A DNA stretch of 37,476 nt, from the IMG/VR virus record IMGVR_UViG_3300045970_000526, positions 1 to 37,476 of that record. One strand, given 5' to 3'. A program made the translations under genes and the position numbers. Shown piece after piece: positions 1-37,476 of the stretch. The stretch's first letter is position 1, and each line of letters begins with the position of its first letter. This stretch comes from a virus. The notes beneath the pieces were generated by a model. The model was not told the origin of the DNA. It made no database searches and saw nothing but the letters and a program-made list of their open reading frames with translations.

Positions 1-127
1 AAGATGACGGGCGCCATCGTCGACCGGATCAAGATCGCCTGGAACCGCACCGGCTTTGTCACGGCCGAGGTGGACTACGTGTCCATCTTCCCGGTGACCG
101 ACCTGACGGCCTACTCGGGCACCCTGA
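1..127. repeat. Terminal direct repeat, left copy
   Basis: These 127 bases are identical to the last 127 bases of the window (37350-37476). Both copies lie in the same reading frame of the major tail protein gene. A repeat of exactly 127 equals a common assembler k-mer length, so it most likely marks a closed circular contig and not a biological terminal repeat. Confidence 0.97.
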
Positions 128-579
128 CCGCCGACACCGTGTCGGCCAGCGTGCCGGACCACTCGATGCTCAAGGTCTACATCGACGACACGACCATCGG
201 CACCACGCAGGACACCGCCGTGCTGGACGCCGAGGTGGAGTGGCGCTCGTTCATGGCCGCCGACGAGAACGCCAAGCGCCTGGGCATCGCCCGGCGCTCG
301 GAGTGGACCGCCAAGCTGACCCGCTTCCACGAGGCGGCGGACCTGCTCGCGGCGTCCCGCACGAAGGGCCTCAAGCGCATCCGCGTCGGCAGCATCGGGC
401 CGGCGCTCGGCACCACGACGTGGGAGCTGGGCGCGGACCTGTACGGCCTCGTGGACTCGCGCTCGATCCCGACCGTCGGCGGCTTCGTCGGCGAGGAGGT
501 CTCGATCCTGCCGAAGTACAACGCCACGGCCGGGACGGACATCGCGTTCCGCCTCACGAACAGCGTCGCGGTGCTGTAG
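1..579 (+). CDS. Major tail (tube) protein, C-terminal part
   Basis: This is the continuation of the gene that starts at 36930. The frame is open from base 1 and ends at TAG 577-579. Joined across the circular junction the product is 332 residues, and this part supplies roughly residues 141-332. It lies directly before the tail assembly chaperone and tape measure genes, the standard siphovirus position of the tube protein. The segment is rich in short beta-prone stretches with few cysteines, as expected of a tube subunit. The assignment rests mainly on gene order, since I see no diagnostic motif. The in-frame ATG at position 4 is internal and not a true start. Confidence 0.8.
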   Translation, partial: KMTGAIVDRIKIAWNRTGFVTAEVDYVSIFPVTDLTAYSGTLTADTVSASVPDHSMLKVYIDDTTIGTTQDTAVLDAEVEWRSFMAADENAKRLGIARRSEWTAKLTRFHEAADLLAASRTKGLKRIRVGSIGPALGTTTWELGADLYGLVDSRSIPTVGGFVGEEVSILPKYNATAGTDIAFRLTNSVAVL

Positions 580-581
580 CC

Positions 582-941
582 GTGGAGACCGTCGATCTCG
601 TGGTGGACGGCCGCGTGGTCGTCATGCGCCGCGTCGGGTGGCGGGACCTCCGGGACCTGCCGCTCGCGGTGCGCGCCATCGGGGACATGCCGCACGAGAC
701 GGACGCCGACGAGGCCGCGTTCTGGGCGGCGTGGGAGGCGCTTGCCGACCGCGTCGACGCCTACGCGGCAGGCCCCGTCCTGCCGTCGTCGGTGCCGGTG
801 GCCGAGATGATCGGGCTGGTCGACATATGGGTGTCGGGGGTGCGCGATGCGGCCCTCCCCCCGGCGCCCGGCTCTCCTGGGCCCTCGCAGCCATCGACGC
901 CTCCCGCGGCCTCCCGTCGGAAGCCCCGCCGGAGGTCGTGA
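582..941 (+). CDS. Tail assembly chaperone (G-like)
   Basis: A 119-residue protein beginning at GTG 582, three bases after the tail tube stop. It sits between the tube protein and the tape measure, where siphoviruses encode the chaperone that coats the tape measure during tail assembly. The N-terminal 90 residues look folded (hydrophobic, Trp- and Glu-rich). The last 27 residues are Pro/Ser/Arg-rich and look like out-of-frame read-through. A run of six C (857-862) followed by G reads C-CCC-CCG in this frame, a possible -1 slippery heptamer into the next frame. The normal zero-frame product would end at 941. The role is inferred from position and from the frameshift layout. Confidence 0.7.
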   Translation: METVDLVVDGRVVVMRRVGWRDLRDLPLAVRAIGDMPHETDADEAAFWAAWEALADRVDAYAAGPVLPSSVPVAEMIGLVDIWVSGVRDAALPPAPGSPGPSQPSTPPAASRRKPRRRS

Positions 942-1072
942 TGGACAGGCTCGCGCGGCGCTTCAGCGTGCCCCCGTGGCAGGTCGACTGGGACAGCCCG
1001 GAGGTCTGCGCGTGGCTGCTCCGCGCTGGCGCGGTGGACGAGTTCGACGCGGCGTCGGAGCGGAGGCCCTAG
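860..1072 (+). CDS. Tail assembly chaperone, frameshift extension (GT-like)
   Basis: This is the downstream half of the chaperone, in the -1 frame relative to the gene at 582, ending at TAG 1070-1072 just before the tape measure ATG at 1073. If ribosomes slip at C-CCC-CCG (857-863), about 93 residues of the first frame are fused to 70 residues here, giving a product of about 163 residues. The extension has a folded-looking sequence with motifs such as RRFSVPPWQVDW, whereas the zero-frame tail over the same bases is low-complexity. No good separate start with a ribosome site is seen. The frameshift is inferred from family behaviour plus the slippery run and is not demonstrated. Confidence 0.6.
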   Translation, partial: PGARLSWALAAIDASRGLPSEAPPEVVMDRLARRFSVPPWQVDWDSPEVCAWLLRAGAVDEFDAASERRP

Positions 1073-3070
1073 ATGGAGAGCAAGGCGCTCGTCACACTCA
1101 TCCTCCAGGCGAAGAACCTGGCCAGCACGGAGGTCAGGGGGCTCCAGCGCGAGCTCAAGCGCGCGACAGACGGCGCGGACAAGATGGACGCGGCGATGCG
1201 CCGGGGGGCGAGCGTGGCCAAGGGCGCGCTCGCGCTCGGCCTCGGGGCAGCGGCCGTGGGCGCGGGCGAGCTCGCCGACACGCAGGCGCGGCTCCAGGCC
1301 GACACGGGCGCGTCGGCCGACGCCGCGCACGCGATGGCGCTGGCCGTCAACGAGATCGCCGGATCGTCCCGCACGGCGCTCCCCGACGTGGCGGCCGTCA
1401 TGGCCAAGGTCGTCTCGGGCATGGGCCTCTCGGGCGACGCCGCCAAGTCGGCCACGGCCCAGATCGTGGACTTCGCCCGCGTCACCGGGCAGAGCGGCGC
1501 GCAGGCGGCGCTGGCCGTCGACGGCATCGGCGACGCCTGGAGCCTGTCGGGCGAGGCGTCCATCGGCGTGCTGGGCAAGCTGCTCGTGTCCCAGCAGCGC
1601 TACGGCACCGTCGTGGCCGAGTCGGAGAAGGCGCTCACGGACCTCGCGCCGGCGCTCATCGCCACCAACACGTCGCTCGACGCAGCCGTCGGGCTGCTCA
1701 ACCTCTTCGAGGTGTCGGGGCTCGACTCGGCGTCGGCCGGCGCGGCGCTCAAGAAGAGCATCGCGGACCTCAGGCCCGGGCAGTCGCTCGCGGACCTCGT
1801 GCGCCAGGTGTCCGCCATCGAGGACCCGACAAGGCGCGCCCAGAAGGCCATCGAGCTGTTCGGGGCCAAGGGCGGGGCCGGTCTCGCCAACGCGCTGAAG
1901 CCCGGCCGAGACTCGCTGTCCGCGTTCGCCGTCTCCGACACGGACGGCCTCGGCGCCGTCCAGAAGGCCGCGGACGCGCTGGACTCGACCTTCCCGGCGA
2001 CCATCAAGCGCATGGTGTCCGAGGCGCAGGCGTCGCTGCGCGGCTTCGGCGACACCTTCGGGACGGCGCTCATGGCGGGGGCGTCGGCGGTGTCCATCGC
2101 GCAGGCCGTGGGCATTCCGCTCGCGGGCGGGCTCAAGGCCGCGTGGGCGGCCGTCGCTCTCGACACGAGCGTCATCGCCGCCGCCAGCGCGTCGGGGGCC
2201 GCGCAGGGGGCCATAGCCGGGGCCGCTGCCGCGGGCGGGATCGGGGCCGGAGCCCTCTCCATCGCGACGGCCGCAATCGTCCCCTTCGCGTGGCTCGGCG
2301 AGCAGCTCCGCAACGCGGTGAGGCCGAAGTCCGGGTTCGCCAGCGCGCCCGGCTTCTTCGAGATGGTGTTCGGCGGCGAGACGTACGACGAGTGGCGCGC
2401 CCGCATGGCCAAGGAGGCATCCGATGCGGCCATCGCGGCGGCGCTGGTGGCCGCAGGTGCCAACCGGGCGTTCCGGCAGGGCTCGGCCGGCTTCCGGCGC
2501 GACGGAGAGCTGTGGGGGCAGGCCGCCGCAGACGGAATCAGCGCGAGCTCCGCTGCCACGGCAGCGGCGGCCGGCCAGACCGTGCTGGACGCGGCAGACG
2601 CCGTGCGCGCCAATGCGGCCTCCTACGCCAGCGCGTGGCGGGCCGTGCTCACGGCCAAGGACAGCACGGCCAACGCCGCCGACCAGATCATCATCGACAA
2701 GGCGGAGCTGGCGCGCCAGGAGAAGATCGCCCGAGCGGGGTCCGTAAACCCCGCGACCGGCAAGAAGTACACCGCCGCCGACCGGGCGCAGGCCAGGCAG
2801 GCGATCAGGGGGCTCCAGGCGTCCATCGCCGGAGCGCAGATCGAGGTCAACGCGGCGACGCCGGTCGGGACGACGGCCGGAAGGACGCACGCCACCGGCT
2901 CGCCGACGCGCTCGTCAGCGCCGTCGACGGCCATCGTCGGCGGCACCGTCATCAACATCAACTCGGTCTACCCGCCCACGCCCGCGCAGGCCCGCGCCAT
3001 CGCGGACGCCGTGGACCGCGAGCTGCGGCGGCGCAAGCTCACCTGGGCCACAACGACGGGCGCCCGCTGA
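1073..3070 (+). CDS. Tape measure protein
   Basis: A 665-residue, Ala-rich, largely helical protein, the longest in the tail module, starting at ATG 1073 one base after the chaperone stop. Residues 1-60 resemble a coiled coil, about 70-330 resemble the TP901-type phage tail tape measure domain, and about 345-405 form a hydrophobic Ala/Gly-rich stretch often seen in tape measures that contact the membrane. The C-terminal 100 residues are polar, with Arg-rich helices. It sets tail length and is extruded during DNA injection. At about 0.15 nm per residue it predicts a tail near 100 nm, on the short side. The gene ends TGA 3068-3070, sharing one base with the next ATG. Confidence 0.9.
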   Translation: MESKALVTLILQAKNLASTEVRGLQRELKRATDGADKMDAAMRRGASVAKGALALGLGAAAVGAGELADTQARLQADTGASADAAHAMALAVNEIAGSSRTALPDVAAVMAKVVSGMGLSGDAAKSATAQIVDFARVTGQSGAQAALAVDGIGDAWSLSGEASIGVLGKLLVSQQRYGTVVAESEKALTDLAPALIATNTSLDAAVGLLNLFEVSGLDSASAGAALKKSIADLRPGQSLADLVRQVSAIEDPTRRAQKAIELFGAKGGAGLANALKPGRDSLSAFAVSDTDGLGAVQKAADALDSTFPATIKRMVSEAQASLRGFGDTFGTALMAGASAVSIAQAVGIPLAGGLKAAWAAVALDTSVIAAASASGAAQGAIAGAAAAGGIGAGALSIATAAIVPFAWLGEQLRNAVRPKSGFASAPGFFEMVFGGETYDEWRARMAKEASDAAIAAALVAAGANRAFRQGSAGFRRDGELWGQAAADGISASSAATAAAAGQTVLDAADAVRANAASYASAWRAVLTAKDSTANAADQIIIDKAELARQEKIARAGSVNPATGKKYTAADRAQARQAIRGLQASIAGAQIEVNAATPVGTTAGRTHATGSPTRSSAPSTAIVGGTVININSVYPPTPAQARAIADAVDRELRRRKLTWATTTGAR

Positions 3071-4353
3071 TGGACGCCGATCCCGAGATCTCCATCACCG
3101 TCTCCGGCATCGGAGAGGTGACGGGCGACCTCCGCGACTGGGCGTCCGTCTCGCTGTCGGACTCGCTGGACGGGCACGCCGCGCTGTCGTTCACCTGCCG
3201 CTACCAGCTCGGCTCGGCCGTCTCCCCTGTCCCGTATGCGGACGTGCGGGCGGTCAACCTCCTGACGGGTCTCGTGCTCTTCGAGGGCCTCGCCGTCCCC
3301 GGCCCGGTGGTGGACGTGCTCGACCCGGGCATCGTGGACGTGACGACATCGGCGGTGTCGCTGTCCGCGATGGCCGAGCGGTCGCGCGTGCAGGCGGACG
3401 TGTCGCTGCCGGAGTGGCTGGACGCGTACAGCGGCGTGCACGGGCCGCTTGTGGCGGACATGGTCCCGGCGCTGCTCCGCGCCTCGCTCGCCGACCCCCG
3501 CATGGCCCGGGCCGTCACCGTGCGCGACTCGGCGGACCCGGTGCTGGAGTGGGCAGTGGACGCCGGAGCAGGCTCCTACGCCTGGTCGCAGGCGCGCGGC
3601 GCGTCCCTCGCGCAGGCGCTGTCCGACATGATGGACGGGACCCGGTGCCAGTCCGCGAGCGGCGGTGGGTTCTCGGACCTCGGCCACATCCTCAAGTGGC
3701 ACGCCGGCACCGGGTGGGTCGCCGCGGTTCCGACCGACGCGTGGCGCGGCGCGTCGGGGCTGGACCTGTCGACCGCCCACGACGGGATGCCGGCCCGGTC
3801 ATCGTGGACGCGCGACGACGGCGAGCTGGGGTCCGCGGCGCTCATCACGGAGAGCACGCTCGGGACCGAGCACGCCAAGGTGATCGTCAGCGACACCTCG
3901 GCAACCAACGGCTGGCTCGCCTTCACCGCGGACATCGACGCGACGGGCTCCCTCATCCTCGACCCGCTGTCCCTCGACGAGGCCGAGCGGCTGGCCGCGG
4001 CAGAGTGGCGCTGGGCGCAGGGAGGCAACTCGCGCGAGTACCGGGAGGCGGAGACGGCCATGATCGCGGCGGACATCCTGGTGGGCCACTCGGTGACGTG
4101 GTGGGAGCCGCACTCCGGCACCGTCACGGGCACCGTCCAGAGCGTCCAGACGGAGTTCCTCGACGGGGTGGATGCCTCGGAGCCGGCCGCGTGGCCGGAG
4201 CTGCTCGACGCCGGGCTGTCCCTCGACGGGTCGTGGGCGCTGGACGCCGCGCGGTCCCGCGTCATCCCCCGCCGGATGCGCGCCCACACCATCACCGTGA
4301 CCGGCAGGCCGCGCGGCCTGATCGCGGACCTGCGGGCATCAGGGAGCATCTGA
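3070..4353 (+). CDS. Minor tail / tail hub protein
   Basis: A 427-residue protein whose ATG overlaps the tape measure stop by one base. It begins with a beta-rich segment (ISITVSGIGEVTGDLRDW) and has repeated beta and WXAAEW-like stretches. The order after the tape measure suggests a baseplate hub or distal tail component, broadly like the gp37-type hub proteins of actinophages. No enzymatic motif is evident. The tail module here is compact, with only this gene and one further small gene before the late operon ends. Because a separate Dit-like gene is not seen, this protein may carry both the tail-tip and hub functions. The family placement is an inference. Confidence 0.6.
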   Translation: MDADPEISITVSGIGEVTGDLRDWASVSLSDSLDGHAALSFTCRYQLGSAVSPVPYADVRAVNLLTGLVLFEGLAVPGPVVDVLDPGIVDVTTSAVSLSAMAERSRVQADVSLPEWLDAYSGVHGPLVADMVPALLRASLADPRMARAVTVRDSADPVLEWAVDAGAGSYAWSQARGASLAQALSDMMDGTRCQSASGGGFSDLGHILKWHAGTGWVAAVPTDAWRGASGLDLSTAHDGMPARSSWTRDDGELGSAALITESTLGTEHAKVIVSDTSATNGWLAFTADIDATGSLILDPLSLDEAERLAAAEWRWAQGGNSREYREAETAMIAADILVGHSVTWWEPHSGTVTGTVQSVQTEFLDGVDASEPAAWPELLDAGLSLDGSWALDAARSRVIPRRMRAHTITVTGRPRGLIADLRASGSI

Positions 4354-4354
4354 C

Positions 4355-4864
4355 ATGACAACGCACAGCCACACAGCCGTGACCGCTGGCGCAGCCGCGA
4401 CGGCCGCGACCATCAACGCGCCGCTGGCGCAGCTCGACGCCGCGCTCAACCCGACGGTGGCCGCGTTCTCCGCGGAGGCGGACAACTCGACGACCGTCAC
4501 GACGGCCTCGACCTACTACGCGGAGGACGCGCCGGCCGAGGTCGCGTTCACCCCGGCCTACGCCGGCCAGGTGTTCGAGATCAGCCTCGTCATCGGGCGC
4601 CTGTACGCGGGCACGGCCGGGATCACGACCTGGAACCTCCGCGTCACCGACGGGGCAGGGGCCACCGTCTTCGATTCGCTCATCAAGGGCCAGACCCACG
4701 GCGTCTCGTCGGACTACGGGAGCGCCGCCGGTACTCGGTGCTGGACGGCGGGGGCCGGGGACGTGGGCGTGGCGCGCAAGGCCAAGGTCTACCTGACGCA
4801 CACCGTCAACGCGACCGTCGTCCACACCGCCTATGTGTCGATCGACGTGGTCGCGCACATCTAG
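4355..4864 (+). CDS. Small distal tail / structural protein
   Basis: A 169-residue protein starting at ATG 4355, directly after the hub gene. The N-terminal third is an Ala/Thr-rich helical segment containing THSHTAVTAGAA. The rest is Thr/Val-rich and probably beta-sandwich. It is the last gene of the late rightward operon and ends at TAG 4862-4864, four bases from the stop of the convergent leftward gene. I infer a tail-tip or appendage role from position. No recognisable domain was found. Confidence 0.55.
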   Translation: MTTHSHTAVTAGAAATAATINAPLAQLDAALNPTVAAFSAEADNSTTVTTASTYYAEDAPAEVAFTPAYAGQVFEISLVIGRLYAGTAGITTWNLRVTDGAGATVFDSLIKGQTHGVSSDYGSAAGTRCWTAGAGDVGVARKAKVYLTHTVNATVVHTAYVSIDVVAHI

Positions 4865-4868
4865 GCAG

Positions 4869-5435
4869 TCAGTAGCAGGACACCTTCGCGAGGGTCGTCC
4901 GCTTGGCCTTCCAGGTGAACGTGTCAAACACGAGCTTGGCCTGCTGCCGCGGGGCGACCGACCCCAGCGCGGCGTTCGCCATCGCGATGGCGGCGCCTGA
5001 GGCGTCCGCCACCGTCAGCTCGACGTAGAGCGATGACGGGCACCCGTCGCGCGGGATGACGACCATGCCCCAGCACGGCCCAGCCGATAGTTGACACGAG
5101 TACTCGGAGCTGTCCTGCCACCGGAACGCCACGCCCTCATCCCCCGGCCAGAGCCCGAACCCTGGCGGCAGCGCCCACGCTACAGGAGCCGGCGTCAGGG
5201 GAGGGGTGTTCGCCGCGGGCGTCGTCGACGATCCCCGGCCCCACCACGACAGGGCCACGAGCATCAGGACGACCCCGATGACGAGCTGGCCAATCTTCAC
5301 GCCGCCAGCCTGCTGCGGAGCGGGCTGCTCCGGCTGCTGGCCGGCCATCGGCTCCCGGCACCCGAGGCAGATCATCGCCCCCGGCGGCACCCTGCGCCCG
5401 CACCCAGGGCAGTACCTCGCACGCGTCTCCGTCAT
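4869..5435 (-). CDS. Zinc-ribbon membrane protein (lysogeny-region moron)
   Basis: A leftward 188-residue protein. Residues 8-27 form a double-CXXC zinc ribbon (CPGC...CLGC). A Pro/Gln linker follows, then one transmembrane helix (about 48-65, IGQLVIGVVLMLVALSWW). A Thr/Pro-rich stalk leads to an extracytoplasmic-looking domain of about 100 residues with paired cysteines (SCQLSAGPCWG, DGCPSS, VSCY). The ATG at 5435 is preceded by a clear ribosome site (GAGGGAG). The gene lies between the late operon and the repressor, on the repressor strand, so it is likely expressed from the prophage. A GAAC-N4-GTTC SOS-type box lies about 100 bases upstream. Lysogenic conversion or superinfection interference is possible, but no function can be read from the sequence. 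Confidence 0.8.
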   Translation of the reverse strand: MTETRARYCPGCGRRVPPGAMICLGCREPMAGQQPEQPAPQQAGGVKIGQLVIGVVLMLVALSWWGRGSSTTPAANTPPLTPAPVAWALPPGFGLWPGDEGVAFRWQDSSEYSCQLSAGPCWGMVVIPRDGCPSSLYVELTVADASGAAIAMANAALGSVAPRQQAKLVFDTFTWKAKRTTLAKVSCY

Positions 5436-5533
5436 GTCGCTCCCTCAGATAAGCCGCGGATAAGCGGCAGCCGTCATCATGCGCCCCAGGCGGCCCGGGG
5501 CGCGTCCCGTGTTGACAACGTTGTGGATATATA

Positions 5534-5545
5534 GAACGCGCGTTC
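5534..5545. promoter_or_regulatory. SOS-type (LexA) box in AT-rich island
   Basis: GAACGCGCGTTC matches the Gram-positive/actinobacterial LexA consensus GAAC-N4-GTTC, inside a perfect 14-base palindrome (5533-5546). It sits in the only AT-rich island of this gap, beside TATATA and a second palindrome, ACAACGTTGT (5515-5524). On the leftward strand it would lie between ATGACA (-35-like, 5551-5546) and TATCCA (-10-like, 5529-5524, spacing 16), upstream of the zinc-ribbon gene. A rightward TTGACA at 5512 has no well-spaced -10. LexA binding is inferred. Confidence 0.5.
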
Positions 5546-5622
5546 TGTCATCATGGCCAGCCCGGCGAGGTGGACCGGGGATCGGGAGGAAAGCACGGTG
5601 GGGGACGTCAACGACCCCGGGG

Positions 5623-6081
5623 TCATGGCCGAGCGGCTTCGGGAGGCCGAGGCGCGAGGGCGTCTAGCAGTGCTGCTCGGGCTTGGCCTTCTGACGCGGC
5701 CAGCGCTTGGAGCACTCCCCGCTCCCACGCCGCCCGCTCCAGCCGCAGGGCCGCAATCTCGGCGGTCTGAGCGCTGATCGCCGCGGTGAGCTGGGCCAGC
5801 ACCGCAGCGAGGTCCGCTGGCCGCGTCTCGACCTCGACGACTGGGCGAGGAGCGGGCTCGGGCTCCCCGAAGTGCTCCCGCAGCACCGCAGCCGTCCGCG
5901 CGTCGGGCTCCTTGTCGCCCAGCAGCTTGTAGACCGCCGAGCGGCTCTTGGGGCTGTAGCCGAGAGCGGGTCCGATGGCCTCGAAGAGCTGGACCTTCGA
6001 CCACCCGCGCTTCTGCATGACCTGGTCCAGATGCCTGGCCCAGGCCGTCAGCGGCGGCGTGCTCGGTGGGTGGTACGCCAT
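5623..6081 (-). CDS. Immunity repressor (HTH plus coiled coil)
   Basis: A leftward protein of 152 residues from ATG 6081 (an upstream GTG at 6099 would add six). Residues about 10-70 form a helix-turn-helix domain (QVMQKRGWSKVQLFEAIG, then SRSAVYKLLGDKEPD). A Pro/Glu-rich linker follows, then a strong coiled coil (about residues 90-140) with heptad-spaced Leu/Ala. There is no S24/LexA-type autocleavage domain, so RecA-stimulated self-cleavage is not expected. The start at 6081 is favoured because the leftward promoter (TTGACA at 6118-6113, TACGTT at 6096-6091) would begin transcription within a few bases of it, making the mRNA leaderless. Its divergent position opposite a small HTH gene, with shared operators, identifies it as the lysogeny repressor. 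Confidence 0.75.
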   Translation of the reverse strand: MAYHPPSTPPLTAWARHLDQVMQKRGWSKVQLFEAIGPALGYSPKSRSAVYKLLGDKEPDARTAAVLREHFGEPEPAPRPVVEVETRPADLAAVLAQLTAAISAQTAEIAALRLERAAWERGVLQALAASEGQARAALLDALAPRPPEAARP

Positions 6082-6090
6082 AACGCCGAT

Positions 6091-6118
6091 AACGTACACC
6101 TGTCGTGACAGTTGTCAA
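6091..6118 (-). promoter_or_regulatory. Leftward repressor promoter
   Basis: On the minus strand TTGACA (6118-6113), 16 bases of spacer and TACGTT (6096-6091) form a sigma-70-type promoter. The -35 lies inside operator O1. The predicted start site near 6084 is only about three bases from ATG 6081, so the transcript would be essentially leaderless, in line with the absence of a ribosome site. Confidence 0.6.
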
Positions 6119-6119
6119 G
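6104..6119. promoter_or_regulatory. Operator O1
   Basis: CGTGACAGTTGTCAAG: inverted half-sites TGACA/TGTCA around a GT centre. The 16-base sequence is the exact reverse complement of O3 (6176-6191). It covers the -35 of the leftward promoter. Confidence 0.75.
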
Positions 6120-6136
6120 CCTCAGCGTGACAGCGC

Positions 6137-6150
6137 GTAACAGTTGTTAC
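6137..6150. promoter_or_regulatory. Operator O2
   Basis: GTAACAGTTGTTAC: half-sites GTAACA/TGTTAC around the same GT centre, a variant of O1 with TAACA for TGACA. Its centre lies 32 bases from O1 and 40 bases from O3, between the two promoters. A lone half-site, TGACA, is at 6128-6132. Confidence 0.7.
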
Positions 6151-6175
6151 GTCCAAACGTGGTGGCACATACCGT

Positions 6176-6191
6176 CTTGACAACTGTCACG
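6176..6191. promoter_or_regulatory. Operator O3
   Basis: CTTGACAACTGTCACG: the exact reverse complement of O1. It covers the -35 box (TTGACA, 6177-6182) of the rightward early promoter. Confidence 0.75.
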
Positions 6192-6205
6192 ACTGCCGGG
6201 ATACT
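6177..6205 (+). promoter_or_regulatory. Rightward early promoter
   Basis: TTGACA (6177-6182), exactly 17 bases of spacer, then GATACT (6200-6205). The expected start site, about seven bases after the -10, falls at about 6212, the A of the ATG of the Cro-like gene. This implies a leaderless early mRNA. The -35 is buried in operator O3. Confidence 0.75.
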
Positions 6206-6211
6206 CCCGTC

Positions 6212-6421
6212 ATGCACCAAGTAACCGGCCTAGACCTCAAGGTGGAGCGGGTCCGCTCGCGCCTCACCGTGACCTCAATTGCCGCACAGATGGGGCTCTC
6301 CCGCCAGTCGGTTCACGGCATCGAGCGGGCCGCCGTCCCCAGTCCGGAGCGCGTCCGGCAGTACCTGGATGCGCTAGCCGTGCTCCGTGCCGTCACAGAG
6401 ACGCCACGGGTGACGGCGTGA
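6212..6421 (+). CDS. Cro-like small HTH protein
   Basis: A 69-residue protein with a helix-turn-helix (VTSIAAQMGLSRQSVHGIE, about residues 20-38) typical of Xre/Cro DNA-binding proteins, followed by a short helical tail. It is divergent from the repressor and is the first gene of the long early operon. ATG 6212 coincides with the predicted transcription start and has no ribosome site, so leaderless translation is likely. Its probable role is to repress the repressor promoter and commit to lytic growth. The next tiny gene overlaps its stop by four bases (GTGA at 6418). Confidence 0.75.
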   Translation: MHQVTGLDLKVERVRSRLTVTSIAAQMGLSRQSVHGIERAAVPSPERVRQYLDALAVLRAVTETPRVTA

Positions 6422-6492
6422 CCGCGCTGCGCGTCCTACGCGTCCTCGCCGCCGTGGCCGCCGCGTACGCCGCCGGGATCGGGTCGCTGTGA
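6418..6492 (+). CDS. Tiny hydrophobic peptide
   Basis: A 24-residue frame from GTG 6418, overlapping the Cro-like stop and the next GTG by four bases each. It would encode a short basic N-terminus (TALRVLRV) and one Ala/Val/Gly-rich hydrophobic helix. It is supported only by the perfect GTGA chaining on both sides, which matches the other genes of this operon. Function unknown. Confidence 0.4.
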   Translation: MTALRVLRVLAAVAAAYAAGIGSL

Positions 6493-6737
6493 GCCCCGCC
6501 CGCGCGTCCGGCGTGCCGGTGTCCGTCAGCGCCTACGCCTGGCCCGTGCGGCCCAGCTCCGTCATGGAGTGCGACCGGGCCTACTCGGACCACTGGGACG
6601 CGGCGGCCGCGCGGTCCACGCACCCGGCCGCCGCGGTCCGCCTGTCCGTGAGCGCAGACGCGGACGGCGTCGGCGTCGCGGCCATCTACCTCTGCCGCGC
6701 GTGCGCCGACGGGCTCGGCCTCGAGGCGGTCAGGTGA
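6489..6737 (+). CDS. Hypothetical protein
   Basis: An 82-residue protein from GTG 6489, overlapped by four bases at both ends. It contains a region with MECDRAYSDHWDAAAA near residue 27, and IYLCRACADGLGLEAV at the C-terminus, which includes a CXXC. It may be a small zinc-binding protein using C28 and the C-terminal pair. No family recognised. Confidence 0.6.
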   Translation: MSPARASGVPVSVSAYAWPVRPSSVMECDRAYSDHWDAAAARSTHPAAAVRLSVSADADGVGVAAIYLCRACADGLGLEAVR

Positions 6738-6874
6738 GCCCCCGGCCCATGCGCCCCTGGAGGCCCCAGGCCGTGCTCTGCCGGGCCTGCGGGAGGCCCG
6801 TCACCGGCGAGGCCAAGATGATCGGCCGCGACGTGTGGCACCCGGTCTGCTGGCGCCCGGAGCCGGTCCTGTGA
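6734..6874 (+). CDS. Small zinc-finger protein
   Basis: A 46-residue protein from GTG 6734. CRACGRPVTGEAKMIGRDVWHPVC is not a full domain but supplies a CXXC plus HXXC pair at residues 16-19 and 36-39, enough for one zinc site. It is Pro/Arg-rich at the N-terminus. It is chained by GTGA overlaps to both neighbours. Function unknown. Confidence 0.6.
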   Translation: MSPRPMRPWRPQAVLCRACGRPVTGEAKMIGRDVWHPVCWRPEPVL

Positions 6875-7260
6875 CGGCCGCGGCCGCCGAGCTCAAGCCA
6901 AGCGCGCAGCTCGTCTACGCGCTGCTCGAGGCGCACCCCGAGGGCGTCACCGCGCTCGAGGCGCTGCGGGCCGGGGCGGGCGACTCGCTGGCCCAGCGCG
7001 TCCACGAGCTCCGGTCGGCCGGCGCCGACATCGCGGACGAGTACGAGGCGACGCCGAACGGCCAGCGGGTCAAGCGGTACCGGCTCGCCGAGCGGTACGC
7101 GGGACACCCCGTCACGGCCGCCCGCCCCTGCCCGGCGTGCCGCCGGCAGCACCCGGCAGGGCGCACCTGCGCCTGGACCAGCCGAGACGTTCCGCAGGGC
7201 GCCGGGTCCTCCCCCCGGCCCGGCCCCCTGCCGAGCGCCGCGGCAGCCGCCGGCGCCTAG
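6871..7260 (+). CDS. Winged-helix-like DNA-binding protein with zinc motif
   Basis: A 129-residue protein from GTG 6871. Residues about 8-75 (QLVYALLEAHPEGVTALEAL, then SLAQRVHELRSAGADI, then a basic beta turn) look like a winged helix of the type that replaces HTH_36-like modules in phage early genes. A CPACRRQHPAGRTC cluster (about residues 90-103) could bind zinc, and the C-terminus is Pro/Ser/Ala-rich and disordered. It may be an early transcription regulator. Confidence 0.65.
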   Translation: MTAAAAELKPSAQLVYALLEAHPEGVTALEALRAGAGDSLAQRVHELRSAGADIADEYEATPNGQRVKRYRLAERYAGHPVTAARPCPACRRQHPAGRTCAWTSRDVPQGAGSSPRPGPLPSAAAAAGA

Positions 7261-7316
7261 CAACCGCGAGACACAGCCGCCGGAGCACACGGGCGGCGCC
7301 AGGAGGAGCGGAGCAC

Positions 7317-7682
7317 ATGGCAGCAATCGTCTCGTGCGAGGCGGAGGTCCCGGAGGACGGCGTCGAGCCGTTCGCCAGCGACGTGTACGGCGGGAGCGCG
7401 GTCTCGGCCGGGATCGACTGGCCGGGAGTCCGGCTGTACGTGCTCGGGACCGAGCCGGAGGTGCAGGAGCGGGCGGGGATGATGGCCGCCGCCTGGCTGG
7501 CCGTGGCGGCCGCGTCCGAGGAGCGGGTGCGGAAGTCGGAGGCGCGGCGCGAGCGCGCCCGGAGGATGGCCGACTGCCTGCACTGCGGGCGGCCGACGGA
7601 GGACGGGGCCTACACCCGCGTCACGGGCCCCGACGGCGGCCTGCACCGGCGTTGCGACGGCTGCTCCGGGAAGGCCTCCTGA
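7317..7682 (+). CDS. Hypothetical protein with C-terminal zinc ribbon
   Basis: A 121-residue protein from ATG 7317, with a strong ribosome site (AGGAGG, 7301-7306). It is one of the few genes in this operon with its own leader (56 bases after the previous stop). The N-terminal 60 residues are acidic and beta-prone. A basic helix (RKSEARRERARRMAD) follows, then CLHCGRPTEDG...CDGC, a zinc ribbon. Function unknown. Confidence 0.65.
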   Translation: MAAIVSCEAEVPEDGVEPFASDVYGGSAVSAGIDWPGVRLYVLGTEPEVQERAGMMAAAWLAVAAASEERVRKSEARRERARRMADCLHCGRPTEDGAYTRVTGPDGGLHRRCDGCSGKAS

Positions 7683-7927
7683 TGCCGTCCCCGAGGATCG
7701 CCGACTGGATGTCCGACCCGGCGCGCCCGGCGGACCCGGCGCACGCCTTCGCAGCTGGAGACAGGGTCCCGTTCCGCGGCCTGTGCGGCGAGGGCCGGTG
7801 GACGATCAAGTCGGTCCCGGCCACGGCCGGCCCCCTGTGCCCGGCGTGCATCGAGGTCGTGGCCGGCGCGGCGTTCGCCGCCCTGGAGCAGATCACCGAG
7901 CTGCACAACGCGCAGGTGCCGGCGTGA
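7682..7927 (+). CDS. Hypothetical zinc-binding protein
   Basis: An 81-residue protein whose ATG shares one base with the previous stop (TGATG). The core FRGLCGEGRWTIKSVPATAG followed by LCPACIEV resembles a small treble-clef-like fold with C35 and the CXXC pair near residues 53-56. No family recognised. Confidence 0.6.
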   Translation: MPSPRIADWMSDPARPADPAHAFAAGDRVPFRGLCGEGRWTIKSVPATAGPLCPACIEVVAGAAFAALEQITELHNAQVPA

Positions 7928-8427
7928 CCGCCGCGATCGCGCCCACATGCGTCATCGTGGACTGCGCGTCGTCGCGCCGGAACTCTTCGGTCGCGCACCG
8001 CAGGGAGTTCTCTCACCCGTGTTCCGTGGCCGACTGCGAGCGGCAGGTGAAGGGAAACGGCCTCTGCGAGAAGCACTACATGCGCGCCTACCGCCACGCC
8101 GGCGACGTGACCGCTGGCGAGGGTCGCTACGGCAAGGGTTACCTGACCGCCGACGGGTACGTGTCCACCGCCCGGACGGGCCACCCGCTGGCCCGGTCCA
8201 AGGGCCAGGTGCAGATGCACCGTGTGGTCCTCTTCGCCAAGATCGGCGACGGCTCCCACCCGTGCCACTGGTGCGGCAAGACGGTCGCCTGGGGCTACCA
8301 CGTCAGCACCGACACGCTGGTCGTTGACCACCTCGACGAGGACCGGGCCAACAACGCGCCCGAGAACCTGGTGCCGTCCTGCTCACGGTGCAACACCTCG
8401 CGCTCGCGCTGGGGGTGGTACCGATGA
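7924..8427 (+). CDS. HNH endonuclease
   Basis: A 167-residue protein from GTG 7924 (GTGA overlap). The N-terminus has a zinc cluster (CSVADCERQVKGNGLCEKHY). The C-terminal half is a canonical HNH fold: CHWCGKTV, then DTLVVDHLDEDRANNAPENL, then PSCSRCN, giving the D-H, N and second CXXC positions. It is probably a free-standing homing endonuclease, the first of several in the early operon. The reading frame is intact and fully chained into the operon, so the insertion does not break transcription. Confidence 0.85.
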   Translation: MTAAIAPTCVIVDCASSRRNSSVAHRREFSHPCSVADCERQVKGNGLCEKHYMRAYRHAGDVTAGEGRYGKGYLTADGYVSTARTGHPLARSKGQVQMHRVVLFAKIGDGSHPCHWCGKTVAWGYHVSTDTLVVDHLDEDRANNAPENLVPSCSRCNTSRSRWGWYR

Positions 8428-9326
8428 TCGCCGGGGAGCAGGTCGCCCGCCTCGGGCAGCAGGCCATCGACGGCGCGGAGCAGCGGCCGGACGACCAGGC
8501 CTATTGGAGCGTCACCACCATCCTGGGCGCGCTCGACAAGCCAGCCCTCCTCTACTGGGCCTCCGAGCAGACCGCCCTCGCCGCGGTCCACAGCGAGGCC
8601 ACCTGGCGCGGCATGCTGGACGACGACGAGCCCGGCTGCCGGCACACCGACGCCGCGACGTGCGCCGCCCTCAAATGGCTGCGCGACGCGCGCTTCCGCA
8701 AGCCCAAGGGCATGCGCAGCGCCACGGAGCTCGGGACGCTGGTGCACGCGGCGTGCGAGCAGTACGCCCTGACCGGTACGCGCCCCGTGGACGTGGATCC
8801 CGAGGTCCGCCCGTTCCTCGACCGCTTCGACGAGTGGCTCAGCCGCTTCGGCCCGTCCTACCAGGCGACCGAGGTGGCGGTGTTCCACCCGGACCTCGGC
8901 TACGCGGGCACGGCCGACGGGTTCCTCTCGATCGACGGCGTCCGCTACATCTTCGACATCAAGTCCAGCCGCAAGTCGCTCGACAGCCAGGGCCGGCCGA
9001 GCACGCCGTACCCGGAGCAGGTCGGGCTGCAGCTGGCCGCTTATCGACACGCGAAGTACGCGGCGGTCTGGCGCCCGCGGCGGGCCGAGAAAATGCGGCG
9101 TCGCTACTACCTTCTGAGTCCCGAGGAACGCGAGCTCGCGGTCCCCGTGCCCCAAGTGGATACCGGCTTGGTGATCCACATCACACCGGATCGCTGCGAT
9201 GCCTATCCCATCGTCTGCGACCAGCCGGTCTTCGAGGCCTACCTGGCAGTGCAGGACTGCGCCAGGTGGCTGTTGCAGACGTCGAAGGCGGTTATGGGCG
9301 ATCCCCTCGAGGCGGTGGCGCCATGA
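8424..9326 (+). CDS. Cas4/RecB-like PD-(D/E)XK exonuclease
   Basis: A 300-residue protein from ATG 8424 (ATGA overlap). It carries the motifs of the RecB/Cas4-type nuclease superfamily: ELGTLVHAACEQY (H108), E150, GTADGF (D165), FDIKSS (D178, K180) and YPEQVGLQLAAY (Q199/Q203). It probably degrades or resects double-stranded DNA ends in phage recombination, paired with the gp3-like gene that follows the intervening homing gene. Two cysteines near 72 and 80 are not in the iron-sulphur pattern of true Cas4, so a cluster is uncertain. Confidence 0.85.
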   Translation: MIAGEQVARLGQQAIDGAEQRPDDQAYWSVTTILGALDKPALLYWASEQTALAAVHSEATWRGMLDDDEPGCRHTDAATCAALKWLRDARFRKPKGMRSATELGTLVHAACEQYALTGTRPVDVDPEVRPFLDRFDEWLSRFGPSYQATEVAVFHPDLGYAGTADGFLSIDGVRYIFDIKSSRKSLDSQGRPSTPYPEQVGLQLAAYRHAKYAAVWRPRRAEKMRRRYYLLSPEERELAVPVPQVDTGLVIHITPDRCDAYPIVCDQPVFEAYLAVQDCARWLLQTSKAVMGDPLEAVAP

Positions 9327-9817
9327 GCGAGGATCGCGCCTGGGCAGCCGGGTTCTTCGACGGAGAGGGCTGCTTCTCCCTGGCCAGCCGTGGGTCGCGC
9401 GCCGTCGCCACGATCAGCCAGGTCGACCGTGAAGTGCTGGACCGCTTCGCCCGGATCGTCGGCTGCGGAGTGGTGTACGGGCCCCACCAAGGCAACCCGC
9501 TGACCCACCAGCAGCCCTTCTACTCGTGGCGCGTCGGGTCTCGGGCCGACTTCGATCACGTCGTGGCGGTTCTCTGGCCATGGCTCGGCAGCGTCAAGCG
9601 CGGTGCTGCCCTCCGTGTCGCGTCCGGAGCGAGCCAGGGCGGCAACGCCCAGTCGCGCAAGACGCAATGCCCACAGGGGCATCCGTACGACGACGAGAAC
9701 ACACGGTGGGTGTCCCCATCGCCTGGTGGAGCGAGGACTGGACGTCAGTGCCGGGCTTGTCACCGCACGCGATCCAACCGCGCGCGACAGGCCAGATATT
9801 CCGAGAGGGCTGCCTGA
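9323..9817 (+). CDS. LAGLIDADG-type homing endonuclease with zinc tail
   Basis: A 164-residue protein from ATG 9323 (ATGA overlap). WAAGFFDGEGCF (residues 7-18) is a single LAGLIDADG motif, followed by a beta-rich domain to about residue 95, so the enzyme would act as a dimer. The C-terminus carries C116, H120, C143 and C146 (CPQGHPY, then RQCRACHRTR) followed by a basic helix. This is the same module as at the end of the HNH protein at 11916. It lies between the exonuclease and the gp3-like gene, a typical site for a free-standing homing gene. Confidence 0.8.
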   Translation: MSEDRAWAAGFFDGEGCFSLASRGSRAVATISQVDREVLDRFARIVGCGVVYGPHQGNPLTHQQPFYSWRVGSRADFDHVVAVLWPWLGSVKRGAALRVASGASQGGNAQSRKTQCPQGHPYDDENTRWVSPSPGGARTGRQCRACHRTRSNRARQARYSERAA

Positions 9818-11037
9818 TGTCCCCGATGATCGACATTCAGCGCCGTCACGCCGAGGTGTTCCGCATCCGGCTCGGGGACCGCGACGGAGCCCGCCCGCGG
9901 AAGCTCGCGGACCAGATCCGGATCACCGCTCCGGCGCAGCAGGTCGTCCAAGCGTTCGTGGACGTCTACGGCGGCGCCGTGACGAGCTGGGATGGCCAGT
10001 GGCAGGCGTACCTGCCGACCTCGGAGCTCCGGATCCTGGTGCTCCCAGGCCAGTCCATCCAGCAGTGGTGGGAGTTCTACCGCGGCTCCGTGTGCGAGCG
10101 GCGCTGTGACGGCTACCTCGAGCAGAAGAGCGGCAAGCGCTGCGTGTGTCCCGAGGACATCGACGAGCGCATCAAGGACAAGAGCGCGTGCTCGCCGATG
10201 ACGCGGGTCAACGTGCTGTGCCCGGACGTGGCCGTCGTCGGGGCCGGCGGCCTGGTCACGCACAGCCTGATCGCCGCGGAGACGCTCCCGCAGTCGATCG
10301 CCGTCGCCGAGAGCGCGCTGAAGCGCGGGCTGATGGTCCCGGCCGTTCTCCGAATCGTCGAGCACAAGGGGCGGAACCACTTCATCGTCCCGCAGATCGA
10401 GATCACCGGCGTGTCGCTCGTAGACCTCTCGTCGGACAGCCCGGAGCTGCTGCACGCGACGCGGACGCCGCTGGCCCAGCTCGAGGACGGTCAGGTCCGG
10501 CGCCTCACCCCCGTCCCGCAGATCGAGGCGCCGCGACCGACCGTGGCAGAGCAGTCGGCCCCGCCGGCGGCCCGCCCGGCCCGGAAGAACGCGGCGCCCG
10601 AGATCCCGTCATCCGGCCGCAGCCGGGCGTCACGGGCCCCGGGCGAGGACCGGTACTGGCAGGCGCGCGCGTTCGCGGAGGCGGGCGAGCGCGGGATGTC
10701 CAGCGACGCCGTGCGCGAGATCGCGGCCGGGGTCGCGGGCGTCGAGATCGGCGGGTTCTCCATGAGCTCGATGACCGAGGAGCAGTGGGAGCAGGTCCAC
10801 CGGCGGATCCCGGCGTTCGCGCCGGCCGCCGCGGATCCCGGCCAGCCCGACCCGGCGGCGCCTGCGGACGACCAGCCCGCGCCCATGTCGTCGGAGGCGT
10901 TCGCGGCATTCCTCGCGGACAACCGCATAGACGCCGCCTACGCCAGGGCCGTCGCCAACGAGATCTACCCGGGCGTGACGCGCATGTCCGGACAGCAGCG
11001 CGCGGTCCTCGCGGCCGCGCTCGCAGAGGAGCACTGA
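9817..11037 (+). CDS. gp3-like / recombination directionality factor-like protein
   Basis: A 406-residue protein whose ATG shares one base with the previous stop. Residues about 1-210 match my recollection of the gp3-like family (RIRLGDRDGARPRKLADQ, then WWEFYRGSVCERRCDGYLE, then a C-x-C pair, then a TRVNVLCP strand and a VPQIEITGV end). phiC31 gp3 in that family is the directionality factor of a serine integrase. A disordered Pro/Ala linker follows, then two related short helical domains (about 290-345 and 360-405). This phage has a tyrosine integrase, and the neighbour is a RecB-like nuclease, so a role in DNA recombination is more likely than integrase control. Family recognition is from memory, without a search. 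Confidence 0.55.
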   Translation: MSPMIDIQRRHAEVFRIRLGDRDGARPRKLADQIRITAPAQQVVQAFVDVYGGAVTSWDGQWQAYLPTSELRILVLPGQSIQQWWEFYRGSVCERRCDGYLEQKSGKRCVCPEDIDERIKDKSACSPMTRVNVLCPDVAVVGAGGLVTHSLIAAETLPQSIAVAESALKRGLMVPAVLRIVEHKGRNHFIVPQIEITGVSLVDLSSDSPELLHATRTPLAQLEDGQVRRLTPVPQIEAPRPTVAEQSAPPAARPARKNAAPEIPSSGRSRASRAPGEDRYWQARAFAEAGERGMSSDAVREIAAGVAGVEIGGFSMSSMTEEQWEQVHRRIPAFAPAAADPGQPDPAAPADDQPAPMSSEAFAAFLADNRIDAAYARAVANEIYPGVTRMSGQQRAVLAAALAEEH

Positions 11038-11038
11038 C

Positions 11039-11758
11039 ATGGCGCCCGCACCGGACACGGTCCTCTTCCCGGGCCTCCAGGAGGACGCCTTCGTGCGCGC
11101 CCCGGAGGTCGCGGACCTCGCCGCCGACGTGATGGCGCGCTGGGACGAGTTCGCCCCGCTTCGCCAGGCGCTGGCCGACGGGCAGGTCTCGATCGAGTAC
11201 GTCTTCGAGACCAAGCACTTCGACCAGTTCAAGGAGGAGTTCAAGCCCCACACCGTGTCGAAGGTCTCCAAGGCCTCGCCGCTGTGGTCCTCGCTCACGG
11301 GCAGGGACCTCGTCGTGCAGTTCCGCCGCACCTTCTGGGCCGCCTGGGGCGAGCGCCAGCGGTCGGCCGAGCTGTACCACGCGCTGTCCCACATCCGCCT
11401 CGAGGACGGCGAGTCGGGCGCGCCCCGGATCGCCCTCGCGCCGCACGACGTGGAGGAGTTCCGCGCGACCCTCATGCGCTACGGGCCCGCCCTCCCCGGG
11501 CGCCGGGCGCTGGTGGACGCCGCGGCCGCGTGGTCGTCTGAGCACCCGGATCCCGCGACGCTGGGCTCGTTCGCCGAGGCGGTCATGGACCGCGTGGCCG
11601 AGCAGGTCAACGCGGGCGCGATGGACGGCAACGGATACACGGCCACGATGACCCGAGTCCGGCGCGCGGATCCCTGCGTCCGCTCGGGAGACGAGTGCTC
11701 GACCCACAGCGCCGCGTTCCCGGCCGTCGCGTCGAAGTGCTGGGCGGTGCCGGCATGA
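11039..11758 (+). CDS. Phage metallopeptidase-like protein, active site altered
   Basis: A 239-residue protein from ATG 11039. The layout fits the phage-associated putative metallopeptidase family: an IEYVFETKHF strand (52-61), a DLVVQFRRTFW strand, the zinc helix, and HDVEEFRATLMRYG (136-149) after it. Active members carry HExCH or HExSH. Here the helix reads ELYHALSHIR, so H114 and H118 are kept but the catalytic Glu is Ala115 (codon GCG at 11381; GAG would restore it). The protein may bind zinc without proteolysis. The C-terminal 90 residues are unassigned. It follows the gp3-like gene and precedes a small zinc finger. Confidence 0.65.
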   Translation: MAPAPDTVLFPGLQEDAFVRAPEVADLAADVMARWDEFAPLRQALADGQVSIEYVFETKHFDQFKEEFKPHTVSKVSKASPLWSSLTGRDLVVQFRRTFWAAWGERQRSAELYHALSHIRLEDGESGAPRIALAPHDVEEFRATLMRYGPALPGRRALVDAAAAWSSEHPDPATLGSFAEAVMDRVAEQVNAGAMDGNGYTATMTRVRRADPCVRSGDECSTHSAAFPAVASKCWAVPA

Positions 11759-11919
11759 GCGCCCAGAAGTGCCCCCGGTGCGGGGCCGGCCTCTCGTCGA
11801 AGTACAGGGCGCCCGGCGCCCGCCACACCTTCATGGTCCGCCGCGCGGAGCGCCGGGTGATCGGCACGCGCGCTGTGAAGGCCGTCCGCAAGATGGCCTG
11901 CCCGTGGGCGCCCTCGTGA
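11755..11919 (+). CDS. Small zinc-finger protein
   Basis: A 54-residue basic protein from ATG 11755 (ATGA overlap). CPRCG at residues 6-10 is one half of a zinc site. Further ligands may be H24 and C49 (KMACPWAPS). About one residue in five is Arg/Lys, suggesting nucleic-acid binding. No family recognised. Confidence 0.6.
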   Translation: MSAQKCPRCGAGLSSKYRAPGARHTFMVRRAERRVIGTRAVKAVRKMACPWAPS

Positions 11920-12413
11920 GCGCCACCTTCGCCGGCGATCCACGGGAAGCGCGCCGGCTGCTGGCCAGTCGGATAGCCAGATGGGGAAGCACGAACCCGG
12001 CTGATCGACACGCGGCGCTCACGGACCGGTCCGGCGGGCCTGAAGCCTGCTGGCCCTGGACCGGCCGCGTGGCAGATCCGCCCGGCTACGGGCGCATCGG
12101 TTCGGGAGCTCATGCGCAGTGGGTGTACGCGCACCGGATGGCGTGGGAGATCGCGAACGGACCGATCCCCGACGGCATGACCGTCGACCACCTCTGCCGA
12201 AACCGCCTGTGCCAGAACCCGGGTCACCTGGAGATCGTGACGCGGGCAGAGAACACCCGGCGCGAGATGGACTCGCGTCCGAGGAATACGCACTGCTCCC
12301 GGGGTCATCTTCGCGAGATGGCCGGCAAGGCGCTGGTATGCCGCACCTGTCGTCGGCGTGATCCCAGCTACTACCGGGAGCGGCGAGCAGCCAGGAAGGC
12401 GGTCGGGGCATGA
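11916..12413 (+). CDS. HNH endonuclease (HNH_3 type)
   Basis: A 165-residue protein from GTG 11916 (GTGA overlap). ACWPWTGRV, then GYGRIG, then YAHRMAWEIANGPIP, then DHLCRNRLCQNPGHLEIVT form the classic His-Me finger HNH_3 domain (D91, H92, N101, H104, with C94/C99). The C-terminus has a second zinc module (C127, H131, C142, C145) and a basic helix, like the tail of the LAGLIDADG protein at 9323. Probably a free-standing homing endonuclease. Confidence 0.88.
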   Translation: MSATFAGDPREARRLLASRIARWGSTNPADRHAALTDRSGGPEACWPWTGRVADPPGYGRIGSGAHAQWVYAHRMAWEIANGPIPDGMTVDHLCRNRLCQNPGHLEIVTRAENTRREMDSRPRNTHCSRGHLREMAGKALVCRTCRRRDPSYYRERRAARKAVGA

Positions 12414-12610
12414 GCTCGCAGGTCGCTGGATGGACCTTGGTCCTGCTCGCCGTGGCCTTCATCCTCGCCGGGTGCCCGCAGGCCGCGCTGCTCCTCGCCC
12501 TCGGGGCCGGCCTCTGCGCCGTCCTCGGGGCCGAGACGCGGGAGCAGGCGGACGCGCGGCGGCGAAACCCCAGCCGCTACCAGGCGCACCGGAAGGCGGG
12601 CCTGCGGTGA
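12410..12610 (+). CDS. Small membrane protein
   Basis: A 66-residue protein from ATG 12410 (ATGA overlap). Residues 6-42 are almost entirely hydrophobic (two short helices or one hairpin), followed by a strongly charged cytoplasmic-looking tail (ETREQADARRRNPSRYQAHRK). Function unknown. Its place in the early operon argues against a lysis role. Confidence 0.6.
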   Translation: MSSQVAGWTLVLLAVAFILAGCPQAALLLALGAGLCAVLGAETREQADARRRNPSRYQAHRKAGLR

Positions 12611-12843
12611 GCGCCGAGTTCATCGACACGACAGCGCCGCTGACGGCCGAGGACCCGTCGCTCGAGTGGATGCGCTCCCGCCACGCCGACAAGCTGGCGA
12701 TGCGCGAGACGCCCCACGTCTACGTCCACGCCGGCAACCGCGACCCGCGCGACACCTGCCCGCCAGAGGGCAGCCCCGGCTGCGTCTGCGAGGCGTGCTG
12801 GGAGCGCAAGTCGGCGCGGATCCACAAGGCGGTGAAGCCGTGA
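12607..12843 (+). CDS. Hypothetical Cys-containing protein
   Basis: A 78-residue protein from GTG 12607, GTGA-chained on both sides. The C-terminal part CPPEGSPGCVCEACWERK (about 51-68) carries four cysteines spaced for one zinc site. The N-terminal half is acidic. No family recognised. Confidence 0.6.
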   Translation: MSAEFIDTTAPLTAEDPSLEWMRSRHADKLAMRETPHVYVHAGNRDPRDTCPPEGSPGCVCEACWERKSARIHKAVKP

Positions 12844-13361
12844 GCCGCCCCATCCCCCTCCGCGACCACGTGGCCAGCGGCATGGTCCGCGCAGAGACGG
12901 TGGACGCCATCACGGCACTCGGGTGCGGCGAGCCGATGGTCACCGACAACCGCGGCGTCGAGGGCTACGCCTGGCCGGACAAGCCGTTCCGGGTGTGGAC
13001 CCGCCCCAGGCGCGATCCGGTCGGGCCGCTGGACGCAGTGCGCCAGGCCGGCCCGAATGCGGGATCCGTGCAGAGCGCCGCGGACTTCCTGCTCGAGACC
13101 CTGACGGCCGAGAACGCCGCCGGCCAGCCCGCCCGGCCGCCGCTCGAGGTCCTCGGCGCCGCCTTCTGGGCTCGCTCCGCCGCCGAGGCGCGGGAGGCCG
13201 CGCTCGAGTGGGCCATGGCGGAGCACGCGATCGCCGCCGCGGAGGTCCTGGGCGTCGTGCGCTCGGATCCGGCGAGGGCCCGTTTGGCGCTCACCGGCGC
13301 CGACATGGAGGAGGCCGTCGAGCTCTGGACCGCGTCGGTCCGCGTCAGGTGGGCCCCGTGA
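12840..13361 (+). CDS. Hypothetical protein
   Basis: A 173-residue protein from GTG 12840, GTGA-chained. The first 50 residues are beta-prone (MVTDNRGVEGYAWPDKPFRVW). The rest is Ala/Glu-rich and helical. No motif or catalytic pattern is seen. It is a bona fide gene by chaining and third-position GC bias. Function unknown. Confidence 0.6.
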   Translation: MSRPIPLRDHVASGMVRAETVDAITALGCGEPMVTDNRGVEGYAWPDKPFRVWTRPRRDPVGPLDAVRQAGPNAGSVQSAADFLLETLTAENAAGQPARPPLEVLGAAFWARSAAEAREAALEWAMAEHAIAAAEVLGVVRSDPARARLALTGADMEEAVELWTASVRVRWAP

Positions 13362-13945
13362 CGCCGGCGGAGGCGCGCGAGCGCGCGGCGGCAGACGCGG
13401 CGGCCGGATGGGCTGCGGCGTGCATGACGCCCGGCGAGTGGTCCGAGTGGCGGCGGCTCAACCCCGTGCGCCTGGCCCACATCAGGGGGACCCGCATCGC
13501 GGCCAGGCCGTGCGAGGACTGCCCGCTGGGGTTCGCCGCGGACATGCGGGCGCAGGACAAGTGCAACGGGGAGCCCGGCTACATCGCCGGGGAAGACGAC
13601 GAAGAGGAAGAGGAGCACACGGTGGCAGAGCAGTCCGGATCCAGCCAGGTGGTCAGCGTCACGGCGCCGTGCGGGACGTGCTCGCACGCGCCCGTCTGCC
13701 GGCTCAGGGCGGCCGTGGAGGGCGCCAGGACGGCGTCAGTGGACTTCCCGCGGGTGGACGCCGCGATCACGGTCGAGGTGGCCGCCACGGTCAGCTGCGC
13801 GCACTACAGCGGCCAGCGGCAGGCCAAGGCCACGGGGACGGACGGCAAGCGCCACCTGAGCCCCGAGGGATACGCCGCCGTCGTCGCGGGCAACCGGGCG
13901 CGTGCCGAGCGCAGGATGGCCGAAAAGGCCGCGGCGTCGGCATGA
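13358..13945 (+). CDS. Cys-rich early protein
   Basis: A 195-residue protein from GTG 13358. A helical N-terminus (W44 region) leads to CEDCPLGFAADMRAQDKC (about 53-70), then an unusually acidic run (EDDEEEEEH, about 80-88). A second Cys cluster (CGTCSHAPVCR) and a basic end with KRHLSPEGYAAVVAGNRARAERR follow. The first cluster resembles WhiB-like spacing only superficially. Two zinc sites are likely. Function unknown. Confidence 0.6.
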   Translation: MTPAEARERAAADAAAGWAAACMTPGEWSEWRRLNPVRLAHIRGTRIAARPCEDCPLGFAADMRAQDKCNGEPGYIAGEDDEEEEEHTVAEQSGSSQVVSVTAPCGTCSHAPVCRLRAAVEGARTASVDFPRVDAAITVEVAATVSCAHYSGQRQAKATGTDGKRHLSPEGYAAVVAGNRARAERRMAEKAAASA

Positions 13946-14136
13946 GCGCTCCGGCGGCCGCCGAGCACGTCCCGGCCCGTCCTGTCGACCCCCGGCCCGT
14001 CCTGTCGATCGACCCGTGCCCGGGATGCCCGTGGCAGGTCGTCCAGCACGTCGGGGAGGGACCGGACGAGGCTGCTTCGCGGCACCAGGCGGGGGCGCTG
14101 CACACCGCGTGGCGCACGCGACACGAGGCGCTCTAG
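13942..14136 (+). CDS. Small Cys/His protein
   Basis: A 64-residue protein from ATG 13942 (ATGA overlap). A Pro-rich start, then DPCPGCPWQVVQH and HQAGALHTAWRTRHEA, give a CXXC and several His that could form one zinc finger. It ends at TAG 14134-14136, exactly abutting the next ATG. Function unknown. Confidence 0.55.
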   Translation: MSAPAAAEHVPARPVDPRPVLSIDPCPGCPWQVVQHVGEGPDEAASRHQAGALHTAWRTRHEAL

Positions 14137-14706
14137 ATGGCCGCGCCGCGCCTGACCCTGCCGCGCGCCTACCTGCGCATGAGTCCCAACCTAGACCAGC
14201 ACCCCGACCCTGAGGGGATGGTGCTGCTCCTGTGCGCGGCCAACCGCCAGCCCCAGCGGGGCCGATTCCGGGACCGGTCGACCCTCTCCCGGGCGCTCGG
14301 CGCCTCCCGCCTCAAGCGGTTCCTGGACCGCGGCGATGTCCTCCAGACGCCATCCGGGTGGTACGTCGAGGGCTGGGACGAGTGGCAGGAGGGGGACCTG
14401 ACCGTGGGCGAGCGGCAGATCCGGATCCGAGACCGCAGGCGTGACTCAGCCGTTATCTCGCCGTTACTCGACCGTGACGGTGTAACGGCTGAGGGAGAGG
14501 TCCCAGCCGTTACACAGCCGTTACTCGACCGTGACTCAGCCGTTATCTCGCCGTTACTCGACCGTGCTGCGCCGTCTGAGGCGAAGGGCGGAGGGCGTAA
14601 GACGACTAGAGAGAGAGGATCTACAGGGTCTGATTCGAAGCAGGGCGCGCGCGCCTCAAGCCTCGTTGATCCTTCCGGAGAACCCGAGGAGGCCCTGCCG
14701 TGGTGA
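14137..14706 (+). CDS. Candidate replication initiator with internal iterons
   Basis: A 189-residue protein from ATG 14137. Residues about 1-100 look like a winged-helix DNA-binding domain (DRSTLSRALGASRLKRFLDRGDV, then GWYVEGWDEWQ). Residues about 102-145 are a repetitive Asp/Leu/Val segment with the motif DSAVISPLLDRD twice, forced by the underlying DNA repeats. The C-terminus is Ser/Gly/Arg-rich and disordered. A DNA-binding protein gene containing regular iterons is the arrangement of lambda O and its origin, so this is the best origin/initiator candidate in a genome with no other replication gene. The function is an inference. Confidence 0.55.
   Translation: MAAPRLTLPRAYLRMSPNLDQHPDPEGMVLLLCAANRQPQRGRFRDRSTLSRALGASRLKRFLDRGDVLQTPSGWYVEGWDEWQEGDLTVGERQIRIRDRRRDSAVISPLLDRDGVTAEGEVPAVTQPLLDRDSAVISPLLDRAAPSEAKGGGRKTTRERGSTGSDSKQGARASSLVDPSGEPEEALPW
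14441..14566 (+). repeat. Iteron array, candidate replication origin
   Basis: Seven copies of GCCGTTA occur in about 108 bases. Direct copies start at 14449, 14460, 14506, 14517, 14539 and 14550, and one inverted copy (TAACGGC) is at 14483-14489. The direct copies form three pairs, each spaced exactly 11 bases, one helical turn. A 36-base unit (14441-14476) recurs exactly at 14531-14566, 90 bases on and in frame. The array lies inside the winged-helix-like gene. I infer an origin or autoregulatory site. Confidence 0.65.
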
Positions 14707-15110
14707 GGACCTTCAGCCGGGCCGAGTGGTCGGCCGCCCGCGACGCGTGGCGGGACGGCGGGTACGACGCCGACACCTGGTACCGGGTCCGCTACGCCGC
14801 GGCGTGCCGGGGGATGCTCTACCCGCCGATGGGCGGGAGGGGCGACGGGTGCAACGACCCGAGGCCGAGCCAGCGGGCGATCGTCTACCGGGCGCTGGAC
14901 AGCACGCCCGCCCTGCTGTTCGCCGTCATCGGCCGCTCGTCGTCCTGGTCCGGCGTCTGCCGCGATCTGATCCGGGCGTCCGCCGAGGCGCGCGCCGAGT
15001 CGGATGCCGAGGAGCTGCGCGAGGACCGCGATGCCGAGGCCCGCCGCCGGCGCGACCGGTCAGCCGCCCCGCGGAGCATCGGCGAGATCCTCCGGGGAAT
15101 CGGCTCGTGA
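14700..15110 (+). CDS. Hypothetical protein
   Basis: A 136-residue protein from GTG 14700 (a second GTG at 14703 gives the usual four-base overlap and is equally possible). The N-terminal 60 residues have many Trp/Tyr/Arg (RAEWSAARDAWRDGGYDADTW). The middle has SSSWSGVCRDLIRASAEARAE. The C-terminus is a charged helix ending RSIGEILRGIGS. No recognised domain. It lies just after the candidate initiator, where a replication partner might be expected, but no helicase or primase motif is present. Confidence 0.6.
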   Translation: MVRTFSRAEWSAARDAWRDGGYDADTWYRVRYAAACRGMLYPPMGGRGDGCNDPRPSQRAIVYRALDSTPALLFAVIGRSSSWSGVCRDLIRASAEARAESDAEELREDRDAEARRRRDRSAAPRSIGEILRGIGS

Positions 15111-15439
15111 CCGCCCGGATCGAGGACCCGGCCAGCGTCGTCGCAGCCGCCCTCTGCGTCGCGGCGAGGACGGCCGGCGGGACGGGCCGGACGCGCCGCC
15201 ACGCCGCGCCGTGCGCCTGGTGCGACTGGCCGTCCCGCGAGCTCTCGGCGATGGTCGCGGCGTACAACGCGACCGCCGGCCGCGACGAGCGCCGCGGCAC
15301 GTGGGCCCGCCACGACGTCCGTGTCTACACGTCGCTGCCGAGGGCCGAGCAGGTCGCCGCCACCGAGGCGGCCCAGGGGATCGAGCCTCCGCCGCCGGCG
15401 CCCGCGGATCCCGGAGAGGAGTCCGTCCCGTGGGCCTGA
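15107..15439 (+). CDS. Hypothetical protein
   Basis: A 110-residue protein from GTG 15107 (GTGA overlap). It has a helical start, then HAAPCAWCDWPSRELSAMVAAYNA with one CXXC, then RRGTWARHDVRVYTSLPRAEQ, and a Pro/Glu-rich end. Function unknown. Confidence 0.6.
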   Translation: MTARIEDPASVVAAALCVAARTAGGTGRTRRHAAPCAWCDWPSRELSAMVAAYNATAGRDERRGTWARHDVRVYTSLPRAEQVAATEAAQGIEPPPPAPADPGEESVPWA

Positions 15440-15903
15440 ACGTCATCGCCGAGTTCACCTGCGCCGGTCGGCCGAGGCCCCAGGGGAGCGCGAAGGCGTA
15501 CGTCCGGGGGAAGCGCGCCGTCGTCGTCTCCAAGACGCCCGAGCTCACCGCGTGGCGCGGCGACATCGCCGCCGAGGCGCGCATCGCCATGGCCGGCAGG
15601 GCGCCCGTCGAGGGGCCCGTCGCCGTGGTCCTGCGCTTCCGCCCCAAGCCGCGGCCGGCGTCGCACTTCCTGCCGGCCAACAGCCGCCGCCCCGTCCGGG
15701 TGCTCCGGGCCGACGCGCCCCGCTGGTGCGACACGACGCCTGACGCGGACAAGTGCGCCCGCGCCGGACTGGACGCCATGACGGGCGTGGTCTGGGTCGA
15801 CGACCGCCAGGTCTCCCGGCTGCTGGTCGAGACGGTCTGGCCCGGCGAGGGCACGGGCACGGGCGTCGACGTCATGGTCCGCAGGCTGGAGGACACGCTG
15901 TGA
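15430..15903 (+). CDS. rusA: RusA-like Holliday junction resolvase
   Basis: A 157-residue protein from GTG 15430, overlapping the previous gene by ten bases. It has the RusA hallmarks: a GRPRPQGS start (residues 13-20), a central beta region, then PDADKCARAGLDAMTGVVWVDD, split as D105/D107/K108, D115 and D124-D125, matching the conserved Asp pattern. It would cleave four-way junctions during replication and recombination before packaging. The conserved DxDN appears here as DADK, a conservative variant seen in the family. It is the clearest recombination enzyme of the operon besides the RecB-like nuclease. Confidence 0.9.
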   Translation: MGLNVIAEFTCAGRPRPQGSAKAYVRGKRAVVVSKTPELTAWRGDIAAEARIAMAGRAPVEGPVAVVLRFRPKPRPASHFLPANSRRPVRVLRADAPRWCDTTPDADKCARAGLDAMTGVVWVDDRQVSRLLVETVWPGEGTGTGVDVMVRRLEDTL

Positions 15904-16169
15904 GCTGGACATCGGACAACCTCGACACGTCGCACTTCACCGACGCCGGCAACGTCCCGGCCACGGACCGGTGCCGCCACAACATGCTCACGGTGTACTG
16001 CCGGAAGTGCAGCGACACCTACCCGATCCCGGACCAAGCCGAGATGGCCTGCACCGCCGGGGAGGACCGCCGCGAGTCCCGCCGCCGCTCCGGCCTGCTC
16101 GCAGCCGCGCTCATCCTGGCGCTGGCCGTCGGCGTGGCGCTGGGCTGGATTGCGGGAGGCGTCCGGTGA
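15900..16169 (+). CDS. Zinc-binding tail-anchored membrane protein
   Basis: An 89-residue protein from GTG 15900. The N-terminal 55 residues carry CRHNMLTVYCRKC and a later Cys (a zinc site). A charged linker (EDRRESRRRS) leads to a single C-terminal transmembrane helix (about 68-87, LLAAALILALAVGVALGWI). GTGA-chained at both ends. Function unknown. Confidence 0.65.
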   Translation: MSWTSDNLDTSHFTDAGNVPATDRCRHNMLTVYCRKCSDTYPIPDQAEMACTAGEDRRESRRRSGLLAAALILALAVGVALGWIAGGVR

Positions 16170-16456
16170 GCGGGATCGACACCGAGGCCCTGCGCCTCGA
16201 CCACGACCGCCATGCCGACTGCCGCTGCGACATGGCCGACGAAGTGCCAGACCTGCTCGACGAGATCGACGCGCTGCGGGCCGTCAGGGACGCGGCAGCG
16301 GCGATCGACACGGACGGGCACAACCCATTCGGGCGGCACTCGCCCGATGACACGGAGAAGGTCTGCGGAGGCCACTCCGACGAGGATTACCCGGTGTTCT
16401 GGCCGTGCGAGTACGTCGCCCTCCGCGCCGCCATCGAGAAAGCGAGGCCGAAGTGA
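16166..16456 (+). CDS. Hypothetical acidic protein
   Basis: A 96-residue acidic protein from GTG 16166. HDRHADCRCDMADEVPDLLDEIDALRA suggests a helix after a Cys pair. GRHSPDDTEKVCGGHSDEDYPVFWPC supplies further Cys/His. No family recognised. Confidence 0.6.
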   Translation: MSGIDTEALRLDHDRHADCRCDMADEVPDLLDEIDALRAVRDAAAAIDTDGHNPFGRHSPDDTEKVCGGHSDEDYPVFWPCEYVALRAAIEKARPK

Positions 16457-16620
16457 GAAGGCACATCTGGATCAGCAGCGAGGCGTTCGCCCACATCACC
16501 GGCATCCGGCACATCTGCATGACGTGCGGCATCGGCGTCACGTCCAAGCGGGACGAGATGGCGATGACCGAGTGTCCCGGCAAGCGCGCCGTCCAAACAG
16601 AGGGAGCGAAGCCGAAGTGA
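16453..16620 (+). CDS. Small zinc-ribbon-like protein
   Basis: A 55-residue protein from GTG 16453 (GTGA overlap). HICMTCGIG (about 20-28) and ECPGKRA (about 41-47), with nearby His, could form one zinc site. Function unknown. Confidence 0.55.
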   Translation: MRRHIWISSEAFAHITGIRHICMTCGIGVTSKRDEMAMTECPGKRAVQTEGAKPK

Positions 16621-16784
16621 GCGACGACCCGACTGACGACACCCCGGAGCCGGGAGAGCCGATGCACGTCGTCCCGCTCCCCGATGAGGGCCACATCCTC
16701 ATCGACCTCGCGTGCTGGTGCCGACCGTACGCGGACGCCGCCGACCCCGAGATCGTGATCCACCGAAAGGCAGCCGACGCATGA
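16617..16784 (+). CDS. Small acidic protein
   Basis: A 55-residue acidic protein from GTG 16617. Asp/Glu/Pro-rich start, then HVVPLPDEGHILIDLACWCRPYADAADPEIVIHR. It has a CXC pair and flanking His. Supported by GTGA/ATGA chaining. Function unknown. Confidence 0.5.
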   Translation: MSDDPTDDTPEPGEPMHVVPLPDEGHILIDLACWCRPYADAADPEIVIHRKAADA

Positions 16785-17479
16785 CTGAGCCCTGCGTGTG
16801 GGTCCCGGCCCATGAGCCGTGGTCCTGCGCCACACACCCCGGAGGAGGGCGGATGCGGCTGGACGCCGAGAAGTGCCGACCGTCAGGCCGCGCACGCGCC
16901 GGACACTGGAACTGGTGCGCCCTGTCCGACACGGACCACGAGGGCGGCTGCGAGGCCGTCGCGGAGAACACGGTGCTGCACACCGAGCCGCGCCCGACCC
17001 CCCAGCCGCCCCGGCCCCTGAGCGCGGAGGAGGAGGCCCGCATCCGCGAGTTCTGGGGGGAGACACCGGCAGAGTCACCGATCCGCCGCGTCCTCGCCAC
17101 CCTCGACGCCACCCCCGCCGCCCCGGCTGGCGGACTGGACCGGGATCAGGATTGCGGCAACTGCCAGCACTCCAAGGACGACCACTCGGCACTCGGCGCG
17201 GAGCGGTGCGGCGTCCCGTGGTGCGAGTGCCCCGGATTCCTGACCCTCACAGCCTCCGTCCCCTGTCTGGCGGCCTATGTCCACGGGTCATCGTGCCGCT
17301 GCGCCGCCCCGCAGCCGACCGCCCAGGCGCTCGACGCGGAGCGCCTGGCTAGGGCGCTGCGATCCGTCGCTGGACGGCATCCGGCAGCGGCAATCGACAC
17401 AGAGGACGCCCGGTGGTTTGACGAGCGTGCCGCCGCCATCGCAGCAGCCTACGCCGCCGACGGGGAGGCGTCCCGGTGA
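16781..17479 (+). CDS. Cys-rich early protein
   Basis: A 232-residue protein from ATG 16781 (ATGA overlap). Three Cys/His clusters separated by Pro-rich linkers are visible: about 5-60 (CVWVP, CATHPGG, WCALSDTDHEGGC), about 124-150 (CGNCQHSKDDHS, ERCGVPWCECPGF) and about 160-178 (VPCLAAYVHGSSCRC). A helical end follows (DAERLARALRS). Each cluster could bind zinc. This modular build recalls other actinophage early proteins, but I cannot assign a function. Confidence 0.6.
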   Translation: MTEPCVWVPAHEPWSCATHPGGGRMRLDAEKCRPSGRARAGHWNWCALSDTDHEGGCEAVAENTVLHTEPRPTPQPPRPLSAEEEARIREFWGETPAESPIRRVLATLDATPAAPAGGLDRDQDCGNCQHSKDDHSALGAERCGVPWCECPGFLTLTASVPCLAAYVHGSSCRCAAPQPTAQALDAERLARALRSVAGRHPAAAIDTEDARWFDERAAAIAAAYAADGEASR

Positions 17480-17823
17480 GCCGCCTGCTGTCCGTGTCGC
17501 TCACCGAGTCGGCGGTCGTGTCCCGGACCAAGACCGTGACCAGGCGCAAGGGCTGGCTGTTCCTCAAGCCCGGCGACCGGCTCACCCTCTGCCGCAAGGT
17601 CATGGGCCGCAAGCCGGGCGAGCCGCTGGTCAGGCTGGCCGAGGTCGAGGTGGTCAGCGTGGACCGGGAGCCGCTGCACGGCATCGCGTGGCACGACGGC
17701 GACACGGCCCGTGAGGGGCTGCCGCTGATGACGCCAGTCCAGTTCGTGCGGTTCTTCATCGCCCACATGGGCGGCGATCCGGACCAGGTGGTCACCCGGA
17801 TCGAGTGGCGGTACCTCTCGTGA
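17476..17823 (+). CDS. ASCH-like domain protein
   Basis: A 115-residue protein from GTG 17476. SRTKTVTRRKGWLFLKPGDRLTLC, then a VRLAEVEVVSVDREPL strand pair and LPLMTPVQFVRFFIAHMGG, then VTRIEWRYL, follow the compact beta-barrel pattern of ASCH/PUA-like domains, which bind RNA or modified nucleobases. In phages such proteins are common in early operons but poorly understood. Recognition is by overall pattern only. Confidence 0.6.
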   Translation: MSRLLSVSLTESAVVSRTKTVTRRKGWLFLKPGDRLTLCRKVMGRKPGEPLVRLAEVEVVSVDREPLHGIAWHDGDTAREGLPLMTPVQFVRFFIAHMGGDPDQVVTRIEWRYLS

Positions 17824-18380
17824 GGACCCTCGCCGCCCTCATCCTCTGCGCATCGCTCGTCTCCCCGTCCATCACGCCGGGCGCATCCCGGCCCCAAGCC
17901 GAGACAGGAGCCGCCCCGGTGCACCGTGCAACGGCCCCTGAACAGGACGCCATGCCTTCGGGATCAACGTTCGTCTCTCGGCTGGGGACCGGGGCGCCCG
18001 CCGCCCCATCGCCGGCGGCCTCGGCCGTCCCTGGACCGAGGCCCTCTGATGCGCCTGTCGCAAAGGAGCCCGCGCCGGCACTTCCCTCCGTGGCCGACGC
18101 CCGGGCCTGGGCGCTGGCGAAGGTCGGCGCCCGCCAGTACCGCTGCCTCTCGGAGATCGTCCGCCGCGAGTCGGGGTGGATCCACACCGCGCGCAACCGC
18201 CGGAGCGGCGCGTACGGCCTGCCCCAGGCGATGCGCCCGGAGATCGCGTACGCCTCGTTCGGCGCGGACTGGCGCGTCAACCCCGTGGTGCAGCTGCGCT
18301 TCGCCGTCGCCTACGCGGCGCGGCGGTACGGCTCGAGCTGCGCTGCGCTGGCGTTCCACGACCGATGGGGGTGGTGGTGA
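17820..18380 (+). CDS. Secreted lytic transglycosylase-like protein
   Basis: A 186-residue protein from GTG 17820 (GTGA overlap; an upstream in-frame GTG at 17805 is less likely). Residues 1-18 form a signal peptide (RTLAALILCASLVSPS), followed by a Pro/Ala-rich linker to about 90. The C-terminal domain (about 95-186) has the SLT-type pattern of actinobacterial secreted transglycosylases: CLSEIVRRESGW (catalytic E117), SGAYGLPQA, GADWRVNP, RYGSSCAALAF and a terminal GWW. C109 and C174 could form a disulphide. It would cut peptidoglycan glycan strands outside the membrane. Its place upstream of the integrase, far from the holin, is unusual. Confidence 0.8.
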   Translation: MRTLAALILCASLVSPSITPGASRPQAETGAAPVHRATAPEQDAMPSGSTFVSRLGTGAPAAPSPAASAVPGPRPSDAPVAKEPAPALPSVADARAWALAKVGARQYRCLSEIVRRESGWIHTARNRRSGAYGLPQAMRPEIAYASFGADWRVNPVVQLRFAVAYAARRYGSSCAALAFHDRWGWW

Positions 18381-18589
18381 CGCCGGTGCTGGACAAGCTC
18401 ACGACCCGGGAGGAGTCCGTGCTGCTCGTCTACGCCGAGGGCGGCGGGCTGGGCGAGGCGGCGTCGAGGCTGGGCATCAGCGAGCTGCAGGCGCGCCGTG
18501 CCCGGGACCGGGCACGCCTCAAGCTCGGCGCGTGCAACACGACCGCCGCCGTCGTCCAGCTGGTGCTCGCGAGGACGGCGCGGCCGTGA
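18377..18589 (+). CDS. LuxR/GerE-type HTH protein
   Basis: A 70-residue protein from GTG 18377 (GTGA overlap; ATG 18365 is an alternative start). It is little more than a GerE helix-turn-helix: LTTREESVLLVYAEGGGLGE, then AASRLGISELQARRARDRAR, then a KLGACNTTAAVVQLVL end, matching the LuxR C-terminal domain. It has no receiver domain. It could activate late genes or regulate the integration module that follows. Part of the early operon by overlap. Confidence 0.8.
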   Translation: MTPVLDKLTTREESVLLVYAEGGGLGEAASRLGISELQARRARDRARLKLGACNTTAAVVQLVLARTARP

Positions 18590-18768
18590 CGCAGACCGTC
18601 CTGCTGACCGTCCCCGAGGCCGCCGACCGCCTGCGCGTGAGCCGCCGCACGCTCGAGCGCCTGATCGCGGCCCGCGAGGTTCGCCCCGTGCGGATCGGCC
18701 GCCGGGTGCTCGTCTCGGAGCGCGAGGTCGAGGTCTACCTGGCAGCCGCGTACCGGCGCCGGGCGTAG
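18586..18768 (+). CDS. xis: Excisionase-like HTH protein
   Basis: A 60-residue protein from GTG 18586 (GTGA overlap), ending nine bases before the integrase ATG. LTVPEAADRLRVSRRTLERLIAAREVRPVRIGRRVLVSEREVEVYLAA is the MerR-like winged HTH of the excisionase family (described here in pieces: VPEAADRLRVSRRTLERL, RIGRRVLV, EREVEVYL). Position immediately before a tyrosine integrase supports a role as Xis or as an integrase regulator. The symbol is by analogy. Confidence 0.75.
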   Translation: MTQTVLLTVPEAADRLRVSRRTLERLIAAREVRPVRIGRRVLVSEREVEVYLAAAYRRRA

Positions 18769-18777
18769 CATTCGCCC

Positions 18778-19899
18778 ATGGCCAAGCGCAGGGGCGTCCG
18801 CGGCATGGGCACGGTCTACGAGTCGCAGGGCTCCTGGATCGCGTCGTTCCCGCTGGGCGTCGTGTCCGGCAAGCGGACCAGGAAGCGCGAGCGGCACCCG
18901 TCGAAGGCCGCGGCCGAGGACGCGATCGCGCGCATGCGCAGGCTCTACGGCCGCGGCGGCGACCCGCTGGACGGCACGCTGGGCGAGTACCTGGACGCGT
19001 GGCTGGCGGACGCGAAGCCCACGATGCGGGCGTCCACCTGGACCAGCTACGACGGGCACGTCCGGCTCCACATCGTCCCGCTCCTCGGCGGCATCCCGGT
19101 CCGCAGGCTGCGGCCGGCGGACGTGCGCCGGCTGATCCTCGACCGGCTCGCCGCCAAGAGCCAGCGCGGCAAGGGGACCGATGAGAAGCCGCTCCCCAGG
19201 CTGTCGCCCGCCACCGTCGCCCGCATCGTCACGACGCTCCGGATCGCGCTCGAGGCGGCCGTGCGGCAGGACTCGCTCGAGGACAACGCGGCGGCCAAGG
19301 TCACGCTGCCCGCCGCCCGCGAGCGGCACGTGGAGGCCATGACCGAGGACATGGCCGAGGACGCCGTGGCCGCGTTCGACAAGCACTGGCTCGGCCCCCT
19401 CGTGCGGCTGCTCGCCGGATCCGGGCTGCGTCTCGGCGAGGCGCTCTCCCTCGACCAGGGCGACCTCGACGCCGGCGGCCGCTTCGTCCGGTTCCGCAAG
19501 TCCAAGACGACCGTCCGCGCCGTCTCGATCAGCCCCGACGCGGCGAAGGCGTGCCGCGAGGCGATCGCCGACGCGCCCCGGATCGGGCCGCACGAGCCGA
19601 TGTTCTTCTCGCCGCGGAAGAACCGCCAGGGCGTCCGCGACCGTCTCCGCGGGTCCACCGTCAGCCACACCGTCCCCAAGGTTCTCGAGGCGCACAAGCT
19701 GGCGCGGATGACGCCGCACGGGTACCGCCACGGGGCCGCCACGCGGATGGTCGCGGCCGGCGTCCACATGCGCGTCGTGGCCGACCAGCTGGGCCACAAG
19801 AACCCGGGCTTCACGGCCCGCGTGTATGCCCATGTTGTCCCAGGTGCCGAAGATCAGGCCGTTGACACGCTCGAGCGACGCAGAAAGACCGTGAGTTGA
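18778..19899 (+). CDS. int: Tyrosine site-specific integrase
   Basis: A 373-residue tyrosine recombinase from ATG 18778. Residues about 1-60 form the arm-binding AP2-like domain, about 65-170 the core-binding SAM-like domain, and about 190-373 the catalytic domain. Catalytic residues are visible: R218 (SGLRLGEAL), K243, H314 and R317 (PHGYRHGA), H340 (LGHKNPG) and Y350 (TARVYAHV). It recombines attP, about 0.7 kb downstream, with the host tRNA-His gene. A nuclease gene separates int from attP, which is unusual. The gene is intact and ends TGA 19897-19899, abutting the next ATG. Confidence 0.95.
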   Translation: MAKRRGVRGMGTVYESQGSWIASFPLGVVSGKRTRKRERHPSKAAAEDAIARMRRLYGRGGDPLDGTLGEYLDAWLADAKPTMRASTWTSYDGHVRLHIVPLLGGIPVRRLRPADVRRLILDRLAAKSQRGKGTDEKPLPRLSPATVARIVTTLRIALEAAVRQDSLEDNAAAKVTLPAARERHVEAMTEDMAEDAVAAFDKHWLGPLVRLLAGSGLRLGEALSLDQGDLDAGGRFVRFRKSKTTVRAVSISPDAAKACREAIADAPRIGPHEPMFFSPRKNRQGVRDRLRGSTVSHTVPKVLEAHKLARMTPHGYRHGAATRMVAAGVHMRVVADQLGHKNPGFTARVYAHVVPGAEDQAVDTLERRRKTVS

Positions 19900-20517
19900 A
19901 TGACGAAGCCGTGCGGCATCTGCTCCGAGCCGTTCGCCGCGCGATCAGACCGCGATCGCTACTGCTCGCCGGTCTGCCGCAAGGCGGCGGCCAGGGGCTG
20001 GTCGCGGAGATGGCGCCAGTCTCATCAGGAATCTGAGGCGGAGTCGCGAAGGCGCGGCAACGCGCTCCGCATGGCCAGGTATCGGTCGGATCCGGAATAT
20101 CGGGCGGCGCGGCGGCAGGCGGACAAGGTCCGCTATCACCAGCTTCGCGAGGCCGGTGTCACCGTCCACAAGATCGCGACCGCTGACGAGTACGAGCGCC
20201 TGGCCAGTGCGCAGCGACAGCTCTGCGCGATTTGCGGACACTGCGAGACGATGGTTGACCCGTCAGGCCGGTTCAAGCGCCTGGCTGTCGATCACGACGC
20301 GCTGACCGGCGATATCCGCGGGCTGCTTTGCGCACGCTGCAACATGGGGATCGGCCTGTTCGACCACGATGCACGCCGGCTTCAGGCGGCCGTGGAGTAC
20401 ATGCTGAAGTTCCCGCTCGCCGATTCGCTGATGGGCAAGCGCAGGGCGGCCGCGCTGCAGCGCGAGCTAGAAGTAGTCAATGAGAGGCGCCGCGCGACGC
20501 AGCCCCTCACCGCGTAG
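19900..20517 (+). CDS. Endonuclease VII-like HNH protein
   Basis: A 205-residue protein from ATG 19900, directly after the integrase stop. The N-terminus is a zinc ribbon (CGICSEPFAARSDRDRYC, then CRKAA). A long basic helix follows, then the recombination endonuclease VII core: CAICG (about 108-112), KRLAVDHDALTGDIRGLLC, then ARCNMGIGLF. The final helix is basic. It could be a homing element or a structure-specific nuclease. Base composition is slightly less GC-rich than its neighbours, suggesting separate acquisition. Its stop (TAG 20515-20517) overlaps the first integrase arm repeat, so it lies between int and attP. Confidence 0.85.
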   Translation: MTKPCGICSEPFAARSDRDRYCSPVCRKAAARGWSRRWRQSHQESEAESRRRGNALRMARYRSDPEYRAARRQADKVRYHQLREAGVTVHKIATADEYERLASAQRQLCAICGHCETMVDPSGRFKRLAVDHDALTGDIRGLLCARCNMGIGLFDHDARRLQAAVEYMLKFPLADSLMGKRRAAALQRELEVVNERRRATQPLTA

Positions 20518-20563
20518 GCTCACGGACAGGCTCACGAAACAGGCTATCTCCCGTTCATGTGCG

Positions 20564-20613
20564 TCGGATTGTGGCTCCGAAGGTCACGGGTTCGAGCCCC
20601 GTAGGCCACCCCA
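20564..20613 (+). other. attP core: 3' half of a tRNA-His gene
   Basis: From 20564 the sequence folds as the 3' half of a tRNA. Anticodon stem TCGGA/TCCGA surrounds loop TTGTGGC (anticodon GTG, His). Variable bases AGGTC follow, then T-stem ACGGG/CCCGT with loop TTCGAGC, 3' acceptor strand AGGCCAC, discriminator C (diagnostic for tRNA-His) and CCA. The 5' half (acceptor and D-arm) is absent. After integration this segment would rebuild the host gene, so it is attP identity and not a functional tRNA. Confidence 0.9.
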
Positions 20614-20629
20614 ACTCCCCGAACGAACA

Positions 20630-20641
20630 GAACGACTGTTC
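20630..20641. promoter_or_regulatory. Second SOS-type (LexA) box, in attP
   Basis: GAACGACTGTTC fits GAAC-N4-GTTC and ends in GTTCG, as the actinobacterial consensus does. It overlaps a perfect inverted repeat, CGAACAG/CTGTTCG (20624-20642), between the attP core and the right arms. Chance occurrence is possible, and LexA binding is only inferred. Confidence 0.35.
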
Positions 20642-20711
20642 GCGTCCGATCGCGACCTGACACGACACGTCAGGCTCACGTTTAGGCTCACAGGCTCACG
20701 GACAGGCTCAC

Positions 20712-20739
20712 GGCAAGGGGGGTGCAACTGCACCCTGCC
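20712..20739 (+). terminator. Hairpin downstream of attP
   Basis: GGGTGC/GCACCC with an AACT loop (20720-20735), extended by GGCA/TGCC after a small bulge. No U-tract follows, as is common in high-GC genomes. It could end the early/integration transcript before the lysis genes. Confidence 0.4.
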
Positions 20740-20833
20740 CAACCGCCTCCGGACGGCCGATATTGGCCGCTGTGGACACTCCCTCCTCCACCAGGCGCGC
20801 TGGCTCCGCTGCTCCCGGGGTCGGCGCCGCCGT

Positions 20834-20905
20834 CGCAGGGTGGTCCGGTGACCGGCCCGGCCCCATAAGCCGCGCGACGGGGTCCGACTCCCCGTCCTGC
20901 AACCA
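20834..20905 (+). tRNA. Degenerate initiator tRNA-like element (anticodon CAT)
   Basis: These 72 bases fold as a tRNA. Acceptor CGCAGGG pairs with TCCTGCA in six of seven positions; the unpaired pair is C1-A72, the hallmark of bacterial initiator tRNA. Discriminator A and encoded CCA follow. The anticodon stem CCGGC/GCCGC (4 of 5 pairs, three G-C next to the loop) encloses CCCATAA, with anticodon CAT. The T-stem CGGGG/CCCCG is perfect, with loop TCCGACT. Departures from normal are C for U33, C for U55, and a shortened, poorly paired D-arm (GG in the loop is kept). It may be a decayed or specialised tRNA-fMet. I recognised this by hand and am unsure it is functional. Confidence 0.5.
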
Positions 20906-20989
20906 GACACTCGCAGGCGCCACCGTGCGTAATGGCCTGCGCGCTCTGCCGGCCGTGCGCAACGACCGGCACCTCCCCCGCGGCGCCGC

Positions 20990-21106
20990 ATGACGGAGCG
21001 CCCGGGGCCCCAGCCCTCTGTATCGCCGGAGCTGTTCGCGATCGGCGTCGTCATCGGCTTCTTCGCCGGCATCCTGGCCTCGGAGGTCTGCCCGTGGAGG
21101 CGCTGA
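20990..21106 (+). CDS. Tiny membrane protein
   Basis: A 38-residue frame from ATG 20990: a polar start (TERPGPQPSVSPE) and one transmembrane helix (LFAIGVVIGFFAGILASEV), ending CPWRR. The next tiny gene overlaps it from GTG 21094. The reading frame is too short for statistics, but three such small membrane proteins in a row before the lysis enzyme support it as real, perhaps a spanin- or holin-accessory-like peptide. Confidence 0.5.
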   Translation: MTERPGPQPSVSPELFAIGVVIGFFAGILASEVCPWRR

Positions 21107-21210
21107 TCGCCGGGTTCTTGCTCGGCCTCTTCTCCGGCGTCGCGATCGACCGCCTCGTGCTTGTCCCGTGGGTGGACCACGCCAACGCGCGGGCAAGGCG
21201 TGGCTGCTGA
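21094..21210 (+). CDS. Tiny membrane protein
   Basis: A 38-residue frame from GTG 21094, overlapping its neighbours by 13 and 11 bases. One transmembrane helix (EALIAGFLLGLFSGVAIDRLVL), then a basic tail (DHANARARRGC). Possibly part of the lysis cassette. Function unknown. Confidence 0.5.
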   Translation: MEALIAGFLLGLFSGVAIDRLVLVPWVDHANARARRGC

Positions 21211-21436
21211 TGAGCCGGGCGATCCACGCGCGAGGTCCGGCAGGGCGGGCGACTACCGGGCTGCGCGCATCGGCGCCGCGGCGGCCTTCATCACGTCCCT
21301 CGTCGTCATCATCCTCGCCGATGTGGTGGTCGAGAGCTACGAGCTCCAGCCGCTCATCGTGGCGATGCTCCTCGGCGCCGTCGGCGGCCTGCTGGGCGTC
21401 GAGCTCCTTGCGGCGCTGAAGGGACTGATCAAGTGA
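21200..21436 (+). CDS. Small membrane protein, holin-like
   Basis: A 78-residue protein from GTG 21200. A charged N-terminus (about 1-22) precedes two transmembrane helices (about 26-45, IGAAAAFITSLVVIILADVV, and 50-72, LQPLIVAMLLGAVGGLLGVELL), with a short basic end. Two helices and small size suit a holin or antiholin. It overlaps the lysis peptidase by four bases (GTGA at 21433). Confidence 0.55.
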   Translation: MAADEPGDPRARSGRAGDYRAARIGAAAAFITSLVVIILADVVVESYELQPLIVAMLLGAVGGLLGVELLAALKGLIK

Positions 21437-22395
21437 CGACCGTCATGGACGACTCCCTGGTGTTCGGCCTCGGCGCGCTGGACTCCCCCGACGACGACCG
21501 GGACTGGCCCGCGGCCCGCCTCATGGCGCTCGCGGACGCCGATCTGGACGCCGCGCCGCCGGAGTCGTGGCTGGCCCCCGCCCCGCAGGCGCCCGTGTAC
21601 AGCCAGGGCAGCACCCCGATGTGCGTGGCCTACGCCGCAGGCTCGGAGCAGGTCTGGCACGACCTGCGCGACACGGGCCTGTTCGCCCCGGACTTCGCCC
21701 TCTTCTTCGGGCAGATCGGCGGCACCCCGTCAGGCGCCGTCCCCCGGACCGCGCTCCAGCGCCTCGTGACGCACGGCTACCCGCCGGACGGCCACCCGGA
21801 GCTGGCGCCGCGCCACCGCATCGCCAGCTACGCCCGCGTCGAGGCCGACCGCGCCAGCATCTGCGCGGCGATGCCGGTCCTCGGCCCGCTGCTCCTCTCG
21901 CTGCGCTGGCACGCGAGCTGGTTCCGGCCGCTCGCGGGCGGCGTCCTCCCCGCCCCGTCGGGCGCCGTCGGCGGGCACCTCGTGCGCTGCCTCGGGTGGA
22001 CGGCCGCGGGCCTCGCCTGCGTCAACTCGTGGGGCGCGGCGTGGGGCGACCACGGGCGCTTCACCCTGCCGTGGGCCTACCTCGCCGAGGTCAAGGAGGC
22101 GTGGGCCACCAGCGACGTGGCCGAGCCGCCCGCCACGGCGTGGGAGCTGCGCCTCGCCAAGGGCGCGCATCCGGAGTGGACCACCGTGACGGCGGGCCTG
22201 CTCGACAGCCCGTGGACGCCGTCAGCCCCCCGCCCGTCAGCGGGCGCATGGCCCTGCACCCCGCCCAAGCTCATGAAGACCGAGCGCGGCGGCACCGCGA
22301 CCGTCTGCCAGGTGCTCTCCGGCGCGGTCTGGAAGGGCCGCTGGGTCCATCTGGTCGGTCCGGGCGTCAAGTGCGCCCCCAAGACAGGAGCCTGA
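21433..22395 (+). CDS. Papain-like (C1A) cysteine peptidase, putative lysis enzyme
   Basis: A 320-residue protein from GTG 21433 (ATG 21445 is an alternative). The papain-type catalytic set is intact: Q58 and C64 in YSQGSTPMCVAYAAGSE, H182 in GAVGGHLVRCLGW, and N198 in VNSWGAAWGDHGRFTLPWAYL. The C-terminal 90 residues (about 230-320) look like a separate small beta-rich domain that could bind the wall. It lies between small membrane proteins and a holin-like gene, so an endolysin acting on peptidoglycan peptides is the best guess. C1A enzymes in that role are uncommon. A tail or host-protein protease is the alternative. No signal peptide is evident. Confidence 0.75.
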   Translation: MTTVMDDSLVFGLGALDSPDDDRDWPAARLMALADADLDAAPPESWLAPAPQAPVYSQGSTPMCVAYAAGSEQVWHDLRDTGLFAPDFALFFGQIGGTPSGAVPRTALQRLVTHGYPPDGHPELAPRHRIASYARVEADRASICAAMPVLGPLLLSLRWHASWFRPLAGGVLPAPSGAVGGHLVRCLGWTAAGLACVNSWGAAWGDHGRFTLPWAYLAEVKEAWATSDVAEPPATAWELRLAKGAHPEWTTVTAGLLDSPWTPSAPRPSAGAWPCTPPKLMKTERGGTATVCQVLSGAVWKGRWVHLVGPGVKCAPKTGA

Positions 22396-22396
22396 C

Positions 22397-22723
22397 ATGG
22401 ACCAGATGACCCTCGCCGTGGTCCTCACCGCCGCCGGAGCGACCGCGTCCGCCGCGCTCGTCACGGGCCTGATCGCGATGCTCAAGCAGACCGTCATCGG
22501 CCCGTGGATCAAGGCGGACAACGAGCCGACGCTGGCGTTCATCCTCTCGGCCGTCCTGGTCGCCGTCGCGGTGCTCTCGGTCGGCGTGTTCACGCCGGCC
22601 AGCCTGTTCGCCGGGTTCTTGGCCTGGTTCGGCGTCGCCCAGGTCGCGATGGGCGTGCACGACACGATCAAGGCCCAGACCTCCAAGAGCCCCAAGGCGC
22701 CCGCCGCGCCCGAGACCGAGTAG
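22397..22723 (+). CDS. Holin-like membrane protein
   Basis: A 108-residue protein from ATG 22397 with a ribosome site (AGGAG, 22386-22390). Hydrophobic helices span about residues 5-30 and 50-90 (FILSAVLVAVAVLSVGV, then ASLFAGFLAWFGVAQVAMG), with a charged Lys/Pro-rich C-terminus. Two to three helices next to the lysis peptidase fit a holin that opens the inner membrane. No family-specific motif. Confidence 0.7.
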   Translation: MDQMTLAVVLTAAGATASAALVTGLIAMLKQTVIGPWIKADNEPTLAFILSAVLVAVAVLSVGVFTPASLFAGFLAWFGVAQVAMGVHDTIKAQTSKSPKAPAAPETE

Positions 22724-22732
22724 GAGCGCGAC

Positions 22733-23161
22733 GTGGCTGCAGCAGGACCCTGGACCGTAACGAGCGAGGGCCGCACCAAGATCCTCGACGGGACGCTGGC
22801 GAGCGGCGACACCTACAAGGTCGCCCTGCTCACGTCAGCGTCCAACATCGGCGCCGCCTCCACGACCTTCGCGGGCGTGACCGGCGAGCACGCCGCAGCC
22901 AACGGCTACGCCGCGGGCGGGATCGCCGTCACGCTGGCGCTCGCGGGCACCGTGTCCGTCACCGTCAAGACGACGGCCGACCCCGTGTGGACGGCGGCCG
23001 GGGGCAGCATCACCGCCCGCTGGGCCTGCCTGTACGAGGTGGGCGGCCGCGTGCTCGCCTACGCGCTCCTGGACGGCACCCCGGCCGACGTGACGGCGAC
23101 GGACGGCAACACCCTGACCGTCGGCATGTCGGGGTCCAACACCATCATGACGCTGGCGTAG
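22733..23161 (+). CDS. Phage structural / appendage protein
   Basis: A 142-residue protein from GTG 22733. GPWTVTSEGRTKILDGTLA, then DTYKVALLTSASNIGAASTT, then HAAANGYAAGGIAVTLALAG and TARWACLYEVGGRVLAY follow a pattern shared by many siphovirus small structural proteins in head or tail-fibre regions. Beta-rich. It begins a block of appendage genes. Exact location in the virion is unknown. Confidence 0.6.
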   Translation: MAAAGPWTVTSEGRTKILDGTLASGDTYKVALLTSASNIGAASTTFAGVTGEHAAANGYAAGGIAVTLALAGTVSVTVKTTADPVWTAAGGSITARWACLYEVGGRVLAYALLDGTPADVTATDGNTLTVGMSGSNTIMTLA

Positions 23162-23165
23162 CGCG

Positions 23166-23552
23166 ATGGCAGCAGCGCCGGCCTTCGCGGCCACCCCGAA
23201 CAACGCCAGCGCGCAGATCAGCGCCACCGCGGACACGTCCTACACGTCCCCGGCCAACACCGTGACGATCTTCACCGCGGGCGCCTCCGGATCCGTCGTC
23301 AACGAGATCGACATGACGGCCACGGGCACGACGGTGGCGGGCGTCATCAACGTGTTCCGCAAGAACGGCGCCAACTACTACATCCTGGACTCCTTCGTGG
23401 TGCCGGTCGTGACGCCCTCAACGACCACCGCCCCGTACAGGGCGTCGCGCACCTACCCGAACCTCGTGCTCAAGTCCGGCGACACCCTTGTGGCATCGTC
23501 GTGGGCGTCGTCGCAGCTTGTCTGCGCCAGCGCCTTCGGCGGTGACATGTGA
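23166..23552 (+). CDS. Phage structural / appendage protein
   Basis: A 128-residue beta-rich protein from ATG 23166. TPNNASAQISATADTSYTSP, then an FTAGASGSVVNEI strand, INVFRKNGANYYIL, and an SAFGGDM end match a widespread small phage virion protein pattern (I recall the ...TAGA.G..I..I... and ...AFGGD ends). Likely a capsid- or tail-associated protein. Confidence 0.6.
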   Translation: MAAAPAFAATPNNASAQISATADTSYTSPANTVTIFTAGASGSVVNEIDMTATGTTVAGVINVFRKNGANYYILDSFVVPVVTPSTTTAPYRASRTYPNLVLKSGDTLVASSWASSQLVCASAFGGDM

Positions 23553-23571
23553 GCACCGCGGGCGCCTGCTG

Positions 23572-24600
23572 ATGTCCTTCCCGCCCGGCGTCCTGTCCGG
23601 CACCGTCAGCCTGCCCCTCGTGGACGTGCAGGAGTTCCGGCCGCAGCCCGGAAAGACGCTCGCCGGCGCCTGGGCGAAGCCAAACTGGGCGCGGCTCGTC
23701 TACGTCTACCTCGTGGGGGCGGGCGGCTCGGGCGGGTCCGGCGGATCGAACACGGGCGCGGCGATCCGCATGGGCGGCTCGGGCGGAGGCGGCGGCGCGT
23801 CGGCATTCCGCCTCATCCCCGCGGCACTGCTCCCGTCACAGGTCCCCGTATCGGTCGGCGCAGGCGGTGCGTCCCCCGCAGGAGGCGCATCCGGCTCAGT
23901 GGGCAACGTCGGCAACGCCGGCGGAAACACCTTCTTCGGGCCGTCCACTGCGCCGTACCTGTCGGCCTACGGCGGAGGCGGCGGCGCGCTCGGGGCCGTC
24001 ACCGCAGCAGCGGGAGGCGGCGGAGGCGGAGGCGGCACGGGCCAGGCCGGGTCGTCGGGCACCACATCCGGCGGCGCGGGCGGCAGGCCCGGATCAAATG
24101 CCGGGATCGGCGGAGGCGGCTCGAACGGCCAGGTCGGAGCCGCCTACGCCGTCGGCGCCGACTGGGGCGGCGGCGGAGGCGGCGGCCACACATCGGGGGC
24201 GGCGGTCGGCTTCAACGGCGGGCAGTCCATGTACGGCGGCGGAGGCGGCGGCGGAGGCAACTGCGCCAGCGCCGTGCCCGCCCTGTCCACGACGAACACC
24301 GGCGGATCGACGGGCGGGCAGATGACCGGTACCGGAGGCGGCGGCGGCGCGGCGGGTACGGACGGCGCGTCACCGACGGCGGGCGGCGCCGGGCCTGACG
24401 GGCTGCTCGGCGCGACATGCGGCATGGGCGGCGGAGGCGGCGGCGGCACGGTCACAGCGAACACCACGGGCGGCGCAGGCGGGGCGGGCGGCTTCCCGGG
24501 CGGCGGCGGAGGCGGGGGCGGCTGCGGAACGAACACGGGAAGCGGCGGCGCAGGCGGCGCAGGCGGCGACGGGTACCTGCTCATCGTCACGATGGGCTGA
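23572..24600 (+). CDS. Glycine-rich adhesin-like protein
   Basis: A 342-residue protein from ATG 23572. The first 45 residues look folded. From VYVYLVGAGGSGGSGGS onward it is about one-third to one-half glycine in short runs (GGGGGG, GGAGG) with repeated AYGGGGG-type segments, ending GYLLIVTMG. This matches Gly_rich-type domains of phage tail fibres and adhesins, where polyglycine II packing exposes variable loops to bind hosts. Low-complexity DNA (GGCGGAGGCGGC) makes this region prone to assembly collapse. Function by analogy. Confidence 0.7.
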   Translation: MSFPPGVLSGTVSLPLVDVQEFRPQPGKTLAGAWAKPNWARLVYVYLVGAGGSGGSGGSNTGAAIRMGGSGGGGGASAFRLIPAALLPSQVPVSVGAGGASPAGGASGSVGNVGNAGGNTFFGPSTAPYLSAYGGGGGALGAVTAAAGGGGGGGGTGQAGSSGTTSGGAGGRPGSNAGIGGGGSNGQVGAAYAVGADWGGGGGGGHTSGAAVGFNGGQSMYGGGGGGGGNCASAVPALSTTNTGGSTGGQMTGTGGGGGAAGTDGASPTAGGAGPDGLLGATCGMGGGGGGGTVTANTTGGAGGAGGFPGGGGGGGGCGTNTGSGGAGGAGGDGYLLIVTMG

Positions 24601-24603
24601 CGG

Positions 24604-25401
24604 ATGGCGTCCAGCCGCACCCTCATCGACCTGTCCCCGCTGGCGATCCAGACCGGGGGCTTCGCGGGCGGCCACGACCGGCGACTCCTCGCGCTGGCGG
24701 GTGTGCCCGCAGCGGGGGCCATATCCGTCCAGCCCGCATCGGCGCTGCTGGCGATCGCGGGATCCGCGCCGGCCATCTCCGCGACTGCCAACATCGCCGT
24801 CGCTCCAGCGTCAGCGACCCTCGCCCTCACGGCAGCAGCCCCAGGCGTGGTGCTGAGCGACAACAAGAGCGTCCGGCCCCCGGCGGCCAGCCTTGCCCTG
24901 AGCGGCAGCGCGCCCGCGGTCGCGGCGTCCGACCACAAGGCGGTGTCGCCATCGCCCGCCGACCTCGCGCTGTCGGGATCCGCGCCGTCCGTCCGGCTCC
25001 CGGTAGCGGCCAGCCCGTCGGCCGCGCTGCTGGCGATCGCGGGATCCGCGCCGTCCGTCGCCGCCACGGCGCGCGTCTCGGCCAGCCCCGCGCCGTCGCT
25101 GCTGCTGCTCCAGGGCGGCCTGCCCGTGGTTGCCGCCACCGCCCGGGTCATGGCGCAGCCGTCTCCCGCACTGCTCGCCCTCGCCGGCGGACTCGCCGCG
25201 GTCGCCGTGTACCGGACGCTGCCCTCGGCGGTCTCCGCGACTGCGGCGCGCACCTGGCGCAGGACCGCGACCGCAGCCGCGTCCGGCCGCTTCGCCGGAT
25301 CCGCCGCGCGCACCGGGACGCCCGCAGCGTCTGCTGTCCGCACCGGGGAGTTCACCGGCACCGCCGCCCGGACGGGCGGCATCCTGGCAGAGGTGGCGTG
25401 A
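24604..25401 (+). CDS. Tail appendage protein with seven 24-residue repeats
   Basis: A 265-residue protein from ATG 24604. After a 40-residue start come seven repeats of about 24 residues, anchored by prolines at 44, 68, 92, 116, 138, 162 and 186 (consensus P-x-x-A-x-LALxGxAPxVxA...). Examples are VRPPAASLALSGSAPAVAAS and ASPSAALLAIAGSAP. One spacing is 22. The C-terminal 70 residues are Ala/Arg/Thr-rich with repeated RTG motifs. Similar Pro-Leu-Gly-Ala repeats occur in phage tail proteins. It lies in the appendage block. Role in host contact is inferred. Confidence 0.65.
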   Translation: MASSRTLIDLSPLAIQTGGFAGGHDRRLLALAGVPAAGAISVQPASALLAIAGSAPAISATANIAVAPASATLALTAAAPGVVLSDNKSVRPPAASLALSGSAPAVAASDHKAVSPSPADLALSGSAPSVRLPVAASPSAALLAIAGSAPSVAATARVSASPAPSLLLLQGGLPVVAATARVMAQPSPALLALAGGLAAVAVYRTLPSAVSATAARTWRRTATAAASGRFAGSAARTGTPAASAVRTGEFTGTAARTGGILAEVA

Positions 25402-25763
25402 TGGCAGATCCCCTGGTCCTGTCCGCCCTGCAGGGCGACACGTTCACGTGCACGATCACGGTCGCGTCCGCGATCACCGGCTGGACGCCGGTCGCCACGG
25501 TGCGCTCCGCCAGGGCGTGGGACACGCAGGGCGACCCAGCGCTCGTGCTGGCAGAGGGATCGGGACTCACGGTGACGGACGCGGCTGCGGGGACCGTCGC
25601 CCTCGCCCTGACCGCCGTCCAGACAGCCGCGCTCGAGCCGGGTTCCTACGTGTTCGGCCTGCGCCTGACCGCCGGGTCCGAGGTGCGCAGCGTCGAGTGG
25701 GACGCGGACGGGACGGTCACGGGCGCGCTCATCGTTCGCCGCCCGGTCGGCTGGACGGCCTGA
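25401..25763 (+). CDS. Beta-sandwich appendage protein (BppU-N/Ig-like)
   Basis: A 120-residue protein whose ATG shares one base with the previous stop. SALQGDTFTCTITVASAI, then TVRSARAWDTQGD, then GTVALALTAVQTAALEPGSYVFG and a VRSVEWDADGTV end follow the strand pattern of the small Ig-like N-terminal baseplate modules of some siphoviruses. Probably part of the tail-fibre assembly. Recognition is by pattern only. Confidence 0.6.
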   Translation: MADPLVLSALQGDTFTCTITVASAITGWTPVATVRSARAWDTQGDPALVLAEGSGLTVTDAAAGTVALALTAVQTAALEPGSYVFGLRLTAGSEVRSVEWDADGTVTGALIVRRPVGWTA

Positions 25764-25764
25764 C

Positions 25765-26115
25765 GTGCCCACCGCGCCCGCCCGCGTCTGCCCCGCGCCC
25801 GGGTGCTTCGCCATGTCGCCGTGCCCCCGCCACCCTGCGCGCCTTTCCGCGCGGAACCACCGCGGCGCATCGCGCCACGACCGGGGGCTCGGGTCGGCCC
25901 ACGACCGGGTCCGCGCGCGGCTGCTCGCCCCAGATCCGGAGACCGGGCTGCCCCCGATGTGCGCGCGCGGCTGCGGTCGCGCCGCCACCACGGCGGGCCA
26001 CGTCGTGGAGCGGTCGCAGGGCGGGACGGGCGACCCGTGCAACTACATCGCGGAGTGCGGGCCGTGCAACTACAGCCGCCGGGGCAGGGCAGCCGCCCGC
26101 GGGGCCTCGTCGTGA
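25765..26115 (+). CDS. HNH endonuclease
   Basis: A 116-residue protein from GTG 25765. Two zinc knuckles (CPAPGCFAMSPCPRH; MCARGCGRAAT) precede an HNH core (GHVVERSQGGTGDPCNYIAEC, then GPCNYSRRGR). Basic ends. HNH genes next to terminase can take part in cos cleavage or be homing elements. This one and the next HNH gene precede the terminase genes directly. Confidence 0.75.
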   Translation: MPTAPARVCPAPGCFAMSPCPRHPARLSARNHRGASRHDRGLGSAHDRVRARLLAPDPETGLPPMCARGCGRAATTAGHVVERSQGGTGDPCNYIAECGPCNYSRRGRAAARGASS

Positions 26116-26957
26116 GCGGCGCGGGCGCCATGTGCCCTGTCCACGACTGCGCCCGCCAGACCCGCCAGTGCGGCGGCGTCCTGTGCGAGGCCCACTACAG
26201 GGCTGGCACCCGCGCCAGGTACCCGACCGGTCCGGCCGTGTGCGACGACTGCGGGTCCGGGTTCCTGCGCTCCACGATCACGCGCGGCGGCCCCAACTGC
26301 GGGCCGTGCCGGGACAGGCGGTGTGCTGGATGGCGACCCGACGTGGTCACGGTCGTGCAGCCGGAGCGCCCCAAGTCTGGCCCGTGCGATGTGTGCGCCA
26401 AAGACATGGACTATCCGAGCACGGGCAGGACGACGTGCTGGACGTGTCTGGTCAGGATCAAGGATCGGGCGGCGAAGCCAAGCCCGACCTGCGTCCGGTG
26501 CGGATCCGAGTACTCGCGCGACGACCGGGGTAGGTCAGGGCATTGCAGCGAGTCATGCAGTCGAGCGAGCCGGAGAGACGAGAAGCGGGAAACGAAGCAC
26601 CGACGCCGGGCCAGCATGAGGGGATGCCGAGTGGACCGCGTCAGCCGACTGGCCGTGTTTGAGCGCGACGCATGGGTCTGCCACATCTGCCGCCATCCAG
26701 TGGACAGGTCGGCGAGCGTGCCGCAACCCATGGCAGCCACGATCGATCACATCATTCCGATCGCCGGCGGCGGCGACCACAACTACGGCAACGTGGCGAC
26801 CGCCCACTTCATCTGCAACTCGCTGAAGCGCGACACCATGCCCCAGGGGAGGGGCGGCATCGATCGCACAGGTCTGCCCGCCGCACAGTACCGTCCTGCA
26901 GCCTTCCTTTCGCGATGTCAGGATCCGATCCCGGATTGGGCTCCCGGGCATGGGTGA
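26112..26957 (+). CDS. HNH endonuclease with zinc-finger array
   Basis: A 281-residue protein from GTG 26112 (GTGA overlap). The N-terminal two-thirds are a string of Cys pairs (CPVHDC, CDDCGS, CGPCRDRRC, CDVCAKD, CWTCL, CVRCGS, CSESC). A basic helix follows, then an HNH nuclease core (VCHICRHPV, ATIDHIIPIAGGGDHNYGN, FICNSLKR). The zinc array probably reads DNA, giving a specific nuclease. It overlaps the small terminase gene by eight bases. A terminase-associated nicking role or homing are both possible. Confidence 0.8.
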   Translation: MSGAGAMCPVHDCARQTRQCGGVLCEAHYRAGTRARYPTGPAVCDDCGSGFLRSTITRGGPNCGPCRDRRCAGWRPDVVTVVQPERPKSGPCDVCAKDMDYPSTGRTTCWTCLVRIKDRAAKPSPTCVRCGSEYSRDDRGRSGHCSESCSRASRRDEKRETKHRRRASMRGCRVDRVSRLAVFERDAWVCHICRHPVDRSASVPQPMAATIDHIIPIAGGGDHNYGNVATAHFICNSLKRDTMPQGRGGIDRTGLPAAQYRPAAFLSRCQDPIPDWAPGHG

Positions 26958-27498
26958 CCGACCGACGCCGACCGCGGTCAAGGAGCTGCGCGGGACGCTG
27001 CGGAGGGACCGCGCCAACCCGGCCGAGCCCCAGCCGCCCGTCCTCGAGCCCGGGTCCGTCGCGCCATCCTGGCTGACCGGCGTCCGCCGGCGGCGCGCGT
27101 GGGCCGACCTGACGCAGCTGCTCGTCGGCCAGCGCCTGCTGACGGTCACCGACCAGGCCGCGCTGGCGATGCTCGTGGACGCCTACGGGGACTACCTCGA
27201 GGCCGCCGACGTCGTGGCCGGCCGGGCCTGCGCGTACTGCGGGCAGTCGCTCCGGAGCCCGTCGCCCTGCCGCCAGGAGCCCCGGCACGAGCCCGGGTCC
27301 CGCTACATCACCATGCCCACCCGCGAGGGCGGGATCCGGATCAGCGAGCACCCCGCCATGGGCGTCCGGCGCGACGCTTGGAAGCGCGTCGTGGCCATGC
27401 TCGACCGCTTCGGCATGTCGCCCTCGGCCCGCGCCCGGGTGTCCGCCGCGGCGCCCGAGGAGAACGACCCGATGGACCGCCTGCTGGGCGCCGGATGA
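26950..27498 (+). CDS. terS: Small terminase subunit (P27 family)
   Basis: A 182-residue protein from ATG 26950. GDRPTPTAVKELRGTLRRDR and NPAEPQPPVLEPGSVAPSWL are the typical P27-type start. A helical region (RAWADLTQLLVGQRLLTVTDQ, described in parts) follows. Between the helices is an unusual insertion with CAYCGQS...C, about 40 residues, probably zinc-binding. It overlaps the large subunit by four bases (ATGA). It recognises the packaging site. The insert lengthens the protein beyond usual P27 size. Confidence 0.85.
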   Translation: MGDRPTPTAVKELRGTLRRDRANPAEPQPPVLEPGSVAPSWLTGVRRRRAWADLTQLLVGQRLLTVTDQAALAMLVDAYGDYLEAADVVAGRACAYCGQSLRSPSPCRQEPRHEPGSRYITMPTREGGIRISEHPAMGVRRDAWKRVVAMLDRFGMSPSARARVSAAAPEENDPMDRLLGAG

Positions 27499-29324
27499 CC
27501 GCGCCCGCAGCCGTCCCCCAGTCCGACCTCGACCGGTACGCGGAGCTCGCGGCCGGCGTCCACCAGTACGCCGAGGACGCCGCCGCCGGGCGGATCGTCG
27601 TCAACCGCTACGTGCGGCTCGCCGCCCAGCGCCACCTCGACGACATGGCGCACGGCCACCGCCGCGGGCTCTCCTTCGACCCCGCCGCGGCCGGCAAGCC
27701 GCTGGCCTTCTTCCCGATGCTCCGGCTCGCCGAGGGCAACGTGGCCGACGAGGGGCGGCCGTTCACCCTGATGCCGTGGCAGGTGTTCAACGTGGGCAGC
27801 CTGTTCGGCTGGATGCGCCAGGACGAGGAGGACGGGGTCCTGGTGCGCCGCTTTCGCAACGCCTACACGGAGACGGGCAAGGGCTCGGGCAAGACGCCCA
27901 TGGGCGCCGGCGCCGGGGTGTTCGCCCTCGCCGCCGACGTCGAGTCGGCCCCCGAGGTGTACAGCGCCGCGCCGTCGCGGGACCAGAGCAAGATCCCCTG
28001 GACGGACGCGAAGCGCATGGTGGAGGCGTCGCCGGCGCTGCGCTCCCGGATCGACATCTCGGCCTTCGCGCTGTCGGCGCCGCGCCGCAACGGCACGTTC
28101 CAGTACCTGAGCTCCGAGGCCAAGAACCTCCACGGCCACCGGCCCCACATGGTGCTGATCGAGGAGGAGCACGCCCACCCCGACAGCGACGTGATCGACG
28201 CGATGCGCCTGGGCACCAAGGGCCGCCGGAACGCGCTCATCTGGCGCATCACCAACAGCGGCCGCAGCCGGCACTCGGTGTGCTGGGCGGACCACGAGTA
28301 CTCGGTCCGGATCCTCGAGCGCGAGCTGGCCGACGACGCCTGGTTCGCCTTCGTGTGCGGCCTCGACATGTGCGACGAGCACCGCAAGCTCGGGCGGCCC
28401 GAGGACGGGTGCCCGCGCTGCGACCAGTGGACCGACGAGTCCGTGTGGCCCAAGGCCAACCCGTCGATCGGGGTCTCCATCACCAAGCGCTACCTGCGCG
28501 AGGCGGTCACGGAGGCGGTCGGGAAGCCGTCCGCCCAGAGCGTCGTCAAGCGCCTCAACTTCTGCATCTGGGACGAGGCCGCCAACGCCTGGCTGGACGC
28601 GGGCCGCTTCCGCGAGCTCGGCCCGGCCGGCGACGGGCTGCGCCCGCTCCCCATGCCCGAGGGCGCCCGCGGGTCCGGCGGCCTCGACCTGTCGTCCACC
28701 ACGGACATCACGTCCGCGGCGTTCAAGTCCGACCGCGTTGAGTGCCCAGACGAGGGCCACGCCGGGCGCTGCTACGACCTCCGCGTCCTGTGCTGGGTGC
28801 CCGAGGACCGGGTCGCCGAGAAGGAGCGCGAGGACAAGGTCCCCTACGGCCAGTGGGTCCGCGACGGCTGGATCCGCGCCACGCGCGGCAACCGGGTGGA
28901 CCAGGAGCAGCTGCTGCGGGACATCGAGCCGATGGCCGGCTCCTTCGCCACCATGGGGATCGACCGCTGGAACACGGCCTGGCTGACGCCGAAGCTGCAG
29001 GACGCGGGCTTCACGGTCGTGGAGGTGGGCCAGGGGTTCGCCTCGCTGAGCGCCCCGTCCAAGCGCCTCGAGGCGGACATCGCCGAGGGCGTCGTCCACC
29101 ACGACGGCAACCCGGTCCTGCTCTGGATGGTCGGCAACGCCGTCGCCGAGCAGGACGCCGCCGGGAACATCAAGCCCTCCAAGGCCAAGAGCGCGGACCG
29201 GATCGACGGCGTTGCCGCCTGGGTGGACGCGCTGTTCGCCTCCATGGTCGAGGCGGAGGCCGCCAAGCCGTCCGTGTACGACCGGCTCACCCCCGAAGAG
29301 CTCGCCGAGAGGATGCTGCTGTGA
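27495..29324 (+). CDS. terL: Large terminase subunit
   Basis: A 609-residue Terminase_1-type motor from ATG 27495 (ATGA overlap). ATPase: Walker A GKGSGKT (128-134), Walker B MVLIEEE (219-225). Nuclease domain: GGLDLSSTTD (D398) and GIDRWNT. A Cys cluster at C288, C293, C306 and C309 (CGLDMC, CPRC) probably binds zinc between the two domains, as in some actinophage relatives. It cuts concatemers and pumps DNA into the head. The length and motif order are normal. Confidence 0.95.
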   Translation: MTAPAAVPQSDLDRYAELAAGVHQYAEDAAAGRIVVNRYVRLAAQRHLDDMAHGHRRGLSFDPAAAGKPLAFFPMLRLAEGNVADEGRPFTLMPWQVFNVGSLFGWMRQDEEDGVLVRRFRNAYTETGKGSGKTPMGAGAGVFALAADVESAPEVYSAAPSRDQSKIPWTDAKRMVEASPALRSRIDISAFALSAPRRNGTFQYLSSEAKNLHGHRPHMVLIEEEHAHPDSDVIDAMRLGTKGRRNALIWRITNSGRSRHSVCWADHEYSVRILERELADDAWFAFVCGLDMCDEHRKLGRPEDGCPRCDQWTDESVWPKANPSIGVSITKRYLREAVTEAVGKPSAQSVVKRLNFCIWDEAANAWLDAGRFRELGPAGDGLRPLPMPEGARGSGGLDLSSTTDITSAAFKSDRVECPDEGHAGRCYDLRVLCWVPEDRVAEKEREDKVPYGQWVRDGWIRATRGNRVDQEQLLRDIEPMAGSFATMGIDRWNTAWLTPKLQDAGFTVVEVGQGFASLSAPSKRLEADIAEGVVHHDGNPVLLWMVGNAVAEQDAAGNIKPSKAKSADRIDGVAAWVDALFASMVEAEAAKPSVYDRLTPEELAERMLL

Positions 29325-29524
29325 CACGCCGCGCAACCGACGCCATCGCCCGCGCCGCCGGAATCCTGGCCGCGGCCGCGGCCTTCGTCGGCCTCGAGGG
29401 ACTCGGCCTCGCCATGGTGGCCGCGGGCCTGCTCGTGGCGGGACTGCCCGCCCTCGCCCTGATCGTCCCCGGATCCGTGCTGGTGCTCGCCGGCATGCTC
29501 CCCGCCATCCCCCGACGGAGGTAG
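29321..29524 (+). CDS. Small membrane protein between terminase and portal
   Basis: A 67-residue protein from GTG 29321 (GTGA overlap). Two hydrophobic helices (about 13-32 and 36-62: AAAAAFVGLEGLGLAMVAAG, then ALALIVPGSVLVLAGM) with Arg-rich ends (TRRAT... and ...IPRRR). Found between large terminase and portal, a place where some phages carry a small membrane protein of unknown role. Confidence 0.65.
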   Translation: MTRRATDAIARAAGILAAAAAFVGLEGLGLAMVAAGLLVAGLPALALIVPGSVLVLAGMLPAIPRRR

Positions 29525-29527
29525 CCC

Positions 29528-31036
29528 ATGGGCCTCATCGCGCGCACGATGGCCGCAGGCGCCAGCCCGGCCCTCAACGACGGCTACTGGGGCGGCGGCT
29601 CCAGGTACACCACCGACGGGTCGTCGCTGTCCCCCGGCGACGACGCCATGGGCATCCCGGCGTTCTACGACGGCGTGGCGCTGATCAGCGAGGACATCGC
29701 AAAGATGCCCGTCCACATCTACGAGGACCTGGGAAGCGCCGGCCGCCGGCCGACGGCCAACATGCCGCTCGAGGACCTGCTGCAGTACCAGCCCAACGCC
29801 CACCAGTCGGCCTTCGACTTTTGGGAGATGATGGTCGCGTTCGCGATCCTCCGGAAGTTCGGCGTCGCCGAGATCATCCCCGGCGCACGCGGGCCGGTTG
29901 ACCAGCTCGTGCCGCTGGATCCCGACCTCGTCACCCCGCGCGGATCCGCGTACGCCTACCGCGACCCCAAGGACGGCGGCCGGGAGCGGGTCCTGCTCGC
30001 CGACGAGGTGTTCGTGGTGCACGGCCGGCTGGGCCGGAGCGTCCTCGACTTCGCCAGCCGGAGCCTCTCCGTGGACGCCGCGATCGAGCGGCACGCGGGC
30101 ACGCTGTTCTCTCGCGGCGCACGCCCGCAGAGCGTCGTGAGGCACGCGGCCGAGCTCTCCCAGAAGGGCCGCGACAACCTGCGCAAGGTGCTCGACGAGT
30201 ACAGCATCGGCGGACCGCGCTCCGGGCGCCCCATGCTCCTCGAGGAGGGCATGACGTGGGAGAGCGTCGGCATGACCAACAAGGACGCCGAGTTCACAGC
30301 CAACCGGCAGTGGGGCGTCCGCCAGGTCGCCCGCTGGCTCCGTCTCCCCCCGCACAAGCTCGCCGACCTCGCCGACGCCAACTACAGCAACGTCGAGCAG
30401 GAGAACATCAACTACGTCACGGACACCCTGCTCTCCTGGACGGTGCGGATCGAGCAGGCGATCCGGCGCGACCTCATCATCGCCAAGGGCCGCTACTTCG
30501 CCAAGTTCAACCTCGACTCGCTGCTCCGCGGCGACTTCGGCGCCCGGGCGCAGGCGTACAGCCTCGGCATCCAGTGGGGCTGGATCACCCGCAACGAGGT
30601 GCGGGCGCGCGAGGACATGAACCCGATCCCGGGGCTCGACAGCCCGCTCACCCCGCTCAACATGACGACCGGGACGGCCCCCGGCACGGCGTCCGCCGCC
30701 GACCTGTCGCCGCAGGCCACGGCGCACCTGCGCCTGCTGGCCTCGGACGCGGCAAACCGCATCGTCACCCGCGAGCGCGAGGCCGTCGCCAAGGCCGCCG
30801 ACCACAGCAGGGGCAACACCCGGTCGTTCGCGGCGGACGTCGACGCCTTCTATGCCGGGTTCGGCCCGCACGTCGCGTCGTGCCTGCACCTGCCCGCCGA
30901 CGTCGCCAAGTCCTGGGCGGCCGAGCAGCGCGCATCCGTGATCTCCGGCGCCGTCCCGGACGCCGACTGGGCGGCCGACAGCGTCGCCCGCCTCACGTCC
31001 CTCGCCATGTCCACCGCGCTCGGCGCGGCAGCGTAA
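29528..31036 (+). CDS. Portal protein (HK97 family)
   Basis: A 502-residue portal from ATG 29528. HK97 features are clear: AFYDGVALISEDIAKMPVH near residue 45, LLQYQPNAHQSAFDFWEMMV, the crown/clip region, and RQVARWLRLPPHKLADLADA followed by an N-S-N-V-E-Q-E-like stretch (YSNVEQENINYV). It forms the dodecameric ring through which DNA enters and leaves. Directly downstream lies the S49 protease, as in the HK97 group. Confidence 0.95.
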   Translation: MGLIARTMAAGASPALNDGYWGGGSRYTTDGSSLSPGDDAMGIPAFYDGVALISEDIAKMPVHIYEDLGSAGRRPTANMPLEDLLQYQPNAHQSAFDFWEMMVAFAILRKFGVAEIIPGARGPVDQLVPLDPDLVTPRGSAYAYRDPKDGGRERVLLADEVFVVHGRLGRSVLDFASRSLSVDAAIERHAGTLFSRGARPQSVVRHAAELSQKGRDNLRKVLDEYSIGGPRSGRPMLLEEGMTWESVGMTNKDAEFTANRQWGVRQVARWLRLPPHKLADLADANYSNVEQENINYVTDTLLSWTVRIEQAIRRDLIIAKGRYFAKFNLDSLLRGDFGARAQAYSLGIQWGWITRNEVRAREDMNPIPGLDSPLTPLNMTTGTAPGTASAADLSPQATAHLRLLASDAANRIVTREREAVAKAADHSRGNTRSFAADVDAFYAGFGPHVASCLHLPADVAKSWAAEQRASVISGAVPDADWAADSVARLTSLAMSTALGAAA

Positions 31037-31047
31037 GGAGTACCGCC

Positions 31048-32109
31048 ATGCTCTACAGCAACATCGCCAGGGCGGTCTTCGGGCGGCCCTGGGCCATCTG
31101 GCCCGGCAGCGGCCAGGCGGAGGCCGTCGCCGAGATCGCCAGCCTGCGCGCTGCCGGCGTCCGCCTCGACGACGCCGAGGTCCGCGCCCGCCTCGAGGCC
31201 GCAGCCGGGTCGGCAGGGCCGCGCTCCGGCGCCCGGTCCTCCGGGGCAGTGGCGGTGATCCCGGTCTACGGGACCATCATGCAGCGCGCGTCGCTGATGT
31301 CGGAGATGAGCGGCGGGACGTCCGTCGAGCGCGTCGCCGCGGCCTTCCGCCAGGCGATGGCAGACGAGTCCGTGGGCTCCGTCGTCATGGAGTTCGACTC
31401 CCCGGGCGGCGAGGTGGGCGGCGTCGACGAGCTCGCGGCCGAGATCCGCGCGGCGAGGGGCCGGAAGCCGGTGGTGGCCGTGGCCAACACCCTGATGGCG
31501 AGCGCCGCCTACTGGATCGCCTCGGCCTGCGACGAGATCGTGGCCACCCCGTCCGCGATGGTCGGGAGCATCGGCGTCTACACGATGCACCAGGACGTGT
31601 CGGCCGCCCTCGAGAAGGCGGGCGTCCGGACCACGCTGGTCAGCGCCGGGAAGCACAAGACCGACGGCAACCCCTACGGCCCGCTGTCCGAGGACGCGCT
31701 GGCGTCCATGGAGCAGAGCGTGGCCGACTTCTACGCCCTGTTCACCTCCGCCGTGGCCAAGGGGCGCGGCACCACCGCGGCGGCCGTCCGGAGCGGCTAC
31801 GGCGAGGGCGACGTCCTCACCGCGCAGCGGGCGAAGGACGCCGGGATGGTGGACCGCGTCGACACGATGGACAACGCGATCCGGCGCGCCGCGTCGGGCC
31901 GCGTGGCCATGCGCGCGGACGCGGGCCAGCTCCGGTACTCGGCCGGCACGGGCGTCCCCATGGAGCTCGTCGAGGCCCCGGCCGACGGGTCCATGTCCGG
32001 CTGGATCCACGGCGACCCGGACGGCGAGCCGTCGCCCGACGTCGTCCAGGATCCGGATCCCGCCGCGGCAGCGCTGGCGCTGGCGAGGGCCCGCGCGCAG
32101 GCCTCTTGA
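31048..32109 (+). CDS. Capsid maturation protease (S49/SppA family)
   Basis: A 353-residue protein from ATG 31048 with ribosome site AAGGAG (31035-31040). S49 signatures: VMEFDSPGGEVGG, NTLMASAAYWIASACDEIV (catalytic S152) and LVSAGKHKTDGNPYGPL (catalytic Lys, K202 or K204). The C-terminal 90 residues are polar and Ala-rich and could act as a scaffold. It would trim the head proteins during maturation. The end of the gene overlaps the candidate capsid promoter. Confidence 0.9.
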   Translation: MLYSNIARAVFGRPWAIWPGSGQAEAVAEIASLRAAGVRLDDAEVRARLEAAAGSAGPRSGARSSGAVAVIPVYGTIMQRASLMSEMSGGTSVERVAAAFRQAMADESVGSVVMEFDSPGGEVGGVDELAAEIRAARGRKPVVAVANTLMASAAYWIASACDEIVATPSAMVGSIGVYTMHQDVSAALEKAGVRTTLVSAGKHKTDGNPYGPLSEDALASMEQSVADFYALFTSAVAKGRGTTAAAVRSGYGEGDVLTAQRAKDAGMVDRVDTMDNAIRRAASGRVAMRADAGQLRYSAGTGVPMELVEAPADGSMSGWIHGDPDGEPSPDVVQDPDPAAAALALARARAQAS

Positions 32110-32134
32110 CTTATCCACGGCTCGGGCCTAGTTT
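32106..32134 (+). promoter_or_regulatory. Candidate capsid-gene promoter
   Basis: TTGACT (32106-32111), 17 bases, TAGTTT (32129-32134), in a locally AT-rich stretch ending the protease gene. The best sigma-70-like site in the late operon outside the immunity region. It could boost capsid expression. Confidence 0.45.
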
Positions 32135-32310
32135 ATGCACCAGTAACTGAATAGCTGCCCTCCGCAAGCGGAAGACCCGAGGTCCCACCCGCGGCAGGGA
32201 AGTCCGGCAAGGCGAACATCCGAGGTGTGCGCGGCTGGCGACCCGTCCAGATGGACGGCGCCGGTCGCGTTCGCGTTTCCCGGCGCCACTAGTGCGCAGG
32301 AGATACGCGA
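32110..32310 (+). other. Structured capsid mRNA leader (201 bases)
   Basis: It contains a short hairpin TCCGC/GCGGA (32161-32172), CCGTCC/GGACGG with an AGAT loop (32243-32258) and an eight-pair stem GGCGCCGG/CCGGCGCC (32257-32287). The last two share two bases, so they partly compete. A 13-codon Arg-rich ORF (ATG 32251 to TAG 32292) lies across them. The capsid ribosome site (AGGAG) follows at 32298-32302. This is the only long gap among the head genes and could regulate translation. Confidence 0.5.
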
Positions 32311-33663
32311 ATGGCAAGCCTCCTGGCGATCCTCCAGGACCGCCGCAAGACCCTCAAGGCCGAGGAGGGCGCCCTCGTCGCCGCGGCCGAGTCCGCAGCC
32401 GACCCCATGGCAGCCCTCGCCTCGAGCGCCGACCGCCGCGCCGAGATCGCCGCGGACCTCGCGAAGATCGACGGCGAGCTGGCCGCCGAGACCGCCCGCC
32501 GCGACCGCGAGCGCGCCGACCCGGAGGCCGCAGCGCCGGCCCCGGTCGTGATCCGCTCCGGCATCGAGCCGGTCCGCGCCTCCGCGTCCGACAAGGCCCC
32601 GACGCCGTTCCGCCACTTCGGCGAGCAGCTCTCGGCCATCCGCGAGGCGGCCATCGGCGCCAAGTCCGGCTACGCGCCGAGCCCCAAGCTCGCCGCCGTC
32701 ATGGACTACGCGGCCGCCGCGTCGGGCCTCAACGAGACGGTCGGCAGCGAGGGCGGCTTCGCCGTCCAGACCGACTTCGCCGAGGGCATGTTCGGCGGCA
32801 TCGAGACGCAGTCGGTCCTGTGGCCGAAGTCGTTCGCGATCCCGCTGTCGGCGGACTCCAACGGCGTCAAGGTCAACCTGATCGACGAGACCACGCGGGT
32901 CACCGGCTCGCGCTGGGGCGGCGTCCAGGTGTACTGGGCAGCCGAGGCCGCGTCCGTCACGGCCAAGAAGCCCAAGCTGTTCCAGTTGGAGCTCACCCTC
33001 CAGAAGCTCTTCGGCGTGGGCTACCGGACCGACGAGATCGGCCAGGACTGGCAGGCCTCGGGCGCGATCATGGACCGCGCCTTCACCGCCGAGATGGCGT
33101 TCGCCCTCGACGACGCCGCGGTCCGCGGCAGCGGCGCCGGCATCCCGCTCGGCTTCCTCAACAGCTCCGCGCTCGTCACGGTCACGGCCGAGACGGGCCA
33201 GACCGCGGACACGGTCGTCACGGAGAACGTCGAGAAGATGTTCGCCCGGATGCCCGCCCGCTCGAAGGGCAAGGCCTGCTGGTACATCAACGGCGACGTG
33301 TGGCCGCAGATCTTCGGCCTGCAGCGCGCCGTGGGCACCGGCGGCCAGCCGATGTTCATCGCCACGGGCGCCCTGGGCGAGGCCCCCGGCGGCACCCTGC
33401 TGGGCCGCCCGGTCATCGAGATCGAGCAGGCCAGCGCCCTCGGCGACGTGGGCGACATCAGCTTCGTGGACATGGGCGAGTACCTGCGCCTCGAGAAGGG
33501 CGGCATCGCCCGCGCCAGCTCGATCCACGTCGAGTTCCTGACGGACCAGGAGGTCTTCCGCTGGATCCTCCGGACCAACGGGGCCCCCGGCTGGAAGTCC
33601 GCCGTGACGCGCTACAAGGGCGCGAGCACGGTCAGCCCGTTCATCGCCCTCGGCGCCCGCTGA
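32311..33663 (+). CDS. Major capsid protein (HK97 fold)
   Basis: A 450-residue protein from ATG 32311. Residues about 1-75 are a charged helical coil typical of an HK97 delta (scaffolding) domain. The mature part from about 110 has HK97-capsid elements: a GSEGGFAVQTDFAEGM stretch near 150, a P-domain and A-domain, and the ending RYKGASTVSPFIALGAR. The S49 protease upstream would remove the delta domain. Following small genes probably decorate the shell. Confidence 0.92.
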   Translation: MASLLAILQDRRKTLKAEEGALVAAAESAADPMAALASSADRRAEIAADLAKIDGELAAETARRDRERADPEAAAPAPVVIRSGIEPVRASASDKAPTPFRHFGEQLSAIREAAIGAKSGYAPSPKLAAVMDYAAAASGLNETVGSEGGFAVQTDFAEGMFGGIETQSVLWPKSFAIPLSADSNGVKVNLIDETTRVTGSRWGGVQVYWAAEAASVTAKKPKLFQLELTLQKLFGVGYRTDEIGQDWQASGAIMDRAFTAEMAFALDDAAVRGSGAGIPLGFLNSSALVTVTAETGQTADTVVTENVEKMFARMPARSKGKACWYINGDVWPQIFGLQRAVGTGGQPMFIATGALGEAPGGTLLGRPVIEIEQASALGDVGDISFVDMGEYLRLEKGGIARASSIHVEFLTDQEVFRWILRTNGAPGWKSAVTRYKGASTVSPFIALGAR

Positions 33664-33699
33664 GCCCCCTGACCCACTGAGCCGAAAGGAACCAAGCCG

Positions 33700-34170
33700 A
33701 TGAGCGAGTTGCTGCTCGAGGAGCTCCAGTTCATCAAGGGGCTCGACCCCGTCGCGGACGCGTTCGACTCGACCGTGTACAGCGACGTGGTGAACATGTC
33801 CAAGTTCGAGCGGGTCGTGTTCGCCGTCTATGTCGGCGTCGGCGCGACCGGCACGTCCACCCTGACCGTCCAGGCGTGCGACGACACCACGCCGTCCAAC
33901 CGGTCCGCGGTGCCGTTCTACTACCGCGAGATCACCACCGGCGACACCGAGGGCGCGATCACCGCGGCCGCCGCGGCCGGGTTCACCACCACGCCCGGCA
34001 GCTCCAAGCTCGTGCTGGTCGAGGTCCGCGAGGACGCCCTGGCGTCCAGCGGCTACGGCTACGTCCAGCTCAAGGCCGTCGAGTCCGCCAACTCGCCGGT
34101 GCTCGCGGGCATCCTCGTCATCGGCGAGGCCAAGATCGAGTCCGCCCTCAAGGCGTCCGCGATCGTCTGA
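33700..34170 (+). CDS. Small head-associated protein
   Basis: A 156-residue protein from ATG 33700 with ribosome site AAAGGA (33685-33690). Beta-rich (SKFERVVFAVYVGVGATGTS, then LTVQACDDTTPSNRS) and just after the capsid gene, so probably a decoration or head-stabilising protein. No signature. Confidence 0.6.
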   Translation: MSELLLEELQFIKGLDPVADAFDSTVYSDVVNMSKFERVVFAVYVGVGATGTSTLTVQACDDTTPSNRSAVPFYYREITTGDTEGAITAAAAAGFTTTPGSSKLVLVEVREDALASSGYGYVQLKAVESANSPVLAGILVIGEAKIESALKASAIV

Positions 34171-34191
34171 CGCCGGCCACGCCCTCCCGTC

Positions 34192-34237
34192 CTGCCGCCG
34201 GCACCCGGCGGCAGCGGGGAGCGCGGGACCCTCCCGC
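34192..34237 (+). terminator. Double hairpin between head genes
   Basis: CTGCCGCCGG/CCGGCGGCAG, ten perfect pairs with loop CAC (34192-34214), followed by GCGGGA/TCCCGC with loop CCC (34223-34237). No U-tract follows. It may be a partial terminator or mRNA-stability element setting the ratio of capsid to later products. Confidence 0.5.
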
Positions 34238-34282
34238 ATCCCGGCGGAACCACCGCCAGAGCAGCAGCATGGAGAGCACGAG

Positions 34283-34684
34283 ATGCCCGTCACCAAGATG
34301 CGCAGCCGCTGGGTCGCCGGCAACCTGCAGTTCGTACGGGACACCGACGCCTCGGCGATCTGCCACGGCATCGTCGCCGTGTCCGGGGCCACGACCAAGG
34401 CCGCCGCGACGCTCGCCGTCCCGATCACGCACCGCTTCGTGACCATGACCACGGGCGGCGTGGAGGCCCTGACGCTGGCGAACGGCGCGCCCGGCCAGGA
34501 GATCACGATCACGCTCGGCACCGACGGCGGCGACGGCACCCTGACGCCGGCGACCTGCACGGGCTTCGCCACGATCGTCTTCGCCGACGCCAAGGACACC
34601 GTCCACCTGCGGTACCTCGACGACACTCTGGGCTGGATCATCATGGGCTACTACGGGACCGCCGCGCCGCCCGTCGTCTCCTGA
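34283..34684 (+). CDS. Small head-associated protein
   Basis: A 133-residue protein from ATG 34283. Beta-rich, with VEALTLANGAPGQEITITLG, then GTLTPATCTGFATIVFADAK and LRYLDDTLGWIIMGYYG, resembling beta-helix or trimeric spike-like segments. Likely a head fibre or decoration protein by position. Confidence 0.6.
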   Translation: MPVTKMRSRWVAGNLQFVRDTDASAICHGIVAVSGATTKAAATLAVPITHRFVTMTTGGVEALTLANGAPGQEITITLGTDGGDGTLTPATCTGFATIVFADAKDTVHLRYLDDTLGWIIMGYYGTAAPPVVS

Positions 34685-34716
34685 CCACCGGCACCGACTG
34701 AAGACCGGAGGCCGAG

Positions 34717-35106
34717 ATGGCTGGCAGCACGACGACCACGCACTACGCCCAGGGCCGCGTCCGCAGGGTCGTGGTCGACTGGACCGCGGACGCCGCGGAC
34801 GCGACCGTCCCCGACACCGTCCTGCCCGCGATCGACGGGCGGCTGGCGGAGGTCACGACCAACCCCGGGGCGGTCGCGCCCACGGACAACTACGACGTCC
34901 TCCTGATCGACGGGGAGGGCGCCGACCGCCTCCAGGGCCTCGGCATGAACCGGGACACCGCGAACACCGAGACGGCGCCCGTCGTCTACTCGGGCAGCGC
35001 GGTGCACCCGCCCGCCGGCTCCTGGGAGGCCCTGACCCTCAAGATCGCGGGCAACGCCGTCAACTCGGCCACCGGCCGGGTCATCCTCGTCTACACCCCG
35101 GCGTGA
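34717..35106 (+). CDS. Small head-associated protein
   Basis: A 129-residue beta-rich protein from ATG 34717 (ribosome site GGAG just upstream). VRRVVVDWTADAADATVPD and VRDT-like strands with a VILVYTPA end. Third small protein between capsid and connector. Decoration or head-closure roles possible. No family recognised. Confidence 0.55.
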   Translation: MAGSTTTTHYAQGRVRRVVVDWTADAADATVPDTVLPAIDGRLAEVTTNPGAVAPTDNYDVLLIDGEGADRLQGLGMNRDTANTETAPVVYSGSAVHPPAGSWEALTLKIAGNAVNSATGRVILVYTPA

Positions 35107-35110
35107 CGCC

Positions 35111-35719
35111 GTGACCGCGCCCGTGCTGCTCTGCAGCCTCGCCGATGTCCGCCGCCAGGCGGGCATCGAGGACGACGCGGAGGACGACTGGCTGCTGCCG
35201 GCGATCGACGCCGTGTCCCGCGCCGTGGAGCGCGTTGCCCGGACATGGCTCGCGCCGCGCCCGTCCGCGACGTGGCTCCAGGACGGCAGCGGGGTCCGCA
35301 CGCTCCGGGTGCGGCGCGGCGTGTCCTCCCTGGCCTACGTCGGGATCGCCTGGTCCGACCAGCCCGACGACGGGTCGGGCGACTACGAGGCCGTGCCCTC
35401 CTGGCTCCTCGACCCGCCGGCGGCGGAGCGCGAGCTCGACACGGACGCCGCGGAGCGGATCGTCCTGCCCGTCGGCTACACCTTCCCGGCCTTCCTGCGG
35501 TCCGTGAAGCTCACGGGCGCACGGGGCCCGTCCGAGACGCCGGCGCGCGAGGAGCAGATCACCCGCAACGCGGTGGTCCGGTCGTACCGCGCGCGGTCCG
35601 GGTCCTCCGGGTCTGACCTCGCCGTCCCCGGCCCGGACGGCGGCATGCGGATCCTCGCCCAGTTCGCGCCGGCCGAGCTGCGCGAGCTGCGCCTCGCCTA
35701 CGGGACGGGGGCGGACTGA
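35111..35719 (+). CDS. Head-tail connector (gp6-like)
   Basis: A 202-residue protein from GTG 35111. Helical N-terminus with LADVRRQAGIEDDAEDDWLLPAI and the AVSRAVERVARTWL helix, then a beta region and a charged C-terminus, like the gp6/gp15-type connector that docks under the portal. The start is a GTG following the previous stop by four bases. The role is by pattern and position. Confidence 0.7.
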   Translation: MTAPVLLCSLADVRRQAGIEDDAEDDWLLPAIDAVSRAVERVARTWLAPRPSATWLQDGSGVRTLRVRRGVSSLAYVGIAWSDQPDDGSGDYEAVPSWLLDPPAAERELDTDAAERIVLPVGYTFPAFLRSVKLTGARGPSETPAREEQITRNAVVRSYRARSGSSGSDLAVPGPDGGMRILAQFAPAELRELRLAYGTGAD

Positions 35720-36168
35720 TGGACTGGGCCGCCGTCTGCGAGCGCATCGCCCTCCCCTACGCGGGGCTGTCCGACGGGGCCGGGCACACCCTGCGCGGCG
35801 CCCACGCCCTGCCGCCCGACGCCCCCGTGCCGCCGTGCGCCATCGTGGTCCTGCGGGGTCTGGACGCAATCGAGGTCTACGCCGGCTGGATGACCGGCAC
35901 CGCGCTCGTGGACGCGCTCGTCCTGCTCGACCCGTCGGCAGACGTGCCTCGGCGCATGGCCGCGCTCCTGCGCTGGACCGGCCCGGCCGCCACATGCGGG
36001 CTCGCCCACGTCCAGATCGACGACCTCGACGGCGTGTCGGGGTGCGTGCCCGGATCGGCCGAGGTGTCGCTTGCGGGCGACTCGCCGGACTACGGCGGGA
36101 TGCCCTTCGACATGGTCCGCGTCCCGTACCGCGTCTCCTTCCGCCAGCGCGTCGCGGTGGCCCCGTGA
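35719..36168 (+). CDS. Head-closure or tail-terminator protein
   Basis: A 149-residue protein whose ATG shares a base with the previous stop (TGATG). Short helices at the start, a beta core, and a beta-strand C-terminus (FDMVRVPYRVSFRQRV). In this gene order it should be a head-closure or tail-terminator subunit. The two cannot be told apart here. Confidence 0.6.
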   Translation: MDWAAVCERIALPYAGLSDGAGHTLRGAHALPPDAPVPPCAIVVLRGLDAIEVYAGWMTGTALVDALVLLDPSADVPRRMAALLRWTGPAATCGLAHVQIDDLDGVSGCVPGSAEVSLAGDSPDYGGMPFDMVRVPYRVSFRQRVAVAP

Positions 36169-36758
36169 GCGCGGTGATGGTCGGCGCCGAGGAGTTCGCC
36201 AGGGACCTCGACGGCGTGGCGCGCAAGGTCGAGCGGGAAGGCCAGGCGCACATCCTGCGCGCCGCCCGCAAGTGCCTCGTCCCCGAGATGAGGTCGCGCG
36301 CCCTGCGCTCGCCGGGCAAGTCCGGGGCGCTGCTCGCGAGGTTCACCACGGCGCGGCTGGGCAGGGGCGGCGCGGTCGTCGTCGGCCCGCGCTCCGGAGC
36401 CAAGCGCGCCTGGTACCGCGCGTTCTTCGTCTCGGGCAGCAAGCCCCACGAGATCGGCAAGCCCGAGGCGGGCAGGGCCGAGACGTTCCGAACCTACCTG
36501 TCGAGCGCGAAGCAGTACGCCGCGGCTGGCGGCGTCTTCACCCGCCGCATCAAGGCCCGCGAGGCGACGCCCAGGAAGTTCCTCACCAACGCCGCGCGCT
36601 ACCTGTCCCGCGGCGGCGACCCGTTCCAGGCCACGGGCCCGGTCCGGTCGCCCGGCATCCCGTCCAACCCCTTCGTGGAGCGCGGCGCAGAGGCCGGGGC
36701 GCAGGCGATGGGCGACGAGCTGGCCAAGACCCTGTACGCCCCGGGAGGCTCCAAGTGA
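36165..36758 (+). CDS. HK97 gp10-like tail completion protein
   Basis: A 197-residue basic protein from GTG 36165 (GTGA overlap; nearby GTG 36174 and ATG 36177 are alternatives). EEFARDLDGVARKVEREGQ then a helix and TTARLGRGGAVVVGPRSG, followed by a basic, Lys/Arg-rich C-terminal half, agree with HK97 gp10-like proteins of the head-tail interface. Confidence 0.75.
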   Translation: MSAVMVGAEEFARDLDGVARKVEREGQAHILRAARKCLVPEMRSRALRSPGKSGALLARFTTARLGRGGAVVVGPRSGAKRAWYRAFFVSGSKPHEIGKPEAGRAETFRTYLSSAKQYAAAGGVFTRRIKAREATPRKFLTNAARYLSRGGDPFQATGPVRSPGIPSNPFVERGAEAGAQAMGDELAKTLYAPGGSK

Positions 36759-36943
36759 CCAAGTCCAAGGACCCCGTGACGGTGCGCGTCCTGCCCGTCC
36801 CCGGCCTGCTCTTCGACCCCGTCGACACATCCCCCGAGGATGCCGCGGCGCTCGTGGCGTCGGGCTCCTTCCGCTATGCCGAAACCCCAGCAGCAGCGCC
36901 GTCCGTGACGGCCGACAAGGAGGCCGACAATGGCGCAGGCTGA
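36755..36943 (+). CDS. Small protein before the tail tube gene
   Basis: A 62-residue protein from GTG 36755 (GTGA overlap), ribosome site GGGAGG (36743-36748). VTVRVLPVPGLLFDPVDTSP then EDAAALVASGSF, with a polar tail. Its last 14 bases overlap the tail tube gene start (36930). Unknown, possibly involved in tail initiation. Confidence 0.6.
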   Translation: MTKSKDPVTVRVLPVPGLLFDPVDTSPEDAAALVASGSFRYAETPAAAPSVTADKEADNGAG

Positions 36944-37476
36944 CCTCACCAAGACCGTCCGCTACGGCATCGAGGCGACGCGCGGCACGGGCGTCGCGTG
37001 CACCGCGATCATGGACATCGCTGACGCGGAGTGGGACATCATCCCCCCGACGATCCACAGCGACAGCCTCACGGGCGGCGTGTTCGGCAGCCCCGTGGAC
37101 ACGGCCGGCGTGCTCGTTCCGAAGCTGCGCGTGAAGTTCGGGCACATCAACTGGGACCGCTGGCAGCGCATCCTGGCGGGCGGCGTCGACGGCGCCATCG
37201 CGGCCGCCGGCGCGGGCGCCGACAAGGTGTGGGGCGCGGGCGCCATCAAGCCCCCGGCGCTCTCCACGGGCGCAGCCCTCGCCGAGGCGCTGAAGTCGCT
37301 GACGCTGGAGTTCGGGTACGCCAACCCGGCCGCGGCGATGCCCGCCCACAAGATGACGGGCGCCATCGTCGACCGGATCAAGATCGCCTGGAACCGCACC
37401 GGCTTTGTCACGGCCGAGGTGGACTACGTGTCCATCTTCCCGGTGACCGACCTGACGGCCTACTCGGGCACCCTGA
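36930..37476 (+). CDS. Major tail (tube) protein, N-terminal part
   Basis: From ATG 36930 with ribosome site AAGGAGG (36917-36923). The window ends inside the gene, and the remainder (ending at 579) is at the start of the window. Residues 1-141 are seen before the frame repeats the sequence starting at base 4. TVRYGIEATRGTGVACTAIM and the beta-rich continuation resemble phage tube proteins, and the order before the chaperone and tape measure genes supports this. The joined length is 332 residues. Confidence 0.8.
   Translation, partial: MAQADLTKTVRYGIEATRGTGVACTAIMDIADAEWDIIPPTIHSDSLTGGVFGSPVDTAGVLVPKLRVKFGHINWDRWQRILAGGVDGAIAAAGAGADKVWGAGAIKPPALSTGAALAEALKSLTLEFGYANPAAAMPAHKMTGAIVDRIKIAWNRTGFVTAEVDYVSIFPVTDLTAYSGTL
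37350..37476. repeat. Terminal direct repeat, right copy
   Basis: This is the second copy of the 127-base identity with positions 1-127. Joining the copies gives one uninterrupted 332-codon major tail protein gene across the junction, which supports circularity. The unique genome length is then 37,349 bases. Confidence 0.97.

Follow-up and report, generated by a model that had tools for sequence, protein, structure and literature searches.

The element described here lies in a window of 37,476 nucleotides (the whole stretch of viral DNA that was analysed, IMG/VR record IMGVR_UViG_3300045970_000526), in the integration region of a temperate phage. The genes run from an excisionase-like protein, integrase and endonuclease VII through the attP core to the element itself, and then on to small ORFs, a holin-like gene, terminase, portal and capsid (Table 1). 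The 43-nt att core is found exactly in ten Chloroflexi MAG contigs, which makes Chloroflexota the most likely host, and the phage probably infects members of that phylum. Three related sequences bear on the locus: L002 and L003, which carry the element, and L039, a near-identical phage in a Chloroflexi MAG, which does not. L002 starts within a tRNA-His gene whose sequence continues into the phage, and L003 (also L020; IMGVR_UViG_3300045970_000684) is a 40.4-kb contig with a prophage in tRNA-Leu(CAA) and 60-bp att repeats. In the window, L002 and L003 the element sits ~170–220 bp inside the att end, co-directional with the host tRNA. The start region of the first small ORF past it is conserved in L002 and L039, and a search covering some promoter types found no promoter-like site for the element.

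Several further features surround the attP core. Motifs of the AGGCTCACG type, repeated at 20516–20537 and 20672–20712 of the window, flank it and are also found in L039; they are candidate integrase arm-binding sites. An inverted repeat around GGGTGCAACTGCACCC (20717–20740), conserved in L039, may be an operator or a hairpin. The L003 prophage is apparently complete at ~40 kb, with its integrase adjoining the right att site.

Table 1. Features of the integration region and of the 72-nt element (window coordinates)
Feature	Position	Strand	Basis
Excisionase/regulator-like protein	17926..18768	+	phrog_66, E=1.1e-9
Tyrosine integrase	18778..19899	+	phrog_1, E=3.6e-52
Endonuclease VII-like protein	19900..20517	+	phrog_2914, E=4.8e-24
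attP core, identical to the 3' portion of a tRNA-His gene from Chloroflexota	20561..20613	+	43-nt core match; tRNA-His at L002 prophage end
Upstream block common to L002/L003, diverged in L039; possible hairpin GTGGA...TCCAC	20772..20833	+	
Initiator-type tRNA(CAU)-like gene, 72 nt including CCA	20834..20905	+	ARAGORN; kept in L002, L003
Acceptor stem 5' strand CGCAGGG, C1 unpaired with A72	20834..20840	+	Structural parse
Mini D-arm GGUC-CGGU-GACC, 4 bp and 4-nt loop	20842..20853	+	Invariant in L002/L003
Anticodon arm CCGGC-CCCAUAA-GCCGC	20857..20873	+	Parse
Anticodon CAU	20864..20866	+	ARAGORN
T-arm CGGGG-UCCGACU-CCCCG, 5 pairs, C55 not U55	20878..20894	+	Parse; identical in L002, L003
Acceptor 3' strand UCCUGCA, discriminator A73, templated CCA	20895..20905	+	Sequence, parse
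First small ORF past the element, 38 aa, hydrophobic; opens the downstream lysis/late genes	20990..21106	+	Sequence

Detection and anatomy of the element

The element is the sole tRNA called in the window by ARAGORN, as a 72-nt tRNA-Met with anticodon CAU. When the whole window was shuffled with dinucleotides preserved (n=200), 12 tRNAs were called (0.06 per shuffle), one with CAU and none with both CAU and CCA. The generic tRNA model RF00005 (threshold 29 bits) does not list the element, even in an 88-base search in which its best Rfam clan match is tRNA-Sec at 18.9 bits; the initiator of a host MAG reaches 65.3 bits with RF00005. Taken together, the ARAGORN call, the shuffles and the RF00005 miss identify the element as a genuine tRNA gene, though one far from the standard form. 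Its bare fold energy is ordinary for its composition (z −0.69), and hence the case for it is made by tRNA-specific features and by its relatives, not by stability. A pattern built on the D-arm, CAU and T-loop found no match in a scan of 85k genomes.

The acceptor stem pairs at all of positions 2–7 (six pairs, including G2:C71 and C3:G70), with C×A at 1:72. U8 directly precedes the mini D-arm, GGC leads into the anticodon arm, and the variable region is 4 nt (GCGA). The anticodon stem opens with a C27×C43 mismatch followed by C28:G42, G29:C41, G30:C40 and C31:G39, and its loop carries C33 instead of U33. An earlier, sequence-only reading had listed a CAT anticodon, C1-A72, an encoded CCA, abnormal U33, U55 and D-arm, and a length of 72 bases, details that ARAGORN and the structural parse confirm; the D-arm, unusual as claimed, can now be described as four base pairs closing a loop of 4 nt. 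The three pairs beside the anticodon loop are indeed G-C pairs, but they read GGC/GCC and not the initiator GGG/CCC. That reading had also held that the lack of any score under tRNA models would count against the element, and here the models divide, RF00005 missing it and ARAGORN finding it.

Comparison with host and cellular initiator tRNAs

Six MAGs with the att core carry the initiator CGCGGGGTGG...CCCCGCAACCA. The element shares with this host Chloroflexota initiator C1×A72, G2:C71, C3:G70, A73, the templated CCA, CAU, G29:C41 and G30:C40. It differs in having A4:U69 for G4:C69 (a double change that keeps the pair), U66, C31:G39 for G31:C39, C33, C55 and C27×C43; in addition, its D-arm is the 4-bp miniature and its length 72 nt, whereas the host initiator has GGAGCAG...GCTC and 75 nt.

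The shared features are those that distinguish initiators more broadly. C1×A72 occurs in 3392 cellular initiators as against 3 elongator/Ile2 genes, and 1:72 is mismatched in 98.6% of cellular initiators (PMC5143459). C1×A72 is also the main determinant of formylation, to which A73, G2:C71, C3:G70 and G4:C69 make lesser contributions (PMC9976931); three of these four are present in the element, the exception being 4:69, which is A:U. Likewise, the head of the 30S subunit touches G30:C40 and G29:C41 of the initiator (PMC11497404), and these are the pairs retained. The initiator resemblance put forward in the sequence-only reading is thus strengthened by the near-exclusive occurrence of C1×A72 in initiators, by the acceptor end in common with the host and by retention in two relatives. 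Nonetheless, of the features by which initiators are recognized, the element has the unpaired 1:72 (U:A being the permitted alternative) and the CAU anticodon, but not the three G:C pairs GGG/AGG at 29–31/39–41, which read GGC,GCC with 31:39 flipped, nor A11:U24, the second or third D-stem pair being G:C or U:A according to a register that is itself uncertain. Because these last two are defining features, we describe the element as initiator-like in its predicted anatomy and do not claim membership of the initiators for it.

Conservation among relatives and recurrence in other viruses

A 134-bp block is common to the window, L002 and L003, and in L003 it stops exactly at CCA, the sequence downstream being unrelated to that of the window. 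Within the 72 nt, variable sites in this comparison are 7, 30, 39, 40, 43 and 44, two of which fall in the variable loop. G7:U66 becomes A7:U66 in L003 with pairing preserved, C33 of the window is U33 in L002, and the C:C mismatch of the anticodon stem is displaced by one pair among the relatives. C1×A72 is present in all three, and the substitutions in L002 and L003 leave CAU, A73-CCA, the D-arm and the T-arm untouched; judged on predicted pairing, all the differences are structurally tolerable. The probability of at most one of six substitutions falling among 46 structural sites is ~0.02, a rough figure for sites that we chose ourselves, in a close-relative set of only three, two of them from one metagenome. 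The 134-bp block had no match in 126 genomes of the host order, and an integrase scan of viral contigs found no relatives. L039 has the same attP, a 97%-identical integrase and similar flanks, yet is without the element; this marks it as an optional cassette next to attP, and such optional presence argues against an essential leader function.

Similar tRNAs recur in other viruses. Among loci reached by BLAST or pattern similarity, 1:72 is unpaired in 16/22 CAU tRNAs as against 1/107 others (P=1e-14, a significance inflated by kinship among the phages); the lone exception is a TAT anticodon-mutated copy of the same gene, and the unpaired types comprise C.A, C.C, C.U, A.A, U.U and U.C. An IMG/VR scan with a pattern that required C1×A72, CAU and CCA and was blind to positions 29–31, 33 and 55 matched at least 119 contigs. 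Of 80 loci retrieved among the matches listed, 70 parse as full tRNAs (32 clusters), on contigs that may include some host sequence; ten matches of 67–68 nt were dropped as partial elongator-like tRNAs or non-tRNAs. The statement in the sequence-only reading that phage-encoded initiator tRNAs are uncommon finds no support in these IMG/VR numbers.

Among these 70 tRNAs, all of them from the matches listed, G30:C40 is kept in 67/70, but the GGG:CCC stem is present in only 5/70 (3/32 clusters) and absent from 65/70, against 3849/4438 cellular initiators in a published table that is not a matched scan. Position 55 is G in 28/70, whereas a non-U55 occurs in 7/344 of the remaining tRNAs in those loci; C33 is found in 3/70. 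L005 also has an initiator-type tRNA, which combines C33 with G55. The mini D-arm appears in two further viral tRNAs. The tRNA of L119, which sits within a phage array of 12 tRNAs, has a D-arm (GGAU-UGGU-AUCC) that differs from that of the window by two paired double changes, and an anticodon stem GGC,GCC with a 28:42 mismatch, as in L002. That odd start-type tRNAs recur in many unrelated viruses suggests a working viral gene rather than a relic, and since C33 and non-U55 recur there, the oddities of the element fit this virus-encoded class rather than decay.

Lactococcus phages 53801 and proPhi6 (L021 2740–3041 and L026 1130–1541) contain an unannotated CAU tRNA with A1×A72, placed after the late-transcription activator and before the terminase small subunit (53801) or a partial ParB-like gene (proPhi6), and preceded by at least one tRNA-like stretch with a T-arm and a poor body. 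In two orthologs the anticodon has drifted: that of P1048 (L031 604–677) reads UAU, and no tRNA is called in AM1 (L033 ~601–672).

Possible function and alternatives

We favor the view that the element is a phage-encoded initiator-type (tRNA-fMet-like) tRNA, carried as an optional cassette adjoining attP, and would assign this a probability of roughly 0.58. The tRNA would be transcribed toward the late genes, and in a lysogen transcription running on from the host tRNA gene immediately upstream may add to this; host RNase P would trim the transcript, the CCA being already encoded, and host enzymes would charge it with methionine through CAU. Because of C1×A72, A73, G2:C71 and C3:G70 it would be expected to be formylated, the open 1:72 end would exclude it from elongation, and G30:C40 with G29:C41 would allow entry into the ribosomal P site. 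The changed anticodon arm, T-loop and mini D-arm may thus make it unlike the host initiator with the parts for initiation retained, and the most likely gain would be start tRNA out of reach of those host toxins or nucleases that target the cellular initiator, the putative role that we favor. Host MAGs carry 11–16 PIN-domain genes each, which makes VapC-type toxins possible attackers. Counting against an initiator are the RF00005 miss, the lack of a promoter-like site among the promoter types searched, the broken GGG/AGG and A11:U24 (both near-universal in initiators), the loss of U33 and U55, and the fact that so close a relative as L039 manages without the element.

It is worth considering this in light of phage tRNAs that evade tRNA-targeting defences (PMC10264068; PMC11555353). 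Like the element, these are phage-encoded and depart from the host tRNA in the anticodon loop or stem; unlike it, none is an initiator in the passages searched. PMC10264068 states, for VapC-LT2, that phages generally avoid encoding tRNA-fMet, and proposes evasion through altered anticodon loops for other phage tRNAs. We found no mention of a phage-encoded initiator tRNA in the open-access literature.

Several other explanations must be weighed. The element could be a tRNA-Met, of phage or host origin, that was once normal and is now degenerating, as its C33, C55, shifted C:C mismatch and lack of an RF00005 score might suggest; the Lactococcus orthologs of P1048 and AM1, which have lost CAU, show that such genes can decay, and L039 either lost the element or never had it. 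This is nonetheless unlikely: the acceptor, D-arm, T-arm, CAU, A73 and CCA are intact across three relatives, and the mini D-arm covaries in L119. The sequence-only reading, which had offered decay as one option, is poorly supported on this point, given that substitutions spare the structure and that C33 and the loss of U55 recur in viral initiator-type tRNAs; its interpretation as a whole is partly supported. The same anatomy and the many host PIN-domain genes would also suit a tRNA-like decoy, charged or not, that takes no part in initiation itself but titrates out a toxin, an anticodon nuclease or a host factor, and phage tRNAs are established anti-defence factors (PMC10264068; PMC11555353). 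A decoy, however, would be expected to retain, unaltered, the anticodon arm through which such enzymes recognize a tRNA, whereas what the element retains is G30:C40 and C1×A72, which serve initiation, so that we consider a decoy quite unlikely.

A tRNA-like RNA that acts in cis within the leader of the late genes, with a role in processing or control comparable to the tRNA-like ends of plant viruses, would accord with the position ahead of late genes, which recurs in Lactococcus P335-type phages between late activator and terminase. The Tymovirus/Pomovirus/Furovirus tRNA-like structure (RF00233) likewise has a short D-arm, a GGGG/CCCC T-arm and an ACCA end, and its model gives the element 28–29.5 bits against 11.4 for the host initiator. 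However, these scores lie below the family's 40-bit cut-off, and the element is a gene of a DNA phage with a conventional acceptor helix and no pseudoknot; we rejected the tymovirus identity on these grounds. A leader is improbable also in that L039 keeps the flanks without the element, the related tRNAs of L004, L005 and L119 sit in tRNA arrays, and in L003 the element ends precisely with its CCA even though what follows is unrelated sequence. An accidental resemblance in a GC-rich ORF would explain why frame 1 is open across the element in all three relatives, but is very improbable given that no shuffle yielded CAU with CCA, that substitutions are not clustered at any one codon position and that the L003 homology ends at CCA. 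Finally, the proximity to attP/attL in a temperate phage recalls the tRNA-dependent lysogeny of actinobacteriophages, in which a short core leaves the host tRNA broken and a phage tRNA of the same isotype replaces it (PMC10865867). Here neither holds: the att cores rebuild the host tRNA-His or tRNA-Leu at the prophage ends, as L002 and L003 attest, and CAU fits neither isotype, so that this explanation was rejected as hardly credible.

If the initiator-type tRNA is instead viewed as one of many, it is possible, and we suggest it only tentatively, that bacterial viruses carry a wide class of start tRNAs in which only the essential marks remain (unpaired 1:72, G30:C40 and CAU), with GGG:CCC, A11:U24, often U55 and sometimes U33 and the full D-arm dropped, so that these tRNAs go unseen by host toxins directed at tRNA-fMet or start at other codons; the window form would be among the most reduced. 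Phage tRNAs are known mainly as elongators. Were these tRNAs working initiators, viruses would provide the tRNA that governs every translation start, in a form that departs from the three G:C pairs usually supposed to be required, inviting the questions of which initiator features are truly necessary and whether altered initiators help viruses to survive toxins that cut or modify tRNA-fMet. The standard tRNA model can overlook part of this class.

Some minor observations concern viral tRNAs more generally. The tRNA of L006 has BLAST matches in Klebsiella phages of the Schitoviridae, but these are confined to a short segment around CCTCATAAGC, lie within or next to ORFs and show no tRNA fold; they were set aside. 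In L115, L118 and 26 further loci, viral CAU tRNAs have the T-loop UGCRANU (with G55), which is otherwise rare. The 177-kb phage contig of L006 carries a tmRNA gene (L014 2481–2781) in its phage tRNA array.
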